This document shows positions 1 through 64,000 of a stretch of DNA of 64,000 nt, piece after piece. The position numbers were made by a program, and so were the translations under genes. Source of the stretch: Bdellovibrionales bacterium (GTDB lineage: Bacteria > Bdellovibrionota > Bdellovibrionia > Bdellovibrionales > JAKFYE01); the NCBI GenBank assembly GCA_021731045.1, contig JAKFYE010000003.1, positions 1 through 64,000 of the forward strand. The letters are read 5' to 3'. The notes beneath the pieces were generated by a model. The model was not told the origin of the DNA. It made no database searches and worked only from the letters and a program-made list of their open reading frames with translations. Position 1 is the first letter of the stretch. Every line of letters begins with the position of its first letter.

Positions 1-5
1 CTAGT

Positions 6-59
6 GGGCTTGTTGAAAAAGCCAAGGCATGTAAAAAAAGGGCCTTTTTCAACAGACCC
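6..59. repeat. Hairpin repeat copy at window edge
   Basis: GGGCTTGTTGAAAAAG (6-21) pairs with CTTTTTCAACAGACCC (44-59), apart from two bases. Related arms occur at 42611-42769, including the shared right arm CCTTTTTCAACAGACCCT. This copy ends on the stop codon of the LysR gene at 59, so it may also act as that gene's terminator. It may extend beyond the window start. Confidence 0.6.
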
Positions 60-937
60 TAGTGGAGCGAGAACGAATTCATGAGTTTTGCCGCAATAGG
101 ATTTTCATGTTTTCTTTGCGCAGAGATCAACCAAATTTCTTCGTAAACATCTTTAAGTCTGCCAAGTCTATAAAGCTTTTGTTCCTGAACGCCTTCAACT
201 TCAGAAAAAGGAGCAAGTCCGACTCCGTGTTTAGCTAGAAGTTTCTGAAGACTTGTATCTTGGGTTTCGGCGATAGGTAACGTGTGAATTCTGTGTAGTT
301 TAAAATAATGATTTAAGTCATGTCGAAGCTTGCTATGTGTTGTAGGAAATACGAATGGTTTTCCATCAAGAGATTTAGGAAAGCCGTGCTTAAGTCCGAT
401 GAACTTCTTTGCACCATATACTGATACAGGTAAGCGGGCGACAGACTTTGAAAACACCTGTGCCTCTTCAAGTGCCTGAGAGGGATAGTTCGAAACTATT
501 AAATCTATTTTATGAGCACGAAGCTCACGAAACAATTCGTCACCTTTACCCTCTAAAATAGAAACGACACACGGTGAAATTTTATAAGCCGCCATAACTA
601 TAGAAAGAATCACATTCTTAGGCACGCTATCGAGTGCTCCAATCTGCAAATGCGGTTGATCCTCGGGCGTACGATCTTTGAGTACCTCCAACATTTCATC
701 TCCAAGTTGAAAAATCTCGTTGGCATAATCGAGCGCGGCTTTTCCCGCCTCGGTAAGTATGAGTTTACGATTTCGTCTTTCAAATAATGATTTTCCAACC
801 ATCTCTTCAAGTTGTTTAAGTTGCGCGCTCAGGGTGGGTTGACCAATACGAAGCTTTTCTGCGGCTCGAGCAATTCCCCCTTCAGTTGCGATCTCTCGAA
901 AATAGAATAGATGATGATAATTAAGCCACTGCGTCAC
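59..937 (-). CDS. LysR-family transcriptional regulator, NhaR-like
   Basis: DNA-binding regulator of the LysR family. The N-terminal winged helix-turn-helix covers about residues 1-60, starting TQWLNYHHLFYF and including ARAAEKLRIGQPTLSAQLKQ, and is followed by a LysR substrate-binding domain. The NYHHLFYF opening and the overall pattern resemble NhaR, the sodium-responsive activator, more than typical LysR proteins. I chose the GTG at 937 (292 aa) because AAGGA lies about 7 bases upstream; an upstream in-frame start at 973 would add 12 residues. It is divergent from htpX, but no antiporter gene is adjacent, so its target is unknown. Confidence 0.85.
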   Translation of the reverse strand: MTQWLNYHHLFYFREIATEGGIARAAEKLRIGQPTLSAQLKQLEEMVGKSLFERRNRKLILTEAGKAALDYANEIFQLGDEMLEVLKDRTPEDQPHLQIGALDSVPKNVILSIVMAAYKISPCVVSILEGKGDELFRELRAHKIDLIVSNYPSQALEEAQVFSKSVARLPVSVYGAKKFIGLKHGFPKSLDGKPFVFPTTHSKLRHDLNHYFKLHRIHTLPIAETQDTSLQKLLAKHGVGLAPFSEVEGVQEQKLYRLGRLKDVYEEIWLISAQRKHENPIAAKLMNSFSLH

Positions 938-1044
938 TATGCTGTCCTTTTTTAAGATTCGTTTTAAACACACTATTTCATACTATTTATCGTATTTTAA
1001 AAAGTATCTGTCAAAGCTAGAATATTAAGTGTTGGAGGTCACTT

Positions 1045-1953
1045 ATGGCATGGTTTAAGCGAATCGGTGTTTTTCTTGCAGTCAATGTTTTGGTCATCAT
1101 CACCATTTCTATTATTTTAAATGTTCTTGGGGTGAAGCCTTATCTGACCGCTTATGGATTAGACTACGAATCACTTATGATTTTCTGTTTAATCTGGGGT
1201 ATGGGCGGCGCTTTTATTTCGCTAGCCCTCTCTAGAGTCATGGCAAAGTGGATGATGGGTGTTCAGATCGTGGGACAAGACACGAAAGATCCAGAACTTC
1301 GAGAACTTGTTCAAATGGTTCATGAACTTTCAAAGGCTGCCTATTTAAAAGTGATGCCAGAGGTAGGCGTCTATGAATCTCAAGAGGTAAATGCATTTGC
1401 AACTGGACCATCAAAATCAAGATCACTTGTTGCGGTTTCCACCGGGCTACTTCATCGCATGAAGCGAGAGGAGGTAAAAGGAGTTATCGGCCATGAAGTA
1501 GCCCATATTGCTAACGGTGATATGGTGACGATGACTCTTGTTCAAGGAGTCGTAAATGCTTTTGTTATGTTTTTGGCTCGTGCAATTGCTTACGCTTTAA
1601 CAATGACGAAGGGACAGGATGGCGAAGAGCGCCAAGGCACTCCGATGTCATATTATATTGTTCAATTCGTACTTGAAATCGCTTTCATGATTCTAGGTTC
1701 GATAGTTGTGGCTTGGTTCTCTCGATATCGTGAGTATCGTGCAGATTTAGGAGGAGCAAAGCTTGCCGGCCTCAACAATATGATAGAGGCACTTGAAGGA
1801 TTGAAGCGCACTCTTAAGAGTGTCGATCCCTCAGCTCAACCTGCAGTTCAAGCATTGAAAATCTCAAGTCAACCTGGCGGAATTATGAAACTGTTTTCAA
1901 CACATCCTCCTCTTGAAGAAAGAATTGAACGATTAAAACGAGCGGCGATATGA
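1045..1953 (+). CDS. htpX: Protease HtpX homolog (M48 zinc metalloprotease)
   Basis: Inner-membrane zinc protease that helps degrade misfolded membrane proteins. Two N-terminal membrane segments (about residues 8-28 and 42-65) precede the catalytic HEVAH motif (H150, E151, H154). Two more hydrophobic segments follow, and E230 in the EYRAD motif is the expected third zinc ligand. The 302 aa length is normal for the family. A strong GGAGG lies 7 bases before the ATG. It is first in a run of four plus-strand membrane-protein genes up to 4099. Confidence 0.95.
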   Translation: MAWFKRIGVFLAVNVLVIITISIILNVLGVKPYLTAYGLDYESLMIFCLIWGMGGAFISLALSRVMAKWMMGVQIVGQDTKDPELRELVQMVHELSKAAYLKVMPEVGVYESQEVNAFATGPSKSRSLVAVSTGLLHRMKREEVKGVIGHEVAHIANGDMVTMTLVQGVVNAFVMFLARAIAYALTMTKGQDGEERQGTPMSYYIVQFVLEIAFMILGSIVVAWFSRYREYRADLGGAKLAGLNNMIEALEGLKRTLKSVDPSAQPAVQALKISSQPGGIMKLFSTHPPLEERIERLKRAAI

Positions 1954-1996
1954 TCTCGAAACCCAGTTTTTGTTGGCAGCAAGCCATGCTGACTCC

Positions 1997-2554
1997 ATGG
2001 AATGGGCGTGGCTAGTGAAAAAAATAGAAAACATATTTGAAGGAATTATTTTTTCTAGCCGATGGGTACAGGCGCCTATTTATGGTGGTCTTATTGTCGG
2101 GGCGATTCTTTATAGCTACAAGTTTCTTGTTGAGCTCATTCATCTTTGCGAAACTGTCGGGACGATCGAAGAAGAAGTTTTAATGTTGGGAATTCTCACA
2201 TTGGTCGATATTTCAATGGTACTAAATCTTCTCGTTATGGTGATTATCGGAGGTTATGCAACTTTTGTTAGTCGAATGCATCTTGATCAACATGAAGATC
2301 GACCCGATTGGCTAAAGAAAATTGATGCGGGGACACTAAAAGTGAAGCTCGCGGGTGCGCTTGTAGGTATTTCGGGAATTCACCTGCTTAAATCATTCAT
2401 AAACATCAGTAACAAAAACTTCGAACAAGTGAAGTGGCAAATAATTATTCATGTCGTTTTCTTGTTTTCGACTTTGATGCTAGCCTATACTGAAAAAATT
2501 CTTCATACTTTTCATAATAAAGTTGAAGATCAGCCCGCCCGGGCCAAGGTTTAA
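1997..2554 (+). CDS. YqhA / UPF0114 family membrane protein
   Basis: Integral membrane protein matching the UPF0114 (YqhA) family, whose function is not established. The family signature is visible: a SSRW..APIYGGL N-terminal helix, LTLVDISMVLNLLVMVIIGGYATFVS in the centre, and KVKLAGALVGISGIHLLKSF towards the C terminus. Three or four membrane helices are expected. I chose ATG 1997 (185 aa); a TTG at 1970 would add nine residues, and neither has a good ribosome binding site. It lies 43 bases after htpX and 17 bases before the TerC gene. Confidence 0.85.
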   Translation: MEWAWLVKKIENIFEGIIFSSRWVQAPIYGGLIVGAILYSYKFLVELIHLCETVGTIEEEVLMLGILTLVDISMVLNLLVMVIIGGYATFVSRMHLDQHEDRPDWLKKIDAGTLKVKLAGALVGISGIHLLKSFINISNKNFEQVKWQIIIHVVFLFSTLMLAYTEKILHTFHNKVEDQPARAKV

Positions 2555-2571
2555 TTAATGAAAGAGAAAAC

Positions 2572-3522
2572 ATGAAATTTATCTCGGAACTTTCTGTTGC
2601 CCCCCCATGGTTGTGGATGGCTTTTTGTACTGGCATTTTTCTGCTTCTGCTCATTGACCTAAGTCTTTTTGGAAAGAGCACTCACAAATTTTCTCGAAAA
2701 TCAGCACTTACGGAAAGTGGAATTTGGATAAGTATCGCCTTAATCTTTAATCTTTGGTTTGGCTTCGCGTATGGTAAGGAGCTTGGCTTAGAGTTTTTGA
2801 CTGGATATCTGGTTGAAAAGAGTCTTAGTGTCGACAATCTCTTTATTATTTTATTAATCTTCAGCTCTTTTCGAATTCCAGATAAATACCAACATAGAGT
2901 TTTATTTTACGGGGTGTTGGGTGCGATCGTACTTAGGGCTTTCTTTATAATTTTAGGCGCTCAGCTTCTTCATATGTTCCATTGGATACTTTATGTGTTT
3001 GGTGGAATTTTAGTTGTTACAGCTTTTAAGTTTTTATTTGATTCGGATAAAAAAATTGAAGCTCAGGAAAACTGGTCGATTCGCTTTATAAAACGAATAA
3101 TGCCGACGACGAATTTATTTAACGGAAATCATTTTTTTTTAAGAGAGAACGGGGTTCGTAAAGCGACTCCTTTATTTCTCGCGTTGATCGTCATTGAAGT
3201 CACCGACTTGATTTTTGCAGTTGACTCAATACCTGCAGTCTTTGCCGTCACGCAAGATGCTTTTGTTGCCTTCGCATCAAACATTCTTGCGATATTGGGT
3301 TTACGGGCACTTTATTTTGTCCTTGCAGATTGGGTGGGAAGATTGCGGTATCTTAAGCCGGGTCTGGCTGCCATTTTGGGTTTTATAGGAATTAAAATGC
3401 TACTTATAGAAGTATATAAGATCCCGAGTTGGGTTTCATTGCTGGTTATTTTTTCTATTCTTGCGACTGCAGCCTTGAGCTCTTGGTATGTGACAAAACT
3501 TGAAGAGCGAAACTTAAGATGA
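2572..3522 (+). CDS. TerC-family integral membrane protein
   Basis: Polytopic membrane protein of the TerC/Alx family, members of which take part in metal (manganese) export or tellurite resistance. The hallmark acidic motifs are present: VEKSLSVDNLFI near residue 85 and EVTDLIFAVDSIPAVFAVT near residues 204-222, both within membrane helices. About nine helices are predicted by eye and the 316 aa length is usual. It is probably cotranscribed with the YqhA and VTT genes on either side. The transported substrate cannot be told from sequence. Confidence 0.92.
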   Translation: MKFISELSVAPPWLWMAFCTGIFLLLLIDLSLFGKSTHKFSRKSALTESGIWISIALIFNLWFGFAYGKELGLEFLTGYLVEKSLSVDNLFIILLIFSSFRIPDKYQHRVLFYGVLGAIVLRAFFIILGAQLLHMFHWILYVFGGILVVTAFKFLFDSDKKIEAQENWSIRFIKRIMPTTNLFNGNHFFLRENGVRKATPLFLALIVIEVTDLIFAVDSIPAVFAVTQDAFVAFASNILAILGLRALYFVLADWVGRLRYLKPGLAAILGFIGIKMLLIEVYKIPSWVSLLVIFSILATAALSSWYVTKLEERNLR

Positions 3523-3529
3523 GGCCTAT

Positions 3530-4099
3530 TTGATATCTGAAAAACTACATGAGAAGATCCAAGTCCATGTCAAATTCCTTCAGCGTTATGCGGACCGATT
3601 TTGGTATCCCCCTCTTATTGGTTTTCTCGCAGCACTCGACAATCTTGTCATTATCATTCCTAACGATGGCATTCTTATTTCGAGTTCCATGCTCATTCCA
3701 AAAAGGTGGTTTATATTTGCCCTAAGCGTGGCAATTGGATCAACATTAGGTGCAATGGTGTTGGCCGCACTTGTCGAGACGCAAGGACTCCCATGGATTT
3801 TAGATTGGTACCCGGGAGTTAGTGAGAATAAGACTTGGGTATTATCAAAAGAGTTTTTCGAAAAGTATGGTCTTCTTCTTGTTTTTGTCGTGGCGACTAC
3901 GCCCTTAATGCAGCAACCAGCAGTTATTCTGGCAAGTCTTGCGAGTACGCCACCACTTGAACTTGCAGCCGTAATTTTCGTAGGAAGATTTCTCAAATTC
4001 TTATTAATGGCTTACATAGGTTCACACGCACCTCGCCTTTTGAAAAAAATGTGGGGCCTTAAAGGCGAGCTGCAAGACGTAGGAGTAAAGCTTAAATAA
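3530..4099 (+). CDS. VTT/DedA-like small membrane protein
   Basis: A 189 aa membrane protein with the layout of VTT (SNARE-associated, DedA/YqaA-type) proteins: an amphipathic N terminus, several hydrophobic helices, a small-residue-rich GSTLGAMVLA segment and a C-terminal VGRFLKFLLMAYIG helix. The start is TTG at 3530. The GAGG immediately after the TerC stop is correctly spaced for it, and no other in-frame start is near. DedA relatives help lipid or proton homeostasis in the inner membrane; the specific role here is unknown. Confidence 0.72.
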   Translation: MISEKLHEKIQVHVKFLQRYADRFWYPPLIGFLAALDNLVIIIPNDGILISSSMLIPKRWFIFALSVAIGSTLGAMVLAALVETQGLPWILDWYPGVSENKTWVLSKEFFEKYGLLLVFVVATTPLMQQPAVILASLASTPPLELAAVIFVGRFLKFLLMAYIGSHAPRLLKKMWGLKGELQDVGVKLK

Positions 4100-4241
4100 A
4101 AGTTCTCCGCCCCTGTTAATGTTGAAGATCCAGTCCCGCCCTTCTTAACAGATATTGGACATTGGACATTGGATATCCGGAGCGCGCAAAGCGCGCGATT
4201 GGTGAAGGCTCATCGAAGCTCGCCAAACCCCAATGTACTAC

Positions 4242-4273
4242 GCTGACCTCAAGTTCAAATTTAGAAGGTCAGC
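4242..4273. terminator. Stem-loop between convergent genes
   Basis: GCTGACCT (4242-4249) and AGGTCAGC (4266-4273) form a perfect 8 bp stem between the end of the VTT gene and the end of the cytidine deaminase gene on the other strand. No clear T-run follows on either strand, so termination is only a guess. The same gap holds a GCGCGC/GCGCGC mini-hairpin near 4182-4197. Confidence 0.35.
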
Positions 4274-4320
4274 CCAATTTAAATCAAACTGTGTGTTAAA
4301 ACGAAGTGTTTAACGATCGG

Positions 4321-4728
4321 CTATTTTGTAAGGGAATTTCGCCAGTAATATGGTTGTAGTTCGCCAAGCTTTTTCATTTGCCATTTTGTCGAATCATCGG
4401 TCCGAGGGACTGCCGCTTCAACTTCAGCACCCCAAGCCATAAAACGCTCCTGACAAACTCCACATGGCGTTAAAATTTGAAAACATTTTTGCTCATCACG
4501 CGAAACACAAACAGTTGCGGTCACTGTTTTGCCAAGTTTATGCGCTTCGCAAATCGCGCCGACTTCATGACATAGTTCAACTGATGGGTTTAAAGCGGCT
4601 GGTGCAGTAGATATTAGAATTTGTCCATCTTCTGTATATAAAGCTGCTGCTCCAGCCCACTCCTCATTTGGAAAACGCCGTTCCACAAAATCAATCGCTG
4701 CCCTAACCAATCTATCATCAAGTTTCAT
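4321..4728 (-). CDS. cdd: Cytidine deaminase
   Basis: Zinc-dependent deaminase converting cytidine or deoxycytidine to the uridine form in pyrimidine salvage. At 135 aa it matches short homotetrameric cytidine deaminases. Zinc site: C53-H54-E55 provides the first cysteine ligand and catalytic glutamate, and P88-C89-G-V-C92 the other two cysteines, with the usual TPCGVCQE sequence. The C terminus ends in a PYYW-like segment typical of this subgroup. The ribosome binding site is weak. It is transcribed convergently to the VTT gene and divergently from the P-loop kinase gene. Confidence 0.9.
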   Translation of the reverse strand: MKLDDRLVRAAIDFVERRFPNEEWAGAAALYTEDGQILISTAPAALNPSVELCHEVGAICEAHKLGKTVTATVCVSRDEQKCFQILTPCGVCQERFMAWGAEVEAAVPRTDDSTKWQMKKLGELQPYYWRNSLTK

Positions 4729-5003
4729 AATTGCGAATTAACACAGTTAGAAGGAGACGGTCATCAAAGGAATCATTTTGGATTATCAGTTAACCATAAA
4801 CGCAGTGAAATACAGATAGACTCACGACAGTTGAGTGACCCGCCTTCATCGAAACTTAGATTTTCGATAAGACAGAGATTAATGAGTATAACGGCTAGAA
4901 ACAGCAGGCTTTAAACACCATATAAAATCTCAGACAAATTTCTAATGCAATTAAATGCAGGAGAAGCCTGTTTGAGATTATTTTGTGGGCCATCCAGCGC
5001 GAA

Positions 5004-5540
5004 ATGGCTTACAACTTTGATATGTCCCCAAAACTTCCTCAAGTCATTATTCTATTGGGTCCGGTAGGCGCTGGCAAAAGCACGGTGGGAAGAATTATCG
5101 AGAAAGAATTGAACGGCCATTTTTACTCTATTGAAGAGTTGTTCATTCAAAAATTTAAAACTTATGAGAATTATGCTTCTAATAGAGACCAAGCTTATCA
5201 AATATTTATGGACGAAGTTATCCATGCAGCTGAACGGGGCCAGACGCCTTTGATTTTTGAAGAAATCGCCATGTCCTCTCATGGTAAAGGACTGGTAGAG
5301 TCCATCTCGCAGAAATTCTCTACTGACTTGATTTGTATAGAAGCCGATTTAGAAACTTGTCAGTCCCGCGTAATACAACGGGGAACTGCAAAAAATTTTA
5401 GTAAATCCAACGCTGTGGTAGAAGGCGCATGGACTGAGTTTTCGAAGGTAAAAGACTTTTATCGATTCAAAGCAGAAATTCGCAATCAAGATTGCGCCCA
5501 TCAAGAGATCGCGGACCAAGTTCGGAAGATCTGGAAATAA
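5004..5540 (+). CDS. P-loop nucleoside/shikimate-kinase-like protein
   Basis: Small soluble ATP-binding protein of the AAA_33/adenylate-kinase-like P-loop group. Walker A is GPVGAGKST (residues 19-27 from this start), and an arginine-rich lid-like segment CQSRVIQRGTAKNF follows in the second half. The substrate cannot be read from sequence. The start is uncertain: TTG 4983, ATG 5004 and ATG 5022 are all in frame and none has a convincing ribosome binding site. It is monocistronic and followed by a strong terminator. Confidence 0.7.
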   Translation: MAYNFDMSPKLPQVIILLGPVGAGKSTVGRIIEKELNGHFYSIEELFIQKFKTYENYASNRDQAYQIFMDEVIHAAERGQTPLIFEEIAMSSHGKGLVESISQKFSTDLICIEADLETCQSRVIQRGTAKNFSKSNAVVEGAWTEFSKVKDFYRFKAEIRNQDCAHQEIADQVRKIWK

Positions 5541-5572
5541 ACCTCTACTTTCTAACCTCTGAATAGATCGCA

Positions 5573-5605
5573 AAGAGCCAGGATTGAAAACTGGCTCTTT
5601 TTTTT
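5573..5605 (+). terminator. Rho-independent terminator of the kinase gene
   Basis: AAGAGCCAG (5573-5581) pairs with CTGGCTCTT (5591-5599) and runs into a stretch of eight Ts. Confidence 0.92.
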
Positions 5606-5774
5606 GTAATGATAAAATTTCTTTTTAAGGCTCGTGAATTTAACCCTCTAAGTTTCTGATCAATACAAAAAAAAATCCCACGGCGACGGTTCAGAGGTTT
5701 TGTATTGTAAAGCTACGGCGGACAGCCTTCTTAAGTCTCCGTCTGGCAAAGCCAGCCGAAGCCTTGGCGAAGGC

Positions 5775-5861
5775 TGGTGGCCCCGGGGAGAATCGAACTC
5801 CCACGCCCTTGCGGGCACTGGATTTTGAGTCCAGCGCGTCTACCAATTCCACCACAGGGCC
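5775..5861 (-). tRNA. tRNA-Leu (anticodon CAA)
   Basis: An 87 nt class II tRNA with encoded CCA at 5775-5777. The acceptor stem GGCCCTG (5' end at 5861) pairs with CGGGGCC, with one G-U. The anticodon stem CTGGA/TCCAG encloses loop CTCAAAA, giving anticodon CAA for leucine UUG codons. A short variable arm (TGCCCGCAAGGGCG) and a T arm GGGAG-TTCGATT-CTCCC follow. A promoter sits directly upstream at 5873-5901. Confidence 0.96.
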
Positions 5862-5872
5862 TTGAACGCAGA

Positions 5873-5901
5873 AATTTAGAGGACAATAAGTGTGCTGTCA
5901 A
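5873..5901 (-). promoter_or_regulatory. Sigma70-type promoter of tRNA-Leu
   Basis: On the minus strand TTGACA (5901-5896), a 17 base spacer and TAAATT (5878-5873) place the expected start of transcription a few bases before the tRNA 5' end. This is the cleanest promoter in the window. Confidence 0.82.
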
Positions 5902-5911
5902 AAAAGAAAAA

Positions 5912-5956
5912 CCCCTTCTTTTGGAAGGGGTCTTGGCCCCCCTTCCAAAGAAGGGG
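5912..5956. repeat. G/C-run inverted repeat
   Basis: CCCCTTCTTTTGGAAGGGG (5912-5930) and CCCCTTCCAAAGAAGGGG (5939-5956) are complementary except for one extra T. Each arm can also fold on itself. It lies just upstream of the tRNA promoter; function unknown. Confidence 0.6.
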
Positions 5957-6371
5957 GATTTGGGACCATGAATTTATGCACTTAGAACAAGGGGGGATTG
6001 TTCCACACGCCTAAAAGCCACGGGCAGTCTCTTCTCTCGCAAGCTTCATGCCGCGTATAAGTTTATAAAAAGCGGTCTCAAGGCTTCTCGTAATATAAAA
6101 GTTCTAGAGCTGATCAGATTATTATCAATATATAAGGAAGCATTGATTTCATGAATTAATCTTGTGAAGGGTGTTGGCGAGCAGTGTCAAAGTGTCTAAT
6201 CACCAGACAGAGATTACATCGTAAAGTCTCCGTGAAAAATACCCATACTTCATCATATTTACATGAAATTTCAATCACTTAGCTCAATTGTTTTAAAGTC
6301 TTGGATTGGGGCATGGCTATTGCTCTTTAGCCTCTCGATAGAGAATGTCCTAAATTTTTAAGAGGTGAGCG
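5957..6371. other. Intergenic region before the beta-barrel gene
   Basis: About 415 bases with no convincing ORF or RNA gene. It must hold the promoter of the downstream beta-barrel gene, but I see no clear consensus pair. GGTGAG just before 6372 is the ribosome binding site. Confidence 0.5.
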
Positions 6372-7517
6372 ATGCAAAAAGCATTAATATTAACATTGGC
6401 CCTAATCAGTCCTTTAATGGTTGAAGCCCAGCAAAGACAACAGCCTAGACAAACAATTTCTGAGGCCGAAGTCGTTGAGGCTATGCCTGAAAACATATCG
6501 GCTCCTCAGCAAGTCTCTCCACAACAAGTCTATGTTGTGCAGAACGCGCCGACTCAATCCAATGCGCAAGTTGTGCGAACACAGCCTGTAACGGTTGTTG
6601 AAGACACGCCTTTAAAAGAGTCACGCGCTGAAGCTCTTCGCCGTAGCCGCGTTGATGTTGAGCAAGAAACTGAAACACGAATTGTTGAAAAACTAGAAAC
6701 TGAAAGATTGAAGGCTGAAAAAGAACGCGCCGACAATATTATGCAAGCTCTTGAAGGTAAGAAAAAAGAAGAGCCTGTGTACGTAGCTCCACCAGTTCAA
6801 TCCTCACCGTTTCAATATCCAGCTGCAACTCAACAAGTTCAAGTAGCTCCAGTTCAAGTCGTAGAATCTTCGCCAGTGATCACTTCTGATGTTTTAAAAG
6901 AAGAGATGAAAAGCGAATCTTCTGAAGAGCGTTCACGCTTTTTTATCGGTGGACTTGGTGGTTACGCGGATTACCCAGGATACAAAAACATCCAAGGTAA
7001 GTACGCTGCGGGATTTAACTTAGGTATTCAATTTCCAGAGCGAATTATTATCGAAGGTAGCATGATTTTTTCTCGCTACGATCTCGAGGTTGTTCCTGCT
7101 GCCGGAAACTACACGTATAACTACTATGGTACTTCTGAGTTTATGACGATTAAACAAACGAACGTAACCATTGGTGCAAAATACCGATTGTTAGAAGGAC
7201 GCATGAGTCCTGTTGTTGGTGTTCTTGCGGGTTACACGCGTCGTGATTACACTCGTACGCAAGGTAACTACTACTATCCTTCACAATATAACGATATTAA
7301 ATCTCAAGCGTTTGACATGGGTTTGTCAGGTGGATTGACGATCGATTTAAATAAAAACTTCGCTCTCGATTTCGACCTTAAATACATGTTCAACTTGAGC
7401 TACTCGGTGGATACAACTTACAAAGAGTCACTCATGAACCACCAAGCGAATGGCCGTAAAACTCCTGAAGAACTTGATTACGTTCTTATCGGTGTTGGCG
7501 GTAAAGTTCAGTTCTAA
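6372..7517 (+). CDS. Outer-membrane beta-barrel protein with coiled-coil/Q-rich N-terminal region
   Basis: Predicted exported 381 aa protein. Residues 1-20 form a signal peptide ending VEAQ. Residues about 20-190 are rich in Gln, Val, Glu and Pro, with a charged coiled-coil-like stretch (EALRRSRVDVEQETETRIVEKLETERLKAE in outline, residues about 86-125). Residues about 195-381 show alternating beta strands with aromatic girdles and end in F (GGKVQF), as expected for a small outer-membrane barrel. The barrel opening RFFIGGLGGYADYPGY resembles the start of the barrel in the 60823 gene. The specific function is unknown. A strong terminator follows. Confidence 0.8.
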   Translation: MQKALILTLALISPLMVEAQQRQQPRQTISEAEVVEAMPENISAPQQVSPQQVYVVQNAPTQSNAQVVRTQPVTVVEDTPLKESRAEALRRSRVDVEQETETRIVEKLETERLKAEKERADNIMQALEGKKKEEPVYVAPPVQSSPFQYPAATQQVQVAPVQVVESSPVITSDVLKEEMKSESSEERSRFFIGGLGGYADYPGYKNIQGKYAAGFNLGIQFPERIIIEGSMIFSRYDLEVVPAAGNYTYNYYGTSEFMTIKQTNVTIGAKYRLLEGRMSPVVGVLAGYTRRDYTRTQGNYYYPSQYNDIKSQAFDMGLSGGLTIDLNKNFALDFDLKYMFNLSYSVDTTYKESLMNHQANGRKTPEELDYVLIGVGGKVQF

Positions 7518-7541
7518 TTTGATTTAAATCTAAATGTTTTG

Positions 7542-7570
7542 AAAAGGGTCCTAAGCAGGACCCTTTTTTT
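7542..7570 (+). terminator. Rho-independent terminator of the beta-barrel gene
   Basis: AAAAGGGTCC (7542-7551) and GGACCCTTTT enclose TAAGCA and run into seven Ts. Confidence 0.93.
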
Positions 7571-7629
7571 ATTTGTGACGCGGCCTTTGGCCTATGGAGT
7601 TTTCGTCTAATCCACATTAGACTTAATTC

Positions 7630-8307
7630 ATGTGGTTTAAGTTTTTAAAAGCGATTTTGATTATGGGCGTTTTGATCTTTGCTAAGGCGGAGGCGCAAGT
7701 TGGGTCTATGGTGAGCCAAATTGTGGGGCAAGCCGGAGATCAAGTTGTCACGAGTCGCGAAGTTCAGATCGGATTTTTTGTTGAAACCGCATTGTTTCCT
7801 GATGATAAAAAAAAGCAGAGCTTAAAACTTGATATCGCAGATAAAAATTTTGATAAAGAAGTGACGCACGTTCTGATCGAATGGATCGTTTATGTCGAAG
7901 CTAATTTATTTAATGCGGCGACCATACCAGAAGACGACATCGCAAAATCTGTCTCGGTCGTAAAGTCGGCGGCACAAAACGTAGACTACAAAACGTATTG
8001 GGAAAACCTGGGTGCGTCGTCTCAAGAACTTCGAGATATTATAAATCGTAAGTTACGTGCGAAAAAATTTATTCAATTTAAAACGCGGGCTTCGGTGGTC
8101 CCGGTAACGGATGCAGAGGCGCTTCAATATTTCCAAAAAAATCGTATTCGCTTTGGTAACGCCCCTTTTTCACAATTTAAAGACAGCATCAAATCGCTAC
8201 TAGCTCAAGAGCAAGCCAACACGCGAATTCGAGATTGGTTTGAGTTGCTTCAAAAAAAATATCGCGTTCATAAGGTGGCGGTAAATGGTAAGAGCACTAA
8301 CTCCTAA
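7630..8307 (+). CDS. Exported SurA-N-like periplasmic protein
   Basis: A 225 aa protein with an N-terminal signal peptide (residues 1-22, FLKAILIMGVLIFAKAEA). The body resembles the helical N-terminal region of SurA/PpiD-type chaperones: IVGQAGDQVVTSREVQIG near residues 30-47, then helices through LRDIINRKLRAKKFIQFKTRASVVPVTDAEALQYFQKNR in outline, which is the usual passage before a parvulin domain. No parvulin isomerase domain follows, so it may be a chaperone-only relative. The family call is moderate. The 3' end overlaps the GNAT gene by 23 bases, implying coupling. Confidence 0.6.
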   Translation: MWFKFLKAILIMGVLIFAKAEAQVGSMVSQIVGQAGDQVVTSREVQIGFFVETALFPDDKKKQSLKLDIADKNFDKEVTHVLIEWIVYVEANLFNAATIPEDDIAKSVSVVKSAAQNVDYKTYWENLGASSQELRDIINRKLRAKKFIQFKTRASVVPVTDAEALQYFQKNRIRFGNAPFSQFKDSIKSLLAQEQANTRIRDWFELLQKKYRVHKVAVNGKSTNS

Positions 8308-8722
8308 AGATAGCTCCGCACTTCTCAAGATTCTCCGATCACTTAAATTAGAAAACGAAGTTATCACGGGTTTTGCCTCCTGGAATGAAAGTAAGTTTGA
8401 ATCAGAAGTAAAAAGCTCTTTAGGCCTTGTTTGGGAGACCTTCGAAATTGAAGGATTTATTTTATATCGCACCATCCCAGATGGATATGAAATTACGTTG
8501 TTGGGAACGCACCCGAACAGTCAAAAAAAAGGGGTGATGCGGCAGATCTTAACGTTTCTAATCGAATCGCTCCAAAAAGATCAGTTGATATGGCTCGAAG
8601 TCCACGAAAAGAACGCAGCCGCACGTTTATTTTATGAAAAGCTGGGGTTTAAGATTACGGGTCGACGTCCTCGCTACTACGCCGATGGAGGCGACTGTTT
8701 GAATCTTGAGTACAAGTCCTAG
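8285..8722 (+). CDS. GNAT-family N-acetyltransferase, RimI-like
   Basis: A 145 aa acetyltransferase of the GNAT fold. The acetyl-CoA binding segment is TLLGTHPNSQKKGVMRQIL, with the Q-x-x-G core, and the C-terminal motif WLEVHEKNAAARLFYEKLGF followed by GRRPRYY is characteristic of RimI-type protein N-terminal acetyltransferases. The target (ribosomal protein S18 in E. coli RimI) is not shown here. It starts inside the preceding gene, with GGTGG as a possible ribosome binding site. Confidence 0.85.
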   Translation: MVRALTPKDSSALLKILRSLKLENEVITGFASWNESKFESEVKSSLGLVWETFEIEGFILYRTIPDGYEITLLGTHPNSQKKGVMRQILTFLIESLQKDQLIWLEVHEKNAAARLFYEKLGFKITGRRPRYYADGGDCLNLEYKS

Positions 8723-8799
8723 CATGTTTAGCCAAAACCTTGCTTTGATTCGATTTTTTTGCTAATTCTTGTCCACCAAAACAATTCTTAGGAATGTTT

Positions 8800-8915
8800 A
8801 GGACTTTGTCCTTAGAGGTATGCCGACGTTGCAATTCATAAAATTGCAAGACCTGGCAGCTCAAGGCGGAGGTAGTGGCGAGAATTTGGCCTCTATGACG
8901 GAGGCCTTTTTTTTT
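8800..8915 (+). ncRNA. Candidate structured leader or small RNA before rimP
   Basis: Three hairpins follow one another: AGGAC-TTT-GTCCT (8800-8812), TTGCAATT/AATTGCAA (8829-8849) and GGCCTC/GAGGCC (8888-8906). The last is followed by nine Ts, a complete intrinsic terminator only 22 bases before the rimP ATG. The terminator cannot belong to rimP, so it ends either the GNAT transcript, a separate small RNA, or an attenuated leader. No known RNA family was recognised. Confidence 0.45.
8888..8915 (+). terminator. Intrinsic terminator upstream of rimP
   Basis: GGCCTC (8888-8893) pairs with GAGGCC (8901-8906) and is followed by nine Ts (8907-8915). Confidence 0.9.
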
Positions 8916-8936
8916 ATGTGGGCTTGAGTATTAGAA

Positions 8937-9464
8937 ATGAATAAAGAGTTGATTGAAAAATTAGAGAAGATTGCGTCTGACACGTGTGTACGTGAAGGAT
9001 GTATTCTCTACGATCTTGAGTTTGTCAGTGGATCACAAGGTCGAGGCCGAATCGTCAGAGTTTATGTCGAGCGGCAAGATCAACAAGTGTCGATTCAAGA
9101 TTGTGAACGGGTTTCGCACGGGCTGAATTTACTTTTAGATGTCGAAGACATTATCCCCGGCGGAGACTACATGCTTGAGGTTTCGACGCCAGGGTTGGAG
9201 CGAAAACTGAGTAAGCCGTATCACTATCAGACGGTTTTAGGAAAAACGATTACGGTAAAAACGACCGAATCGATTTTGGATTTTAATCCAGAGTATCCTA
9301 ACACCGGAAAACGCATGAACGCGAAAGGGATACTGAAAAGCGCTCTCGAGAGCGAAATTATATTAACGGTAGATAATATGGATTTTAAAATTCCATACTC
9401 AATAATTGAAAAAGGAAAAGTTGTTTTTGATTTTGATTCTTTAAAGGGTCAGAAAAAGAAATAA
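8937..9464 (+). CDS. rimP: Ribosome maturation factor RimP
   Basis: RimP assists 30S subunit maturation. The 175 aa protein has the N-terminal domain with GCILYDLEFVSGSQGRGRIVRVYVE, the conserved IQDCERVSHGLNLLLDVEDIIPGGDYMLEVSTPGLERKL region in outline (residues about 51-95, ending in the STPGLxRxL signature), and the C-terminal SH3-like domain. The ribosome binding site is weak. Position directly before nusA-infB is the standard bacterial arrangement. Confidence 0.95.
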   Translation: MNKELIEKLEKIASDTCVREGCILYDLEFVSGSQGRGRIVRVYVERQDQQVSIQDCERVSHGLNLLLDVEDIIPGGDYMLEVSTPGLERKLSKPYHYQTVLGKTITVKTTESILDFNPEYPNTGKRMNAKGILKSALESEIILTVDNMDFKIPYSIIEKGKVVFDFDSLKGQKKK

Positions 9465-9487
9465 AAAGATAAAGGGGAGTAGGACAT

Positions 9488-10939
9488 ATGGCGGCAGATA
9501 ACGTGTTTTCAGATTTAAGTCGAATGATCGAGTTGATTGGTAAAGATAAAGGCATCGACAAACAAGTCGTTATCGACGCTGTTATCCAGGGTATGCTCAT
9601 GGCGGCTCGTAAAAAGTACGGAACGTATCGTGAGATCGAAGCCCAATATAATGAAGGCACAGGCGAAATCGATCTTTTTGAATTTAAAGAAGTTGTTTTG
9701 CCAGAGTCATTTGTCGACGAAGAAGTTGAAATTAAAACAGAAGATGCGCATGCATTAGATCCTGAGGCGGCCGTCGGTGATTTTATCGGTATCAAAATGG
9801 AAGCGCGAGATTTAGGGCGTATTGCGGCCCAAGCCGCTCGTCAGATTATCACGCAACGTGTGCGCGATGCTGAACGTGAAATTATTTTTGCAGAGTTTGA
9901 ACAACGTAAAGGTGAAATCGCATCGGGTATCGCTCGCCGAGTTGAGCGTGGCGCGATCGTTGTGGATTTGGGTCGTACAGAGGCTTATGTGCCTCTTCGC
10001 GAGCAAATTCCTGGAGAAGCCTTTAAACCGGGAGACCGTGTTCAAGGTTACATTTCTGAAGTTCGTCAAACAACGCGCGGACCACAGATCATTATGTCTC
10101 GCTCGGATGATCGTTACTTAGCTAAATTATTTGAAATGGAAGTTCCTGAAATTCATGACGGCGTGATCGAAATTATGGCGGCGGCACGCGAGCCGGGTTC
10201 ACGTGCAAAAATTGCGGTGGCAACTCGTGATAGTTCGGTCGATCCTATCGGCGCATGCGTAGGAATGAAAGGGAGCCGGGTTCAAAACATCGTTCAAGAA
10301 TTGCGTGGCGAAAAAATTGATATCGTCAATTGGAATGAAGATGTTTCTAGATTTGCTTGTAATGCTTTAGCTCCAGCAGAAGTCGCAAAAGTATTTATCG
10401 ACGAAGATACCAAAGAGATGGAAGTCGTAGTGCCAGATAGCCAATTAAGTTTGGCGATTGGTAAGCGCGGCCAAAACGTGCGATTGGCGGCAAAATTAAC
10501 AGGTTGGAAAATCGATATCGTTTCAGAAAACGATATGGCGGCTCGTACGGCAGAAGCTATTTACAACTTAACAATGATTCCAAATGTTTCCGAGACGATG
10601 GCTCAAAACCTTTATCAATCAGGATATTCCACGTTCCAATCTATTGCAGATGGTAACGTCGAAGATCTTCAGTTGATTCCAGGTTACGAAGACAAAGAAA
10701 AAGCCGTAAAATTATCTGCGGATGCAAAAGAGCTTGTTGAGAAGTTTAAAGCAGAAGGTAAAGCAATCCCGACACTCTCTGCTCAAAAAGGCGAGAAAGC
10801 TGGGGCGACGGGTTCAACATCGGCAAAATCTTTGGCAGACATGCGCTTAAAACAAGAATTGGCACAGCTTAACCAAGATCAAAAAACTGATCAAAAAAGT
10901 GAGGACGAGTCTTCAGTATCGACTAAAACAGATTCGTAA
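9488..10939 (+). CDS. nusA: Transcription termination/antitermination factor NusA
   Basis: NusA binds RNA polymerase and nascent RNA and controls pausing, termination and antitermination. In the 483 aa protein the N-terminal polymerase-binding domain spans about 1-125, an S1 domain about 135-200, KH1 about 230-280 (GACVGMKGSRVQNIVQELRG) and KH2 about 300-350 (SLAIGKRGQNVRLAAKLTGW). A single helix-hairpin-helix-like repeat (GYSTFQSIADGNVEDLQLIPG) follows and the tail is acidic and polar. GGGGAG precedes the ATG. It sits between rimP and infB. Confidence 0.97.
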   Translation: MAADNVFSDLSRMIELIGKDKGIDKQVVIDAVIQGMLMAARKKYGTYREIEAQYNEGTGEIDLFEFKEVVLPESFVDEEVEIKTEDAHALDPEAAVGDFIGIKMEARDLGRIAAQAARQIITQRVRDAEREIIFAEFEQRKGEIASGIARRVERGAIVVDLGRTEAYVPLREQIPGEAFKPGDRVQGYISEVRQTTRGPQIIMSRSDDRYLAKLFEMEVPEIHDGVIEIMAAAREPGSRAKIAVATRDSSVDPIGACVGMKGSRVQNIVQELRGEKIDIVNWNEDVSRFACNALAPAEVAKVFIDEDTKEMEVVVPDSQLSLAIGKRGQNVRLAAKLTGWKIDIVSENDMAARTAEAIYNLTMIPNVSETMAQNLYQSGYSTFQSIADGNVEDLQLIPGYEDKEKAVKLSADAKELVEKFKAEGKAIPTLSAQKGEKAGATGSTSAKSLADMRLKQELAQLNQDQKTDQKSEDESSVSTKTDS

Positions 10940-10985
10940 TTTGAAAGAGCGATTGAACTAGGTCACAAATAAAACAGGAGAATGC

Positions 10986-13841
10986 GTGACAGGACCAAGA
11001 GTATTTGAGTTTGCTAAAGAAGTCGGACTAGAAACGCTGGCTTTGATGAACAAGCTTCGTGATTGGAGTATTCCGGTAAAAAATCACATGGCGGAGCTTG
11101 ACGAGCAGACGATTGTTTTGATTCGGCAAAAATTTGAAGAAGAAACATCTAAAACTAAAGAAGCGAAGAAGAAGGTCGCTCGTAAAAAAGTTGCTGATGC
11201 GGCAAAGGATGAAGCGCCTGCTAAAACGGCTAAGCCGAAAGCGGCAGCTAAGTCTGCGCCTAAGAAAGCGACATCAAAAAAAGCGACCGAAGAGGCTTCT
11301 ACTCCAACTAAGACGGCATCAAAAACCTCGAGCATTATTCGTCGTAAGGCGAGCGAGATGGCAGAGAGTCGTGAAGCGATGGATGCTGAGCCTGAAGCAC
11401 CGGAAGTTGTTGTACAAACCATTCCTCATGAAATCGCGGTCCCTCAAAGTGTGCCTGAGATTACAGAAGTCGAAACTCAACCCACAGAAGAAACTCCAGT
11501 TATTCCCGCGGTAGCGGCACCCATTCCGGATGGACCTAAACGTCCACCAGGAAAACGTGAAGTGGTGATGGCGCCGGAAGAATCTCGCGGACGAAATATT
11601 ATTGGTCGCATGGATTTAAGCCGTGCGGTTGGACCGCAAGGCGCTCGTCCGGGACCAAGATCTCCAGGTGGATTTACGCCTCGAACGGGGGGCCCTGGTG
11701 GCGGAGGTCAAGCTGGCGGTTATGCGCCTCGATCTCCAGGGGGTTTTGCTCCGAGAACTCCGGGAACAGGCGGTGGTTTTACACCGCGTACTCCGGGAGG
11801 ACCTGCTGGGCCCAGAAATATTCGTACGGGCTTTATTCCTGCAGGAGGACCTCCGTCGTTTCCGACAGATGAAGAACGTCGTCGGCCGTTCGATGCTAAA
11901 CATATAAAGAAAACGGGCCCTGGAGAATCCGGCGCTGAAGGAGTGTCTTCGGTCGAAGAAGAAGCACCGGCATTTATCGCTTCGGAATTCCGTAAGCGCG
12001 AAATGATTTTTCAACCCAAAAAGAAAAAAGAGTTTTTAAATCGCGAAGCTAAGAAAACAGAGATTACCAAACCTAAAGCATCTAAAAGAATTGTAAGGGT
12101 GCACGATAAAATTCAAGTTTCAGAATTTGCAAAACAAATGGGTGTAAAATCTGGTGCGCTGATGACCACGCTTATGAAAAGCGGCGTAACGGCAACTCTA
12201 AATGACCTTATTGATTTTGATACGGCTGTTTTGATAGCTCCTGAATTTGGATTTGAAGCTGAAAATATTAAAAAATCTGTCAGCGAACTTGTACAAGCCG
12301 GAGCTTTTGGCGATATCGAAGCCGAGAGAATCCATCGCCCACCAATCGTAACGGTTATGGGGCATGTGGATCACGGTAAAACGAGTTTGTTAGATGCGAT
12401 TCGCAAAGCCAACGTTGCAAAAGGTGAGGCCGGTGGAATCACTCAGCACATCGGCGCATACAATGTAAAATTAGAAGACGGACATTCCGTTACGTTCTTG
12501 GATACTCCTGGTCACGCGGCGTTTACCCAAATGCGCGCACGGGGAGCTAACGTCACGGATATCGCGGTTATCGTTGTGGCTGCGGATGATGGTTTGATGC
12601 CACAAACTGCAGAGGCCATTAATCACGCAAAAGCGGCCAACGTGCCGATCATTGTGGCGATTAACAAAATGGATAAGCAAGGTGTTAATCCCGATCGTAT
12701 TAAACAACAATTAACAGAGTTTGAACTCGTACCTGAAGAATGGGGTGGAACAACAATTTATTGTCCAGTTTCAGCTCTTCAGAAAACAGGTATCAAAGAA
12801 CTTTTAGAACAAATCATTCTTTTGGCCGAGGTTTCAGAATACAAAGCCAATCCTAAACGTTCGGGCACAGGTGTTGTAATCGAAGCAAAAATGGAAAAAG
12901 GGCGCGGTATTGTTGCCACTTTACTTGTAAAAGATGGAACGGTTAAACAGGGGCAATCCATCGTTGCCGGAAAAACATTCGGTCGCATCAAAGCCATGAT
13001 CAATGATCAGGGAAAACCAGTTAAAGAAGCGGCGCCAAGCACACCAGTTGAGATCTTAGGGCTCAATGAGGTGCCGTCGGCAGGAGATCTTTTTGATATT
13101 TGCGAGACTGATCAAGCCGCCGAAGAAGTAGCAAATGCACGACGTACTGAAATGGAGAAAAAATCCACTCAGCCAAATTCAAAAATGTCTTTAGAAGACC
13201 TCTTTTCAAAAGTACAGACAGGCGATGTTAAAGAATTGCCAATCGTACTTAAAGCGGATGTGGCAGGAAGTGCCGAAGCTATTGTCGGAATGTTAAATAA
13301 AGAGATTAGCAAAGACGTAAAAGTTAAAATCGTTCACACCGGTATTGGTGGAATTAACGAATCCGACGTTCTTTTAGCGAATACCGCAAAAGGAATCGTG
13401 ATTGGTTTTAACGTGCGACCAGATTCGGGAGCTTTAAACCTTTCAAAGCGTGAAGGCATTGAAATTAAAACGTATTCAATTATTTATGAATTGATGGACG
13501 ACATTAAGAAAGCCCTCGAAGGATTGCTGACTCCAGATGTTGTTGAAAAAGTTTTGGGTCATGCTGAAGTGAGAAATACATTTACAGTTCCCAAAGCGGG
13601 CACGATTGCAGGTTGCCATGTGCAAGATGGAAAAATTGTACGTTCTGCCAACATTCGTTTGTTGCGTGAAGGTCGTATTGTATACGACGGAAAAATTGGA
13701 AGTCTTAAGCGGTTTAAAGACGATGCGAAAGAAGTTGCAGCTGGATTTGAATGCGGTATTGGAATTGAAAACTATAACGACCTAAAGGTTGGCGATACTC
13801 TTGAAGTTTACGAAAAAGAGACCATTGCTAAAACTCTCTGA
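10986..13841 (+). CDS. infB: Translation initiation factor IF-2
   Basis: IF-2 is the GTPase that brings initiator tRNA to the 30S subunit. The 951 aa form has an IF2-N domain at the very N terminus, a long Lys/Ala-rich linker (about 50-120), and a Gly/Pro/Arg low-complexity block (about 212-285) built from PRSPGGF and PRTPGG-like units. A second IF2-N domain lies around 375-430 and the G domain starts at GHVDHGKT (459-466), with DTPGH and NKMD present. The C-terminal domains are complete. GTG start with AGGAG upstream. Its stop overlaps the rbfA start. Confidence 0.97.
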
Positions 13842-14266
13842 TGTCGCATGAAGAGTCAGGCAATAAAAGGATGGCAAGGATCGAGCGAGAAATTCGCGAG
13901 ATTGTAGCCGGCCAATTAATTTCTGATTTTCGCGCTTCAATTCCGGGGCTTCTCACGGTTTCTCGAGTTTGGGTTTCGAAAGATTTGCGAATTGGCCGAA
14001 TTTACGTAAGCTTTCTTCCCGTCGGAGAAACTGTGGATCCAAAAGCCACGCCTAAAGTTGTAAAAGAGCTCAACTTGGCGGCACACGAATTTCAACGTGC
14101 ACTCGGACGAGATCTTAAAATGCGCTACACTCCTAAGTTAGAGTTCTTTCATGATGACACTCTTGATGAGAGTTTACGCGTTCAAGGAATGCTTAAAAAA
14201 ATTGAAGAAGAACGCTTGCAACGAGAAAAATCGACATCCTCTGAAGTTACGAACGACGAGGAGTAA
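13841..14266 (+). CDS. rbfA: Ribosome-binding factor A
   Basis: RbfA binds the 30S subunit and helps 16S rRNA maturation. The 141 aa protein shows the family pattern: MARIEREIREIVAGQLISDF near the N terminus, LLTVSRVWVSKDLRIGRIYVSF in the KH-like core, and LKMRYTPKLEFFHDDTLDES near the end. The ATG shares its A with the last base of the infB TGA stop (TGATG overlap), so translation is probably coupled. truB begins three bases after its stop. Confidence 0.95.
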   Translation: MSHEESGNKRMARIEREIREIVAGQLISDFRASIPGLLTVSRVWVSKDLRIGRIYVSFLPVGETVDPKATPKVVKELNLAAHEFQRALGRDLKMRYTPKLEFFHDDTLDESLRVQGMLKKIEEERLQREKSTSSEVTNDEE

Positions 14267-14268
14267 GA

Positions 14269-15201
14269 ATGTCAGATTTGCCGTTTGAAGGGCTACTTTT
14301 GGTGGATAAGCCAACGGGTTGTACAAGCCACGATGTGGTGGCCCGTATTCGAAAGTTATTAAATACAAAAAAAGTAGGGCATGCCGGAACATTAGATCCT
14401 CTCGCAACGGGCCTCATGATTGTGCTAGTGGGGCGGGCCACACGTCTGTCCGATTATCTTTTAAACGGCGATAAAACCTACGAAGTTGAAGTGCAGTTAG
14501 GGGTTGAAACCGACACTCTCGATGCCGATGGCAAAGAAGTCGCCCGTTGGTTAGGCGATATCCCAAACTTTGAGACAATTCAGCAAGCCGTTCTTTCCAC
14601 TCGTGGAGAGCTCGAACTGCAAGTGCCTGATTATTCGGCGGCAAAGGTAAAAGGAAAGAAGCTCTACGAATACGCGAGGGAAGGCCACGAAGTACCTAAA
14701 ATCCTTAAGAAAATGTCTTTCGATGAGGTCTCTTGGATCTCAAGTCCCTCAAGCCTCAATAACGGGGACGGAGCTCGCTTTACCGCAAAAATTCGCTGCT
14801 CAAAAGGCAGCTTTATCCGAACGTGGGCTCAAGAAGTAGGTCGCCGATTAGGTGTTGGTGGCCACGTACTAAGCTTACGACGAACAGAGTCATCTCCCTA
14901 TTCTATTCATAATGCAGTTAAACTTGGCGATCTCGAAGAGGTTGGATCTTTAAAAGGCCTTTCAAATTTATCGGCCGTTCCGCTTGAGAAATCTCTGAAT
15001 CATTATCCGCAAGTAAATTTGAATAGCTTTGAAGAAAAGCTGATGCTTTCAGGACAAATTCCAGAAACTCTATTTAAACAGTTTAAGGATTCTCCCCCAC
15101 ATATTCGCGTTTTGGGCTCAGAGGAACGCCTCCTCGCAATTCTTCAGAGTGATGAGCGTGGCAGCCTTAAAATCGGCTGTGTTCTCGGGATCCCAAATTA
15201 G
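14269..15201 (+). CDS. truB: tRNA pseudouridine(55) synthase TruB
   Basis: TruB isomerises U55 in the T loop of tRNAs to pseudouridine. The catalytic motif GHAGTLDPLATG carries D43, and the KPTGCTSHDVV N-terminal motif and KCSKGSFIRTWAQEVG-like segment (RCSKGSFIRTWAQEVGRRLG) are present. Length 310 aa is normal. GGAG lies in front of the ATG. It closes the rimP-to-truB run; rpsO then has its own leader. Confidence 0.96.
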   Translation: MSDLPFEGLLLVDKPTGCTSHDVVARIRKLLNTKKVGHAGTLDPLATGLMIVLVGRATRLSDYLLNGDKTYEVEVQLGVETDTLDADGKEVARWLGDIPNFETIQQAVLSTRGELELQVPDYSAAKVKGKKLYEYAREGHEVPKILKKMSFDEVSWISSPSSLNNGDGARFTAKIRCSKGSFIRTWAQEVGRRLGVGGHVLSLRRTESSPYSIHNAVKLGDLEEVGSLKGLSNLSAVPLEKSLNHYPQVNLNSFEEKLMLSGQIPETLFKQFKDSPPHIRVLGSEERLLAILQSDERGSLKIGCVLGIPN

Positions 15202-15202
15202 T

Positions 15203-15320
15203 TTGACGAACTCAGACAAAAACGAGTAGTTTTACGCACTTCGAAGGTACCTCACGAGTCCGATTTGCCGACGGCTGCGCGGGCCCTTCCAACCGTCCTG
15301 ATGAAGGACAAGGAGAATTC
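15203..15320 (+). promoter_or_regulatory. Candidate rpsO promoter and structured leader
   Basis: TTGACG (15203-15208) with an 18 base spacer to TAGTTT (15227-15232) is a possible but imperfect promoter. In the leader GACGG (15270-15274) can pair with CCGTC (15293-15297), while GTCCT (15295-15299) can pair with AGGAC (15305-15309) beside the AGGAG ribosome binding site. The two stems share bases and exclude one another, as expected for an autoregulated ribosomal-protein leader. Confidence 0.42.
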
Positions 15321-15590
15321 ATGGCATTGCAAAAGAGTGTAAAAGAAGGCGTAATTAAAAAATATCGCCGCAGTGATCTCGATACAGGAAGCTCAGAAGT
15401 TCAAGTCGCACTGATCACAGCTCGTATCAACGATTTAACCGATCATTTTAAAACTCACAAAAAAGACAATCACAGCCGCCAAGGTTTGTTGAAACTTGTG
15501 AATCAAAGACGAACGCTTTTGGATTATATCAAACGCACGGACGTCAAGCGGTACACAACCTTAATTGGCGAGCTTGAAATCAGAAAATAA
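15321..15590 (+). CDS. rpsO: 30S ribosomal protein S15
   Basis: S15 binds the central domain of 16S rRNA. The 89 aa protein carries the family signature: DTGSSEVQVALITARINDLTDHFKTHKKDNHSRQGLL in outline (residues about 20-57) followed by LVNQRRTLLDYIKRTDVKRY. AGGAG lies 7 bases before the ATG. The gene is followed by a strong terminator and then pnp, the common rpsO-pnp order. Confidence 0.98.
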   Translation: MALQKSVKEGVIKKYRRSDLDTGSSEVQVALITARINDLTDHFKTHKKDNHSRQGLLKLVNQRRTLLDYIKRTDVKRYTTLIGELEIRK

Positions 15591-15595
15591 TCACC

Positions 15596-15622
15596 AAAGC
15601 CCACTGAGAAAGTGGGCTTTTT
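15596..15622 (+). terminator. Rho-independent terminator of rpsO
   Basis: AAAGCCCACT (15596-15605) and AGTGGGCTTT enclose GAGAA and run into five Ts. Confidence 0.92.
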
Positions 15623-15652
15623 AATTTGTAATAACCAGGGCCACTGACAGCA

Positions 15653-15700
15653 CCACGAATTATCTCAACATTTAAAATTAAATTTTGAGATAATTCGTGG
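15653..15700 (+). promoter_or_regulatory. Perfect 16 bp stem-loop in the pnp leader
   Basis: CCACGAATTATCTCAA (15653-15668) is perfectly complementary to TTGAGATAATTCGTGG (15685-15700), with a 16 base AT-rich loop. It lies 50 bases before the chosen pnp ATG and after the rpsO terminator. In E. coli a leader stem cut by RNase III lets PNPase repress its own mRNA; this could be the equivalent. Confidence 0.7.
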
Positions 15701-15749
15701 AAGATAGGTGAAGAAGTCGGCCCCAAAGCATATGCACGAAAGGGATAAA

Positions 15750-17870
15750 ATGAGTCTTCAGTTCAACATAAAAAAAACAACAGCGAAGGTTGGAAACAAT
15801 ACGATCACGCTTGAGACCGGTCGTTTGGCAAAACAAGCTGACGGAGCCGTACTCGCAACATGTGGTAATAACATCGTACTAGTAACAGTCGTATCTTCAC
15901 GAAAAGAATCGACGATGGATTTCTTTCCGATGACGGTTGAGTTTGTAGAAAAATTCTACGCAACAGGAAAAATTCCGGGTGGGTACTTTAAACGAGAAGG
16001 TAAGCCAACAGATAAAGCGACTTTAACGGCTCGTTTGATCGATCGCCCAATTCGCCCGATGTTTCCTGAAGGGTACCGTTACGACACGCAAATCGTAGCA
16101 ACAGTATTGAGCAGCGATAATCAATTTCCGGTCGATGTTCTGGCTGCGGCGGGAGCATCAGCGGCGCTCCACTTAAGTGATATTCCTTTTAATGGTCCAA
16201 CAGCAAGTTGCCGTGTTGGTCGCATTAATGGAAAGTTTGTTGCGAATCCAAGTATTTTAGAATTTGAAGAATCGGATCTTGAAATTGTAGTTGCCGGATC
16301 GCGGAACGGTCTTTTGATGGTTGAAGGTGAAACAAAATTCGCGTCTGAGGCTGACGTTTTAGCGGCACTTAAATTTGGACATGAGTCGATGTTGCCTTTG
16401 ATCGAAGCGCAAGAACAACTTCGCAAAGAGACCGGCAGTACAGAAAAACGTCAATTCACTCCGGCCGAAATTGATGGCGAATTTAAATCACAAATTGAGT
16501 CATTCTTATCTCCCAAAATCATGGGAGCTTTGAAGACGCGAGAAAAAGCGGCTCGTTACGACGCTTACGACAGCGCAAAAAAAGAAGCAGAAGAAAAGTT
16601 TGTTTCTTCTATTGAAGACAAAGATCTTAAAACACAACGTAAAAAAGAACTCGGAACATTGGTTGAAGACTTAAAATATCGCAAATCACGAGAAATGATT
16701 TTAAAAGAAAAAGTTCGTATCGATGGTCGTAACACAACAACGGTTCGTCCTATTTTATGTGAAGTCGGTCTTTTGCCGCGTGCCCATGGATCAGGATTAT
16801 TCACACGTGGTGAGACACAAGTTCTTGGCACCGTGACTTTAGGAACGGGCGACGATGAGCAAATGATTGATGCTCTTCAAGGCACAATTACAAAACAATT
16901 TTTGCTTCATTATAATTTCCCACCGTACTCGGTTGGCGAAACGGGCCGTATGGGTGGACAAAGCCGTCGTGAAATTGGTCACGGATTTTTGGCAGAACGC
17001 GCGCTACAAGCTATTGTTCCGGATCACGCAAAGTTCCCATATACCATTCGATTGGTGGGTGAAGTTCTGGAATCCAATGGTTCGAGCTCAATGGGCACAG
17101 TCTGTTCAGGAGTTTTAGCGCTTCTTGATGCTGGCGTTCCAATTAAAGGAAACGTAGCCGGGATTGCCATGGGTTTAATTAAAGAAGGTAATGACGTTGC
17201 CATTTTAACCGATATTCTCGGAGATGAAGATCATCTTGGTGATATGGACTTTAAAGTAGCCGGAACTCGCGAAGGCATAACAGCTCTTCAAATGGATATT
17301 AAAATCGATTCTGTCAGCTTCCAGATTATGGAGACGGCACTTGCGCAAGCAAAAGAAGGCCGTAATCACATCTTGGGAGAAATGGAAAAAGTAATGAAAG
17401 CACCTCGTGGTCAATTGTCTGAGCACGCTCCTCGTATTGAGACGATTAAAATTCGTCCAGAAAAAGTACGTGAAGTTATCGGGGCTGGCGGAAAAGTTAT
17501 TAAAGACATTATTGCCCAAACAGGCGTGAAGATTGATATCCAAGACGATGGAACCATTAACATTGCTTCGAGTGATCCTGCAGCGACGAGAAAAGCCATT
17601 GCGATCATTGAAGGCATTTGTGCAGAAGCCGAACTTGGCAAAGTCTACAAAGGTAAAGTTAAAAAGATATTGGATTTCGGAGCGATTGTTGAAGTGATGC
17701 CAAACCTTGAGGGTCTACTCCATATTTCTGAAATAGCGAATGAGCGTATTCGAGCCGTTACAGATGTATTGAATGAAGGTGATATGGTGGACGTAAAGGT
17801 TGTGGACATCGATCGCACGGGCCGTATTAAACTTTCGCGTAAAGTTCTTTTAGAAAAGACGCTTAATTAA
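15750..17870 (+). CDS. pnp: Polyribonucleotide nucleotidyltransferase (PNPase)
   Basis: PNPase degrades RNA 3' to 5' using phosphate. The 706 aa protein has two RNase PH domains separated by a helical domain (about 235-320), then a KH domain (IRPEKVREVIGAGGKVIKDI) and a C-terminal S1 domain (GKVYKGKVKKILDFGAIVEVMPNLEGLLHISE in outline). I chose ATG 15750 because GGG precedes it at good spacing and MSLQFNIKKTT is the usual beginning. A GTG at 15708 would add 14 unlike residues. The M16 peptidase gene follows after 5 bases. Confidence 0.97.
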   Translation: MSLQFNIKKTTAKVGNNTITLETGRLAKQADGAVLATCGNNIVLVTVVSSRKESTMDFFPMTVEFVEKFYATGKIPGGYFKREGKPTDKATLTARLIDRPIRPMFPEGYRYDTQIVATVLSSDNQFPVDVLAAAGASAALHLSDIPFNGPTASCRVGRINGKFVANPSILEFEESDLEIVVAGSRNGLLMVEGETKFASEADVLAALKFGHESMLPLIEAQEQLRKETGSTEKRQFTPAEIDGEFKSQIESFLSPKIMGALKTREKAARYDAYDSAKKEAEEKFVSSIEDKDLKTQRKKELGTLVEDLKYRKSREMILKEKVRIDGRNTTTVRPILCEVGLLPRAHGSGLFTRGETQVLGTVTLGTGDDEQMIDALQGTITKQFLLHYNFPPYSVGETGRMGGQSRREIGHGFLAERALQAIVPDHAKFPYTIRLVGEVLESNGSSSMGTVCSGVLALLDAGVPIKGNVAGIAMGLIKEGNDVAILTDILGDEDHLGDMDFKVAGTREGITALQMDIKIDSVSFQIMETALAQAKEGRNHILGEMEKVMKAPRGQLSEHAPRIETIKIRPEKVREVIGAGGKVIKDIIAQTGVKIDIQDDGTINIASSDPAATRKAIAIIEGICAEAELGKVYKGKVKKILDFGAIVEVMPNLEGLLHISEIANERIRAVTDVLNEGDMVDVKVVDIDRTGRIKLSRKVLLEKTLN

Positions 17871-17875
17871 AACAA

Positions 17876-19135
17876 ATGTCATTTAGCAAAAGTGTTCTCG
17901 CAAACGGAGTGAGGGTTGTAACAGAGTTTCACCCTCACTCAAACGCCGTTGCTACGGGGCTTTGGATCGAGACGGGCACGCGTGACGAACACGATCACGA
18001 AGCCGGGCTTTCCCACTTTCTTGAGCACATGGTTTTCAAAGGTACCAAAAAACGTAATGCTTATAAGATTGCACGCGAGCTAGAGGCCGTTGGTGGAGAT
18101 CTCAACGCGTTTACAACCCAAGAGTACACGTGTTTTCATGCGATGAGCCTCAAGGATGATTTTGGACTTCAAGTCGATGTGCTATGCGATTTAGTTAAAA
18201 ATGCAACCTTTGATAATGAAGAGCTCAAGCGTGAGAGAAGCGTTGTCATCCAAGAAATTTCAATGACTGTGGATCAACCTGAAGAATATCTTTTTGACGT
18301 GTTTTTTGACGAGATTTATGGAGAGCACAAACTGGGTCGGCCGATTTTAGGAACTGCAGACGTTGTCGGCAAATTTACTAAAAAAGATGTTTTGAATTAC
18401 TACAACCGTCGTTACGCTAATAAAAATATTATTGTCAGTTGTGCGGGCGGAATTGATCATGAAAAAGTTGTACAATTGGTCGATAAAGAACTTGGACACT
18501 TAAAGCGTCGCTTGGATATGCGCAAAAGAACAAAGCCTAAATTTATCCCTATACGTAAAGTTTTTCACCGCGATTCGGAACAGGTACAAATTCTCGTAGG
18601 CACTCCGGCCTCGCATTTTAAAAGCGAAGACCGTTTTGAAGGTTTTATTCTCAACTCCTTATTAGGGGGCGGAATGACCTCTAAACTCTACCAAACAATA
18701 AGAGAAAAACGTGGCTTAGCGTATTCAGTGTATTCACAATTAACTTCGTTCGTCGATGTGGGTGTTAGTACGGTGTATGCAGGTACCGAAGCTAAGAACG
18801 TAAAGACGGTGCTGAATTTGATTCTCCAAGAATTTGCACGACTTCGTAAGCGTAAGATTTCAGAAAGCGATTTGAGGTTATTCAAAACTCAAGTGCGTGG
18901 CGCAATTTTGTTAGGCGCTGATGACGTAGAAAATAGAATGAATTCATTGGGCGTAAATGAAATGATTTTTGCGGAATATAGATCCGTCGATCGAATTATC
19001 GAAGACATTGAAAAAGTGACGACGAAGAGTTTAAAGCATTATGTAGAAAAATATTTAAGTGAAAACACTCTCGCCATTCTTATTATGGGCGGCGTTGATG
19101 AAGTCAAAATGCAGGATTTTATAAATAAAATCTAG
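17876..19135 (+). CDS. M16-family zinc peptidase (processing-peptidase-like)
   Basis: Soluble 419 aa peptidase of the pitrilysin/MPP family. The inverted zinc motif H47-F-L-E50-H51 is intact, with the downstream ligand glutamate E127 in RSVVIQEI. The C-terminal half contains the GGGMTSKLYQTIREKRGLAYSVYS glycine/arginine-tyrosine region (about residues 263-286). There is no signal peptide, so a cytoplasmic role is likely. Its place right after pnp, as in many bacteria, and 10 bases before dut suggests one transcript. Confidence 0.93.
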   Translation: MSFSKSVLANGVRVVTEFHPHSNAVATGLWIETGTRDEHDHEAGLSHFLEHMVFKGTKKRNAYKIARELEAVGGDLNAFTTQEYTCFHAMSLKDDFGLQVDVLCDLVKNATFDNEELKRERSVVIQEISMTVDQPEEYLFDVFFDEIYGEHKLGRPILGTADVVGKFTKKDVLNYYNRRYANKNIIVSCAGGIDHEKVVQLVDKELGHLKRRLDMRKRTKPKFIPIRKVFHRDSEQVQILVGTPASHFKSEDRFEGFILNSLLGGGMTSKLYQTIREKRGLAYSVYSQLTSFVDVGVSTVYAGTEAKNVKTVLNLILQEFARLRKRKISESDLRLFKTQVRGAILLGADDVENRMNSLGVNEMIFAEYRSVDRIIEDIEKVTTKSLKHYVEKYLSENTLAILIMGGVDEVKMQDFINKI

Positions 19136-19145
19136 AGAGGTGTGC

Positions 19146-19592
19146 ATGAATAAAGTAAAAGTGAAAATTCTCAAACTTGAAAACTACAAAGGGGAATTGC
19201 CTCGCTATGAAAGCGCGCTTGCAAGTGGTTTTGATGTTCGAGCTCAGCTTGAAAAATCGGTTGTGTTAAAGCCTGGAGACCGTGCGCTGATTCCCACAGC
19301 TTTAAGTTTCGAAATTCCTCCAGGATACGAAATTCAGGCGCGTCCTCGTAGCGGATTTGCTATTAAAAAAGGTATTTCGCTTGCGAATACTCCCGGAACG
19401 ATCGATGCCGACTATCGCGGTGAAGTTAAAATCATTTTGATAAACCTGGGGCAAGAGCCGGTTGAAATTGCAGATCAAGAGCGTATCGCCCAATTTGTGT
19501 TATGTCCGGTGTTTCAAGCAGATTTTGAAAATGTATCAGAACTTACCAACACCGCTCGTGGAGCTGGTGGTTTTGGTAGCACGGGTCGATAG
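19146..19592 (+). CDS. dut: dUTP diphosphatase (dUTPase)
   Basis: Trimeric dUTPase hydrolysing dUTP to dUMP, keeping uracil out of DNA. In the 148 aa protein the motifs follow in order: SGFDVRA (28-34), ARPRSGFA (65-72), NTPGTIDADYRGE (81-93), ERIAQFVL (112-119) and the C-terminal RGAGGFGSTGR (138-148) that closes over the active site. ATG 19146 is preferred over GTG 19140 because GAGAGG is 7 bases upstream. Confidence 0.97.
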   Translation: MNKVKVKILKLENYKGELPRYESALASGFDVRAQLEKSVVLKPGDRALIPTALSFEIPPGYEIQARPRSGFAIKKGISLANTPGTIDADYRGEVKIILINLGQEPVEIADQERIAQFVLCPVFQADFENVSELTNTARGAGGFGSTGR

Positions 19593-19603
19593 TCGCGGCG
19601 TTA

Positions 19604-20236
19604 TTATTTTGCCGGTTTTTGCATTTCTTTTTCAAGAATATCAAGAGTTTCAGGCGTGACTTCTTGCTTGAGTTCTACTTTGTCACGAGACGAAATAATT
19701 ACGCCGGTCATCCAAGTTATTGCAAAGAGGGCGTAGATACTACCAAGAATTCGGAGTGCGAGTTTGCGTTCGACAGCAAAGTTTTCTACAAGGCCCACAG
19801 AACATAATAAACATGTAATCGCAAAGCCGATTAAATTAATCGGCGAGCCAATAAAGCTTAACATGCGTAACGCAATCATGGGAAGCGTAGCCAGCGCGAT
19901 CATAGTGTAGAGTCTGAGAAAGTCTGTCTGACGATTTAGATAAAACAAAATAAAATAATAAAATAAAGCCGCTCCTGCAAAGCCGATAAACAAAGCGGAT
20001 AGTGCTGATATAAAAGGCTGAAATATAATTGAAAGTAAGTTCCCCCGAATAAGCCCGGTACATAAACCGATCAGCGCTCCAAAAATTGCATGCAATGAAA
20101 TAATGGTGAGCCAATCCCATTCTGGGAGTCTTTTCATTCCTTCAATAGGCGCGCGAAAAAAATTCGGTAAAAAAAACGCAATTTCTCGAAGTTGTTCTTT
20201 GTACTTGGTCCAACTCAGGCTTTCAGTAGAATTCAT
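19604..20236 (-). CDS. Yip1-like multi-pass membrane protein
   Basis: A 210 aa integral membrane protein with about five hydrophobic segments. The pattern is that of the loose Yip1 family: FFLPNFFRAPIEGMKRLPEW before the first helix, FIGFAGAALFYYFILFYLNRQTDF, then LYTMIALATLPMIALRMLSF. A charged tail (residues about 185-210, KVELKQEVTPETLDILEKEMQ) faces one side. Function unknown. It is convergent with dut (11 base gap) and 18 bases downstream of the minus-strand beta-barrel gene, so the two are probably cotranscribed. Confidence 0.65.
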   Translation of the reverse strand: MNSTESLSWTKYKEQLREIAFFLPNFFRAPIEGMKRLPEWDWLTIISLHAIFGALIGLCTGLIRGNLLSIIFQPFISALSALFIGFAGAALFYYFILFYLNRQTDFLRLYTMIALATLPMIALRMLSFIGSPINLIGFAITCLLCSVGLVENFAVERKLALRILGSIYALFAITWMTGVIISSRDKVELKQEVTPETLDILEKEMQKPAK

Positions 20237-20254
20237 GTTATGATCTCAGCATCT

Positions 20255-21013
20255 CTAAAAGTGCCCGTCAAGTCTGAGTGTAATGTCAAAAGCCATTCGA
20301 TCCGGAGTTTCTTCAATAACGGCATTTCTTAGAGACGCATCCGCGCCTACGCTAAATCCTGTTGTGACATAAGTAAGCACGCCGGCTTGTACGACAGAAG
20401 CAGGCGTTTGAGCTTGTTGGTTGTAGGCGTCTTGTTTTGCATATTCTTTAATAGTTTTTTTAATCGTCTGGCCTGGATGATCAGGATCTGGAATGTCGAT
20501 TTCTCGAGAGACTTCTCCATTTTTTCCACTGTAGTTAATATTCATATATCGAGCCGCGATTCCTCCACCTATGCGATATGCCCAAGCCGAAGCCAAGCGA
20601 GATTGATAGAGGAGCTTCAGATCAAACTCTTTCATACCGATGTTGGCGTTTTCATAGCGAGAGTCACCGAAATTTCTAAAAGTGCCTTCAGCCAACCAAT
20701 TTTTTGAAAACAAATCAATTCCTAAACTCACTTGTATTCCTCTTTGAGAGGCAAAGGTGCTGTCACCATTCGGGTGATGAAGAGAAAAAGTGGAGTTCGT
20801 CAATCCTACACCCGTATGAATTTTAATGTTTTCAAAAGGATCTGTTTGCGGAGTGGTGTCGGCAATCTCACGGCGACTTAGCTTTTGAAGAAGCGTGTCG
20901 TAATCCATCCCTTCTTCTTCATCTTGATATTGGCTTTGAGCATTCGCGGTCGTTGCGCAAATTGAAAATGCAGAAAAAATAACAAACGAACAGGTCATTA
21001 AAAATTTTTTCAT
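20255..21013 (-). CDS. Predicted outer-membrane beta-barrel protein
   Basis: A 252 aa exported protein. A signal peptide is clear (MKKFLMTCSFVIFSAFSIC to TANAQS). After an acidic linker (QYQDEEEGMDYDTLLQKLSR) the rest alternates polar and aromatic/hydrophobic residues in barrel-like strands and ends with GHF, a typical outer-membrane C-terminal aromatic. One loop holds DIPDPDHPGQTIKKTIKEY. No recognised family; structural or adhesin roles are both possible. Confidence 0.7.
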   Translation of the reverse strand: MKKFLMTCSFVIFSAFSICATTANAQSQYQDEEEGMDYDTLLQKLSRREIADTTPQTDPFENIKIHTGVGLTNSTFSLHHPNGDSTFASQRGIQVSLGIDLFSKNWLAEGTFRNFGDSRYENANIGMKEFDLKLLYQSRLASAWAYRIGGGIAARYMNINYSGKNGEVSREIDIPDPDHPGQTIKKTIKEYAKQDAYNQQAQTPASVVQAGVLTYVTTGFSVGADASLRNAVIEETPDRMAFDITLRLDGHF

Positions 21014-21166
21014 ATTTTACACCTAGTTTATACGTCCAGTGCACGCGAGTTTCTTACTTAAAGTGTACCAAATAAGTCGTAATTCACGTGAATTGAAAAA
21101 TACGGACTATCAAAAAACTGGAGTTTTGAGACAATAAACTAAGTATTTAAATCAAGGGGGTTGGAC

Positions 21167-21595
21167 TTGAGTCCAGTTTGGATTTCGTGCTACTGCGCCT
21201 TTTGCAAATCGAGCCGTCGTGTCTACACGAAACGTCATGTTCGTGCAATGGACGTTCTTTATGCGTCAGCCCTCGGAATTTTAATGAGTCTTTTTTTCTG
21301 GCAAGAGATTGATTTTAAACTCATTCCTTTTTCTGTTAGCGTTTTAGGTCTTATGGAAGTTTCAATTCAAATCCGCTGGCGTATGAGCTTACCTTGCAAA
21401 AAATGTGGATTTGATCCACTCACGTATATTAAATCCCCATCAAAAGCAGCAGAGCAAGTGCGTATGCGGTTTGAGAAGCGCCTTGAGGATCCTAAAGTTT
21501 TCGATAAGCGATTACCAATGATGTCGTCACATAAAAGAGGGTATCGATTAGCGCCATCAAACACCAATGGACAGATACCCCAGAATAAAATATAA
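21167..21595 (+). CDS. Small membrane protein with two CxxC-type pairs
   Basis: Unrecognised 142 aa protein. The N terminus has CYCAFC, two hydrophobic segments follow (about residues 33-50 and 55-68), and LPCKKCGF comes right after the second. The two cysteine pairs flank a helical hairpin and could bind one zinc on the cytoplasmic side. The C-terminal part is basic and soluble. Start TTG 21167 is chosen because a GGGGG stretch lies 6 bases upstream; TTG 21161 is possible. The glycosyltransferase gene follows in the same direction. Confidence 0.6.
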   Translation: MSPVWISCYCAFCKSSRRVYTKRHVRAMDVLYASALGILMSLFFWQEIDFKLIPFSVSVLGLMEVSIQIRWRMSLPCKKCGFDPLTYIKSPSKAAEQVRMRFEKRLEDPKVFDKRLPMMSSHKRGYRLAPSNTNGQIPQNKI

Positions 21596-21624
21596 AATAG
21601 TTTCATGAACAGAGAGACAGCTTG

Positions 21625-22320
21625 ATGAAAACATTAGTTATAATTCCTACGTATAATGAAAAAGATAATATCGCGGCTATCATTCCCGAAATTGCAGGCT
21701 TACAGTTGGGCGTCGACATTTTAGTGGTCGATGATAACTCACCTGACAAAACGGCAGATGTAGTAAGAAGTTTGCAAAAAACATTTTCTAACGTGCACCT
21801 TTTAGTGCGCGAGAAAAAAAATGGTTTAGGACGAGCCTATATTGCTGGTTTCCAATGGGGACTCAAAGAAGGATATTCAATTTTAGTAGAAATGGATGCT
21901 GATTTCTCACATCGTCCGGCCGATTTGAAAACACTTATCGAAGGTTGCATGAAGAATGATTTTGCAGTCGGTTCTCGTTACGTAAAGGGCGGTGCGGTGG
22001 TGAACTGGGGGCTTGGTCGGCGCGTGATTTCTCGCGGTGGAGGGTTTTACTCCCGTATGATTTTAGGTTATCCTTTAAATGATTGGACTGGCGGTTTCAA
22101 TGCTTGGTCTCGAAAAACTTTAGAAGGTATTGATTTGTCTTCGGTCGAATCTAACGGATATAGTTTTCAAATTGAACTTAAGTATCGAGCTCTGAGTCGT
22201 AAGTTTAAGGGCATCGAAGTGCCAATTATTTTTGAAGAACGGCGAGAAGGTCAGAGTAAAATGTCCTCAAAAATTGTATGGGAGGCTCTCTTCCGTGTTT
22301 GGAAGATGCGTTTTAGCTAG
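21625..22320 (+). CDS. Polyprenol-phosphate mannosyl/glucosyltransferase, DPM1-like (GT2)
   Basis: A 231 aa GT-A glycosyltransferase of the dolichol-phosphate mannose synthase type, which loads a sugar from its nucleotide onto polyprenol phosphate. Motifs: VIIPTYNEKDNI at the N terminus, VVDDNSPD, the metal-binding D91-A-D93 followed by FSHRP, and GSRYVKGG. The late QIELKYRA segment is also typical. There is no C-terminal membrane domain, as in the short DPM1-type. Its 3' end overlaps the next gene by 26 bases. Confidence 0.9.
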   Translation: MKTLVIIPTYNEKDNIAAIIPEIAGLQLGVDILVVDDNSPDKTADVVRSLQKTFSNVHLLVREKKNGLGRAYIAGFQWGLKEGYSILVEMDADFSHRPADLKTLIEGCMKNDFAVGSRYVKGGAVVNWGLGRRVISRGGGFYSRMILGYPLNDWTGGFNAWSRKTLEGIDLSSVESNGYSFQIELKYRALSRKFKGIEVPIIFEERREGQSKMSSKIVWEALFRVWKMRFS

Positions 22321-23188
22321 TATTTTTTTTGTCGTATCTTTTGCCAATGCCGCTCAACATGTTCGTGTTGTTACGGATGGGGCGATCGTCTATCGCAACG
22401 CTAACTTTGACGCCAAAGTTATAGGGTATTTTCGCGCGGGCCAACAGGTTGCTATATCGGACAAGAAATTCGAAAACATTTTTTATCGTGTGCGATTTAA
22501 GCAAGGAGTCATTGGTTACATCGCAGATGTTGACGTACATGTAGAAACTCCGGCGTCCGATAAATCTTCATCTAAAGGTTCAGATAAAAAGTCGGAGAAA
22601 GACGCTGATCAAACCAATGATCAAAATACAGATAAGTCTGAAGAAAAAACAAACTCCGATCAAAAACGTAAGCGACCTCAGCGCCCTAAACCTATGTTGG
22701 CAAAAACATATTTGGGTTTAATGGGCGGTTACACAAATTATTCCGAAATCATAAATAAAACTGAATATAAAGACAGTATTATCACGTACGGTGGTAAATT
22801 CACTTTTCCATTTGATGCGTCTTTTTTTGTAGATGTGAATTTAGCGGGAACGTTGGGCTCACCACAGTTTTACAAACAACTCAGTTCAATCGAGCCCAAA
22901 GGTTATATATTTTTATTATCAGGAGTGCTGAATTATCCAATATTTGATTTTGAAAATCGTCGCGGTGTTGTTTATATGGGTGGTGGTCCCCTGGTTGTAA
23001 TGTCGAGCTACGTTATTGAAGTTAGTAATTCAAAGTTGGATTTAACTGAAGTGCGAATGGGTGGTGTGTTTAATCTCGGGATAGCTTTTGATCTCGGAAA
23101 AGCATTATTTAAACTTGAACCTAAGTTTTATATCGAAAAATCGTCTTACAATTCCTATGATATCTCCGTACAAATGCCTCTAAACTAG
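22295..23188 (+). CDS. Exported protein with SH3-like domain and beta-barrel
   Basis: A 297 aa protein. GTG 22295 is chosen because GGGAGG lies upstream and the resulting N terminus is a clean signal peptide (FGRCVLASIFFVVSFANA). Residues about 22-85 resemble a bacterial SH3 domain (VVTDGAIVYRNANFDAKVIGYF). A Lys/Asp/Ser-rich linker (about 88-132) follows, then beta strands of a probable outer-membrane barrel (about 135-297). The architecture suggests an outer-membrane protein whose SH3 domain contacts peptidoglycan; this is inference. Confidence 0.68.
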   Translation: MFGRCVLASIFFVVSFANAAQHVRVVTDGAIVYRNANFDAKVIGYFRAGQQVAISDKKFENIFYRVRFKQGVIGYIADVDVHVETPASDKSSSKGSDKKSEKDADQTNDQNTDKSEEKTNSDQKRKRPQRPKPMLAKTYLGLMGGYTNYSEIINKTEYKDSIITYGGKFTFPFDASFFVDVNLAGTLGSPQFYKQLSSIEPKGYIFLLSGVLNYPIFDFENRRGVVYMGGGPLVVMSSYVIEVSNSKLDLTEVRMGGVFNLGIAFDLGKALFKLEPKFYIEKSSYNSYDISVQMPLN

Positions 23189-23253
23189 CTACCTTTGCGC
23201 TCGTAGCATTTCCAGCTTCAACTTAAATTGACAACTCCATTCGCATGTCAGAC

Positions 23254-23316
23254 AAATAGGTGCCTACCACCTTTTGTGGATGCGACGCATCCACAAAAGG
23301 TGGTAGGCACCTATTT
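23254..23316. repeat. 63 nt perfect palindrome upstream of mutL
   Basis: Arms 23254-23284 and 23286-23316 are perfectly complementary over 31 bases around a single central A. A possible promoter element TTGACA (23228-23233) lies just before it. The mutL ATG is 24 bases after it. Confidence 0.9.
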
Positions 23317-23339
23317 GGGAGCTCAGATTGGGAAGTCGC

Positions 23340-25136
23340 ATGATTCAGAAATTGCCAGCACAGGTTGTAGATCAAATTGCGGCCGGAGAGGTTCTTGAAC
23401 GTCCGGCAAATCTTGTAAAAGAACTGATAGAAAATAGCTTAGATGCTGGAGCCACAGAGTTAGAAATCTACGTGGCCCAAGGTGGGCGCTCTTTACTCGT
23501 TAAAGATAATGGGTCTGGAATAACACAAGAAGATTTACCGTTAGCTTTTGAAAGACATGCGACAAGTAAAATTACAAAAGCTTCTGACTTATGGCAATTA
23601 CACTCATTTGGATTTCGCGGAGAAGCCCTTGCAAGTAGCGCAGCTGTAAGTCAGTTAACTATCACCACGCGTACAAAAGAGTCTTCATCTGCATTTAGGC
23701 AAAGCTCAGAATTTGGAACACTCGGAGACATTCATCCTGTCGGTGGTGATGTCGGAACAACTGTCGAAGTGGCCCGACTTTTTGAAAATGTGCCGGCGCG
23801 ACTTAAGTTTTTAAAAACAGATTCCTCTGAAATTTCTCAAATAAAAAAAACAATAAAAGCTCTTGCGCTTTCAAATCCGTTAGTCACCTTTCGCGTTTAT
23901 ATAGAAAATCAGTTGTTGCTTCATTGGCCAGCGACAACATGGATAAAGCGCATTGAAGATGTTTTAATAAAAAAAGATATGTTGAGTGGACAAAACGAAG
24001 GTTCGTCCTATGCCGCTCAATGTTTTTTTACGAGCCCAAGTGATATCGAAAAAACCTCACAAAACATGTGGTTCTTTGTCAACAAACGTTGGATTCAAGA
24101 TCGCTCGTTACAAGCCGCTATTATGGAAGCTTATCGCAATTTACTTATGCATGGTGAGTATCCTTCCGCGGTCGTTTTTTTGGACGTCCCAACAGAGGAC
24201 GTAGATGTCAATGTTAGCCCTACAAAATCTCAAGTTAAATTTAGCGATCCACGTGCGGTGTTTCGATTGGTACACTATGGAATTCGTAATGAATTGGAAA
24301 AAGCACCCTGGTTGAAATCCGTACTGACGGAGACATTACAACCCCAATTAACCCCGACAGGCGAAGTGACAATTCAAAATTTTGCCGAACAAAATTATTT
24401 CCCATCGTCTGAGCTTGAACGTACCCAATTTCAAACTAAAACTTTTAAACAAACATTGGAAAGTCTCGCGCCCTATAAAACAGAGGCCGTCACGCAAACT
24501 TCTGAGCGTCAAATTCGCACAAACGAAAAGCCATTAGAAATAAAACCTCTATGGAGCGCGCTGCAAGTTTTAGGGCAAACAAACCTTACGTATATTGTCG
24601 CCCAGTCCTCGCGTGGCGTGATGTTTATTGATCAACATGCGGCTCATGAGCGGATTAACTTTGAACGGTTGATGAAGTCTTGGAAGACCAAGAGTATGCT
24701 TGAATCACAATCGTTTTTAATCCCGTTATCGTTAAAAATGGAAACCTCTCAGATCGAAGCACTGATCAATTATGAGCCCCAGTTGCAAAAGATGGGAATT
24801 TCTATCGAACAGGGTGGGCCAGAAATGCTTTATGTTCTGTCGTGCCCAGCGATTCTTAAAGAGGACGCCCTGGCCAAAGCTTTAGAAAAACTGGCTCATG
24901 AAATTCAAGAAAACGGCGATTCTATGGCTATTGAGAAAAAGTTGGGAGACATTTTTGCTACTATGGCCTGTCACTCGTCAGTTCGTGCGGGACAATCGCT
25001 CAGCACCGAAGAGATGCAATCGTTACTCGTACAAATGGATGAGTTTCCGCTATCCAGTTTCTGCCCACATGGTCGACCGGTCTTTGTTGAATATAGTTTT
25101 CGCGAGCTTGATACTGAGTTTGGACGCATTGTATGA
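23340..25136 (+). CDS. mutL: DNA mismatch repair protein MutL with endonuclease motif
   Basis: MutL couples mismatch recognition to strand removal. The 598 aa protein has the GHKL ATPase motifs ELIENSLDAGA, DNGSG and GFRGEAL. The C-terminal domain contains DQHAAHERINFE, matching the DQHA(x)2E(x)4E nicking-endonuclease motif, and the CPHGRP metal-site motif near the end. It should therefore be a MutH-independent, self-nicking MutL. ATG 23340 is preferred over TTG 23328 because GGGA lies directly upstream. It overlaps miaA by ATGA. Confidence 0.96.
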   Translation: MIQKLPAQVVDQIAAGEVLERPANLVKELIENSLDAGATELEIYVAQGGRSLLVKDNGSGITQEDLPLAFERHATSKITKASDLWQLHSFGFRGEALASSAAVSQLTITTRTKESSSAFRQSSEFGTLGDIHPVGGDVGTTVEVARLFENVPARLKFLKTDSSEISQIKKTIKALALSNPLVTFRVYIENQLLLHWPATTWIKRIEDVLIKKDMLSGQNEGSSYAAQCFFTSPSDIEKTSQNMWFFVNKRWIQDRSLQAAIMEAYRNLLMHGEYPSAVVFLDVPTEDVDVNVSPTKSQVKFSDPRAVFRLVHYGIRNELEKAPWLKSVLTETLQPQLTPTGEVTIQNFAEQNYFPSSELERTQFQTKTFKQTLESLAPYKTEAVTQTSERQIRTNEKPLEIKPLWSALQVLGQTNLTYIVAQSSRGVMFIDQHAAHERINFERLMKSWKTKSMLESQSFLIPLSLKMETSQIEALINYEPQLQKMGISIEQGGPEMLYVLSCPAILKEDALAKALEKLAHEIQENGDSMAIEKKLGDIFATMACHSSVRAGQSLSTEEMQSLLVQMDEFPLSSFCPHGRPVFVEYSFRELDTEFGRIV

Positions 25137-26095
25137 AATTGGTTTTTGTGGTGGGTCCCACCGCAAGTGGTAAATCGCAATTTGCGCTGGAAGCTGCAAG
25201 TCGTTTAACCAATCAAGGCATCAAATCTGAAATTATGAATTGTGATAGCCTTCAAGTCTATCGAGCGTTAGATATCGGGACCGCCAAACCTACGCCAACT
25301 GAAATGTCTCGTGTCCCTCATCATCTTTTTGATTTTATATCAGCACCATCTACGTTAACGGCCGGAGAGTATCGCCAATTGGCTTTAGACAAAATTAAAG
25401 AATGTGCCGAGCGGCAAACACAATTAATTTTTGTTGTCGGGGGCAGTGGATTTTATTTTCATGCTTTGGAATATGGAATGTTTGATTTAGGCAAAGCCTC
25501 AGCAAGCATTCACATGGAAGTTCAAAAACAAGCTCAAGAAAATTTAGAGACTTTGTTTCGAGAGTTACATTCTGTAGACCCTGTTTATGCGCAAAAAATA
25601 GGATCGAAAGATTCGTATCGAATTCAACGAGCGGTCGAGTTGATTCGAACATACGGCGATTCTCCGACGATGATACGTTCGCGTTTTCAAAAAAAATCTT
25701 TGGAATATTCGGTGGTGAAGCTGGGGTTTACAAGACAAAGGTCAGAGCTAAAGGTGTTAATCAAAGAAAGAACGCAAAAAATGTTAGCGACGGGGTTGAT
25801 CAACGAAGTTCGTAGTTTGTTGGATCAAGGGCTGGAATCTTGGCCCCCGCTCACAAGCGTAGGGTATAAAGAAACCGTCTCGTTTTTGAAAAACGACATA
25901 AATGAAACAGAATTATTAGAATCTATTGTTCAAAACACAATGAAACTCGCAAAAAAACAAATGACGTGGTTCAAGCGCGATAAAGAAATCAAATGGTTTG
26001 ATTCTGAGTCGGAGCGCGCTCGATTTTTCGATGTACTTAAGGAAGAGTTAACACGTCTTGACGCAAAAGCGCATACGGATAATAATAAACTATGA
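25133..26095 (+). CDS. miaA: tRNA dimethylallyltransferase MiaA
   Basis: MiaA adds the dimethylallyl group to A37 of tRNAs that read UNN codons, including the tRNA-Leu(CAA) in this window (A37 present). P-loop GPTASGKS is at residues 8-15; MNCDSLQVYRALDIGTAKPT, HHLFDF and VGGSGFYFHAL follow, and the late LTSVGYKE is conserved. Length 320 aa is normal. ATGA overlaps on both sides tie it to mutL and yicC. Confidence 0.96.
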   Translation: MKLVFVVGPTASGKSQFALEAASRLTNQGIKSEIMNCDSLQVYRALDIGTAKPTPTEMSRVPHHLFDFISAPSTLTAGEYRQLALDKIKECAERQTQLIFVVGGSGFYFHALEYGMFDLGKASASIHMEVQKQAQENLETLFRELHSVDPVYAQKIGSKDSYRIQRAVELIRTYGDSPTMIRSRFQKKSLEYSVVKLGFTRQRSELKVLIKERTQKMLATGLINEVRSLLDQGLESWPPLTSVGYKETVSFLKNDINETELLESIVQNTMKLAKKQMTWFKRDKEIKWFDSESERARFFDVLKEELTRLDAKAHTDNNKL

Positions 26096-26970
26096 AAAGC
26101 ATGACCGGCTTTGGCGTTAGCCAAAAAAAAAATAAAAATGTCACGATAGACGTTTCCATTCGTGCGGTGAATGGTCGGTTTTTTGATGCCAAAATTCATT
26201 TGCCCTCTGAGTACCAACAATTTGAAAAAGACATTCGAGAATGTGTTGTAAAACAAATACAACGCGGAAGCGTTTCGATTGTCGTCAGTCGTAAACGTGC
26301 CACGCTGACGAGCGAAAAAAATATTGTAACCAATCTTGCTGTTGCAAAAAAGTATGTTTCAGAAATGCGAAAGCTTGCAAAAACGATAAAAATAAAAGGT
26401 GAGCCAACTCTAGAAATGCTTTCACGTTTGTCAGATATATTTGTAGTCGAAGAATCTGCGGCGGTGGTTGTTGGAGACGAAAAAGAAATTGTACTTAAAG
26501 CCGTTCACGAAGCCATAGCGAGGCTGGAGAGCGAACGTCTTCGAGAAGGTGAGAGTTTGAAACGCACGCTTCAAGAGCGTGTGGCTCTTCTCGAAAGTTT
26601 AAGACAAAAAATTTATGATTCCCGAGATGAAGCCAATCAGGCGCTTAAAGCCAAGTTAGAAAAACGAGCGGAAGAGCTAAAACTTAAAACTTTTGATTCT
26701 CAAAGATTGTCAGATGAAATCGTTTGGCTTCTTGATAAGAGCGATATTGACGAAGAGCTTACTCGACTCAAAGAACATCTTTATCATTTTACAAGTTTAA
26801 TGAAGTTGCCTGAAAGCCAAGGTAAAAAGATGGATTTTTATACACAAGAACTGTTGCGTGAAGTGAATACGATTGGCTCAAAGGCGAATCACGGAAAGAT
26901 CACGCAATCGGTGATCGAGGCAAAAAATTTGATTGAACAGATTAAAGAGCAAGTACAAAACATCGAGTGA
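26092..26970 (+). CDS. YicC-family endoribonuclease
   Basis: A 292 aa protein of the YicC family, hexameric RNases reported to cleave structured RNA. The N-terminal signature MKSMTGFG is present, with SVRAVNGRFFD-like IRAVNGRFFDAKI soon after and the C-terminal GKKMDFYTQELLREVNTIGSKAN (residues about 243-265). The middle is a long helical region. It overlaps miaA by four bases and is followed by gmk after 7 bases, the widespread yicC-gmk-rpoZ order. Confidence 0.94.
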   Translation: MKSMTGFGVSQKKNKNVTIDVSIRAVNGRFFDAKIHLPSEYQQFEKDIRECVVKQIQRGSVSIVVSRKRATLTSEKNIVTNLAVAKKYVSEMRKLAKTIKIKGEPTLEMLSRLSDIFVVEESAAVVVGDEKEIVLKAVHEAIARLESERLREGESLKRTLQERVALLESLRQKIYDSRDEANQALKAKLEKRAEELKLKTFDSQRLSDEIVWLLDKSDIDEELTRLKEHLYHFTSLMKLPESQGKKMDFYTQELLREVNTIGSKANHGKITQSVIEAKNLIEQIKEQVQNIE

Positions 26971-26977
26971 GGATGAC

Positions 26978-27559
26978 GTGAGCCTAAGACCAAAACTCAT
27001 TATAGTCTCAGCGCCTAGTGGAGCCGGAAAGTCCACTTTGTGTGATCGCGCGTTGAAAGAGTTTCCACAGCTTGTTGATACGATCACGTACACGACGCGC
27101 CCGATGCGCCAAAACGAAAGCGAAGGACACCCCTACCACTTCGTGAGTGAATCCAAATTCATAGAGCTGCGTGAGAAAGATTTTTTTGTGGAATGGGCGA
27201 TTGTACACGGCAAGCTGTACGGTACGCCAAGACACCAGCTTGAAGACGCCTGGAAGGCTGAAAAGTGGATTATTATGGATGTTGATGTGCAAGGGGCAGC
27301 GACGTTTAAACGCCTTTATCCCGAAGGAGTATCCATTTTCATACTTCCCCCTTCTATTGACGAACTGCGTAGACGTATCCAATCGCGAGATAAGGGCCGT
27401 ACCCCTGATCTTGAAGTGCGATTGCGGAACGCGGATATAGAACTTAAAGAGGCTTCACGTTTCGACTACCAAATTGTGAATGACCAATTTGACGACTCCT
27501 ACTCTGAGTTCAAAAAAATCCTCCAAAAAATGTTTGAAGGCTCGAGCAAAAAGAGCTAA
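26978..27559 (+). CDS. gmk: Guanylate kinase
   Basis: Guanylate kinase phosphorylates GMP to GDP. The 193 aa protein has the P-loop [10 protein letters not shown] (residues 11-20), the GMP-binding [19 protein letters not shown] region, and the [20 protein letters not shown] lid. GTG 26978 is chosen because GAGG precedes it at good spacing; the longer TTG version from 26933 would overlap yicC. rpoZ follows. Confidence 0.95.
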
Positions 27560-27590
27560 CGTCGCCTCTTGTCATTATTGGAGGTCTTTC

Positions 27591-27830
27591 ATGGCACGTA
27601 TTACGGTAGAAGATTGCTTAGAAAACGTTCCTAATCGCTTTGCACTTGTTATGCTTGTCGCAAAACGTGCAAAAGAATTGCTTAAAGGCGCCCCTCTAGC
27701 TGTGAAAAATAAAGACAATAAGTACGTTGTGAGTGCGCTTCGTGAAGTCGCGACAGGCCGTGTTCACTATGAAAACCACAATGTGGGTGATCCTCTTATT
27801 GCTGAAATCGAATTCGATTTAAAACGCTAA
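27591..27830 (+). CDS. rpoZ: RNA polymerase omega subunit
   Basis: A 79 aa omega subunit. It opens [30 protein letters not shown], the standard omega motif, and the [18 protein letters not shown] segment continues it. Omega aids polymerase assembly and is part of a ppGpp site in proteobacterial enzymes; a Rel enzyme is encoded at 29984. GGAGG precedes the ATG by 8 bases. It closes the mutL-miaA-yicC-gmk-rpoZ run. Confidence 0.96.
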
Positions 27831-27838
27831 TTCAAAAA

Positions 27839-27865
27839 AAATGAGAGGTTTTGATCCTCTCATTT
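27839..27865. terminator. Bidirectional terminator after rpoZ
   Basis: AAATGAGAGG (27839-27848) pairs with CCTCTCATTT (27856-27865), with A-runs on the left and T-rich sequence on the right. It can serve both rpoZ and the convergent lipoprotein gene. Confidence 0.8.
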
Positions 27866-27883
27866 CATACTTAGGTTTAATTT

Positions 27884-29656
27884 TTATTTATTTGTGTTTG
27901 TCGCCCAACGCGCTTTGTTTTCAGTATCGTAGAGCACGAGATTGCCGTCGCTTTGGACTATCAAGCGGGCCCCACTATAACCATCCGTTTTAGAAGTAAA
28001 GACCACGCGTTGATTCGAATCATAAACAACAAAATTTCCATCACCTTGCATAACGGCCTGTCCCGGACTCGTGCCGGGTGTGAGACTTGACCAAAGCGCC
28101 TTGCCCTGCGAGTAGAGAACTAAATTTCCGTCATTCTGATAGATGAGAGATACGCTGCCATCACCAGAGATTATACTCTCTCCCGCTTTTAAGGATTCAT
28201 TCGGCAAAAGCGTGTCTGAACCCGATGATCCATTTGACGGCGATGGAGTAGGGTTTGGAGATGAAGGTTGCGGAGTTGGCTCTGGAAGATTAGTTCCTTC
28301 TTTATTTCCGCCGTCGATACGCGCTTGATCTGTAACGGAGTCTTCTGTCCACCAATTTGGAATACATCCATCATAACTTTCCATCGAATATTCTACCGAA
28401 TCGCCATTCAGATCTACGTTCTCGAGGGATTCTGGCGAAATATTAAATTCGCTAAAATTTTTCTTTCCGCAAGCCGTGAGATACTCACCACCTGAATTGC
28501 TAATGATATTATCGAAAACCGAAATTTTACCAGTCGCTTGATCGATGTTTAAACCAAGCATGGCATTGCTAATATCGTTGTCTCGAACGACGCCACCAAA
28601 TGTTGGTGCTTGGTACCAGGCATCGGCACCTATATAGAGACCAAAACCACATCTTTTCTTGCTACCGCAATCAATCATGTTGCCACGAATTTCTGAGTTT
28701 GTGAAATCTCCGCTACCCCCAGGCCAAGCATGAATCATGAGTGCCGCAAAGGAAGAGCCGGCAAAAGTTGTATCATGGACAATGCGATTTTCATTTATGG
28801 CACATCTTTGACAACCGCCAAAAATAAGATCTACGTCAGTGTTATTAATAAATAAATTGTGCGACACTTCGGCATCAGAGTTATCGTGGACAGTTAGTCC
28901 GTCAGCCCATCGTTCATTAATATTATGAATACCGTTATTGGCCACTACGTTATTTACGAAGTTAAAACCTACCGCAGAACGAGCCACCTCAAAACCTGTT
29001 GAGCATGGTGAATTTCGAATCACCGAGTTGGTCATCACAAAATTCTGTCCCTCTAAAGTCATGTTGTTACCTAAATAACGTTGTCCTGTCTGGCTGTTAC
29101 ACATTTTAGTTACATTACGAACAGAGTTTCCTTTATCGCCATCCACTACGACGTGATCGATGTAAACCGCGCTACTTTGAATATGAAACACCCCATTTTT
29201 AGTAGCATTGTTCATCGGGACAGAAAGCATAAACACAGCACAACGGCTCATATCATTGACATCACAAGGACTACTTGAGCTGGTATCTAAACCTTTTGTT
29301 CCTATAAAGAGTGGCTTATTAATACGAATTCCAGAATCCAGTTTGTACTTTCCGGGAGCTAGAAGAATTTTAGAATATTCAGGTGCCTGATCAAAACATT
29401 TTTGTAGTCCGGCGGTGACGGCAGAATTTGTATTCGATTTAACTGCACAGGTATATTCGTTGGGATATTTTTGATGAGCCATGTCTCCGAGGTCTGAGTA
29501 CCCGCTATCATTTAAACTCGTATCAAAAACGACTTGTAATTGATTGCTGTCTTGAGACAGCGTTTTCGGCGTGATGGATTTCATCCCCGAACAGTTTATA
29601 AAAAAGAGGGCGCTACTAAAGGTTACAACTTTAAGAAGTAATGTGAGCAATTTCAT
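27884..29656 (-). CDS. Lipoprotein with right-handed beta-helix and bulb-type lectin domain
   Basis: A 590 aa protein. From ATG 29656 (AGGAG upstream) the N terminus is a lipoprotein signal ending FFINC-S. Residues about 60-420 have the pattern of a pectate-lyase-like right-handed parallel beta-helix: repeated short strands with N and G turns, such as NNVVANNGIHNINE and HNLFINNTDVDLIFGG. A Pro/Ser linker (PTPQPSSPNPTPSPSNG) leads to a C-terminal bulb-type mannose-binding lectin domain with three QxDGNxVxY motifs (YQNDGNLVLY, MQGDGNFVVY, VQSDGNLVLY). The first lacks the initial Q. It probably binds or cleaves surface glycans; no catalytic residues identified. Confidence 0.82.
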   Translation of the reverse strand: MKLLTLLLKVVTFSSALFFINCSGMKSITPKTLSQDSNQLQVVFDTSLNDSGYSDLGDMAHQKYPNEYTCAVKSNTNSAVTAGLQKCFDQAPEYSKILLAPGKYKLDSGIRINKPLFIGTKGLDTSSSSPCDVNDMSRCAVFMLSVPMNNATKNGVFHIQSSAVYIDHVVVDGDKGNSVRNVTKMCNSQTGQRYLGNNMTLEGQNFVMTNSVIRNSPCSTGFEVARSAVGFNFVNNVVANNGIHNINERWADGLTVHDNSDAEVSHNLFINNTDVDLIFGGCQRCAINENRIVHDTTFAGSSFAALMIHAWPGGSGDFTNSEIRGNMIDCGSKKRCGFGLYIGADAWYQAPTFGGVVRDNDISNAMLGLNIDQATGKISVFDNIISNSGGEYLTACGKKNFSEFNISPESLENVDLNGDSVEYSMESYDGCIPNWWTEDSVTDQARIDGGNKEGTNLPEPTPQPSSPNPTPSPSNGSSGSDTLLPNESLKAGESIISGDGSVSLIYQNDGNLVLYSQGKALWSSLTPGTSPGQAVMQGDGNFVVYDSNQRVVFTSKTDGYSGARLIVQSDGNLVLYDTENKARWATNTNK

Positions 29657-29983
29657 AGGTCTCCTCTGTGTACCAGTAGTCAAAAGCAAGAGAGACACCA
29701 ACTGGCAAGCCCTTCATGTCCAATCGTAGACTTATTAAAATGTCTCAACATGGACATGTGTAGTAACTTTAGACGTAGGTGTTTTCCACTAGATATCTTT
29801 AAAATGAACCTAAAAACCTCTATATTCTTTAATAGCCCGACCTAGATAGAGCACTTAAAACAATAGGCTTTTTTAATTCAACTCTGTGTTTTGAGGTGTT
29901 TTTGAAATCCTTAAAATTCCTGCAAATTCAAGCATCTTCTGCGACGCACAAATTGGTTTTTTTAGGTACAATGAGACATCGCC
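29657..29983. other. Intergenic region between divergent lipoprotein and rel genes
   Basis: About 330 AT-rich bases with no ORF. TACAAT at 29967-29972 is a possible -10 element only 12 bases before the rel ATG, which would give a near-leaderless mRNA; no good -35 is seen. No ribosome binding site precedes the rel ATG. Confidence 0.4.
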
Positions 29984-32185
29984 ATGGCTGACGCAAATCA
30001 AGATGTCTCAGAAAAATTCAAACACATCAAAACGATTGAGGATCTAACCGCACGTATTCGCGAGTACCATCCCCAGGGTGACATCAAAATGATTGAACGT
30101 GCGTATCAAATTTCAGAAAACGCGCATAAAGGACAAATTCGCCGAAGTGGAGAGGCTTATATTTCTCACCCGCTAAATGTGGCGGGAATTTTAACAGAGT
30201 TAAAACTCGATCTCGTCACCATCGCGGCAGGTCTCCTTCATGATACCGTTGAAGATACGCACCTAACTTTAGAGCAAATCAAAGCTGATTTCGGTCCCGA
30301 CGTTGCGGAGCTCGTCGATGGCGTGACTAAGATTTCGCAAATCAAATTTAGTAACACCCACGCAAAACAAGGTGAAAATATTCGGAAAATGATCGTCGCG
30401 ATGGGAAAAGACATTCGTGTCGTTCTCGTAAAAATAGCCGATCGATTGCATAACATGAGAACATTGAACCATATGTCGTTTGAAAAACAAGCGCGCATCG
30501 CTCAAGAAACTCTCGATATTTACGCCCCTCTTTGTAGCCGTCTCGGAGTAAATACTTGGAAGATAGAGCTTGAAGATTTAAGTTTTCGCTATTTAAAACC
30601 GGATGCGTATTACGACCTTGTTCAAAAAGTTTCAAAAAAGAAGAAGGAACGAGAAAAGTACATAGAAGAAGTTAAAACTATTTTAAATCAAAATATGAAG
30701 CAGGCAGGAATCACGTGTGAGATTCAAGGCCGACCCAAACATTTTTATTCGATTTATAAAAAAATGACGGCGCGAAATATTGATTATGATCAAATTTATG
30801 ACGTACTTGCATTTAGAATACTCGTAGACTCGGTTGCAAAATGTTATGAGGCTTTAGGAATCGTCCATTCTCTCTATAAACCTATTCCCGGCCGTTTTAA
30901 AGATTTCATCGCGATGGCGAAAACTAATAATTATCAAAGTTTACACACGGCCATCATTGGGCCAATGGCTGAACAAATCGAAATCCAAATTCGTACACAC
31001 GAAATGCATTTAATCGCCGAGCGCGGAATCGCGGCTCATTGGAAGTACAAAGAAAAAGGCGGAATTGATCAACAGACTGAGAAAAAGTTCAATTGGCTTC
31101 GCGACCTCGTCAGTTGGCATCAACAAGTTCACGATTCCGATGAGTTTTTAGAAACAGTTAAAAATGACCTTTTTGATTCGGAAATTTATGTCTTTACACC
31201 TAAAGGCGAAGTGCGAGAGTTTCCTGAGGGGGCAACGCCGATTGATTTTGCATATGCCGTTCACACAGATGTCGGGAATCGCACCGTAGGCGCAAAAGTA
31301 AATGGTAAAATCGTACCACTAAAACATAAGTTGCGAAATGGTGATCGTATTGAAATTTTGACTTCGCCAACTCAAACGCCCCACAAAGATTGGCTCAAAT
31401 ACTGTATCACCTCTCGCGCGCAAAGTAAGATTCGCTCGTTTATTACGGCTGAAGAACGCAAACGCGCAACTCATTTGGGACAGGAAATTTTAGAGAAAGA
31501 GTTTCGTAAAGTGGGCATAGCTGTCAACAAAGTAGCTAAAGGCCTGGATTACGAAAAATACATTAAAGAGGTTGGCGCTTCAGATATCTCTGAATTGTAT
31601 ATGCTCGTAGGTTACGGAAAAATCACGCCCGACAAAGTGATTCAACGTTTAGCTCCCGACGCAAAACCTGTCGCGGCAGAGTCAGAAAAAGAAAGTTTTT
31701 TAGGCAAAGTTTTTAAAGAAGCCTTAAATAGAAAAAAGAAATCCGATGCGATCATTAAGGTGAGCGGTCAGACAGATATATTAGTGCGATACGCACGTTG
31801 CTGTAATCCGATTCCAGGTGATCCTATTATCGGGTTTATTTCACGTGGAAGAGGCGTGACCGTTCATCAGGCTTCATGCACAAAAGCTTTCCAAATCGAC
31901 GGACAACGTAAGATTGATGTAGAGTGGACAGGGACGTCGTCAGGGATACGTCATACAAAAATCAAAGTGGTGTCACAAGACGCTCCAGGTTTACTTAAGC
32001 TCATGAGCGAAACGTTCACTAATAACGGGGTTAACATTGCGAATGCCCAAATTCGTACGACAAAAGATAACAAAGGTGTTTGCATTTTTGATGTGACGGT
32101 TAAAGATACCAAACAGGTTTTAAAAGTGATTGCGGATCTTCAAAAGATCAAAGGTATACTCGACGTGGAGCGCGTCAACGCATAA
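29984..32185 (+). CDS. rel: Bifunctional (p)ppGpp synthetase/hydrolase Rel
   Basis: Makes and degrades the stringent-response alarmones. The 733 aa protein has the full long-RSH layout. The HD hydrolase domain is intact (H62, H86-D87, E90-D91, LHDTVED), so hydrolysis should work. The synthetase domain carries RPKHFYSIYKKM and NYQSLHT; a TGS domain starts VFTPKGEVREFPEGATPIDFAY in outline (about 404-425), then a conserved CCNPIPGD site, and a C-terminal ACT domain (SQDAPGLLKLMSETF). It is the only RSH gene in the window. There is no ribosome binding site. Confidence 0.96.
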   Translation: MADANQDVSEKFKHIKTIEDLTARIREYHPQGDIKMIERAYQISENAHKGQIRRSGEAYISHPLNVAGILTELKLDLVTIAAGLLHDTVEDTHLTLEQIKADFGPDVAELVDGVTKISQIKFSNTHAKQGENIRKMIVAMGKDIRVVLVKIADRLHNMRTLNHMSFEKQARIAQETLDIYAPLCSRLGVNTWKIELEDLSFRYLKPDAYYDLVQKVSKKKKEREKYIEEVKTILNQNMKQAGITCEIQGRPKHFYSIYKKMTARNIDYDQIYDVLAFRILVDSVAKCYEALGIVHSLYKPIPGRFKDFIAMAKTNNYQSLHTAIIGPMAEQIEIQIRTHEMHLIAERGIAAHWKYKEKGGIDQQTEKKFNWLRDLVSWHQQVHDSDEFLETVKNDLFDSEIYVFTPKGEVREFPEGATPIDFAYAVHTDVGNRTVGAKVNGKIVPLKHKLRNGDRIEILTSPTQTPHKDWLKYCITSRAQSKIRSFITAEERKRATHLGQEILEKEFRKVGIAVNKVAKGLDYEKYIKEVGASDISELYMLVGYGKITPDKVIQRLAPDAKPVAAESEKESFLGKVFKEALNRKKKSDAIIKVSGQTDILVRYARCCNPIPGDPIIGFISRGRGVTVHQASCTKAFQIDGQRKIDVEWTGTSSGIRHTKIKVVSQDAPGLLKLMSETFTNNGVNIANAQIRTTKDNKGVCIFDVTVKDTKQVLKVIADLQKIKGILDVERVNA

Positions 32186-32282
32186 AACGTGGGTAAATAA
32201 ATCTCCAAAGAGCTGTCTTAATATTTTAGGTAAACTCAAATTTTATATCGTTGATTTAAAGAGACAATTCTGAAAATGAAAA

Positions 32283-32314
32283 GATCCTACCTGTCGAGAT
32301 AGACAGATAGGATC
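32283..32314 (-). terminator. Terminator between rel and the exported-protein gene
   Basis: GATCCTACCTGTC (32283-32295) pairs with GACAGATAGGATC (32302-32314) apart from one mismatch. Read on the minus strand it is followed by TTTTCATTTT, so it best fits termination of the minus-strand gene at 32321. Confidence 0.72.
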
Positions 32315-32320
32315 CACTAA

Positions 32321-33031
32321 TTAGTAACCGAAGGCTTCTTGAAGACTATTGCGAGAACCTGGATCCGTATCTCCAATTGATTTAGCTTCTCTGATGATAG
32401 CCAAACGGACTTCTGGTTTTACGCCGTTCAAGCCCCAGAGAGTATTCACGATAGTGCTGGCTCTTTCTGGTTTGCAACCCGAATAGGCGAGCATCATTCC
32501 AAATACAGTCGGTCCACGATGTTTCATTCCATTACAACCCATTGCTAGATACTTATGCTTTGAGGCACACGAGAGAAAACTGGTTCTTGCCGTAGCAAAT
32601 TCTTGCGATAATTTGCGTCTGTATTCTTGAGGTCCACTTGAAGTGTTGAGATCTTTAGGGTTAGTCATATAGATATGTGTAAAGAAATCTTCTGCATCGC
32701 CGTTTCCTTCATTGAGATACCACGTACAGTATTTGTCTGAAGATCCTGCCGTCGAAGCCGACTTCGCATAACTTATTAAAGAGTCTGTATCCGAATTTCC
32801 AACCGCAGCACCGAGAACCGTTACGTCACCAAGCTTAAACATATGCGCATTACCAATGCTTTTATTGGCGACGGATTTTTCTAAGCTTAAAAATGTTTTG
32901 GGGTCACAATACGAGGGTTCTCCTGGCTCCAAAACTTCTGGATCCGTCGGTGGTTTTGGTTTTGATCCCATGGCAAAAGTGGCGGCGGGAAGGATCGCAA
33001 GAGAGAGCAAAAGTGCAAAAAATATTTTCAT
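32321..33031 (-). CDS. Exported protein of unknown function
   Basis: Unrecognised 236 aa protein with a classic signal peptide (MKIFFALLLSLAILPAATFA). The mature part starts with a Pro-rich MGSKPKPPTDPEVLEPGEP segment and contains five cysteines (YCDP, KYCTWY, LSCASKH, GCNGMKHRG, SGCKPE), which could form disulfides in the periplasm. The segment YLAMGCNGMKHRGPTVFGMMLAYSGC is the most distinctive. AGGA precedes the ATG. It stands alone, convergent with rel. Confidence 0.7.
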   Translation of the reverse strand: MKIFFALLLSLAILPAATFAMGSKPKPPTDPEVLEPGEPSYCDPKTFLSLEKSVANKSIGNAHMFKLGDVTVLGAAVGNSDTDSLISYAKSASTAGSSDKYCTWYLNEGNGDAEDFFTHIYMTNPKDLNTSSGPQEYRRKLSQEFATARTSFLSCASKHKYLAMGCNGMKHRGPTVFGMMLAYSGCKPERASTIVNTLWGLNGVKPEVRLAIIREAKSIGDTDPGSRNSLQEAFGY

Positions 33032-33401
33032 GTTTGTCGTCCTTGACTTGAAAACGTTTATTTTTGGATCGGTTAAAATCCGCTTCTGTATTCAGTTTCG
33101 CATAGAAAGATTTTTAATAAATTGGTCACATTAAAAACTGGCCGTTTCTTAATTTTCCTGACAAAAAACCAACATATAACAAACAAAAACATGACCTTTA
33201 TCCGGAGCCAGTTTTGTGAATAGCCAAATTCTTGTCGTTGTATTTAAAGAAAATGCCTTATGTTAAGACCTATACTCGTGAAAACGTAAATTTGTCTTAG
33301 GTACAGATGGGTTACATTTGAAAGTTTTGCTTAATAAAAATTAAGCCTACAAACCTTGTCCGGATAAACATACGTATACGGAATAATTATTGGGAGGAAA
33401 T
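33032..33401. other. Intergenic region between two divergent exported-protein genes
   Basis: About 370 AT-rich bases with no ORF. It contains a perfect 7 bp hairpin GCTTAAT/ATTAAGC (33329-33346) and a GGGAGG ribosome binding site for the 33402 gene. Promoters for both genes must lie here, but no strong consensus is visible. Confidence 0.45.
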
Positions 33402-34322
33402 ATGAATAAATCTTTGGGTGCTATCGTCACTGCATGTTTAATTTGGTCATCATTTTCGAATGCTGACGTAAATAAGATTTGGGAAGACCGTGGTCCGGCC
33501 CAAAATCTTGATCTTTTTTGGGGATCTTCAAGCCCTGAGCGCGCACCACAGTCACCGTATCAATTTGTAAAAGAAGACATTGAAGGCTCAAATCCTAAAA
33601 TGACGGTTATCGACGCCGCTGGGGTTAAGTGGGGAGTGAAGTTCGATGAAGAAGTTAAAGGCGAAGTCGCCGCCACGCGGTTGGCTTGGGCCGTTGGCTT
33701 AGGTGTCGAAGAAACTTACTACGTTAAATCAGGTATCGTTGTTTTTCCTAATGGTCGACCTCAACTTGAGAGAATTTCAGGATTCATCGATTCGAAAGGT
33801 CAATTTAAAGAGCCTGCGCGATTTGAAAAAAAGGTTTCTACTTCTGGCGCAACTAAAGAGATTTGGAGTTTGAGTGACAATCCATTTAATGGAACACGAG
33901 AACTCGGAGTTATGATTTTAATGAACGTCGTGCTTTCAAATTGGGATACGAAAGATGAAAACCTTAAGGTTTTGACCATTGAAAATGAGAATTGGTACAT
34001 TGCGGGAGATTACGGAGCTTGTTTTGGAAAATTAGGTGGTAGTCTTTCTCATAAAAAATATAACCTCGAAGCATATTCTAAAGAAAAAAGCGTGATTGAA
34101 AGCGTGACCTCAACTTCGGTTTATTTAAATTATTCGGGTAAAAATACAGAGCCACACGAAATGGTCACATTGGAGCAAGCTCGATTTTTTGCAAAGGTTG
34201 CAGGTAAATTGACAGTGCCGCAGATTCGAGAGGCTTTCCGGGCTGCAGATGAGCCACAAAGTGAAGCTTTCGCTCGAGTGGTTTATCAACGTATTCAAGA
34301 AGTAGTAAAAAAAGTTTTATAA
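33402..34322 (+). CDS. Exported protein with kinase-like motif set
   Basis: A 306 aa protein, ATG 33402 with GGGAGG upstream and a signal peptide (NKSLGAIVTACLIWSSFSNA). The mature part has a motif order reminiscent of HipA/Fam20-like kinases: WGVKF with K80, GEVAATRLAWAVG with E88, a catalytic-loop-like N180-W-D-T-K-D-E-N187, and GDYGACFG with D203 in the place of the DxG metal motif. The family call is inference from spacing and residue type. If real it would be a periplasmic or secreted kinase. It is monocistronic and followed by a strong terminator. Confidence 0.6.
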   Translation: MNKSLGAIVTACLIWSSFSNADVNKIWEDRGPAQNLDLFWGSSSPERAPQSPYQFVKEDIEGSNPKMTVIDAAGVKWGVKFDEEVKGEVAATRLAWAVGLGVEETYYVKSGIVVFPNGRPQLERISGFIDSKGQFKEPARFEKKVSTSGATKEIWSLSDNPFNGTRELGVMILMNVVLSNWDTKDENLKVLTIENENWYIAGDYGACFGKLGGSLSHKKYNLEAYSKEKSVIESVTSTSVYLNYSGKNTEPHEMVTLEQARFFAKVAGKLTVPQIREAFRAADEPQSEAFARVVYQRIQEVVKKVL

Positions 34323-34360
34323 GCCATTGAAGGGCTCTCGTCTTGGGCTTTCAATAACAT

Positions 34361-34398
34361 AAATAAAAAAGCCTCTTAACCAAGAGGCTTTTTTATTT
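34361..34398. terminator. Strong symmetric terminator
   Basis: AAATAAAAAAGCCTCTT (34361-34377) and AAGAGGCTTTTTTATTT (34382-34398) form a perfect 17 bp stem with loop AACC and T-runs on both strands. Confidence 0.93.
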
Positions 34399-34614
34399 AG
34401 AGTCTCATCAATAGAATTTTGATTTGCCGGACAAAGCCTAGTATCTTAAATCCCACACTGGCTTGTTTGGGGACGGACCACATTTAGAATTCACATGCTT
34501 AACGTGTCAAGTCATTGGTCGAATGTATAAGTAATATCAAATACTTACATTGATTTTTCTATTGCTAATTTTTAAGGGTTTTGATAGAATTATCTTAATT
34601 GCTTGGAGGTGGAT

Positions 34615-34839
34615 ATGAGCCGGATAAAAGGCGTCATCCATTTTCGGCGCTGCCATGTCTGTGGGGCCGTGACCGAGCATGAGGAGAAAATTGAGAGCTG
34701 TGGCGTGTGTGGAAAAGCCATAGTGCCCTTTCTCTATTATGACGATACAGTGCAAGTCGGCGTTTCGAGTGAAGGTCCTAGGCCGCGCGTCCGCGACGGG
34801 GAATGGAATCCTGTAGTAGGTTTAACCGCCTATTGGTAG
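34615..34839 (+). CDS. Small zinc-ribbon-like protein
   Basis: A 74 aa protein starting at ATG 34615 with GGAGG in front. It has two CxxC pairs, CHVCG (near residue 13) and CGVCG (near residue 29), typical of a zinc ribbon. An aromatic stretch PFLYYDDTVQ and a polar C-terminal tail follow. It is not recognised as a named family. It lies alone between the terminator at 34361 and the ilvA-type gene. Confidence 0.68.
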   Translation: MSRIKGVIHFRRCHVCGAVTEHEEKIESCGVCGKAIVPFLYYDDTVQVGVSSEGPRPRVRDGEWNPVVGLTAYW

Positions 34840-34914
34840 TGAGCACTTTGAAGAATCGAAAAGATGATAACGGTCCTAAATTAAATTATGGACACTCTAT
34901 AAATAAACAATAGA

Positions 34915-34942
34915 CTCGAAGCTGATGGTTATCAGCTTCGAG
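34915..34942 (+). promoter_or_regulatory. 12 bp hairpin covering the ilvA start codon
   Basis: CTCGAAGCTGAT (34915-34926) and ATCAGCTTCGAG (34931-34942) are perfectly complementary with loop GGTT. The ATG at 34925-34927 lies at the stem-loop junction. No ribosome binding site is visible upstream. Confidence 0.78.
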
Positions 34943-36130
34943 GATATAAAAAAAGCACAAAAACGTATTGAGAGTGTCGTCTATAAGACCTCGACGCACC
35001 AGTCTCGTAGTTGCTCCGATCTCGTCGGACGCAATGTATTTCTTAAGCTTGAAAATCAACAACTGACGGGCAGCTTTAAGATACGCGGTGCCCTTAACAA
35101 AATATCAAATTTAACCGGCGAAGAAAAAAAGCAGGGCATCATTGCAAGTTCCGCTGGAAACCATGCTCAAGGGGTTGCTTTGGCCGCAACTCAATTAGGT
35201 GTTAAGTCGACGATTGTGATGCCACGTTCGGCGCCTATCGTAAAAATCGAGGCTACTAAAAGCTACGGCGCTGAGGTGATTCTTCATGGAGATTTTTACG
35301 ATGAAGCCTTTGAGCATGCGCTCCAGCTCCAGAAACAGCATAACTATACATTTGTACATCCGTTTAATGATCCCTATGTCATTGCAGGTCAAGGCACCAT
35401 TGGCCTCGAGTTATTAGAATCAAATCCTGAAATTGACACGGTGATTGTACCTGTGGGCGGAGGTGGATTGATCTCGGGAATCGCCACTGCAGTGAAGGCG
35501 ATAAATCCTAAAATCAAAGTTTTTGGAGTTCAGGTGCAAGCTGCAAATTCGATGATGCAGTCTTTTAAGAAAAAACAAATTGTTCAACAAGAAAGTCGGG
35601 TGGTCACTATTGCAGATGGTGTGGCCGTAAAAAAAGCGAGTCCCGAAATGTTGAACAACTATTTGCTAAAATTAGTCGATGATATCGTCGATGTGACCGA
35701 AGACGAAATTGCCGAAAGCATTGTCTTCTTAATGGAGAGAGCAAAAACTGTCGTCGAAGGATCCGGCGCTTTGAGCTTAGCGGCTTTACGAGAACTCGAG
35801 CCCTATTTAGGAAAAAACGTCGCACTTATTTTATCAGGTGGAAATATCGATCTTAATATTGTTGAAAAGGTTCTTCATCGGGGATTGATTAAATCGGGAC
35901 GCTTGATTGAACTCCACATTGCGGTTGAAGATCGTCCAGGAGTTATGAAGGAACTCTCAACAATTTTTGCTAGCCACAATTGTAATATCCTTGATGTGCA
36001 ACATGATCGTAATCAAGTGGGCATCGAATTTGGAGCGGCATCGATTGATTTTACGATTGAAACTAGCGGTAAAGAGGCTTCTGAGTCCGTTCGACAAACC
36101 TTGCTAGACAAAGGTTATCGTCTTGTTTAG
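34925..36130 (+). CDS. ilvA: Threonine ammonia-lyase (threonine dehydratase) with ACT domain
   Basis: PLP enzyme that converts threonine to 2-oxobutanoate, the entry to isoleucine synthesis or threonine breakdown. The 401 aa form has the PLP lysine K52 in SFKIRGA, SSAGNHAQGVA, the phosphate-binding VGGGGLISG and LSGGNID. A single C-terminal ACT-like domain (about 325-401, IAVEDRPGVMKEL) matches the shorter one-domain type rather than the two-domain E. coli IlvA. The start codon sits in a strong hairpin. No other branched-chain gene is nearby. Confidence 0.93.
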   Translation: MVISFEDIKKAQKRIESVVYKTSTHQSRSCSDLVGRNVFLKLENQQLTGSFKIRGALNKISNLTGEEKKQGIIASSAGNHAQGVALAATQLGVKSTIVMPRSAPIVKIEATKSYGAEVILHGDFYDEAFEHALQLQKQHNYTFVHPFNDPYVIAGQGTIGLELLESNPEIDTVIVPVGGGGLISGIATAVKAINPKIKVFGVQVQAANSMMQSFKKKQIVQQESRVVTIADGVAVKKASPEMLNNYLLKLVDDIVDVTEDEIAESIVFLMERAKTVVEGSGALSLAALRELEPYLGKNVALILSGGNIDLNIVEKVLHRGLIKSGRLIELHIAVEDRPGVMKELSTIFASHNCNILDVQHDRNQVGIEFGAASIDFTIETSGKEASESVRQTLLDKGYRLV

Positions 36131-36297
36131 GTCGCGACGTTACGCAGAATGAACTAAACAGTTAAGGACGAGTTAAAAAAACTCTTCGAATAGGAACAAT
36201 CACTATCATTGTCTGGCTAACTCTTAAAAAACGCTACCAAAGGGAAACGGTTGACTATATTTATAAAGTCTAACTTCATTCATTGGAATAGAAGAAT

Positions 36298-36957
36298 ATG
36301 AACATTCTCGTCATAGAAGATAATCTTGAAGTGGCAGAGTTTATTAAAGATATTCTTGAGGAAGAGTCTGGCTTTAAGGTTAAGATTCAAGCGGATCACA
36401 AGGCCGCGATCAGTCTCGAACACATCGATCTTATTTTACTTGATGAAAACTTAAACGGCCGTTCGGGGCTAGAATATCTTGAAAGTCTTCGTTCAAAACA
36501 ACGCAACTGGAATGGTCCTGTCATTATGGTAACAGGCAACGATCAGGATGGTATGATCCGTAAAGCGTTCGATTCCGGAGTCGATGATTACATTGTGAAG
36601 CCCTTTAAGCCTCTTGTCTTAGTAGGAAAGATTCGTGCGCTGTCCACGCGATGCGGACTTCTCAAGAAGAAAACGTTTTGTGTGGGTTCTATAGAAATTG
36701 AGCCGGCTGAACATAAAGCACGCGTGAATGGAGAAGAAATTCTTTTAACTCTGACGGAGTACAAAATTTTATACGAACTTGCAGAAAACGCAGGAAAGCT
36801 CGTGACGCGTGATACACTGAAGACAAAAGTCTACGGTGATCTTTTTGTTACGAATCGTACAATTGACGTACACATTTGCTCACTCAGAAAAAAACTTAAA
36901 TCAAGCCACAACTGTTTAAAAACGGTTCGCGGTATTGGATACCGCCTTCTCGAGTAA
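36298..36957 (+). CDS. OmpR/PhoB-type response regulator (orphan)
   Basis: A 219 aa two-component response regulator. The receiver domain has the acidic pair E7-D8, phosphoacceptor D49 (LLDEN) and K102 in VKPF (approximate). The C-terminal winged helix of the OmpR class shows LTLTEYKILYELAENAGKLVTRDTLK in outline and ends in RTIDVHICSLRKKLK and RGIGYRL. No sensor kinase is adjacent, so its partner is elsewhere. It is transcribed convergently with the HyuB-like gene (19 base gap). Confidence 0.93.
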   Translation: MNILVIEDNLEVAEFIKDILEEESGFKVKIQADHKAAISLEHIDLILLDENLNGRSGLEYLESLRSKQRNWNGPVIMVTGNDQDGMIRKAFDSGVDDYIVKPFKPLVLVGKIRALSTRCGLLKKKTFCVGSIEIEPAEHKARVNGEEILLTLTEYKILYELAENAGKLVTRDTLKTKVYGDLFVTNRTIDVHICSLRKKLKSSHNCLKTVRGIGYRLLE

Positions 36958-36976
36958 TCGAGTAACTAATGCTTGT

Positions 36977-38428
36977 TTAGGTTTCTTGGCGGCCGTATCC
37001 GCCCCCACCCGCAGACAAAACGGTTACAGTATCGCCCGCCTTAAGTTCTAATTCGCCCCGATTTTTAAGTTCGACGGGATCGGCCCCGGCGTGGCTATAC
37101 AGAATTTGTGTGGAGTCCCCAGCGCTTCCACCCATAAACCCAATTGGTTTACTGAGATCAGAAATCCAACGCAGTTTACAATCCTCACAAACATAATAAC
37201 TACGGCGAAGACCACGTCCACCTGTCTTAAGACCACGACCTCCGGAGCCCTCGCGTAGTTCTTGTCGAATTATGCGAATAGGAAATCTCCTCTCAATTTC
37301 TTCAAATGAAGGTTTTAGATTTTGTCTTCCCCAAATTTCCCATCCATCTTCTCCACTCCGGACTGACGTCGCGCCCAAGCCTCCGGCAATTCTTTCAAAA
37401 AAACGAGAGTCTTTAAATTGCATTTCGATAAACGCGGTATTGGCGTGCCCAGCGACGCTTTGTTTAGGAACTAACTTGCTTAGCACGGCTAAAATTAAAT
37501 TAGACATTTGAGGTGCGGCCATCAGATGCCCTAAGTGGGTGGACTGGGGAAAGTTAGAGTTCAATCGCGATTGCGAAGGCGTATTGACAATAATATTTTT
37601 AAATTGCCCATGATTAACACTCAAAGGAACATCTAGAAATCCATTCAACGTACCTAGACAAATTCCTAATACAGATGGATTTGTCAGCCCGTAGAGGGGA
37701 CCCAATTGAGTTCCGGCAAAATCAAAATGGACTCCCTGCTGAGTGTTCTGAATAGAAAGTGAAAACTGGCTTCCGTCGTCTAAGGTCAGTTGGTTTTGGG
37801 CGCGATCGTACGGAAGCACATCTAAAAAAGTGTGATGACTCTTTTGTGTAAAACTAAAAAAACTTTCGAGAGCTATTTTTTTTAACGGACCATCAAATAA
37901 AGATAAAAATAGCTCTCGGATAAGAACGGACAACCGTTCCATTTTTTGCAATTCAGCTTCAACAGCTTGCTTAAAACCTGCCGGCGCTTGTGGCGCGGAC
38001 GCGATTGAGTCAATCACGTCTTTTTTAGCAAAACCGGCAAGACTATCTAACGGTGTAGGAGGAATACGAAAAGAATTTTTCTCGAGGGTTTCGCTAAAGT
38101 TGAGCTCTGGTCGAAGGGCAATTCGACTCACAAAGAGTACATCTGCCGTTTGAGATTTAGAAAGAGAAACTCCCATCACCAATGTGATATCAGATAAAAT
38201 AGTTCCACCGCTAAAAGGATCATTGAGAATGACGGATTGTTTATCTTGAAGTGAAAAATACTTTTGAGCCGTATATCCCGCATAAGGTAAAGATCCTAGA
38301 TCCGCAAACGTTGAACCTTTAACGTAAAGGCTTTCGCCCGTGACGCTGGTAATAGCACACGACGAGACGTTATGCAGAATCACGTCGAGACCAGAAAGCA
38401 TTCTAGAGAAACCCGAATTATCAATCAT
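36977..38428 (-). CDS. Hydantoinase B/oxoprolinase (HyuB) family protein
   Basis: A 483 aa HyuB-family protein. HyuB proteins pair with HyuA to hydrolyse cyclic amides with ATP. Family marks: NDPFSGGTILSDITLV near residue 59, NSNFPQSTHLGHLMAAPQMSN, an EGSGGRGLKTGGRGLRRSYY region and the hallmark C terminus SAGGGGYGRQET. It starts within the last 8 bases of the HyuA-like gene, so they are translated together. The protein is somewhat shorter than typical HyuB. Confidence 0.85.
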   Translation of the reverse strand: MIDNSGFSRMLSGLDVILHNVSSCAITSVTGESLYVKGSTFADLGSLPYAGYTAQKYFSLQDKQSVILNDPFSGGTILSDITLVMGVSLSKSQTADVLFVSRIALRPELNFSETLEKNSFRIPPTPLDSLAGFAKKDVIDSIASAPQAPAGFKQAVEAELQKMERLSVLIRELFLSLFDGPLKKIALESFFSFTQKSHHTFLDVLPYDRAQNQLTLDDGSQFSLSIQNTQQGVHFDFAGTQLGPLYGLTNPSVLGICLGTLNGFLDVPLSVNHGQFKNIIVNTPSQSRLNSNFPQSTHLGHLMAAPQMSNLILAVLSKLVPKQSVAGHANTAFIEMQFKDSRFFERIAGGLGATSVRSGEDGWEIWGRQNLKPSFEEIERRFPIRIIRQELREGSGGRGLKTGGRGLRRSYYVCEDCKLRWISDLSKPIGFMGGSAGDSTQILYSHAGADPVELKNRGELELKAGDTVTVLSAGGGGYGRQET

Positions 38429-39737
38429 GAATCACCAATTTTAAAGGCACGTGCGCTTTGGACAGTATAGAAACAAAACTTTTAGCAAGTGGCCCCGCGA
38501 CTTTTAACTCTTTCTTTGGATATGCGGCTCGGATCGCGAACACCGTTCGTTCCACAAAAATATCGAGTAAATGTTTTTCGGCTTCATGTTGACTCATTTT
38601 TGAGGAACGGGCGAGGAGCGAAATTGCATTTTTTATTTTGCCGAAAGATTCCTTATTAAGTCCTTCGAAAGTTGGAAAATTTGGGCTCTCCATTTGTGTA
38701 ACGGCCAGAAGGTCTAAGAGTGTGGGACGCAAGGTGCGACTAAATATCATGGGCCCAGGGTCCAATCCTAATTTGTTAGGAGAAAAATCTAAAACACCAT
38801 AATGGTTGGTCGTGATTTCCTGAGTTGGTTGCAACGGTAATTCGATAATATCAGGAGCATTCACAAGAACCGGTCCCCACGAACTTTCGATAATAGTCGA
38901 CATGGAGTTTTTTATTAACAGATTGAAACTATGCAATCCAAGATATAAAATATCGTCTTTAGCGTCGTTGCAAATGAGATGTTCCAAGGCATAGAGTGAA
39001 TCGGTGAGTTGACCAGAGTTTTCACCCGCAGAACCAAATTGAATTTTAATTCCGTGTTCTGTTGTGAAATCCATCAATGGTTTCAAAAACTCGCTCATCG
39101 GCGCTTTAAGGTATGCGTTGATAAACGTTCTCCACCAACGTGCGACTTCATTATAGTGAGACTTTTCATCTCCAGGAATGCTGTAAGAATAACTCGTAGA
39201 AACTTCAAAACCATTTTCTCGCAAAATTCTAGCTAATGTTTCTTCGTTTTTAGGATTTACGCCGGAATGTAAAAAGCCAATGGCCACATGTTTGACGTCT
39301 ACAAATTTAAGTTTTGAAATTAAAAAATCAATCTCCTCCATCCCAATTTCTTTTTCGAGAGTTCCATCGGCTAATGTTCTTTCTGAAAGTCCAAAAACAA
39401 AATCAGGAGACAAAAGAGAATTTGCGCGTCGAGGTTTCGCCGAAGCATGGCGGCCATACGTGGGTTGCCGAATAAATGGCCACGATTCAAAACCTGAGGT
39501 TACAAGTAGGGCCGGACTTTCTCCTGCATATTTATCCAGCACATGTTGTCCATAACTCGTTGTGACTAAAAGAGTGTCGTTTTTAAATTCAGTATATTCA
39601 TTAAAAAATTGCGTCAGACCATCTTTAAGACTGAGCTTTGGTAAATACCATTTTTTTGAGACCGTTTGTGAGGACGAAGTATTTCCTGAGATTTCTGCTA
39701 AAGTCGCGTCAATATGCAATCTCAGTTTAGAGGACAT
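38421..39737 (-). CDS. HyuA-like (hydantoinase/oxoprolinase A) protein, ATP motifs lost
   Basis: A 438 aa partner of the HyuB-like gene. Recognisable HyuA parts: VTTSYGQHVLDKYAGESPALLVTSGF near residues 59-84, a conserved PTYGR segment, and IGFLHSGVNPKNEETLARILRENGFEVSTS (residues about 158-187). Full HyuA proteins are near 700 aa and begin with a DxGGTxTD phosphate-binding motif. Here the matching stretch reads LRLHIDATLAEIS, and the later internal DGGT-like motif appears as YLGLHSFNLLI. This looks like a shortened, probably non-ATPase member, yet the frame is open and intact. Confidence 0.75.
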   Translation of the reverse strand: MSSKLRLHIDATLAEISGNTSSSQTVSKKWYLPKLSLKDGLTQFFNEYTEFKNDTLLVTTSYGQHVLDKYAGESPALLVTSGFESWPFIRQPTYGRHASAKPRRANSLLSPDFVFGLSERTLADGTLEKEIGMEEIDFLISKLKFVDVKHVAIGFLHSGVNPKNEETLARILRENGFEVSTSYSYSIPGDEKSHYNEVARWWRTFINAYLKAPMSEFLKPLMDFTTEHGIKIQFGSAGENSGQLTDSLYALEHLICNDAKDDILYLGLHSFNLLIKNSMSTIIESSWGPVLVNAPDIIELPLQPTQEITTNHYGVLDFSPNKLGLDPGPMIFSRTLRPTLLDLLAVTQMESPNFPTFEGLNKESFGKIKNAISLLARSSKMSQHEAEKHLLDIFVERTVFAIRAAYPKKELKVAGPLAKSFVSILSKAHVPLKLVIHD

Positions 39738-39769
39738 CTTGCTTCTTTAACTACTTCTTGTTACCGCTA

Positions 39770-40441
39770 ATGTCTATGTCGAAGGTTGGAAAAGTCATTA
39801 CGGTAGATGGGCCTGCCGCTTCCGGAAAAACATCTGTAAGTCGTGAACTCGCTCATCGTTTAGGTTGGAAGTGGGTTTCGACCGGGGCTTTTTATCGAGG
39901 CCTAGCCTTTGCTGCTCAAGAGTTAGGCATCTCGACAAACGACAAAGACGCTCTAGTTAAGCTTTCGCTTTCGAATCAGTGGAAAGTTCAATTGGATGAA
40001 GATCGTACGCGAGTTCTATTTGGACCACGTGATGTGACAAAAGAAATTGCTGCCGAAAAAGTGGGTGAGCTTGCCAGCCAAGTCAGTCAAATTCCTGAAA
40101 TTCGCAGAGAATTATTAGAAGCGCAAAGAGCCTGTGCGCAAGATGTTGTGGGTTTAGTCGCCGAAGGGCGAGATTGCGGAACGGTTGTGTTTCCCGGAGC
40201 TCATTTTAAAGTGTATTTAACCGCCAATAGCGATGCCCGCGCTCAAAGACGAGCTGAGGAGCATGGTCAATCGGCAGAGACGATTAAAGCGAGCCAATCT
40301 CAAAGAGATCATCTTGATAGCACCCGCAAAGTGGCACCTCTGCAAGCCTCTGCAGATGCGTTTATTGTTGATACAAGCAACCTTAGCCTGCCTGAGGTTG
40401 TGGACAAAATCATACAAAAATTTAGAGATTCTGGATTCTAA
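39770..40441 (+). CDS. cmk: Cytidylate kinase
   Basis: CMP/dCMP kinase. The 223 aa protein has the P-loop DGPAASGKTS (residues 13-22), the WVSTGAFYRGLAFAA CMP-binding region, EGRDCGTVVFPGA and the lid with RAQRRAEEH. ATG 39770 and ATG 39776 are both possible; neither has a good ribosome binding site and a TTG at 39758 is also in frame. It is divergent from the HyuA-like gene by about 30 bases. cmk followed by rpsA is a very common order. Confidence 0.95.
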   Translation: MSMSKVGKVITVDGPAASGKTSVSRELAHRLGWKWVSTGAFYRGLAFAAQELGISTNDKDALVKLSLSNQWKVQLDEDRTRVLFGPRDVTKEIAAEKVGELASQVSQIPEIRRELLEAQRACAQDVVGLVAEGRDCGTVVFPGAHFKVYLTANSDARAQRRAEEHGQSAETIKASQSQRDHLDSTRKVAPLQASADAFIVDTSNLSLPEVVDKIIQKFRDSGF

Positions 40442-40504
40442 CTTGGTCTTTATTAATATGCTTTGAGCGTCGAAGTAGTGGCCTATCATGTGCCTAAAAA
40501 GCTT

Positions 40505-40533
40505 TTGACTTTAAGTACTTAACCTCACATAAC
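40505..40533 (+). promoter_or_regulatory. Candidate rpsA promoter
   Basis: TTGACT (40505-40510), 17 base spacer, CATAAC (40528-40533). About 100 bases of leader separate it from the rpsA start. Confidence 0.5.
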
Positions 40534-40635
40534 AGTCATTCCATCTCGACTGGGGACCACTCCGCGAGAGGAATCGAAGGCAGGCACAAGCGAAGAAATT
40601 CCAGATGCCCGTCTTCACGTAGGAGGATTATGGAC

Positions 40636-42447
40636 ATGTCTACAAAACAAACCAAGCTGACAAAAGCACAGCTTGAGAGAATGAAAGTCTTGGAGCAATT
40701 GGATAAGGAAGATTCTTCCGTCCAACCAAACCCAGGGCAGTACTTAGAAATGAAAAAAGGTGGGGAGTCATTCTCTGATCTTTTTGATCAAGAAGTTACG
40801 AAAAACAGTTTCACACCTGGTGATGTGGTTAAAGGCCGTATCATTCGTATTACTGATGATTTCGTCGTGGTGGATATCAATTACAAATCTGAAGGTTTGA
40901 TCCCTTCAAATGAATTCCGCAGAATCGAAGGGAAAATTCAAGCCACTCCTGGAGACGAAATCGAAGTCTATATTGAAAAAGTTGAAAACGAAAACGGCAT
41001 GGTTGTTCTTTCAAAAGACAAAGCCGATATGTTGCAAGCTTGGAACGATATCTCTCGCGCAGCTGAAAATGAAGAAGTTGTTGAGGGTGTAGTTGTTGCC
41101 AAAGTTAAAGGTGGATTGAGTGTCGACATTGGTGTGAAGGCCTTTTTGCCTGGTAGCCAAATTGATCTTCGTCCGGTGCGTAACCTTGATGTTTACCTTG
41201 GTAAAACACTTAAATTCAAAGTTATTAAATTTAATAAAAAACGTGGAAACATCGTTTTATCTCGTCGTGCGCTTCTTGAAGAAGAACGTGAGAGTCTCAA
41301 ATCACAAACTCTTGACAGCATTAAGAGCGGTCAAGTGGTGCGTGGGATCGTTAAAAACATCACAGATTACGGTGCGTTTATTGATCTCGGTGGAATGGAT
41401 GGGCTTCTGCACATTACAGATATGAGCTGGGGTCGCGTGAAGCACCCAAGTGAAATACTCAATGTTGGTCAAGAGATCGAAGTGAAAGTCTTAAAGTATG
41501 ACGACGAAAAAGAACGCGTGAGTCTTGGACTTAAACAACTTCAGCCTGATCCATGGGATGGTGTTGCGGCTCAATACGCTGTTGGAACAAAAGTTTCTGG
41601 CAAAGTTGTGAGCCTTGCAGAGTACGGTGCCTTTATTGAACTTGGAGATGGCGTTGAAGGTTTGATCCATGTTTCAGAGATGAGCTGGACAAAACGTGTG
41701 AAGCATCCATCGCAAATCATCAACGTCGATGACGTTGTGAACGTACAAGTTCTTGAAGTTGATAAAGAAAATCGTCGTATCAGTCTGGGTATGAAACAAC
41801 TTGAACCAAATCCTTGGGTTGAGTTGAAAGAAACTTATCAGCCTGGAACGATCATCGAAGGTGAAGTGAAATCAGTGACAGACTTTGGCGTGTTTATCGG
41901 AGTTGATAAAGGCGTAGACGGTTTGATTCACATTTCTGACTTCTCTTGGACAAAGAGAATCAATCATCCATCTGAGATGTTTGAAAAAGGACAGAAAGTG
42001 CGTGCGGTTGTTTTAGGTGTTGATACTGAAAACGAACGTTTCAGTCTTGGACTTAAACAATTGGAATCAGATCCATGGTCACATGTATCTAATAAATACC
42101 CAGTGGGTTCTCAACACGACGTAAAAGTTGTGAAGACTGCTGACTTTGGTGTGTTTGTCGAACTTGAACCAGACATCGAAGGTTTGATTCACATTTCTGA
42201 ACTCACAACAGCGCGAGTTGAAAAGACAGAAGACTTTGTAAAAGTTGGCGACACTCTTAAAGCGGAAGTCGTAACAATTGATACTGAGGCGCGTAAAATC
42301 GGTCTTTCTAGCAAACTCGTAAAATTGAGATCTGAAAAAGCCGACGTTGAAGATTATGTCAAAAAAGCAACGAGCACTTCTAAAACAAGTCTTGGCGATC
42401 TTTTCGCAGAGCAGTTTAAGAAAACGCCATCCGCTGAAGATAATTAA
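40636..42447 (+). CDS. rpsA: 30S ribosomal protein S1
   Basis: S1 helps mRNA bind the 30S subunit. The 603 aa protein contains six S1 domains. The first two are the divergent ribosome-binding type (GDVVKGRIIRITDDFVVVDI; EVVEGVVVAKVKGGLSVDIG). Four RNA-binding copies follow, each with DYGAFI/EYGAFI/DFGVFI/DFGVFV and LIHI-type ends. ATG 40636 is preferred because AGGAGG is 9 bases upstream; ATG 40630 would be only three bases away. It sits after cmk and ends in a terminator. Confidence 0.97.
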   Translation: MSTKQTKLTKAQLERMKVLEQLDKEDSSVQPNPGQYLEMKKGGESFSDLFDQEVTKNSFTPGDVVKGRIIRITDDFVVVDINYKSEGLIPSNEFRRIEGKIQATPGDEIEVYIEKVENENGMVVLSKDKADMLQAWNDISRAAENEEVVEGVVVAKVKGGLSVDIGVKAFLPGSQIDLRPVRNLDVYLGKTLKFKVIKFNKKRGNIVLSRRALLEEERESLKSQTLDSIKSGQVVRGIVKNITDYGAFIDLGGMDGLLHITDMSWGRVKHPSEILNVGQEIEVKVLKYDDEKERVSLGLKQLQPDPWDGVAAQYAVGTKVSGKVVSLAEYGAFIELGDGVEGLIHVSEMSWTKRVKHPSQIINVDDVVNVQVLEVDKENRRISLGMKQLEPNPWVELKETYQPGTIIEGEVKSVTDFGVFIGVDKGVDGLIHISDFSWTKRINHPSEMFEKGQKVRAVVLGVDTENERFSLGLKQLESDPWSHVSNKYPVGSQHDVKVVKTADFGVFVELEPDIEGLIHISELTTARVEKTEDFVKVGDTLKAEVVTIDTEARKIGLSSKLVKLRSEKADVEDYVKKATSTSKTSLGDLFAEQFKKTPSAEDN

Positions 42448-42473
42448 CTCGATAATATCCTAAAAAATTCATG

Positions 42474-42505
42474 AAAACCCTCTGCGATAGCAGGGGGTTT
42501 TTTTT
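42474..42505 (+). terminator. Rho-independent terminator of rpsA
   Basis: AAAACCCTCTGC pairs with GCAGGGGGTTTT with one imperfect position and runs into eight or more Ts. Confidence 0.88.
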
Positions 42506-42816
42506 AGTGCGTTTCAAAGTCTGTATATGGCTTGATCAAAGCAAAAACCCACAGCGCAATAAATAGAGCAATAAATAGACTTTAGTTTTACAACGCTCTC
42601 TTAAGCGTCTTGGGCTTGTTGAAGAACCCACGAAAGTAAAGATGAGGTCTGTTAAAAAAGGGTCAGATTTCTCAGATGTGCCGAGGAGGGAGCGGGCGGG
42701 TACTTACTGTACGCCAGAGTGACTAACGACAGCGCAGATGAGGAAGATGGCCCTTTTTCAACAGACCCTCTTGATTTCTCAGCAAAACGGCATAGACTTT
42801 TACGAGGAGAAATCTC
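42506..42816. other. Intergenic region holding a hairpin repeat
   Basis: About 310 bases with no gene. Most is taken up by the repeat at 42611-42769. The GAGGAG ribosome binding site of sppA closes it. Confidence 0.5.
42611..42769. repeat. MITE-like inverted repeat related to the one at 6-59
   Basis: Left arm AGGTCTGTTAAAAAAGGGTC (42645-42664) and right arm GGCCCTTTTTCAACAGACCC (42749-42768) are complementary apart from a few positions, with an 84 base interior. TGGGCTTGTTGAA (42611-42623) and the right arm both recur in the hairpin at 6-59. No ORF and no clear target-site duplication. Confidence 0.68.
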
Positions 42817-43764
42817 ATGCGAAACAGTGTATGGAAGTTTTTTGGAGTCATCGGTATCATCGTTACAATCTTTTTTGTTTTGACCGTCATCCTTGTTGGT
42901 AAAGGGATGAACGAAATGATGGGGGACCGGTTTCCAGCGGTGCTTAAAAAAGACTCTATTCTTGTTCTTGATTTAAGAGGCGTGATTATGGATGGTCGCA
43001 AATTTTTGCATGACCTTCGTAAATACCGCGATAATAAAGAAATCAAAGGTGTATTGGTTCGTATTGATTCGCCTGGCGGAGTGGTTGGTCCTAGCCAAGA
43101 AATCTACTCGGAATTAAAACGCGTCCGCGATGAACTTAAAAAACCAGTTGTGGTATCGATCTCAGGATTGGCTGCAAGTGGTGGCTTCTATTCAGCCGTT
43201 GCAGCTGATTGGATTGTGACAACTCCAGGTGCGATTGTTGGTAGCATAGGTGTAATCATGGAGTTTGCTAATCTTGAAGGTCTTTATGATTGGGCCAAGG
43301 TAAAGCGTTATTCGCTAACAACCGGAAAGTTTAAAGATACTGGAGCTGAATATCGAAAGATGAATGAAGAAGAAAAATCATATCTTCAAGGCATGATTAA
43401 TGAAGTGCTCTCACAATTTATTGCAGCAGTTGCTGATGGACGAAAAATTCCAGAAGACAAAGTGCGTTTGATTGCGGATGGTAGAATTGTCACTGGGGCC
43501 GGAGCCCTTAAACTTGGATTAGTAGATCAAGTCGGAACTTTTACGGATGCTGTTCGCAAAATAGGTGCACTAACAAATTTAGGAGATGATCCGGAGCTCT
43601 ATACGCCAGTACCAGAACGTCCAAGCCCGCTTGATTTTCTCAAATCTTTTGATGGTGGTGAGGAAGATACCGAATCTAAGGCTGTCGGAAAGATCATCGA
43701 TGCCGTTGTACGTCGGGAATTAATTGGAAAACCCCTGTTCTTAATGCCCGGAACAATGAATTAA
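42817..43764 (+). CDS. sppA: Signal peptide peptidase SppA, 36 kDa type (S49)
   Basis: Membrane-anchored serine protease that cleaves remnant signal peptides. The 315 aa protein has one N-terminal membrane helix (about 8-28), RIDSPGGVV, the serine nucleophile S121 in GLAASGGFY, and the general-base lysine in TTGKFKDTG (K171 or K173). Length fits the short single-domain type, with a Ser/Lys dyad. GAGGAG precedes the ATG. It heads an sppA-HIT-mce-rhomboid run. Confidence 0.95.
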   Translation: MRNSVWKFFGVIGIIVTIFFVLTVILVGKGMNEMMGDRFPAVLKKDSILVLDLRGVIMDGRKFLHDLRKYRDNKEIKGVLVRIDSPGGVVGPSQEIYSELKRVRDELKKPVVVSISGLAASGGFYSAVAADWIVTTPGAIVGSIGVIMEFANLEGLYDWAKVKRYSLTTGKFKDTGAEYRKMNEEEKSYLQGMINEVLSQFIAAVADGRKIPEDKVRLIADGRIVTGAGALKLGLVDQVGTFTDAVRKIGALTNLGDDPELYTPVPERPSPLDFLKSFDGGEEDTESKAVGKIIDAVVRRELIGKPLFLMPGTMN

Positions 43765-43774
43765 GGATTTACGA

Positions 43775-44350
43775 TTGGCAAAAAAAAAGAAGGCGTCGAC
43801 CAAAAAAATAAGTCACTGGCCGCAAAAACGAAATGTTTTATTTCGGCCTCAAAGACTTGAATATATTTCTAATCAAAAAACGCGTGCGGGTGAAAAAGAA
43901 TCATGTGTTTTTTGTGAGTCTTTAAGTAAAAAAACGGGCGCCGAAAGTTTGCTAATTGCGAAAACACGGAGAGCGATGGTGGTTCTGAATAAGTACCCTT
44001 ACAATCCAGGACACGTGATGGTTTTACCTCAACGGCATATTGGCGATATATTACAAATCGAAAAAGAGGAATACGCAGAAGTTATGGAATTAGTGCGGGT
44101 ATCCGTCGCGGCATTAACACAGACGTTCAGCGCAAAGGACTTCAATGTGGGTATAAATTTGGGCCGAATTGCCGGAGCTGGTTTACCTTCACATCTTCAC
44201 GTGCATATCGTTCCGAGATGGTCTGGAGATTTAAACTTTTTTCCGCTTATTGGTGAAACTAAAGTGATCTCTTCTGATCTTCCTGCGATTTTTTCAAAAC
44301 TGCAGCCGGTGTTTAAAGACTTAATTGCGCATTCTAAGGATTTTAAATGA
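43775..44350 (+). CDS. HIT-family nucleotide hydrolase/transferase
   Basis: A 191 aa histidine-triad protein. The active site is H140-L-H142-V-H144 followed by IVPRW, and a C44-x-x-C47 pair with a short spacer is the usual zinc site of the longer HIT group. NKYPYNPGHVMVLPQRHIGD is also characteristic. The start is TTG 43775 with AAGGA in front; the N terminus is very Lys-rich. The substrate may be Ap4A or a related nucleotide. It overlaps mce by ATGA. Confidence 0.9.
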   Translation: MAKKKKASTKKISHWPQKRNVLFRPQRLEYISNQKTRAGEKESCVFCESLSKKTGAESLLIAKTRRAMVVLNKYPYNPGHVMVLPQRHIGDILQIEKEEYAEVMELVRVSVAALTQTFSAKDFNVGINLGRIAGAGLPSHLHVHIVPRWSGDLNFFPLIGETKVISSDLPAIFSKLQPVFKDLIAHSKDFK

Positions 44351-44778
44351 GTTTTGATTGGAAGCAGTACGAGTTGGATCATATCGGCATAGCCGTAAAA
44401 TCTATTGAAGACGCACTGCCTTTTTATCGCGCCATGGGCTGGCATAACTTTGCGACGGAAGTCGTTCCGACAGAAAAAGTGAAAGTCGCATTTGTAAAAC
44501 TTAAGAATCAATCAAATATTGAACTACTTGAACCGACATCCACCGACAGCGTCATTCATAAATTTATTGAAAAGCGGGGTGCGGGCATTCACCATATTTG
44601 TTTGCGTGTACAGCAGATTGAAACGTTACTTGGAGAGTTAAAAAAGCAGGGCGTACGGCTTATTGATGATCGACCACGTCCAGGAGCCCACAATTGCAAA
44701 GTCGCATTTGTTCATCCTTCCGCAACGGGTGGGGTGCTGATTGAACTCAGTGAGCCGCAGGCGGGAGCCCATATATGA
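44347..44778 (+). CDS. mce: Methylmalonyl-CoA epimerase
   Basis: Metal enzyme of the vicinal-oxygen-chelate fold that interconverts the methylmalonyl-CoA epimers in propionate metabolism. The 143 aa protein shows LDHIGIAVKSIEDALPFY at the N terminus, IELLEP with a ligand glutamate, GAGIHHICLRV in the second half and GVLIELSE at the end, the usual metal ligands. No methylmalonyl-CoA mutase is nearby. ATGA overlaps on both sides. Confidence 0.9.
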   Translation: MSFDWKQYELDHIGIAVKSIEDALPFYRAMGWHNFATEVVPTEKVKVAFVKLKNQSNIELLEPTSTDSVIHKFIEKRGAGIHHICLRVQQIETLLGELKKQGVRLIDDRPRPGAHNCKVAFVHPSATGGVLIELSEPQAGAHI

Positions 44779-45554
44779 GAAATTATAAAGGCGGGGGTCA
44801 AGGTGGCGGTGGGCCACAAATCCAAATGAATATTCCCTTCACGAAATCGGTTAAAGCGTTGGTGATTGCCAACGTTGTGATTTGGTTTTTTCTACAGGTA
44901 ATTCTCGAACAGTTTTTCTTAAGTGAACCATTTGTAACGACTATTTTTGCGATGACTCCCGGAAAGGTGATAGAGTTTTTTGTTTGGCAACCTTTCACAT
45001 ACATGTTTTTACATGATGTAGCACCGACACACATTTTATTTAATATGCTCGTGCTCTGGATGTTAGGTTCGGAACTTGAAGGCCATTGGGGTTCAAGATT
45101 CTTTACTTTGTATTACTTCGTTTGTGGCGTCGGTGCGGCTCTTATATACGTGCTGGTATCTACACTCTACGGACTTACAAGTGGGAACATGCAATCGATG
45201 TTTATGCCGGTGATAGGGGCCTCAGGCGCGATATTTGGTCTTATGCTCGCGTATGCAATTATTTTTGGTGAGCGCATCGTCTACTTTATGTTCGTGTTTC
45301 CAATGAAGGCACGTTTCTTTATTATGATTTTAGGTGCGGTCGAGCTCGTGATGATCCTAAACAACGGTATTATAGGTGGTCGGGTGGCGAACCTAGCCCA
45401 CTTGGGCGGAATTATCTCGGGTTTTCTATTTCTGATCTTTTGGACGCGTTGGAATCGAAATCGCACGCAACGACAAGCATCAAAGGCTGGACGCAAACTG
45501 AGGCTTGTAGTAGACAACAAGGACACGCCCAAAGGCCCTCGATATTGGAATTAA
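44775..45554 (+). CDS. Rhomboid-family intramembrane serine protease
   Basis: A 259 aa rhomboid. After a Gly-rich cytoplasmic N terminus come about six membrane helices. The catalytic pair is S150 in GASGAIFG and H209 in NLAHLGGIISG; H86 and N90 (HILFN) form the expected second-helix motif. A basic C-terminal tail follows. It could cut exported or membrane proteins; the substrate is unknown. It is fourth in the sppA-led run. Confidence 0.94.
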   Translation: MRNYKGGGQGGGGPQIQMNIPFTKSVKALVIANVVIWFFLQVILEQFFLSEPFVTTIFAMTPGKVIEFFVWQPFTYMFLHDVAPTHILFNMLVLWMLGSELEGHWGSRFFTLYYFVCGVGAALIYVLVSTLYGLTSGNMQSMFMPVIGASGAIFGLMLAYAIIFGERIVYFMFVFPMKARFFIMILGAVELVMILNNGIIGGRVANLAHLGGIISGFLFLIFWTRWNRNRTQRQASKAGRKLRLVVDNKDTPKGPRYWN

Positions 45555-45581
45555 AGACACTGGAATTAAAAGGAGACAATC

Positions 45582-45755
45582 ATGGCATTAGATAAAGATC
45601 TTAAATTGCTAAAATATGATGTACGCATTCAAGAGTGGAGCGTTCGCAACGGTCAATTAAAGCAATCTGAAATCGATTCGCACCTTAAAGAATTACCTGA
45701 CGTTGCAAACAATGCTGTGTCTCTTAATCTCGAAGATAAAAACGAAACTCACTAA
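45582..45755 (+). CDS. Small conserved-looking 57 aa protein
   Basis: A short ORF with a strong AGGAG 6 bases before the ATG. It reads MALDKDLKLLKYDVRIQEWS, then a helical, highly charged middle and an acidic end (NLEDKNETH). No signal peptide, membrane helix or cysteine. Codon use matches its neighbours. It is probably translated from the sppA-rhomboid transcript. No function is recognised. Confidence 0.72.
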   Translation: MALDKDLKLLKYDVRIQEWSVRNGQLKQSEIDSHLKELPDVANNAVSLNLEDKNETH

Positions 45756-46148
45756 GCTCTAAAGACCGCGCGTGCGCTAACTCCATGTTTTAGCGCATCG
45801 CTTTGATTCTGAGTCTTCCAACAAAAAACTAAACTCATTTATCTCCATTGAAACCTGGCTTGCGGTAAGGGTTCGACATTCCTTTTCGAATATCTCTTCT
45901 TCTTGTAATTGCTTTCGGCCGCAGGTTGTCTTCGGATTGCATTACTTGATCGAAAGCAATTAAGAGAAAGCTTGCCAGGCTTGCATAACGCAACCCGGAT
46001 ACACCCGTGCACGACGCAAACTACAAGAAGAAGAGATATTCGAAAAGGAATGTCGAACCCTAGCTCAATTTTAAGTATTTCAATGGAGATAAATGAGTTT
46101 AGTTTTTTTGTGTGCGCTCAATGTGAGTCATCGGAATAGTACGTAAGT
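45756..46148. other. Gap between convergent genes, filled by a palindromic element
   Basis: The 393 base gap between the 57 aa gene and the L,D-transpeptidase gene is largely one inverted-repeat element (45823-46108). No real gene was found. Confidence 0.7.
45823..46108. repeat. Long branched inverted-repeat element 1
   Basis: Outer arms 45823-45853 and 46078-46108 are perfectly complementary (31/31). After an internal loop (14 and 16 bases) inner arms 45868-45907 and 46022-46061 are perfectly complementary (40/40). The core (45908-46021) has a 10 bp hairpin ATTGCTTTCG/CGAAAGCAAT (45908-45917 with 45951-45960) and TTGC-GCAA near 45981-45993. CCTGGC in the left internal loop (45854-45859) can pair with GCCAGG in the core (45974-45979), a possible pseudoknot. 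Same plan as 62688-62941. Confidence 0.92.
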
Positions 46149-47141
46149 TTAATTTGCAGCGGCAGAAGCGCGTGTTGTTTGGAGAGTGGCTTGGAGGCCT
46201 TCTGCATTTTCTACGGCGGCCCACTCTTCGCCTACGATTTTGAATTGATTGTCGGCTTTTTCAACTAAGTACAAAATTTTCTCGCCGAAGTCTGTGTGTT
46301 GGTCAGAGTTGTAGCCTTGAAGGGCGCGAATCACGACTTTTCCTTTTGAACGATAAATAACCGGCTCAGAAAAATGAACCGCAATCTTTTGGTATTTCTG
46401 ATTGAGGTTATCTTTATATGCGCGCCATTTGTTTTTAGTCATTCCTAAGGATTTAAAACCTTCATCGTAGTACTCGATGTATTTATCTAAATTTTTTGAT
46501 TCCCAAGCTACGCGCCAGTCTTCAAAAATTTTATGAAGGGCTTGGCTGGTCGTTTTGGATGTTTCTTCAGGAACCATGGCCATGCTGTCCAATATAATAA
46601 TAGGTGTAGCTCCTAATTTAATGTACTGGCTAATATCTGCGATCGCGTCATTACGCAAAACCACACATCCGCGAGAACCTCTTTGTAATGAAACTGTGTC
46701 GGGTACGGCGTGGAGCCAAATGCCGTTTCCGGTTTTGCCTTCCATCTGGTCAAAAAGATTTGGATAGTTGGTCGTAAAGGCTTTTTTTCCGTACTGAGAA
46801 AAATCAAGATTAGAGCCTTCCATCATGTTCATTAAAAAATAAATACCTTCAGGCGTTTTGTAATCTCCGCTTGAAACTTTAGGGCCTTCTTTTCGCCCTA
46901 GGTCTGAGGGATACTCAGTAACTTTAGCAATCCCACCTGTCGTTTTGGACCAAACAGTTAAGAGCCGTTTAGATTTGTCTACAATAAGGGCCGTTTTAGA
47001 AAAATACTGACCGTCGCCAAGCTGCACTAATGCAGCGGGGAGTTCTCCAGCTTGTGCAAAAGAAAAGACAGAGGAAGGGGCCATCGCGACTAGGCTTAAT
47101 AAAAAAAGATGTCTCGTTTTGAGATATTTATTATGGAACAT
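46149..47141 (-). CDS. L,D-transpeptidase (YkuD) with C-terminal NTF2-like domain
   Basis: Periplasmic peptidoglycan cross-linking or protein-anchoring enzyme. From ATG 47141 (330 aa, GAGAG upstream) there is a signal peptide ending near FSFAQA. The YkuD domain (about 45-190) has H144 in IWLHA and the catalytic cysteine C159 in SRGCVVLRN. The C-terminal part (about 200-320, KIFEDWRVAWESKNLDKYIEYY) looks like an NTF2/SnoaL-type domain, a combination known among L,D-transpeptidases. GTG 47150 is an alternative start. Confidence 0.9.
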   Translation of the reverse strand: MFHNKYLKTRHLFLLSLVAMAPSSVFSFAQAGELPAALVQLGDGQYFSKTALIVDKSKRLLTVWSKTTGGIAKVTEYPSDLGRKEGPKVSSGDYKTPEGIYFLMNMMEGSNLDFSQYGKKAFTTNYPNLFDQMEGKTGNGIWLHAVPDTVSLQRGSRGCVVLRNDAIADISQYIKLGATPIIILDSMAMVPEETSKTTSQALHKIFEDWRVAWESKNLDKYIEYYDEGFKSLGMTKNKWRAYKDNLNQKYQKIAVHFSEPVIYRSKGKVVIRALQGYNSDQHTDFGEKILYLVEKADNQFKIVGEEWAAVENAEGLQATLQTTRASAAAN

Positions 47142-47314
47142 TTTGGTCACTCTCTATTTTGTCGGAAGAGTGTGACATTCTGTCAAGTGTTCATACAGAT
47201 AAAGTGCAGAGTGTGGAGAAAAATGCGAAATATGCTGCCTATTTGGCTGGGGAAGCTCAAGACCATGGTCCTAAGTCCGATAAGTCTAGTAAGAAGCTAC
47301 TAGCGGAGTTGGTT

Positions 47315-47836
47315 ATGGCAGATGAAGCAAAAAAAGAATCCACCGGTGCACCAAAAGTAGGCATGGGTGCAAAAATCGCAAAGCTATTGCCGGTGATTTT
47401 TATTGTCGTCAACTTGGCGGTTTCAGGCGCAGGAATTTATTTTGTATTTCTCTCGACAGTTGGTTGGAAGTATCCCGTGATGACAGAAGAGCAAGAAGCT
47501 GAGGCTCTTCCTCATGAGCGTGAGAAGCGCGACAATTCACCTATTATGTACACTCTTGATAAATTCACCGTGAACTTAGATGGCACACCTAAACGTTTTA
47601 TTCAGACAGAGATCAGTCTTGAAATGTTAGATGAAAAAGGTTTCGAAGAGGTTGTAACTCTTGGTGCTCAAGCTCGGGATGCAATTGTACGCTTACTAAA
47701 TGCCAAAACATTTACAGATATCGAAACTATTCAGGGTAAACTTTTTTTGAAAGATCAAATCGCGATGACACTGAACCAACTTCTTAAAAAAGGGGTTGTG
47801 CGAGGCGTATATTTTTCTGACTTCTTAGTTCAATAA
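47315..47836 (+). CDS. fliL: FliL-like flagellar basal body protein (solitary)
   Basis: Single-pass membrane protein of the FliL family, which surrounds the stator and affects motor torque. ATG 47315 (173 aa) has GGAG 6 bases upstream. One membrane helix (about 20-45, LLPVIFIVVNLAVSGAGIYF) is followed by a periplasmic domain with YTLDKFTVNLDGTPKRFIQTEISLE in outline and ARDAIVRLLNAKTFTDI, ending in VYFSDFLVQ. An in-frame TTG at 47159 would add 52 residues. No other flagellar gene is near, which is unusual. Confidence 0.82.
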   Translation: MADEAKKESTGAPKVGMGAKIAKLLPVIFIVVNLAVSGAGIYFVFLSTVGWKYPVMTEEQEAEALPHEREKRDNSPIMYTLDKFTVNLDGTPKRFIQTEISLEMLDEKGFEEVVTLGAQARDAIVRLLNAKTFTDIETIQGKLFLKDQIAMTLNQLLKKGVVRGVYFSDFLVQ

Positions 47837-48303
47837 AGTGCGAACTTAGAAACCTTATAAACAGCTAAATTGGATTTTGGATAAAAAAAAGCTGCCTTGG
47901 AGGGGACCTTGGCAGCTTTCTAAGAGAAACTTTATTCGGATAATCGTGGGGCGATTATCCGAGGGGATATTCAATTCACTCCCTGACTACTTAAGCAACA
48001 CCCGTGCCAGTGTTGTAAAATTTATTTTATGTCGTTAAAATTAAAAATATGTTTCTAGTTTTAATTACTTAATGCGACGAATTAAAATTTAGTTGTGGGT
48101 TACTCGAAATTGAATGGGTTAGTTCCATTTTGGGGCGATTGATGTGCGTTATTTACGCAGATATTAATAATTAATCAATACCTTCAAAGCTTTAGTTAAG
48201 TTTTTAGTAACAGGTTCCAAAATAGAACCAGCTCCCGTCATGATACCGGCAGGCCTTGCAAGCCACCGCCGCTCGGTTCACACTAATTGTTCGAGGTAAC
48301 AAC
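47837..48303. other. Intergenic region with a candidate minus-strand small RNA
   Basis: About 470 bases with no ORF. The first part holds the candidate small RNA at 47883-48017. The second part is AT-rich and must contain the promoter of the M16 gene; GAGG before 48304 is its ribosome binding site. Confidence 0.5.
47883..48017 (-). ncRNA. Candidate small RNA with intrinsic terminator
   Basis: Read on the minus strand: a TAAAAT -10 candidate (48029-48024), hairpin CAACAC/GTGTTG (48015-47996), a perfect 10 bp hairpin CGGATAATCG/CGATTATCCG (47961-47937), and a terminator AAAGCTGCC/GGCAGCTTT (47919-47888) with eight Ts. No minus-strand gene lies upstream for several kilobases, so the terminator has no other owner. 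The -35 is not clear and no RNA family was recognised. Confidence 0.48.
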
Positions 48304-49710
48304 ATGAAACTTAGCATCTTTTTATTCGCAATTCTATTTTCTGGCGTCTTTTCTTATGCCGCTGAAAATTCGACCACGAAGGCTCAAGATAAACCAGCGT
48401 CAGATTCCGGTATTCACTTAAACGTGGAGAAATATAAACTTCCAAATGGTTTGACGGTTGTACTTCATTCAGAACGTTCAGTGCCCGTAGTGAGCTATCA
48501 AACGTGGTTTAAAGTGGGATCCAAAGACGAAGAGCCTGGATACACGGGTATCGCACATTTATTTGAACACATGATGTTTAAAGGGGCAAAGCGATATACG
48601 AACAATGATTTTGATAAAGTATTAAGGGCTACGGGCGCAACGTACAATGCGTTTACCAGTCAAGATTACACTGGCTATTATATTGATTTGCCATCTGATA
48701 AATTAGAACTTGCCATAGATCTTGAATCGGATCGTCTCGAATTTCTTCAGTTAACAGATGAGAATCTCACCAGTGAGCGCGAAGTTGTTAAAGAAGAACG
48801 TCGCTACCGCCTTGATAACAGTATAATGGGAAAATTATACGCCGAAACCTTTGCCGCTTTTTTTACCGCAAATTCCTATATGTGGCCCGTTATTGGTTTT
48901 ATGGAAGATTTAAATACGATCAATCTCCAAAAGTGTAAGGAGTTTTTTAAGCAGTACTACTCTACTAACAATGCTGTCGTTGTGGTCGCGGGAGATTTTG
49001 ATTCGACTCATGTAAAAAAACTTATAGAAAAATACTATGGTCATATGAAGCCGAGTGAAATTCTTCGGCCTACCCAAAAATCCGAGCCGCCTCTTACCCA
49101 ACAACGCCGTAAAGTTATAGAAAAAGACATTCAAACAGAAGTTTTCGCTTTAAGTTATGGTGTGCCCGCGCAGGGAAGTGAAGAGGGTTACGCGTTTGAT
49201 CTCTTAGCGAATATTTTATCTGAAGGCACCTCAAGTCGTTTGTATAATAAAGTGGTTCGAGAGGCGAAACTTGCAGATGCGATCAGTGCCATGAATTACA
49301 GCCTCATGCACCATGGGTTATTTATGTTCACGGTGAATATGAAAAGCTTAAGTTCGGTGAATGACCGTGACAAAGTTCTCGACATTATTGAGGGTGAAGT
49401 TTGGCGTGTTAAAAATCAGAATATAGCGGCCGAAGAATTAGAAAAATCGAAAACATTTGTCATGAAGACATATGTGGATGGATTAAAAACCATCAATGGA
49501 CGAGGTCGATTGCTCGCGCAATCAGAAGTGTACTACGATGACTACTCGAGAATGTTTTCAGATCTTGAAAAATACAATAAAGTGACCGCTGAACAGATTC
49601 GTACGGTCGCTAAGAAATTTTTAAACAAAAATCAATCAAGTTTGGTAGTCGTCACCCGCCCGCAGTCTAAAAAAACTGCTGCGCAGACTCAACCAACGAA
49701 AACATTTTAA
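48304..49710 (+). CDS. Exported M16 zinc peptidase, active subunit
   Basis: A 468 aa exported pitrilysin-type peptidase. ATG 48304 has GAGG 7 bases before it and begins a signal peptide (MKLSIFLFAILFSGVFSYAA). The inverted zinc motif H85-L-F-E88-H89 is intact; the later ligand is in TSEREVVKEERR. The C-terminal half has GTSSRLYNKVVREAKLADAI. Paired with the next gene, it resembles active/inactive M16 heterodimers. The cell compartment is the periplasm. Confidence 0.92.
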   Translation: MKLSIFLFAILFSGVFSYAAENSTTKAQDKPASDSGIHLNVEKYKLPNGLTVVLHSERSVPVVSYQTWFKVGSKDEEPGYTGIAHLFEHMMFKGAKRYTNNDFDKVLRATGATYNAFTSQDYTGYYIDLPSDKLELAIDLESDRLEFLQLTDENLTSEREVVKEERRYRLDNSIMGKLYAETFAAFFTANSYMWPVIGFMEDLNTINLQKCKEFFKQYYSTNNAVVVVAGDFDSTHVKKLIEKYYGHMKPSEILRPTQKSEPPLTQQRRKVIEKDIQTEVFALSYGVPAQGSEEGYAFDLLANILSEGTSSRLYNKVVREAKLADAISAMNYSLMHHGLFMFTVNMKSLSSVNDRDKVLDIIEGEVWRVKNQNIAAEELEKSKTFVMKTYVDGLKTINGRGRLLAQSEVYYDDYSRMFSDLEKYNKVTAEQIRTVAKKFLNKNQSSLVVVTRPQSKKTAAQTQPTKTF

Positions 49711-49729
49711 AATAGGTATAGGATATTAA

Positions 49730-51124
49730 ATGAAAAATGTAATTTTATCGATCTTTGTGGTTTTCACACTCGTCAACTGCACCAGTTCTTCAAAAAAAAA
49801 TAATGCGGCGATAGGTTTTCAGCCTCGGGCAAGTGAAGAGTTCCAGTTGCCTAATGGCCTTAACGTTTTACTCGTACAGGATAAAAGTTTGCCTTACATC
49901 TCGTACAATATGTTATTTAAAACAGGCGGAAGTGCTGATCCGACCAATGAATCAGGGTTAGCTAACTTAACAGCCGGACTTATTGAAAAAGGCACTAAAG
50001 GCAAATCCGCAAACATGATCGCTAATAAATTAGGTCAATTTGCGGCTGATTTTAATGCGGATGTACATCGCGATTATACGATGTTTCAAGTGGGCACCCT
50101 TTCTAAGTTTCAGGTCGAATTATTAGACCTGTTTGCGGAAGTGATAACACAACCTTCGTTTCCGGAAAGTGAAATCAAAATGCTCAAAAATCAAATTGGC
50201 TCTGCGCTAGCCAAAATTTCGGATAATCCCAATGCGTTTGCAGATCGAATTATGGACCAATATATTTTTGATGGGCACCCTTATGGTCAGCCTGTATCTG
50301 GGCGCTTGCGAAGTGTGAGTGTACTTACGAGACAAGATCTATTGTCATTTTATTCGTCATACTATCGGCCCAACAATGCTATTTTGGCCGTAGTCGGAAA
50401 TTACGATGAAAATATAAAAAAAATTATAGAAACCAAATTTGGAAAGTGGGAATCGGGCACGGCCGCTCCAATAAAACTAGAGGCCCCCAAAACGGTTGAG
50501 CAAACGACGATTCGAATCGTAGACAAACCCGAGATCGTACAAACGCAAATTCGCATCGGGCAAATTGGTATTCCTCGCAACCATCCTGATTATTTAAAAT
50601 TGAGAATCGCAAATTCCATTTTAGGTAGCGGATTTTCGAGCCGACTCGTAAGCCGTGTTCGCGATCAACTTGGACTTACGTATCATATTTCAAGTCAGAT
50701 CGATGCTTTGATGAATACAGGATCGTTTGAGATAAAAACATTCACTAAAAACGAAACGGCAGGACGGGCCATTCAGGAAACTATTTCGACTTTTAAAGAA
50801 TATTGTACCAATGGGGTGAGCGAATCCGAAGTTCAAGAAGCTAAAAGCTTTATGGTGGGACAATTCCCACAAGTTGTGGAAACGGCTGAAGCCTGGGCTC
50901 AAAATTTACTTATTTTACGCGTGTACGGTATACCCGACACGTATTTAACAGAATTTAAGGCTAATGTTATGAGTATTACGGCGAGTGATGTAAACGCCGT
51001 GATTAAAAAATACTATACGCCTAGCAAGCTTAAGATCGTCGCATTCTCTACGGCAGATAAGATTTCTGAGCAGTTAAAAACTGTCGGTAACGTCGAAATT
51101 CAAAATTTTAAAGATTATCAATGA
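49730..51124 (+). CDS. M16-family lipoprotein, inactive partner subunit
   Basis: A 464 aa M16 homolog. The N terminus is a lipoprotein signal ending LVNC-T. In the position of the HxxEH zinc motif it reads SGLANLTAGLIEKGTKG, so no zinc site is expected. The C-terminal substrate-closing part is kept: GSGFSSRLVSRVRDQLGLTYHISS, with the Arg and Tyr used by M16 partner subunits. It lies 19 bases after the active subunit. A membrane-tethered heterodimer is a reasonable inference. Confidence 0.9.
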   Translation: MKNVILSIFVVFTLVNCTSSSKKNNAAIGFQPRASEEFQLPNGLNVLLVQDKSLPYISYNMLFKTGGSADPTNESGLANLTAGLIEKGTKGKSANMIANKLGQFAADFNADVHRDYTMFQVGTLSKFQVELLDLFAEVITQPSFPESEIKMLKNQIGSALAKISDNPNAFADRIMDQYIFDGHPYGQPVSGRLRSVSVLTRQDLLSFYSSYYRPNNAILAVVGNYDENIKKIIETKFGKWESGTAAPIKLEAPKTVEQTTIRIVDKPEIVQTQIRIGQIGIPRNHPDYLKLRIANSILGSGFSSRLVSRVRDQLGLTYHISSQIDALMNTGSFEIKTFTKNETAGRAIQETISTFKEYCTNGVSESEVQEAKSFMVGQFPQVVETAEAWAQNLLILRVYGIPDTYLTEFKANVMSITASDVNAVIKKYYTPSKLKIVAFSTADKISEQLKTVGNVEIQNFKDYQ

Positions 51125-51441
51125 TTGAGCGGAAAGGCTGAAGCTTTGACTTTAGCCTGGGTATTCGTGGATTGATTTTGCGGCGTATGATTTTCAATGT
51201 TTGCTGTATTCGCAAGTCGTTCTGACAAAGAACGAATATCACCTTGTAGAAATTTAACTTCGTTTTTTAAGCTTTGTACGTCTTTACGGAGTTTATCTGT
51301 TTTGGTAAACCAAGAAAAAACCTCACGTAAAGCAAAACTGAAAACAATTAAGCACGCCGTGCTGATCACAGAAATCATGCCGACATTTGAAAAGTTATCA
51401 AATAGAAATCTTTTAAACTCTGCGATCTGTTCCAACATCAT
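51118..51441 (-). CDS. Small membrane protein with coiled coil
   Basis: A 107 aa protein: one membrane helix (about 22-42, ISVISTACLIVFSFAL), then a coiled coil (about 50-85, LRKDVQSLKNEVKFLQGDIRSLSERL in outline) and a polar tail. No family recognised. Its stop overlaps the end of the M16 lipoprotein gene on the other strand by 7 bases. Confidence 0.62.
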   Translation of the reverse strand: MMLEQIAEFKRFLFDNFSNVGMISVISTACLIVFSFALREVFSWFTKTDKLRKDVQSLKNEVKFLQGDIRSLSERLANTANIENHTPQNQSTNTQAKVKASAFPLNH

Positions 51442-51502
51442 GCTCCAGTGTCTAGTTTGGCATATAGGGCTTCGTCAATGACGTTTTCTTAAGTGTACGA
51501 GG

Positions 51503-52201
51503 TTAGGTCTTTTTTCGTTTCTTAATGAAAATATAACCACCTATAGCGGCTAATAGAATGGCAAGGAGTAGGGCATTCTTTTTAGATCTGGAAGACCCCG
51601 TAGGTTCGTTTGGCAGCTCACCGTCGCCCATATCCATCGGAATACCCGACGCCGAGCCAATAATGCCTCCGGTGGAATTAGACGCATTCACTAAATTTGG
51701 AGCCGCAATCACGCGTAAACTCTGAATAGCTTTAAAAAAATCGTTACTGTATTTCGTATAATAACGTTGGTGAGCGCTAAACGTAACGAGAATGGCAATT
51801 TGCACTTTTATCGTCGCGAGATAGCGAGTGTAGTAATAGGGAACTTCGCTACCGAGATGCATGCCATCGACCCAGGCGTGCCCCGAAATCTGCATTTGTT
51901 TCACTTGTTTAATTTGCGACATTACAGGTTTACCGTCAGCGCCCGTAATCGCTTTAGGTGTTTTTAAGTAATTTTCATACTGCGCCAACGAGTCAGTAGG
52001 GCCAACTTCTTTAGCGGTTAAAATAATGACCGCTTCGCGGTTTGCTCCAGCGGCATCACTCCGACAAATCCATTCGGTTTTATCTAGCGAGCAGCTCCAC
52101 TGATCGGGAAGTTCAAAGCTGATATAACTATTGGTAAACAGTTTGGCGAAAGCCGGTTGCGAAAGAATAAAAGCAAAAATAAAAAAGCCAAGGCTCTTCA
52201 A
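51503..52201 (-). CDS. Exported protein with C-terminal membrane anchor
   Basis: Unrecognised 232 aa protein. TTG 52201 is chosen because GAGGGAG lies 6 bases before it and it begins a clean signal peptide (KSLGFFIFAFILSQPAFA). The mature part has two cysteines (WSCSLDKTEWICRSD) that could pair. A Gly/Ser-rich stretch precedes a C-terminal membrane helix (ALLLAILLAAIGGYIFI) with a KKRKK end. The protein would be held in the inner membrane with its body in the periplasm. Confidence 0.68.
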   Translation of the reverse strand: MKSLGFFIFAFILSQPAFAKLFTNSYISFELPDQWSCSLDKTEWICRSDAAGANREAVIILTAKEVGPTDSLAQYENYLKTPKAITGADGKPVMSQIKQVKQMQISGHAWVDGMHLGSEVPYYYTRYLATIKVQIAILVTFSAHQRYYTKYSNDFFKAIQSLRVIAAPNLVNASNSTGGIIGSASGIPMDMGDGELPNEPTGSSRSKKNALLLAILLAAIGGYIFIKKRKKT

Positions 52202-52407
52202 AGATGTCTCCCTCAGAAATGTATGAACCCGTCTTAATTTTAGTCTGGGAATCGAGTGGAGTGAAAGAAAAAAGAACAACTCTGCTTAAAGTAGGAGCTT
52301 TGCTAATCAATCATGGGCTTTTGCCCAGGACTTCCGCCTTTAGAAGCATAGGGTAGAGGCGTTAAATTTGGAAGACTATAAGAATCGCTTATGTTATGGT
52401 TAAGACT

Positions 52408-53316
52408 ATGAATTTTCAGCAGCTCAATACTTTTTGTACGGTTTTAAGTGAGCGCAGCATGACCGCCGCCGCTCAAAAACTATTCCTGACTCAGCCTGCC
52501 GTCAGCCAGCAAATTCGGGCACTCGAGGACGACATTGGTGTGGAACTTTTTGTTAGAGGCTCACGAACAATGAAGCCGACGCCACAGGGACAATTACTCT
52601 TCGAATACGCACAAAAAATACTACATCTTATCGAACAGGCCAAGGTGGCGATCCAAACAATGGGCGCTGAAGTAACAGGACCATTGCGTATAGGAACGAT
52701 TAACTCTATCGGTTTACATCTTATTGGTCCGGTGTTTAGTTTGTTTTTAAAAAATAATAAGAACGTAAAAGTACAATTGCATTATGCCTCAGGATTAGAG
52801 CTCCTTCGCCTTCTCGAAAGAGGCGAGCTCGATTTGGCCGTGTTGCCTGATATGTCTAAAGAGTACAGTGCGAATCCTCAAGATTTTAACAAAGAGTTAA
52901 TTTCTAAAGATGAAATGTGGTTAGTCACTGCGGGCAGTGATCGTGAAGCGCCAACCCATACGAATCTTTTAGAATATTCTAAAAGACAGATTGTGCTTCT
53001 AACAGATCAGTATCCAGGGTTTGAAAATCACGTGCAACGTGAAGTAAAGCGTATGGGTGGGTTTATGCGGCCTGTATTTGAAAGCTCAAATGTAGGAACA
53101 CTAAAACGTGTGATCGAAAGCGGACTGGGTTGGGGTTTTCTTCCGCGACATAGCATCAGAAAACAGGTGCAGTCAGGACGACTCCGCAAAGTGGGCGTAG
53201 AAAACTTAAATTACATTGTAGATTTGTACTGTTACTGGCCAAAAAATCAGTCTATGGCAAAAGCCTCTGAGGTTTTTTTAAAAGCTTTGCAACAACAAGC
53301 GAGTATTGGATTATAA
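52408..53316 (+). CDS. LysR-family transcriptional regulator
   Basis: A 302 aa LysR regulator. The helix-turn-helix is MNFQQLNTFCTVLSERSMTAAAQKLFLTQPAVSQQIRALE (residues 1-40 in outline). The effector-binding domain has GPLRIGTINSIG and WGFLPRHSI, in the CysB/CbbR-like style. ATG 52408 gives the usual LysR beginning; ATG 52396 would add four residues. No divergent target gene is close, and its regulon is unknown. Confidence 0.88.
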   Translation: MNFQQLNTFCTVLSERSMTAAAQKLFLTQPAVSQQIRALEDDIGVELFVRGSRTMKPTPQGQLLFEYAQKILHLIEQAKVAIQTMGAEVTGPLRIGTINSIGLHLIGPVFSLFLKNNKNVKVQLHYASGLELLRLLERGELDLAVLPDMSKEYSANPQDFNKELISKDEMWLVTAGSDREAPTHTNLLEYSKRQIVLLTDQYPGFENHVQREVKRMGGFMRPVFESSNVGTLKRVIESGLGWGFLPRHSIRKQVQSGRLRKVGVENLNYIVDLYCYWPKNQSMAKASEVFLKALQQQASIGL

Positions 53317-53421
53317 AAATCTAAAGCATTTGAAAAAAAGCATAGAGCATATGTCAAAGACATGAAGGCAAGAGCTGGTCGCATTGGGCCCATTATTTTT
53401 TTCATATGCCGCTGATCATTC

Positions 53422-53601
53422 TTAGCAAGTTCGGGCGAGTTTATTTTTTGAGACCGTAGGCTTAAGTATTTTCTGCGGAACGGGCTTTGAAATAACTTTT
53501 TTTGAAGCCATTGCGTTCTGAGATAAGAATATTGAACTTACAAATAAAATAACTAAATAAAATATTAGATTGTACGTTTTTAAATCCGAATTCCTTTTCA
53601 T
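53422..53601 (-). CDS. Small exported protein
   Basis: A 59 aa ORF with a signal-peptide-like N terminus (LKTYNLIFYLVILFVSSIFLSQNAMA) after a short basic stretch, then a mature part rich in Lys, Pro and Val (KVISKPVPQKILKP) and a single C-terminal Cys. ATG 53601 has AAGG upstream. No homolog recognised; a cationic periplasmic peptide is possible. Coding status is uncertain. Confidence 0.45.
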   Translation of the reverse strand: MKRNSDLKTYNLIFYLVILFVSSIFLSQNAMASKKVISKPVPQKILKPTVSKNKLARTC

Positions 53602-53863
53602 GGTTTCTCGCCTTCGTTCAATCTGAACTCCTTCTACATTTCTCATTCCAAAATCCTTTTGAAATAATAAAAAGACTTTAACTTATGTGTCCAAACACCA
53701 CCATTTAATTAAAATTTACGAAGTCATAAGTAAAAAGAATAGAAGAGGGGAGGGGCCTATTGCCAATGGGAATGATCGCAGATCAAAAATGTTCTTTTAA
53801 AGCTACTTATGTAGCAGAAGGTTTATTTTGACGGGCTGTGAGACCTGTGGGTAACCTTAAGGA

Positions 53864-54346
53864 ATGAATACAAAAATTCTTCCGCAATCCAATAGTTTAA
53901 CTTCGGGCTCGACATTGTGGGTACTTCCTCAACCCGATGTGAGCCGCTGGTCCGTTAAAATGGATTGGTACATGGGTGGGCTAATTACAAATGCGGAACA
54001 ACGAAAGCCTCAAACGATTTCTTCAAGTCTTAGTAAAATTTTAATCGACGAAGACATTACGCTCCCGATAAACCATACAAATAAAAATGCGCCACTTTTA
54101 ATTATGAGTGAGTTTTTGTTGCCGAATAAAAAAACTTTGATCCTGGATTACAATGGTAGCGTAAAAGATTGGACGACCGCTTTAGTCAAGGTTTGGTCGC
54201 AATTGAAATCACCGACGATTCGCGTTTTTTTACCTTCCACCGTTAAAGCAGCCCACTTTCTTGAACAACTTCCTGATATGAAATTTGAAGAGCATGAAGA
54301 CGCCCTCCATATGACTGTCGTGGATGATAAGCCTGAGATGATATGA
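53864..54346 (+). CDS. Protein of unknown function upstream of the PPSR gene
   Basis: Unrecognised 160 aa soluble protein. It is mixed alpha/beta by pattern, with WVLPQPDVSRWSVKMDWYMGG near the N terminus, LLIMSEFLLPNKKTLILDYNGS in the middle and an acidic C terminus. No signal peptide. It overlaps the next gene by four bases (ATGA), so the two are cotranscribed and probably coupled. That linkage suggests a role with the PEP synthase/PPDK regulator, but this is only inference. Confidence 0.6.
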   Translation: MNTKILPQSNSLTSGSTLWVLPQPDVSRWSVKMDWYMGGLITNAEQRKPQTISSSLSKILIDEDITLPINHTNKNAPLLIMSEFLLPNKKTLILDYNGSVKDWTTALVKVWSQLKSPTIRVFLPSTVKAAHFLEQLPDMKFEEHEDALHMTVVDDKPEMI

Positions 54347-55179
54347 TTGGATCCAATACGATATATATTTTATCTGATGGAACGGGCGAAACAGCAGCAT
54401 CCATGGTTAAAGCCGCACTCGTGCAATATCACGACTACGAAGTTAATATTGTTCGGTGCAAAAATGTACGCTCTGAAGCGCAAATAGAAACGATCATCGA
54501 TGAAGCTGCAGAAAAAAAAGGATTTATTGTTTATACTGTAGTGAGCGTCAGTTTACGTGCGTGTTTACAGGACCTTTCGAAAAAGAAAAGCGTTCTTGCT
54601 GTAGATTTGATTGGACCGTTGCTTGCGGGTCTGGATCAGTATTTTGAAGTTACCAGCTCGCACCCTGAAGCTGGGTTGCTTCGGACGGTGAACGAGGATT
54701 ATTTTAAACGCATTGAGGCTATTGAATTTACAGTTAAGCATGATGATGGCAAAGAGGTTCGTTACCTTGATCAAGCCGATATTGTACTTGTTGGGATCAG
54801 TCGCACAAGCAAAACGCCGCTCTCGATTTTTCTAAGCCATAAGGGATGGAAAGTTGCCAATATACCTTTGGTTTTGGGCGTACCTGTTCCAGAAGAATTA
54901 TTTAAGATTGATCAGCGTAAAATCGTGGGCTTAGTTATCGATGTCGAAAAGCTGTCGCGTATTCGACGAAACCGACTTGATAAATTTGGTGACTCGGCCG
55001 GAGAGTACGCCGCTGTTTCACATATTCAACGCGAGATTGAATATTCATTTGAGTTATTTAAAAAAAATAAACGTTGGCCAGTTTTTGACGTAACCGAGCG
55101 AGCGCTTGAAGAAACTGCTGCCGAGATCATTCGTCTCGTGAGCTCGCGAATGGGCATCAAAGGCGACCGTGTTCTTTAA
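54343..55179 (+). CDS. PEP synthase / pyruvate,phosphate dikinase regulatory protein
   Basis: Bifunctional kinase/phosphorylase that switches PEP synthetase or PPDK off and on by phosphorylation. The 278 aa protein has IYILSDGTGETAASMVKAAL at the N terminus, DLIGPLL in the centre, and the P-loop G151-I-S-R-T-S-K-T158 followed by PLSIFLSHKGWKVANIPLV. The sequence cannot tell which enzyme is the target; no ppsA or ppdK gene lies in the window. Confidence 0.93.
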   Translation: MIGSNTIYILSDGTGETAASMVKAALVQYHDYEVNIVRCKNVRSEAQIETIIDEAAEKKGFIVYTVVSVSLRACLQDLSKKKSVLAVDLIGPLLAGLDQYFEVTSSHPEAGLLRTVNEDYFKRIEAIEFTVKHDDGKEVRYLDQADIVLVGISRTSKTPLSIFLSHKGWKVANIPLVLGVPVPEELFKIDQRKIVGLVIDVEKLSRIRRNRLDKFGDSAGEYAAVSHIQREIEYSFELFKKNKRWPVFDVTERALEETAAEIIRLVSSRMGIKGDRVL

Positions 55180-55238
55180 TAAATGCATTTAAAAATAGGT
55201 TTGCCTATATCCATTGGTTCAACGTAGCATTAAAGAAT

Positions 55239-56648
55239 ATGGCATTTGTTAAACGGATACTCGTACTTGATTTACGGTCTTTGGCACTTCTAAGAATCGG
55301 CCTTGGAGTTATGCTGTTGGTTGATGCCATCCAACTTCTTGGCGATGTTCGCGCTTTTTTTTCTGATGACGGTATATATCCGCGAGCAGCGCTACTTGAT
55401 TTAGATCGTAACCAGTGGGGTTGGTCGCTTAATCTTATAAATGGCTCAACAGAATTTCAGACGTTTTTAATTCTGTGTTTAGCGGCGGCCGCAATTTCTT
55501 TTGCGATCGGATTTCGAACTAAAGTTTCAGGCGTTGTGTGTTGGGTGTTACTTGTTTCTATACTTATAAAAAACCCTCTTATTACTCAAGGGGGGGATGT
55601 TGAACTTTGTGTTATCCTTTTTTGGTCCTTGTTTTTGCCTATTGATCGCGAGTTCTCTTTAGAATCTTATAAGTTTAATTCAAACTCATCGTTACAGCAC
55701 TTCAGTCTTTGTGGTGGCTGTTATATTTTGCAGATAGTGTGTGTTTATTTTTTTGCAGCTCTTCTTAAGAGCCCAGTTGAATGGCGAGAGGCAGGTTCTG
55801 CTATTCACCTTGCATTTAACGTGGATCAATTAGCCACACCTTTTGCTAAATGGTTGCTTCAGTTTCCTGACCTATTAATCGCATTGACTAAAATAGCTTG
55901 GTATTGGGAAGCATTGGCGATCGTATTTCTTTTGATACCTTTTTTTTCAGATTACTTTAAACTTTTTTTTGTATTTGGTACTCTTGCGTTTCATTTTGGA
56001 ATAGCGCTCACTTTAGCCATAGGTAACTTTCCGTTTATCTCAATGATCTGTGTTTTGGGATTGCTTCCTTCGTTGTTTTGGAAGTTTATTTTACGCTCTC
56101 ATTTTGTTGAAGATACATTTATTTCAAATCATGACGTGGGTTGGAAAAAACAGCTGCTGTGTAGTGTTCTTCTTATATATGTTGTAGTGTGGAATATCGA
56201 CCGTTTGCCTGAGCGAGCGCCGATAATGCCTTCGTCCATTAAAGGTCTTGGGGTAGCCACTAAATTGGAGCAAAGGTGGAATATGTTTGCGCCTTACCCT
56301 CTTTTAGATGACGGTTGGTATGTTATTCCGGGGCAACTCGAAGACGGAACTTCTGTTGATGTGTATAATATGCAAATGAGATCATCTGTATATGATCGGC
56401 CTGAGGATATTAGTAGAACATTTCAAAATTTTCGATGGCGTAAGTATTTTGCAAATCTTTATCAGACTCGCTATTCGAAACATCGACTTTACTATGCTAG
56501 GTACTTGTGTCGGCTTTGGAATCAAAAAATGGTGACATTCTCGCGGCTTAAATCTTTTAAAATTTTATATATGTTAGAACGCTCGCGTGCGGTAGGTACG
56601 CCTGAAGAAATCAAAGAACAGACGCTTTGGGTGCATCAGTGTTTTTAG
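55239..56648 (+). CDS. HTTM-domain multi-pass membrane protein
   Basis: A 469 aa protein with about seven or more membrane helices. The arrangement LRIGLGVMLLVDAIQLLGDVRAFFSDDGIYPRA and later FLPIDREFSL, VYFFAALLKSPVEWREAGSA fits the HTTM family, related to the vitamin-K-dependent gamma-carboxylase membrane domain. The C terminus is soluble and Arg/Tyr-rich (about 340-469, from WNMFAPYPLLDDGWYVIPG). Biochemical function is unknown in bacteria. It is convergent with the sterol desaturase gene. Confidence 0.8.
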   Translation: MAFVKRILVLDLRSLALLRIGLGVMLLVDAIQLLGDVRAFFSDDGIYPRAALLDLDRNQWGWSLNLINGSTEFQTFLILCLAAAAISFAIGFRTKVSGVVCWVLLVSILIKNPLITQGGDVELCVILFWSLFLPIDREFSLESYKFNSNSSLQHFSLCGGCYILQIVCVYFFAALLKSPVEWREAGSAIHLAFNVDQLATPFAKWLLQFPDLLIALTKIAWYWEALAIVFLLIPFFSDYFKLFFVFGTLAFHFGIALTLAIGNFPFISMICVLGLLPSLFWKFILRSHFVEDTFISNHDVGWKKQLLCSVLLIYVVVWNIDRLPERAPIMPSSIKGLGVATKLEQRWNMFAPYPLLDDGWYVIPGQLEDGTSVDVYNMQMRSSVYDRPEDISRTFQNFRWRKYFANLYQTRYSKHRLYYARYLCRLWNQKMVTFSRLKSFKILYMLERSRAVGTPEEIKEQTLWVHQCF

Positions 56649-56659
56649 AAGAACAAAAT

Positions 56660-57619
56660 TTAACCTGTGTTACGCTCAATGAAGTCGACGTTGTTTGAAG
56701 GCGATTTATTTGTAGAAGACCGATTGTCTTTATCTTGCCCAATAAACGGATAGCATTGCTGTGCTAAAGCTGTCTTAGTCATATAATTTTTTTCGTCAAT
56801 TCCAAATTTAAGCGGAGTTTTTGAAACTTGAAAAGTTCCAAAAAGAACATCCCAAATTACAAAAACAGATGAAAAGTTGGAAAGGTTGTTATCGGGAGTG
56901 TGGTGGACAGCATGGAAGTTGGGTGTGCTGATGAAATATGCCCAGATTGGAAATTTATCTTTAGGATAATCAATATTCGCATGGCTCCAATGTGAGATAT
57001 TAGGAAGTAAAATTGCATAAGGAATAAGTGCGAAACTATCGATACCTAAAAATGTTAGGATCGCCCATGTAGGTAAGAGATGTACAAAAAAAGCATCTAA
57101 GACATGGACTCTGCTTGAGGCGAGAACGCTGAGCTCTTCTGTTGCATGGTGAAGTTTATGAAATTGCCATAAAAAATCCACTTTGTGCATAAGACGATGA
57201 CAAAAATAGGTTTTGAAATCTAGGGCAACAGCGACAAGAATGGCCTGTTGCCAAATAGGAACATGATTTTGACTCAAACTCCATGGAACAGGTGTTATAA
57301 ATTTTGTTAAAGAGGCGGCTACAAGAAAAAATCCGACAGTAAAAGATTTGCTCACCAATAAATGAAAGGCACTTTTAATATTGTCGTCGCTTGTCCATTG
57401 GTAACGGGTTCGAGGAAGTATCTTTTCTAATATTGCAATTCCATAGAATACAAATAGCGTAAATAAACCTTGGGGCTTAAAAGGCACAGCGGGAAGCGCC
57501 ATGATGCCAATCAATACTAGGCCAGTAATAATACGCTGAGTCCTAACATTAGAAAAAATCTTGGGAATTATTAGTAAAAGAATAATTGCGGTTAGATAGA
57601 GAAGAATTTTAAGTATCAT
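56660..57619 (-). CDS. Sterol desaturase / fatty acid hydroxylase family protein
   Basis: Membrane di-iron oxygenase family. Several helices in the N-terminal half precede the histidine clusters HRLMH, HKLHHATEE and HAVHHTPDN, with additional HSHAN-like histidines (SHWSHANIDYP), as required to bind two irons. The 319 aa length from ATG 57619 fits; ATG 57631 would add four residues. The substrate (sterol, hopanoid or fatty acid) is not defined. The C-terminal tail is polar. Confidence 0.88.
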   Translation of the reverse strand: MILKILLYLTAIILLLIIPKIFSNVRTQRIITGLVLIGIMALPAVPFKPQGLFTLFVFYGIAILEKILPRTRYQWTSDDNIKSAFHLLVSKSFTVGFFLVAASLTKFITPVPWSLSQNHVPIWQQAILVAVALDFKTYFCHRLMHKVDFLWQFHKLHHATEELSVLASSRVHVLDAFFVHLLPTWAILTFLGIDSFALIPYAILLPNISHWSHANIDYPKDKFPIWAYFISTPNFHAVHHTPDNNLSNFSSVFVIWDVLFGTFQVSKTPLKFGIDEKNYMTKTALAQQCYPFIGQDKDNRSSTNKSPSNNVDFIERNTG

Positions 57620-57779
57620 ATGAATCGCCATCCCACTTTAGTCGTATCGACTCAAAATAAGAAAATCTTGAATTTTAAATATTGAAAGTGGCTTTTAATT
57701 TTGAAGCTTTATGAAAAAGTCCCATAGCAATGTAATGTTGGGACTCGGATATTGATTCTATGACTAGGGCAGATGCTGA

Positions 57780-59537
57780 TTAATAATCAGCATCAAGCTC
57801 GCCTCCGCCACTATCGGCGCCTCCGCCACTATCAGCGGCGCTGCCACCACTATCAGCGGCGCTGCCACCACTATCAGCGGCGCTGCCACCACTATCAGCG
57901 GCGCTGCCACCACTATCAGCGGCGCTGCCACCACTATCAGCGGCGCTGCCACCACTATCATCGGATCCGCCACCACTATCATCGGATCCGCCACCACTAT
58001 CATCGCTTGAAGGTGGAGCTGGAGGTGGAGCTGGAGGTGGACCACACGGCCCTGAACCACAACTACCAAATATGAACTCTCCGTTGCCGTTAACAAGGCC
58101 GGCTGCAAGCCAATCTCGTTGATAATCTCTGCCGTTGTCTCCAATACACGCATTCGCCCAAATGTTATTTCCGCAAGGATCTTCTGGTTCTTCGGGGGGA
58201 GGGGGTGAACTTGGTGGAATAATCGGCGCGATAACAATGGCCGGAGGAGGAGGAGGAGGTGTAATCGGAGGAGGCGTCGGTGGAGTTACACTGCAAGGAA
58301 GACAATCCCTGCCGCACGCATCTTTAATTCCACAGGCTTTACAATCGGAGACCTTCGGAGGACCTGCCTGAGGAATTGCTGTGAGATCAACAATAAATTC
58401 TTTGTTTTTAGGCAAGCCGAGGTTTCCTGCCGTGTCGACAGTCGTAACAGAAAATCGATAATATGTTTCAGCTGCCAATTTGGAAAATGAAATGTGAAAA
58501 TCTACACCGGTCGTACGCTGAATAGACGTAGTCCCGGTTTGTCCTGGAAATAATAATCCTGGGCATGGAATCCATCCGGAATCCCAAACAGTTGGAAACA
58601 GAGTTTCGCCCCGACAAACCGGCAAGCTACCGCCTTCAGTTGAAGAAAAATTCACATCAAAATCAGTTGTACGGGTTCTACAAACTGTTGGTGGAGGAGT
58701 CAGTGCAAGCGAAGAGCCGGCACCAACCGGAATAGGATCAGAAATCGTAACAGTCGAATTATTCATATGATCCGCAACATGTGCGTAATTAGCTTGAGAC
58801 GTACATGCTTTTTGTGTCGTTCCATCCTGATATTGAACCGTAATCGTGACCAAGTATTGAATATTAGAGTTACCACCGAAAACAAGGTAGCGTTGAGATG
58901 GGTCAGCAGATCCCATAGGTGCTGATCGAAACGGTTTGACACCTGCATCTATCAACGCGCTTCCATCGATAGTTTTTGGTTCGATACGAATAAAGGTATT
59001 TCCGTTTGATAAAGTTGTGGGTTGACTCATCACTTCAAGAGGAAGATTTGTTCCTAAGTAAGCGACTCCTGGCGTTCCTGTGTAGAGCGCAGGATTAGAG
59101 TTATATAGAGCCTCAACATAAGTGGTTGAACCTAAAATCAGATGGCTATTTGTAACTCTACCTATAGAATTAAGAACAGCTTTCCAATCATTTGAAATGG
59201 GGTCTCCCCAAAAGCCGTCTCTAGCCGTGGCAGGCAATTTAGCTAAAAAAGCATTTAATTGTGCCGGCGCAACAGCGGTATAGAAAGCCTGTTCTCCACC
59301 AACGGAATCCAAATAGACAGGCAATACATTATCTCGCGATCCAGCCGAATTAATTTGATCGATCACACTTTGTGCATAGGTATTACACTCAGACATGTTG
59401 CCGAGTTTAATTGTTGCAATCTTTTGTGAGACGGTGAATTGCGAAACGCTAAATCCGACGATGACCAAGACGCCCATCGCCACCATAACTTCTGGTAAGC
59501 TCATGCCTTTAATATCTTTAAAATATTTTTTTAGCAA
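57780..59537 (-). CDS. Prepilin-type protein with proline-rich and Ser/Gly/Asp repeat tail
   Basis: A 585 aa protein beginning with a type IV prepilin signal: cleavage expected after G11 (KDIKG-MSLPE), with glutamate at mature position 5 and a hydrophobic helix VMVAMGVLVIVGFSVSQF. The body is beta-rich with several cysteines, including a Cys-dense stretch CKACGIKDACGRDCLPC. Pro-rich linkers follow, and the C terminus is built from repeats: two DDSGGGS then six DSGGSAA units. It is a likely large minor pseudopilin or surface filament component. No other pilus gene adjoins it. Confidence 0.85.
   Translation of the reverse strand: MLKKYFKDIKGMSLPEVMVAMGVLVIVGFSVSQFTVSQKIATIKLGNMSECNTYAQSVIDQINSAGSRDNVLPVYLDSVGGEQAFYTAVAPAQLNAFLAKLPATARDGFWGDPISNDWKAVLNSIGRVTNSHLILGSTTYVEALYNSNPALYTGTPGVAYLGTNLPLEVMSQPTTLSNGNTFIRIEPKTIDGSALIDAGVKPFRSAPMGSADPSQRYLVFGGNSNIQYLVTITVQYQDGTTQKACTSQANYAHVADHMNNSTVTISDPIPVGAGSSLALTPPPTVCRTRTTDFDVNFSSTEGGSLPVCRGETLFPTVWDSGWIPCPGLLFPGQTGTTSIQRTTGVDFHISFSKLAAETYYRFSVTTVDTAGNLGLPKNKEFIVDLTAIPQAGPPKVSDCKACGIKDACGRDCLPCSVTPPTPPPITPPPPPPAIVIAPIIPPSSPPPPEEPEDPCGNNIWANACIGDNGRDYQRDWLAAGLVNGNGEFIFGSCGSGPCGPPPAPPPAPPSSDDSGGGSDDSGGGSDDSGGSAADSGGSAADSGGSAADSGGSAADSGGSAADSGGSAADSGGGADSGGGELDADY
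57828..57995. repeat. 21 bp coding tandem repeat
   Basis: Six exact copies of a 21 base unit ACTATCAGCGGCGCTGCCAC+C run from 57828 to 57953, followed by two variant units (ATCATCGGATCCGCC version) to 57995. Each unit is seven codons, so copy-number changes keep the reading frame of the prepilin-like gene and only alter tail length. Confidence 0.95.
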
Positions 59538-59756
59538 ATTACACCACCATAAATATTTGAAACCTACGGTTTCTGAGTTTGTTAACCTTCAGTTTTGTAT
59601 TCAACTAAAACCCAAGAACCAAAGGTTTAGCTCTTCTCAATAATATATATCGGAAAAAAACGTTTAAAACTTAATCACTTAATATGTGTCTCAAATTGAG
59701 ACACAAGCTAAAAATAAAATTGATTTTTTGATAAAAATTAATATTTAAGAGCGGAT

Positions 59757-60188
59757 TTAAGAGTCAAATAAACGATTCTGACGAGCCACTTGATCCAAAA
59801 TGCCATTTATAAAGGCTGCAGATTCTGCGTTGCCGAAAGTTTTACCTATTTCGATGGCTTCGTTAATTACGACTTTTGGCGGTACGTCTCGGTTTTCGAA
59901 TAAAAGTTCGTAAACTGCGATTCGAAGGGTGTTTCGGTCGACGCGGTCCATTCGTGACATTTTCCAATGAGGACTATGTGATTGAATTGCACTGTCAATG
60001 GCGGTTTGATGTTCAACCACACCAAACGCGATCTTTTCGCAGTACTCAAGTACGTTTTCTTGAGGACGAAAATTTGAAATAAAATGAGTGAATGAAGTTT
60101 TCATGTCAAAGCCTGGTTGGTATTCTAATTGAAAAAGAACTTGCAGCGCGAGTTCGCGTGACTGACGACGAATTGTTTGTGATGTCAT
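59757..60188 (-). CDS. nusB: Transcription antitermination protein NusB
   Basis: NusB binds BoxA RNA with S10 in rRNA antitermination. The 143 aa all-helical protein starts SRELALQVLFQLEY and ends with RVDRNTLRIAVYELLFENRDVPPKVVINEAIEIGKTFGNAESAAFINGILD in outline, the family signature (residues about 83-134). It starts within the last 4 bases of nrdR (ATGA overlap), so they form an operon. A long AT-rich stretch follows its stop. Confidence 0.96.
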   Translation of the reverse strand: MTSQTIRRQSRELALQVLFQLEYQPGFDMKTSFTHFISNFRPQENVLEYCEKIAFGVVEHQTAIDSAIQSHSPHWKMSRMDRVDRNTLRIAVYELLFENRDVPPKVVINEAIEIGKTFGNAESAAFINGILDQVARQNRLFDS

Positions 60189-60640
60189 AATTCAAGCCCT
60201 TCCCCATCGAGTTTTTTTAAAAATTCATCCAAATTGCTAAAGGTTCGGTGGACACTTGCAAAGCGTACATACGCCACGTGATCGACCTCTTTGAGTTCTC
60301 CTAAAACGCGATTTCCGATTTGAGACGCTGGGATTTCGGTATGCCCATTTTTAAGAACCCAATTACTCACGGACTCTGCGATCGATTCGATTTTGCTCTT
60401 TGTTACAGGGCGCTTTTGGCAAGCCGCACGAATACCGTGCAAAATTTTCTCTCTAGAAAATGTTTCGGTTCGACCATCTTTTTTAATCACGGTGGGTAAT
60501 AAAACGATTAATGATTCCTGAGTGGAGAAGCGATTTTTACACTGGAGGCACTCACGGCGTCTGCGGATGACTTCTCCTGACTTTTGGGCGCGTGTTTCAA
60601 CTACGCGATCAGTTTGTGCTCCACAATACGGACACTTCAT
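60185..60640 (-). CDS. nrdR: Transcriptional repressor NrdR
   Basis: NrdR represses ribonucleotide reductase genes according to dATP and ATP. The 151 aa protein has the zinc ribbon C3, C6, C31, C34 (CPYC and CLQC) with RRRRECL between, then an ATP-cone domain (VIKKDGRTETFSREKILHGIRAACQKRPV in outline). It ends with YVRFASVHRTFSNLDEF. Gene order nrdR-nusB is common. No nrd genes lie in this window. Confidence 0.97.
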   Translation of the reverse strand: MKCPYCGAQTDRVVETRAQKSGEVIRRRRECLQCKNRFSTQESLIVLLPTVIKKDGRTETFSREKILHGIRAACQKRPVTKSKIESIAESVSNWVLKNGHTEIPASQIGNRVLGELKEVDHVAYVRFASVHRTFSNLDEFLKKLDGEGLEL

Positions 60641-60822
60641 AAGAACCTCAAAATTAAAAGAACGAGGTGTGAGGTGTAGGGTACAACCGTAAGTCCGTCA
60701 AGTGTCCGAAATTTGTTGTGGGGACCATGGACTTTCTGCATCATTTGGTGGTAAGGACGGGATTAGATTTTAATATATAGTTTGGGTTTTACCCAGGTCG
60801 CAGTATTTCTGGGAGGTTTTTA

Positions 60823-61494
60823 ATGAAGTTTTATAAAGTTCTCGCCTGTTTCGGATTAGGTCTTATTATCGCAAGTTCGGCTCATGCAAAACGAATCGAA
60901 ATTCAAAATAATGAAACTAAAGAAGAAGTTGAAGAAGAAACTTCTGCGCCTACCGGTCGTGGAGAAGCGACAAAGTATTTTTCAAAATCCCGCCGAAGCC
61001 CAGCCGCCGCGGGCTCGCGTGATCATTATTTAGGAATTCACGTTGGCGGATTTATGAGCTCTGAGTCTTACGTTTGGGGCAGAGAAGAAAAGGCCGAAGA
61101 CATTGGCAAAATGAATATTGGTGTTACATACCGTATGGGCGAATGGATTAATGCGGCTGATTTTCTCCTTCGTGGCGATTTTATTAGTTACGAAGTGGAT
61201 GAAGCTAAACCTTTGAAACTCAGCGTGATATTTGCTGCTGCTTTTCCAGATTCGAACAGTCGCTTTCCTTTGTATTTTGGAGCAGGAGTTGGTCCTGGTA
61301 TCTTCTTTAAACAGGCTAAGAATGAATCGCCAGTGTCTTTAGATTACCAACTCTTCGGTGGTTTGCGATTTTTCGACGTCATTGAGAGTGTTGGATTTTT
61401 TGGCGAAGCCGGACTAAAAAATCATTTTAATCTTCTGAGCGATGGACAATTTAATAGCGTATTTTACTCGGTAGGAGCTCTGTTTACATTTTGA
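60823..61494 (+). CDS. Predicted outer-membrane beta-barrel protein
   Basis: A 223 aa exported protein with signal peptide MKFYKVLACFGLGLIIASSAHA, then an acidic Glu-rich linker (NETKEEVEEE), a basic stretch, and a barrel of about eight strands (about 65-223) ending GALFTF with the terminal aromatic. The barrel opens YLGIHVGGFMSSESYVWG, like the barrel of the 6372 gene. Specific role unknown. The next gene overlaps its end by 4 bases. Confidence 0.75.
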   Translation: MKFYKVLACFGLGLIIASSAHAKRIEIQNNETKEEVEEETSAPTGRGEATKYFSKSRRSPAAAGSRDHYLGIHVGGFMSSESYVWGREEKAEDIGKMNIGVTYRMGEWINAADFLLRGDFISYEVDEAKPLKLSVIFAAAFPDSNSRFPLYFGAGVGPGIFFKQAKNESPVSLDYQLFGGLRFFDVIESVGFFGEAGLKNHFNLLSDGQFNSVFYSVGALFTF

Positions 61495-62693
61495 AGCTCC
61501 ATCGTCATCTCGTTCTTGAAGTTATATCGATTCTTAAAGCTATTTTTAGTGATGGCGTTTATTCAGATAAAGCCATCGAGGCGGCACTCAAATCACATCC
61601 TAAATGGGGAGCCCGCGATCGTCACTTTGTGGCCGAAACTGTTTACGAATCGGTGCGATGGTGGCGACGTATTTGGTCGTGCCTGGGCATTAAAGCCAAT
61701 ACGAAATCAGAGTCTTTATTTTTATTTATCGCCGCTCTTTGGGTTGTAGAAGATAAAGACATTCCAGATTGGCCAGAACTCAAAAATCTAGATGTTCAAT
61801 CTATCAAAACGCGATGGCAACAAATGGACAAATCTTCGGCTGATTATCATGCTGTACCCACGTGGTTGCATGAACTGGGGCAGCAAGAGTTAGGCTCACA
61901 ATGGATCGCGGCGATTGAAGGTTTAAACCGCAAGGCAGATGTGGTTTTAAGAGCAAATACGCTCAAGACAATTCCTAAAGCGTTAGTTGACACTTTAAAA
62001 ACCGAACTCATCGAAAGCGAAACGCTCGAAAATTATGCCGAAGCTGTGCGCCTTTTAAAACGCGCCAACGTATTTCGTACAAATGCATTCAAAGATGGGC
62101 TCTTCGAAGTTCAAGATGCGGCTTCGCAAAAAGTGGTCGCAATGTTAGAGCCCCAAATGGGCGAGCGAGTGATTGACGCGTGCGCCGGAGCCGGGGGAAA
62201 GTCCTTACATTTAGCGGCTCGTATGAAAAATAAGGGCAAAGTCATTTCGCTCGATATTCATGAACACAAACTTGAAGAATTAAAAAGGCGCGCCCGTCGT
62301 AACAGCATTGATATTATCGAAACCCGTGTCATTGATACAAATAAAACGATCAAACGTTTGGAACAAACAGCCGATGCCGTACTTTTAGACGTACCTTGTA
62401 CTGGCTTAGGCGCTCTACGACGAAATCCTGATACTAAGTGGAAGCTTCGTCCAGAAAATTTAACTACGCTTTTAGAAACTCAAAAACAAATTCTGCAAGA
62501 CTATTCTAAAATGGTAAAGCCAAACGGAAGAATGGTGTACGCGACTTGCAGCATTTTACCTTCTGAAAACGAAAAACAAGTACAAAACTTTATTAAGACA
62601 AATCCAAATTGGACACTCACCCAAGAGCACCGCGAATGGCCACACATTAATGGATTCGACGGCTTCTATATGGCGCTGCTCAAAAATAATTAA
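61491..62693 (+). CDS. RsmB/NOP-family 16S rRNA m5C methyltransferase
   Basis: SAM-dependent RNA m5C methyltransferase. The 400 aa protein has a NusB-like helical N-terminal domain (about 1-130), the SAM site DACAGAGGKSLHLAA (229-243), and the two catalytic cysteines C303 in DVPCTGLGALRRNPD and C353 in ATCSILPSENE. The start is TTG 61491, overlapping the previous gene; AGGAG is farther away than usual. The stop codon lies inside the outer arm of the palindromic element. Confidence 0.9.
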   Translation: MKLHRHLVLEVISILKAIFSDGVYSDKAIEAALKSHPKWGARDRHFVAETVYESVRWWRRIWSCLGIKANTKSESLFLFIAALWVVEDKDIPDWPELKNLDVQSIKTRWQQMDKSSADYHAVPTWLHELGQQELGSQWIAAIEGLNRKADVVLRANTLKTIPKALVDTLKTELIESETLENYAEAVRLLKRANVFRTNAFKDGLFEVQDAASQKVVAMLEPQMGERVIDACAGAGGKSLHLAARMKNKGKVISLDIHEHKLEELKRRARRNSIDIIETRVIDTNKTIKRLEQTADAVLLDVPCTGLGALRRNPDTKWKLRPENLTTLLETQKQILQDYSKMVKPNGRMVYATCSILPSENEKQVQNFIKTNPNWTLTQEHREWPHINGFDGFYMALLKNN

Positions 62694-62941
62694 TTTCTAA
62701 TTTTCTGACTTCATTGAGATCAACTCTATGAATGAAGAGCTCTCTTTTTTCTTTCTATGTTCGTAAATCAGGGCGCCCCTCCGTGGGCGCATGAGCGCGC
62801 TCTCGCGGCCATCGTGGCCGCGAGTGGACTATGCGTCCACCGCGCGCTCAATCCTGATTTACGAACATAGAAAGAAAAAAGAGAGCTCTTCATGTCTACT
62901 TTAGAAACATCTCAATGAAGTCAGAAAATTAGAACTTAATT
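62688..62941. repeat. Long branched inverted-repeat element 2
   Basis: Outer arms 62688-62720 and 62909-62941 match 32 of 33 pairs and cover both convergent stop codons. After an internal loop (11 and 15 bases), inner arms 62732-62772 and 62853-62893 are perfectly complementary (41/41). The core (62773-62852) folds as a cloverleaf: GCGCCC/GGGCGC (62773-62790), then TGAGCGCGC/GCGCGCTCA (62792-62800 with 62842-62850) enclosing CTCGCGGCCA/TGGCCGCGAG (62802-62824) and TGGAC/GTCCA (62825-62839). Same plan as 45823-46108. Confidence 0.93.
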
Positions 62942-63437
62942 ACTTTTGAATGACAGGTGGGGATTGGGAGTCAGATGGGGCCGTGTCGGAGTGTAGAAGC
63001 GATTTGATTTTAGGTGTGCGAAGGGTGATGTTGGGCATTGTGAGGAGGTTGCATAAGAGGGCACCGAATCCATAGAGGTAAAACCTAGAAGAGTCTTTTA
63101 GGATGAAGCCGTAATAAAAGCCGATCATGATAAAAATTTCGTTTGTAAAAAGAAAGAGGGCGTACAGGGCAGAGAGCTGGCCCAATTGGCCTAATGTCGG
63201 ATTTTGAAGTCCTAAGACGACTTTTTTAATCTTTATTTGTAACCAAAATGAGAGTGCCAGGCTGGCGCCGATGAGTACATTAATAATGGTGTCGGCCGTC
63301 GAAGTAATAACAAGTTTTTGATCTTGCCATTCTTCGGATAGAGAAGCGCCAACGAGTAGTAGCATAATGACCGACGATGTGAAACCGATCCATATAAACC
63401 AGTTTGTGCGATTAAAGTAAGACTGATCTGTATCCAT
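62940..63437 (-). CDS. Four-helix membrane protein of unknown function
   Basis: A 165 aa protein from ATG 63437 with four hydrophobic segments: WFIWIGFTSSVIMLLLVGASL, IINVLIGASLALSFWL, LSALYALFLFTNEIFIMIGFYYG and FYLYGFGALLCNLL. A polar C-terminal tail (SLLHSDTAPSDSQSPP) follows. No family recognised. ATG 63467 would overlap the desaturase gene by 20 bases and is less likely. It follows the desaturase by about 10 bases, probably in one transcript. Confidence 0.62.
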   Translation of the reverse strand: MDTDQSYFNRTNWFIWIGFTSSVIMLLLVGASLSEEWQDQKLVITSTADTIINVLIGASLALSFWLQIKIKKVVLGLQNPTLGQLGQLSALYALFLFTNEIFIMIGFYYGFILKDSSRFYLYGFGALLCNLLTMPNITLRTPKIKSLLHSDTAPSDSQSPPVIQK

Positions 63438-63447
63438 GTTTGTTTGC

Positions 63448-64000
63448 TTAGCGTGATTTGACCGCATAATTTTTAACGGCAGATGTTTTTTGAGTAAGAG
63501 GGTTAATTAACACCGAGGTGTTTTTGTAAATTCTCGGAGTGCGATAAAGATCGAGCATCGCTTGCCACTTGGGCGTAACTTGAAAACGATCTGGCCACTC
63601 GCTTTTAATCGCGTTGTGAAGCACGCGCGCGTGGCGACTCGACACCGTCGGAAAAATATGATGTTCGACATGATAACCAAAATGAAGGCTCAAAAATTCT
63701 AAAATCGGATGATTTGTAACCGTTACCGAATTAATCAAAGGGTCATTGACGTTGGTGAGAGGGCTTAAATTGTGATTGGTCGAAATATAGCTCATCACGG
63801 CGTAATTTTGAATGAAAAAAGGAATGACCCATACCCATAAAAGCGAGCCCACGCCACCAAACTTGACCGCAACCGCAAGAAACGAAAAGTAAAAAAAGAT
63901 TTGCAATGCAAACTCTTTGTTTACGCGTTTATGATCAATGCCATCGTAAATGCTATTGCGAAACCGTAGATAGATTTGAGCGACAAACATATTAAAACTA
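63448..64000 (-). CDS. Fatty acid desaturase family protein, N terminus outside window
   Basis: C-terminal part of a membrane fatty acid desaturase. The third histidine box HVEHH (HFGYHVEHHIFPTVSSRHA) and membrane helices before it are seen. The frame stays open to the window end with no stop, so the ATG at 63990 is not trusted as the start; the first two histidine boxes expected in a full-length protein of about 350 aa should lie beyond. It likely introduces double bonds into membrane lipids. Confidence 0.85.
   Translation of the reverse strand, partial: SFNMFVAQIYLRFRNSIYDGIDHKRVNKEFALQIFFYFSFLAVAVKFGGVGSLLWVWVIPFFIQNYAVMSYISTNHNLSPLTNVNDPLINSVTVTNHPILEFLSLHFGYHVEHHIFPTVSSRHARVLHNAIKSEWPDRFQVTPKWQAMLDLYRTPRIYKNTSVLINPLTQKTSAVKNYAVKSR

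Follow-up and report, generated by a model that had tools for sequence, protein, structure and literature searches.

The stretch from 45823 to 46108 of the window (the whole stretch of DNA analysed, 64,000 nucleotides of a Bdellovibrionales genome) is a palindrome of 286 bases with perfectly matched arms. SbcCD, of which SbcD is a part, is the nuclease that normally destroys long palindromes. The locus raises two questions: what kind of element this is, and how its arms come to be perfect. The window belongs to a metagenome-assembled genome, called G000 here (2.58 Mb in 47 contigs, 83.5% complete).

Anatomy of the palindrome at 45823-46108

The stem plan proposed for this palindrome (element 1) in the initial annotation, an outer stem of 31 nt and an inner stem of 40 nt, both perfect, is exact to the base. 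The position between convergent genes is likewise correct: the neighbours are a small ORF with its end at 45755 and, with its end at 46149, an L,D-transpeptidase-like gene, so named from a reading of its sequence without a profile match. The parts of the element are the following.

45823-45853, unstranded: left outer arm, 31 nt, perfect (100%); inverted copy at 46078-46108
45854-45867, unstranded: left side of an asymmetric internal loop, variable among copies; holds CCTGGC, the proposed pseudoknot partner
45868-45907, unstranded: left inner arm, 40 nt, perfect; contains the stem motif AATATCTC from 45889
45911-45938, + strand: left segment of the conserved core, GCTTTCGGCCGCAGG..GTCTTCGGATT, near-invariant across 11 copies
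45951-45968, + strand: partner of an alternative apical hairpin, CGAAAGCAATT.., 18 nt, 89% complementary to 45900-45917
45989-46017, + strand: right segment of the conserved core, CGCAACCCGGATACACCC..GCACGACGC, pairing imperfectly with the left segment
46022-46061, unstranded: right inner arm, pairing with 45868-45907
46062-46077, unstranded: right side of the asymmetric internal loop, facing 45854-45867
46078-46108, unstranded: right outer arm, with a T-run at its end, unlike most copies

Extended to 43 nt, the inner arms still match at 98%. The predicted RNA fold of element 1 has -145 kcal/mol and is far more stable than that of shuffled sequences (z = -19.4; 0 of 200 shuffles equal). The branched core described before is a possible fold, but just one of two alternatives. 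The fold that copies of the same family (family A, see below) have in common in other genera is an end-to-end mismatched hairpin, and the pairing of left and right core segments runs through conserved mismatches and G-U pairs; the left segment is recognisable in those other genera, and the alternative apical hairpin was found in family A copies of G000. A conserved pseudoknot between CCTGGC and GCCAGG was rejected: the complementarity suggested earlier exists in element 1, but the pairing is lost in sister copies, for example those at C4:71484 and C9:88735 (contig and position in G000). Compared with Rfam, element 1 and family A gave no match at the gathering score, and matches to SSRC8_2 and miRNA-type models look like hairpin-shape noise.

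Sequence families and their distribution

The initial annotation named the absence of other copies genome-wide as a refutation; many further copies were found in G000 and in relatives, which removes that objection. A search with element 1 recovered about 11 copies in G000 (family A) with a common core at positions 62-223 of the 286, and one of them, C4:71484-71772, resembles element 1 over its full length at 87%. The second palindrome reported for the window, at 62688-62941, is real and belongs to another family, family B, with about 13 copies in G000 and a core at positions 69-182 of this element 2.

62680-62949 (62688-62941 in the initial annotation), unstranded: element 2, family B copy between convergent coding sequences
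62732-62772, unstranded: left inner arm, 41 nt, 100%; partner at 62853-62893
62773-62852, + strand: conserved branched core of family B, three hairpins, strong covariation over 12 copies

The outer arms of element 2 are perfect over 26 nt, and its fold has z = -25.6 against shuffles. In the 12 copies 96.8% of the family B structure is paired and 26 of 50 pairs are changed on both sides (0 of 500 shuffles equal); in helix 1, the outer helix, both-sided changes occur in 15 of 21 pairs and the single one-sided cell is a G-U. A third core characterises family D (C3:22286, C1:138261), but the stem motif, here AATATCTyC, lies just outside it. Within G000 the motif AATATCTC is common to families A, B and D. 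Outside the cores the arm sequence varies from copy to copy, while the two arms of each copy are nearly perfectly matched; the elements measure about 100-340 bp across families. The earlier description of elements 1 and 2 as a class defined by shape, with unrelated sequence, thus holds for the arms and for the assignment to different sequence families, yet every family has its own conserved core sequence, and AATATnTC is common to A, B and D.

A covariance model of the family A core matched 10 other genomes among 141 of the order, from several families and genera and with multiple copies in most; G047 has about 30. The family B model gave weak relatives in family f8, which we take to be the Bdellovibrio-type family. 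From four of these relatives a model named B' was built and searched in f8 only, where it scored in 29 of 66 genomes with up to 32 copies per genome. All 20 B' loci inspected have a related branched core, and nearly all have long, near-perfect, locus-specific arms. Next to one B' element (L113:1245-1318) there is a candidate c-di-GMP-I-GGC riboswitch of 53.9 bits (gathering score 59).

The most similar described RNA is TwoAYGGAY (Rfam RF01731; Weinberg 2010, PMC2864571), in which a long outer stem also encloses hairpins. With a gathering score of 43, one B copy (L045) reached 46.6 bits, whereas the other B copies stay below, among them the window copy (36.1) and L040 (42.3); none of the 20 B' loci and no family A copy matched. 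Long perfect inverted repeats also occur inside coding sequence in Nematomorpha mitochondria, but these are mitochondrial and intragenic, and the abstract describes no conserved core family (PMC6649704). Phage or plasmid origin was rejected, as no match was found in phages, plasmids and viral contigs (the last by exact pattern search). Among open-access papers nothing specific on palindromic repeats of Bdellovibrio was found, and in Bdellovibrionales the elements look like a hairpin repeat class that is widespread and so far undescribed.

That the palindromes arise from chimeric inverted joins in assembly, a doubt raised earlier and fed by the window genome being a metagenome assembly in 47 contigs, can practically be dismissed. 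Dozens of independent genomes, some of them single-contig assemblies such as G031 (3,782,950 bases), have the same architecture, and the arms differ from locus to locus; this refutes the artefact for the class. Of the two options offered for perfect arms, recent or maintained, the second applies; the palindrome is far beyond chance and its arms are maintained. As a family, an order-wide class of palindromic repeats at gene ends, with conserved core and self-homogenised arms, is well supported by the sequence comparisons.

Position at gene ends

By crude ORF-based gene calls, 18 of 25 A and B copies in G000 lie between convergent genes, while convergent gaps make up 79 of 462 (17%) in a palindrome census covering 482 kb of sampled G000 stretches. 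In G047 most copies start about 20 bp or less after the upstream stop codon and the next start is usually more than 100 bp away. In co-directional gaps, 22 family A copies are in sense orientation relative to the upstream gene and 5 in antisense (six genomes pooled, related copies included); the eight co-directional B' copies have no orientation bias (5 antisense, 3 sense).

This position suggests bidirectional intrinsic terminators of convergent genes, lengthened by template switching. The enrichment between convergent genes, the start right after stop codons and the A6/T6 at the arm ends of element 1 and its C4 sister would all fit. The T-runs of these two are, however, not typical. TTTT follows the right arm in 9 of 67 copies against a background of 14%, so there is no T-run enrichment at arm ends, and for this reason we do not call the elements intrinsic terminators; the combination of GC-rich stem and U-tract is not characteristic of the families, although element 1 itself has a T-run. 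In addition, a terminator has no need of a conserved core sequence, and few of the convergent gaps in the sample carry a long palindrome, most being without a long hairpin. Ordinary U-tract intrinsic terminators are unlikely on these grounds, and so, in our judgement, is the lengthened bidirectional form. The copies may instead be mRNA 3'-end hairpins that spread non-autonomously.

Mirror-image arms and the probable spread of copies

The changes in the arms bear on how they stay matched. In the inner arms of G047 copies, both-sided changes number 84 and unpaired cells 14; of the gap cells, 22 are symmetric and 9 one-sided. (The spectrum of base changes in these arms was set aside, since its A/T flips are probably the product of indels within A/T runs.) The pairs L230/L236 and L246/L249 are examples of orthologous f8 copies, matched by their flanks in single-contig genomes, that differ by mirrored multi-base substitution clusters and by symmetric indels. 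Summed over the ortholog arms, mirrored Watson-Crick changes number 43 and one-sided changes 107, the latter count being raised by outer regions that pair loosely.

Host sequence also forms part of some arms. Of 19 G000 copies, 12 have arms that overlap a flanking coding sequence by 6-30 nt; the outer arms of element 2 overlap the 3' ends of the convergent coding sequences on either side by 14 and 10 nt. At such coding ends two histories would give the same picture: copying of gene sequence into the arm, or a gene that has come to terminate within the element. In one family D copy the last 8 nt of a tRNA-Arg gene lie within one arm and their mirror image in the far arm; since the constraint lies on the tRNA, the simplest reading makes the far arm the copy.

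We considered two ways in which such arms could arise. First, point-by-point compensatory selection on RNA structure could make the arms perfect with no copying from arm to arm. Both-sided changes are found in the core helices too and fixed G-U pairs occur on the + strand of the A core, as this would predict, and strong selection for pairing in both strands might look like conversion. Yet G-U intermediates are almost absent from the inner arms, and the symmetric multi-base indels, the mirrored clusters between orthologues and the arms that mirror coding and tRNA ends are hard to obtain in this way. We regard compensatory selection as the sole cause as improbable. Second, one arm could be copied onto the other by template switching during replication, a known source of such changes at hairpins (PMC8794818, PMC7202029). 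Mirrored multi-base changes and symmetric indels, the signature of a hairpin maintained by template switching, are both present, and together with the mirrored gene and tRNA ends they fit arm-to-arm copying, which is moderately supported as the process shaping the arms. Quasipalindrome correction is likewise known to make and keep perfect stems by copying arm onto arm, but as a process on individual hairpins (PMC8794818, PMC7202029); in the present case it seems to act on an entire dispersed family and to reach into gene and tRNA ends.

The distribution of the copies bears on how they multiply. In G025, a congener of G047, the orthologues of the two genes that flank copy L154 of G047 lie 49 bp apart with no element between them, at a locus otherwise rearranged in G047; orthologous gaps in G025 and G044 are too diverged for base-by-base alignment and were read as presence or absence. 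Copy number and patchy distribution suggest spread. Y1_Tnp occurs in 111 of 141 genomes regardless of element presence, and G002 carries the element without any Y1 transposase; a correlation with Y1 transposases across the order was uninformative. Among the Y1/RAYT-like genes of the genome and the order no cognate transposase was identified. One RAYT-like Y1 transposase gene (229 aa, HUH motif) lies at C26:21696-21917 of G000 on the - strand (L064), with no element adjoining; no RAYT link was found.

Dispersed extragenic palindromes are known as REP, BIME and REPIN sequences with RAYT transposases (PMC2817692, PMC3116915, PMC3733652). Like them, the present elements are dispersed extragenic palindromes able to form ssDNA or RNA hairpins, and roles at transcription ends and in mRNA stability as well as non-autonomous spread have been proposed for both. 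REPs are, however, 20-40 bp long with a conserved tag of GTAG/CGTC type at one end, whereas our elements have about 100-340 bp, a conserved centre, locus-specific arms and variable ends. MITEs keep the terminal inverted repeats of their parent IS; in our elements it is the centre that is conserved, while the termini vary. In most families the outer ends are different at each locus, arm ends are shared among the G047 copies, and a non-exhaustive search identified neither an autonomous parent nor a target duplication. The likeness to MITEs and stem-loop repeat families is that of short dispersed inverted-repeat elements in bacterial genomes (PMC10969869, PMC2267715).

A purely selfish mobile palindrome of MITE or REP type, with no host role, would account for the high copy number in some genomes, the patchy distribution and the presence or absence between congeners, and Y1/RAYT-like transposases do occur in G000. 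The location at gene ends would then result from purging elsewhere or from a transposase targeting terminator-like hairpins. No terminal motif, target duplication or cognate transposase was identified, though, the conserved part is the centre and not the ends, and covariation in the core implies a maintained structure, which could itself be a signal for mobility. We hold this explanation to be possible but doubtful.

The distribution of SbcD bears on how long palindromes could be tolerated in this order. SbcD (TIGR00619) scored above cut-off in 11 genomes, all of family f10, where neither A nor B matched; in most Bdellovibrionales genomes examined it was not detected. The mutual exclusion of SbcD and A or B copies is an association without statistical proof, few genomes carrying the element, but a near-absence of SbcCD would make long palindromes tolerable.

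The explanation we favour, with moderate confidence as a whole, is that element 1 is one copy of a multi-copy palindromic repeat dispersed over the 3' ends of transcription units. Sequence evidence supports the assignment to a family, the distribution across the order, the 3'-end position, the mirrored changes and the host sequence within the arms. Each copy has an apical core conserved in sequence and structure (a mismatched hairpin in A, a branched core in B and B') and long arms almost free in sequence and near-perfect in complementarity. Template switching at the hairpin would make the arms and keep them perfect, one arm being copied onto the other, and the copying could extend outward into the ends of neighbouring genes or tRNAs. 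The copies would spread as a non-autonomous, REP-like element and be retained mainly at transcription-unit ends. In RNA they would fold into highly stable hairpins at the 3' end and stop exonucleases or transcriptional read-through there, not by U-tract termination, and between convergent genes such a block would act in both directions. A variant that we think unlikely is an undescribed, order-wide class of structured 3'-UTR elements whose core, as RNA or ssDNA, recruits a dedicated binding factor and actively drives arm synthesis, each copy writing a perfect, locus-specific stem from flanking host sequence.

On the template-switching reading, the hundreds of related hairpins with mirror-image arms would amount to a many-copy natural experiment on this process, in an order where SbcD is mostly not detected. 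B' copies are present in Bdellovibrio-type genomes, among them probably that of strain HD100, so that both the function and the mechanism of mutation could be tested in a model predator.

Other palindromes were observed in the same genome. The 64-bp near-perfect palindrome at 23253-23317 of the window represents a distinct family of short palindromes (AGGTGCCTACCACCTTTTGTGGATGC), which has no tie to convergent gaps; three or more further copies lie in the sampled stretches (C2:13942, C3:5248, C2:47381). Another short family (AAAGGTACGGACATCCTTTTTGCGAC) is present at C1:13101 (L066), C2:35729 (L076) and C3:6574 (L082), and two palindromes at C1:163163-163273 and C1:164847-164957 (L074) have perfect arms of 49 nt and the core GAAAAAGGGGCCCAGAGATAAACCC. 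Two shorter hairpins lie in the window, one at 15653-15700 (23 nt at 96%) and one at 34360-34399 (18 nt at 100%), the latter of which looks terminator-like.

Follow-up and report, generated by a model that had tools for sequence, protein, structure and literature searches.

The 64,000-nucleotide stretch of a Bdellovibrionales draft genome analysed here (the window) carries a long palindrome at the end of an rsmB-like gene. Two questions arise from it: what kind of element is it, and what keeps its two halves complementary? We addressed them with folding, covariance and BLAST searches, in the genome to which the window belongs (G000; 2.58 Mb in 47 contigs, 83.5% complete) and in its relatives.

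Architecture of element 2

The palindrome, which we call element 2, spans 270 bases (62680-62949; Table 1). From the outside inwards it consists of outer arms that are 95% complementary (39/41 matches), an asymmetric internal loop, inner arms that are 100% complementary (41/41) and a branched core of 80 nt. Its minimum free energy is -173 and -180 kcal/mol on the two strands (z = -19.6 and -20.1), and none of 200 dinucleotide shuffles folded as well. Arm complementarity and fold z-scores confirm the structure that a first-pass annotation of the window had claimed, and make it slightly longer: the outer arms given there as 33 bp with 32 matches do pair, but they are the inner part of 41-nt arms. 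The 11/15 internal loop, the perfect 41-bp inner arms and the position of both convergent stop codons within the outer arms were all described correctly. What did not hold up was the clean four-way core. The fold places a 6-bp hairpin beside a 9-bp stem topped by two hairpins, one of 9 bp (3-nt loop) and one of 6 bp (5-nt loop), so that the core, as modelled, is two nested three-way junctions.

Table 1. Features of the window, with further copies of the short hairpin repeat (F1 and F2, the two element families described below)
Feature	Position	Strand	Length	Remarks
Short hairpin repeat	23253-23317			Further copies at L028:5248-5306, L031:6315-6387, L032:6168-6230 and L043:18328-18390
Element 1	45823-46108	+		Copy of the second family, F1; same architecture as element 2
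rsmB-like gene	61491-62693	+		Pfam PF01189; upstream convergent neighbour of element 2; TAA stop at 62691-62693
Left outer arm	62680-62720		41 nt	Contains final codons and stop of the rsmB-like gene
Internal loop, left side	62721-62731		11 nt	Asymmetric
Left inner arm	62732-62772		41 nt	Perfect complement of 62853-62893; carries the TATSTTC-type motif common to F2 copies
F2-shared stretch	62756-62869	+		73-90% identity with other own-genome copies
Core hairpin 1	62773-62790			GCGCCC-CTCCGT-GGGCGC; CTCC invariant in 12 copies; ACGGAG loop on the minus strand
Core 9-bp stem	62792-62800 / 62842-62850			Bears hairpins 2 and 3
Core hairpin 2	62803-62823			On the 9-bp stem
Core hairpin 3	62824-62840			On the 9-bp stem
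Right inner arm	62853-62893		41 nt	
Internal loop, right side	62894-62908		15 nt	
Right outer arm	62909-62949		41 nt	Contains final codons and stop of the minus-strand ORF
ORF, family unassigned	62940-63467	-	175 aa	Other convergent neighbour; stop at 62940-62942

The rsmB-like gene is not truncated, since RsmB relatives carry the same DGF(Y/F) motif and end no more than a few residues from it. At the seven loci examined in other Bdellovibrionota, no palindrome adjoins rsmB. Bacteroidota predominate among the best-matching RsmB relatives in the species collection, intermixed with Bdellovibrionota at similar identity, and judged by these sequences an old transfer of the gene is possible.

Two families with one architecture

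A BLAST search of the own genome found the core of element 2 at a dozen further places. A covariance model built from 12 copies (R1) identified 13 scattered copies of this family, which we designate F2. Element 1 is a member of another family, F1, with a different core; the own genome contains at least 11 full copies of it, together with fragments (covariance search R2). The outer arms of element 1 are 31 nt long, its loop is 14/16 and its inner arms are 40-43 nt, in keeping with the similarity in arm length and loop asymmetry noted in the first pass. We also scanned 458 kb of the own genome for structure only, and every inverted repeat with perfect arms of at least 35 bp was assigned to F1 or F2. 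With 13 F2 copies, 11 full F1 copies and relatives elsewhere in the order, the two elements are more than a pair and represent a class, as had been suggested.

Outward from the center, the core is followed by a variable inner arm, the loop and a variable outer arm, the arrangement already seen in the first pass. In nearly all copies the inner arms pair perfectly over 32-58 bp (mostly 37-58 bp), and they are copy-specific in sequence; a short motif (AATATCTTC / AATATCTCTTC) is all that they have in common, and the remainder varies by copy. In several F1 copies the asymmetric loop that separates the two pairs of arms is conserved. Copies of one family share a conserved core sequence, with strongly conserved loops (CCTCC and ATC[C/G]), whereas arms differ among copies. 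The initial description of structure conserved without sequence hence applies between families and to the arms, but not to the core within a family.

Three F1 copies lie within 3 kb on one contig (C9:88.7-91.8 kb, locus L033), two of them as neighbors in opposite orientation within one intergenic region. Among the genes between these clustered copies, which include a heptosyltransferase-like gene and others, we recognized no transposase. A third, short hairpin repeat, with perfect arms of about 30 bp, a 3-7 nt loop and the sequence GTGCCTACCACCTTTTGTGGATGC, is present in several own-genome copies (Table 1).

Arm changes are mirrored

Within each copy the arms are nearly perfectly Watson-Crick, and changes, insertions included, are mirrored in both arms. 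In F2, 37 of 61 pairs had changed on both sides and one-sided changes were almost absent. Two F1 paralogs (L020 and L021) differ by nine mirrored arm changes, counted by eye and including a 1-nt insertion in both arms, versus about two unmirrored ones. Thirteen orthologous comparisons in a related genus (g14), not all of them independent, yielded 91 mirrored columns (two of them indels) versus 43 one-sided columns.

Coding sequence is caught up in these arms. Outer arms extend into the coding ends of genes, and inverted copies of the last codons recur on the far side, as at L023 (..KDALKNL*, a heptosyltransferase), L054 (..LTSAYAF*, a protein with a beta-barrel-type ending) and L053 (..KTDLRI*), and further at L025, L026, L058, L087 and L088. 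We take ..KDALKNL* to be the probable native end of the heptosyltransferase; solved heptosyltransferase structures fail to align over the final residues.

Arms are also replaced wholesale. In orthologous copies with flanks that are ~80-93% identical (L379/L394, L393/L409 and L373/L391), the arms are unrelated between orthologs, yet self-complementary within each genome. Copy-to-copy comparison in g14 found no arm sequence shared with other, non-orthologous copies, and BLAST found no source for inner-arm sequence elsewhere in the own genome. Two distant loci of one genome (L390 and L391 of G092) have cores that are 99% identical and arms that are unrelated.

We consider it likely that element 2 is a dispersed, non-coding palindromic element, probably non-autonomous, whose arms are rewritten at the DNA level by fold-back (template-switch) copying. 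The conserved branched core, of ~80 nt, would be what marks out the family and passes from one locus to another. The arms would be local, one being rewritten from the other by fold-back synthesis when the polymerase switches template at a hairpin or cruciform. Changes, indels or flanking host DNA entering one arm would then be mirrored in the other, and copying that continues beyond the element would duplicate the 3' end of the neighboring gene, inverted, on the far side. We infer the direction of this copying, from the gene to the far side, from the coding sequence and not from an ancestral element-free site.

Polymerases that switch template are documented to homogenize the arms of inverted repeats (PMC8604942, PMC7202029). 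There, too, one arm templates the other, multinucleotide changes are mirrored and the palindrome is a mutation hot spot, and the mirrored changes of our elements, indels included (91 versus 43 columns and the mirrored insertion), bear this signature. The documented cases differ in that they are mainly short, imperfect and non-dispersed repeats, whereas here arms of ~40 bp enclose a core conserved in more than 10 copies and gene ends are inverted. Inverted gene-end copies and whole-arm replacement go beyond documented homogenization, and the latter exceeds what simple homogenization predicts. A more far-reaching interpretation, which we put forward tentatively and regard as doubtful, is that Bdellovibrio-related bacteria harbor a self-rewriting class of mobile DNA: the conserved core would copy between loci and impose hypervariable mirrored arms replaceable as a unit, through an active, diversifying fold-back mechanism and not passive repair. 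Long perfect inverted repeats overlapping coding sequence are also described for the mitochondria of Nematomorpha (PMC6649704); those palindromes lie within organelle genes and are not described as a dispersed family built around a conserved core.

Pairing carries no wobble signature

Mismatches of the G-T and A-C type occur in the arms at 16:14 in F1, 24:27 in F2 and 33:45 in g14. Because G-T is no commoner than A-C, selection on RNA pairing of one strand is an unlikely source of arm complementarity; equal numbers would also fit selection on RNAs of both strands, so that the mismatch ratio alone is not decisive. In the core stems of g14, 765 of 768 cells are Watson-Crick and none is G-U, though several of the pairs are G-C in some copies and C-G in others.

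These counts bear on the possibility that the element is a structured RNA, a CsrA-binding decoy resembling TwoAYGGAY, in which GGA hairpin loops on the minus strand are shielded or shown by the long stem and RNA selection keeps the pairing. TwoAYGGAY (RF01731), which Rfam places in clan CL00106 with CsrB and for which CsrA binding has been proposed (PMC4333381), is like F2 in its long, poorly conserved outer stem and its GGA-type hairpin loops. The full length of RF01731 can be aligned to the minus strand of F2 copies, the CTCC loop (GGAG on the minus strand) is invariant in 12 of them, and 39 of 40 genomes, G000 included, encode CsrA (PF02599). The best score, 46.6 bits against a cut-off of 43 bits, was that of one F2 copy with permissive filters, but in gathering mode none of 19 loci passed, most F2 loci fall below the cut-off, and none of 119 genomes exceeded it. 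Most F2 copies keep GGA in only one loop and do not retain it in hairpins 2 and 3 (hairpin 2 retains it in some copies only), and the g14 loops read ATCC or ATCG. Element 2 itself has ACGGAG and ACGAT-type loops on the minus strand, not two AYGGAY hairpins. Neither the arms nor the core have an excess of G-U, F1 gave no match, and the descriptions of TwoAYGGAY that we found are without mirrored hypervariable arms or many copies per genome. We consider an RNA decoy quite improbable as an explanation, and by score and loop sequence the membership of F2 in TwoAYGGAY is not established.

F1 has no meaningful match in Rfam. That the class is undescribed, as first proposed, is uncertain for F2, with TwoAYGGAY scoring near its cut-off. 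Rfam matches of miRNA type at a loose threshold were rejected as generic long hairpins.

Comparative covariation is the main evidence for calling a structured RNA. The compensatory changes seen here are abundant, lack a wobble signature and are accompanied by mirrored insertions and inverted gene ends, and this covariation looks as though it arose at the DNA level. If fold-back copying is indeed the source, some motifs described as structured RNAs, where the stems are long and variable, may in fact be dispersed palindromes with recopied arms.

Placement relative to genes

We found 17 of 24 own-genome copies between convergent genes, versus 55 of 372 junctions (15%) overall (binomial p about 1e-9, calculated by hand; junction genes were called with a simple codon model, and two neighboring copies share one intergenic region). 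In g14 the count was 12 of 42 copies versus 14 of 114 junctions, with eight copies between divergent genes according to rough gene calls. Enrichment between convergent genes is thus strong in the own genome but much weaker in g14, and because only 12 of 42 copies there are so placed, convergent placement is not a general rule.

Such placement, and a hairpin that is very stable on both strands, would be expected of an RNase III site or of a transcription terminator acting in both directions, retained by selection for blocking antisense read-through, with arm copying incidental; in E. coli, most of the inverted repeats found where genes end are terminators (PMC6060812). The g14 counts, including the divergent copies, speak against this explanation, as do congeners, which at the same site make do with an ordinary terminator in 100 bp of intergenic DNA, and termination needs no core conserved over an order. 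We therefore think a terminator unlikely. With fold-back copying, which we favor, the bias in placement may reflect tolerance at gene 3' ends.

Distribution in the order and movement of cores

R1 matched nine of 40 genomes and R2 matched four of 40, each including the own genome; copy numbers in relatives are lower bounds, as only part of the first-look candidates were scored. On inspection many R1 and R2 loci have the same build, and a few R1 loci (e.g., L061, L074, L076, L077 and L078) fold otherwise and are partial, off-center or chance matches. Several complete genomes of g14 contain about a dozen or more copies. At the position of one element in G034, three congeneric genomes (G119, G121 and G122) have both flanks and 96-110 bp of plain intergenic DNA, with no element. 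The core was closer to a paralog in the same genome than to its ortholog in 12 of 16 comparisons, which suggests that cores move or convert between loci. Neither a spreading enzyme nor a target-site duplication was found for the elements, and we therefore only infer mobility. How fast arms are rewritten, in which direction and how widely should be directly measurable in the complete genomes of congeners.

Presence and absence at an orthologous site, multiple copies, conserved loops, a branched core and strict Watson-Crick pairing would also suit a DNA hairpin recognized by a protein (an HUH/Y1-type transposase, an integron-type integrase or another), with selection acting on the folded strand change by change. 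Mirrored insertions, inverted gene ends and whole-arm replacement, however, are hard to reach one change at a time. In four element-bearing genomes (G002, G012, G024 and G034) we found no Y1 transposase, and integron integrase (TIGR02249) exceeded its cut-off in none of 40 genomes, by which integron attC sites were excluded. We judge selection on a protein-recognized hairpin to be an unlikely origin of the arms. Against fold-back copying as a full account, the strong sequence conservation of the core loops suggests that they are recognized by some molecule, and hence a function that passive copying would not give.

REP/BIME elements with RAYT are similarly dispersed, intergenic, palindromic, non-coding and present in many copies; NEMIS, RPE and ERIC are further dispersed palindromic repeats, and arm sequence is conserved in such families. 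Our elements differ from these in that each copy has arms of its own and conservation lies on the loop side. With arms not conserved among copies, and no Y1 transposase in the four genomes above, membership in the REP/RAYT family was excluded.

The exact core pattern had no match in genome_contigs or viral_contigs, and distant BLAST searches of phages and plasmids found no match to the element. A two-AYGGAY pattern matched viral contigs 70 times; only two of these matches had an enclosing stem of at least 12 bp, and neither had the architecture of the element.

Further families of the order also contain the F1 core (CGUCUUCGG...CCGGAUACG) and its covarying inner helix, at L315, L316, L319, L327 and L329 (G023 and G029) and at related loci of G002; no Rfam entry matches this core, which in the own genome may form a pseudoknot. 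G023 has seven long palindromes in 140 kb, and a further palindromic family there combines perfect arms of 33-36 bp with a short core (L191:11790-11903 and L192:4547-4667). In G034, a 115-bp repeat of another kind adjoins an element (L062:1829-1944) and is found in many copies across g14 congeners.
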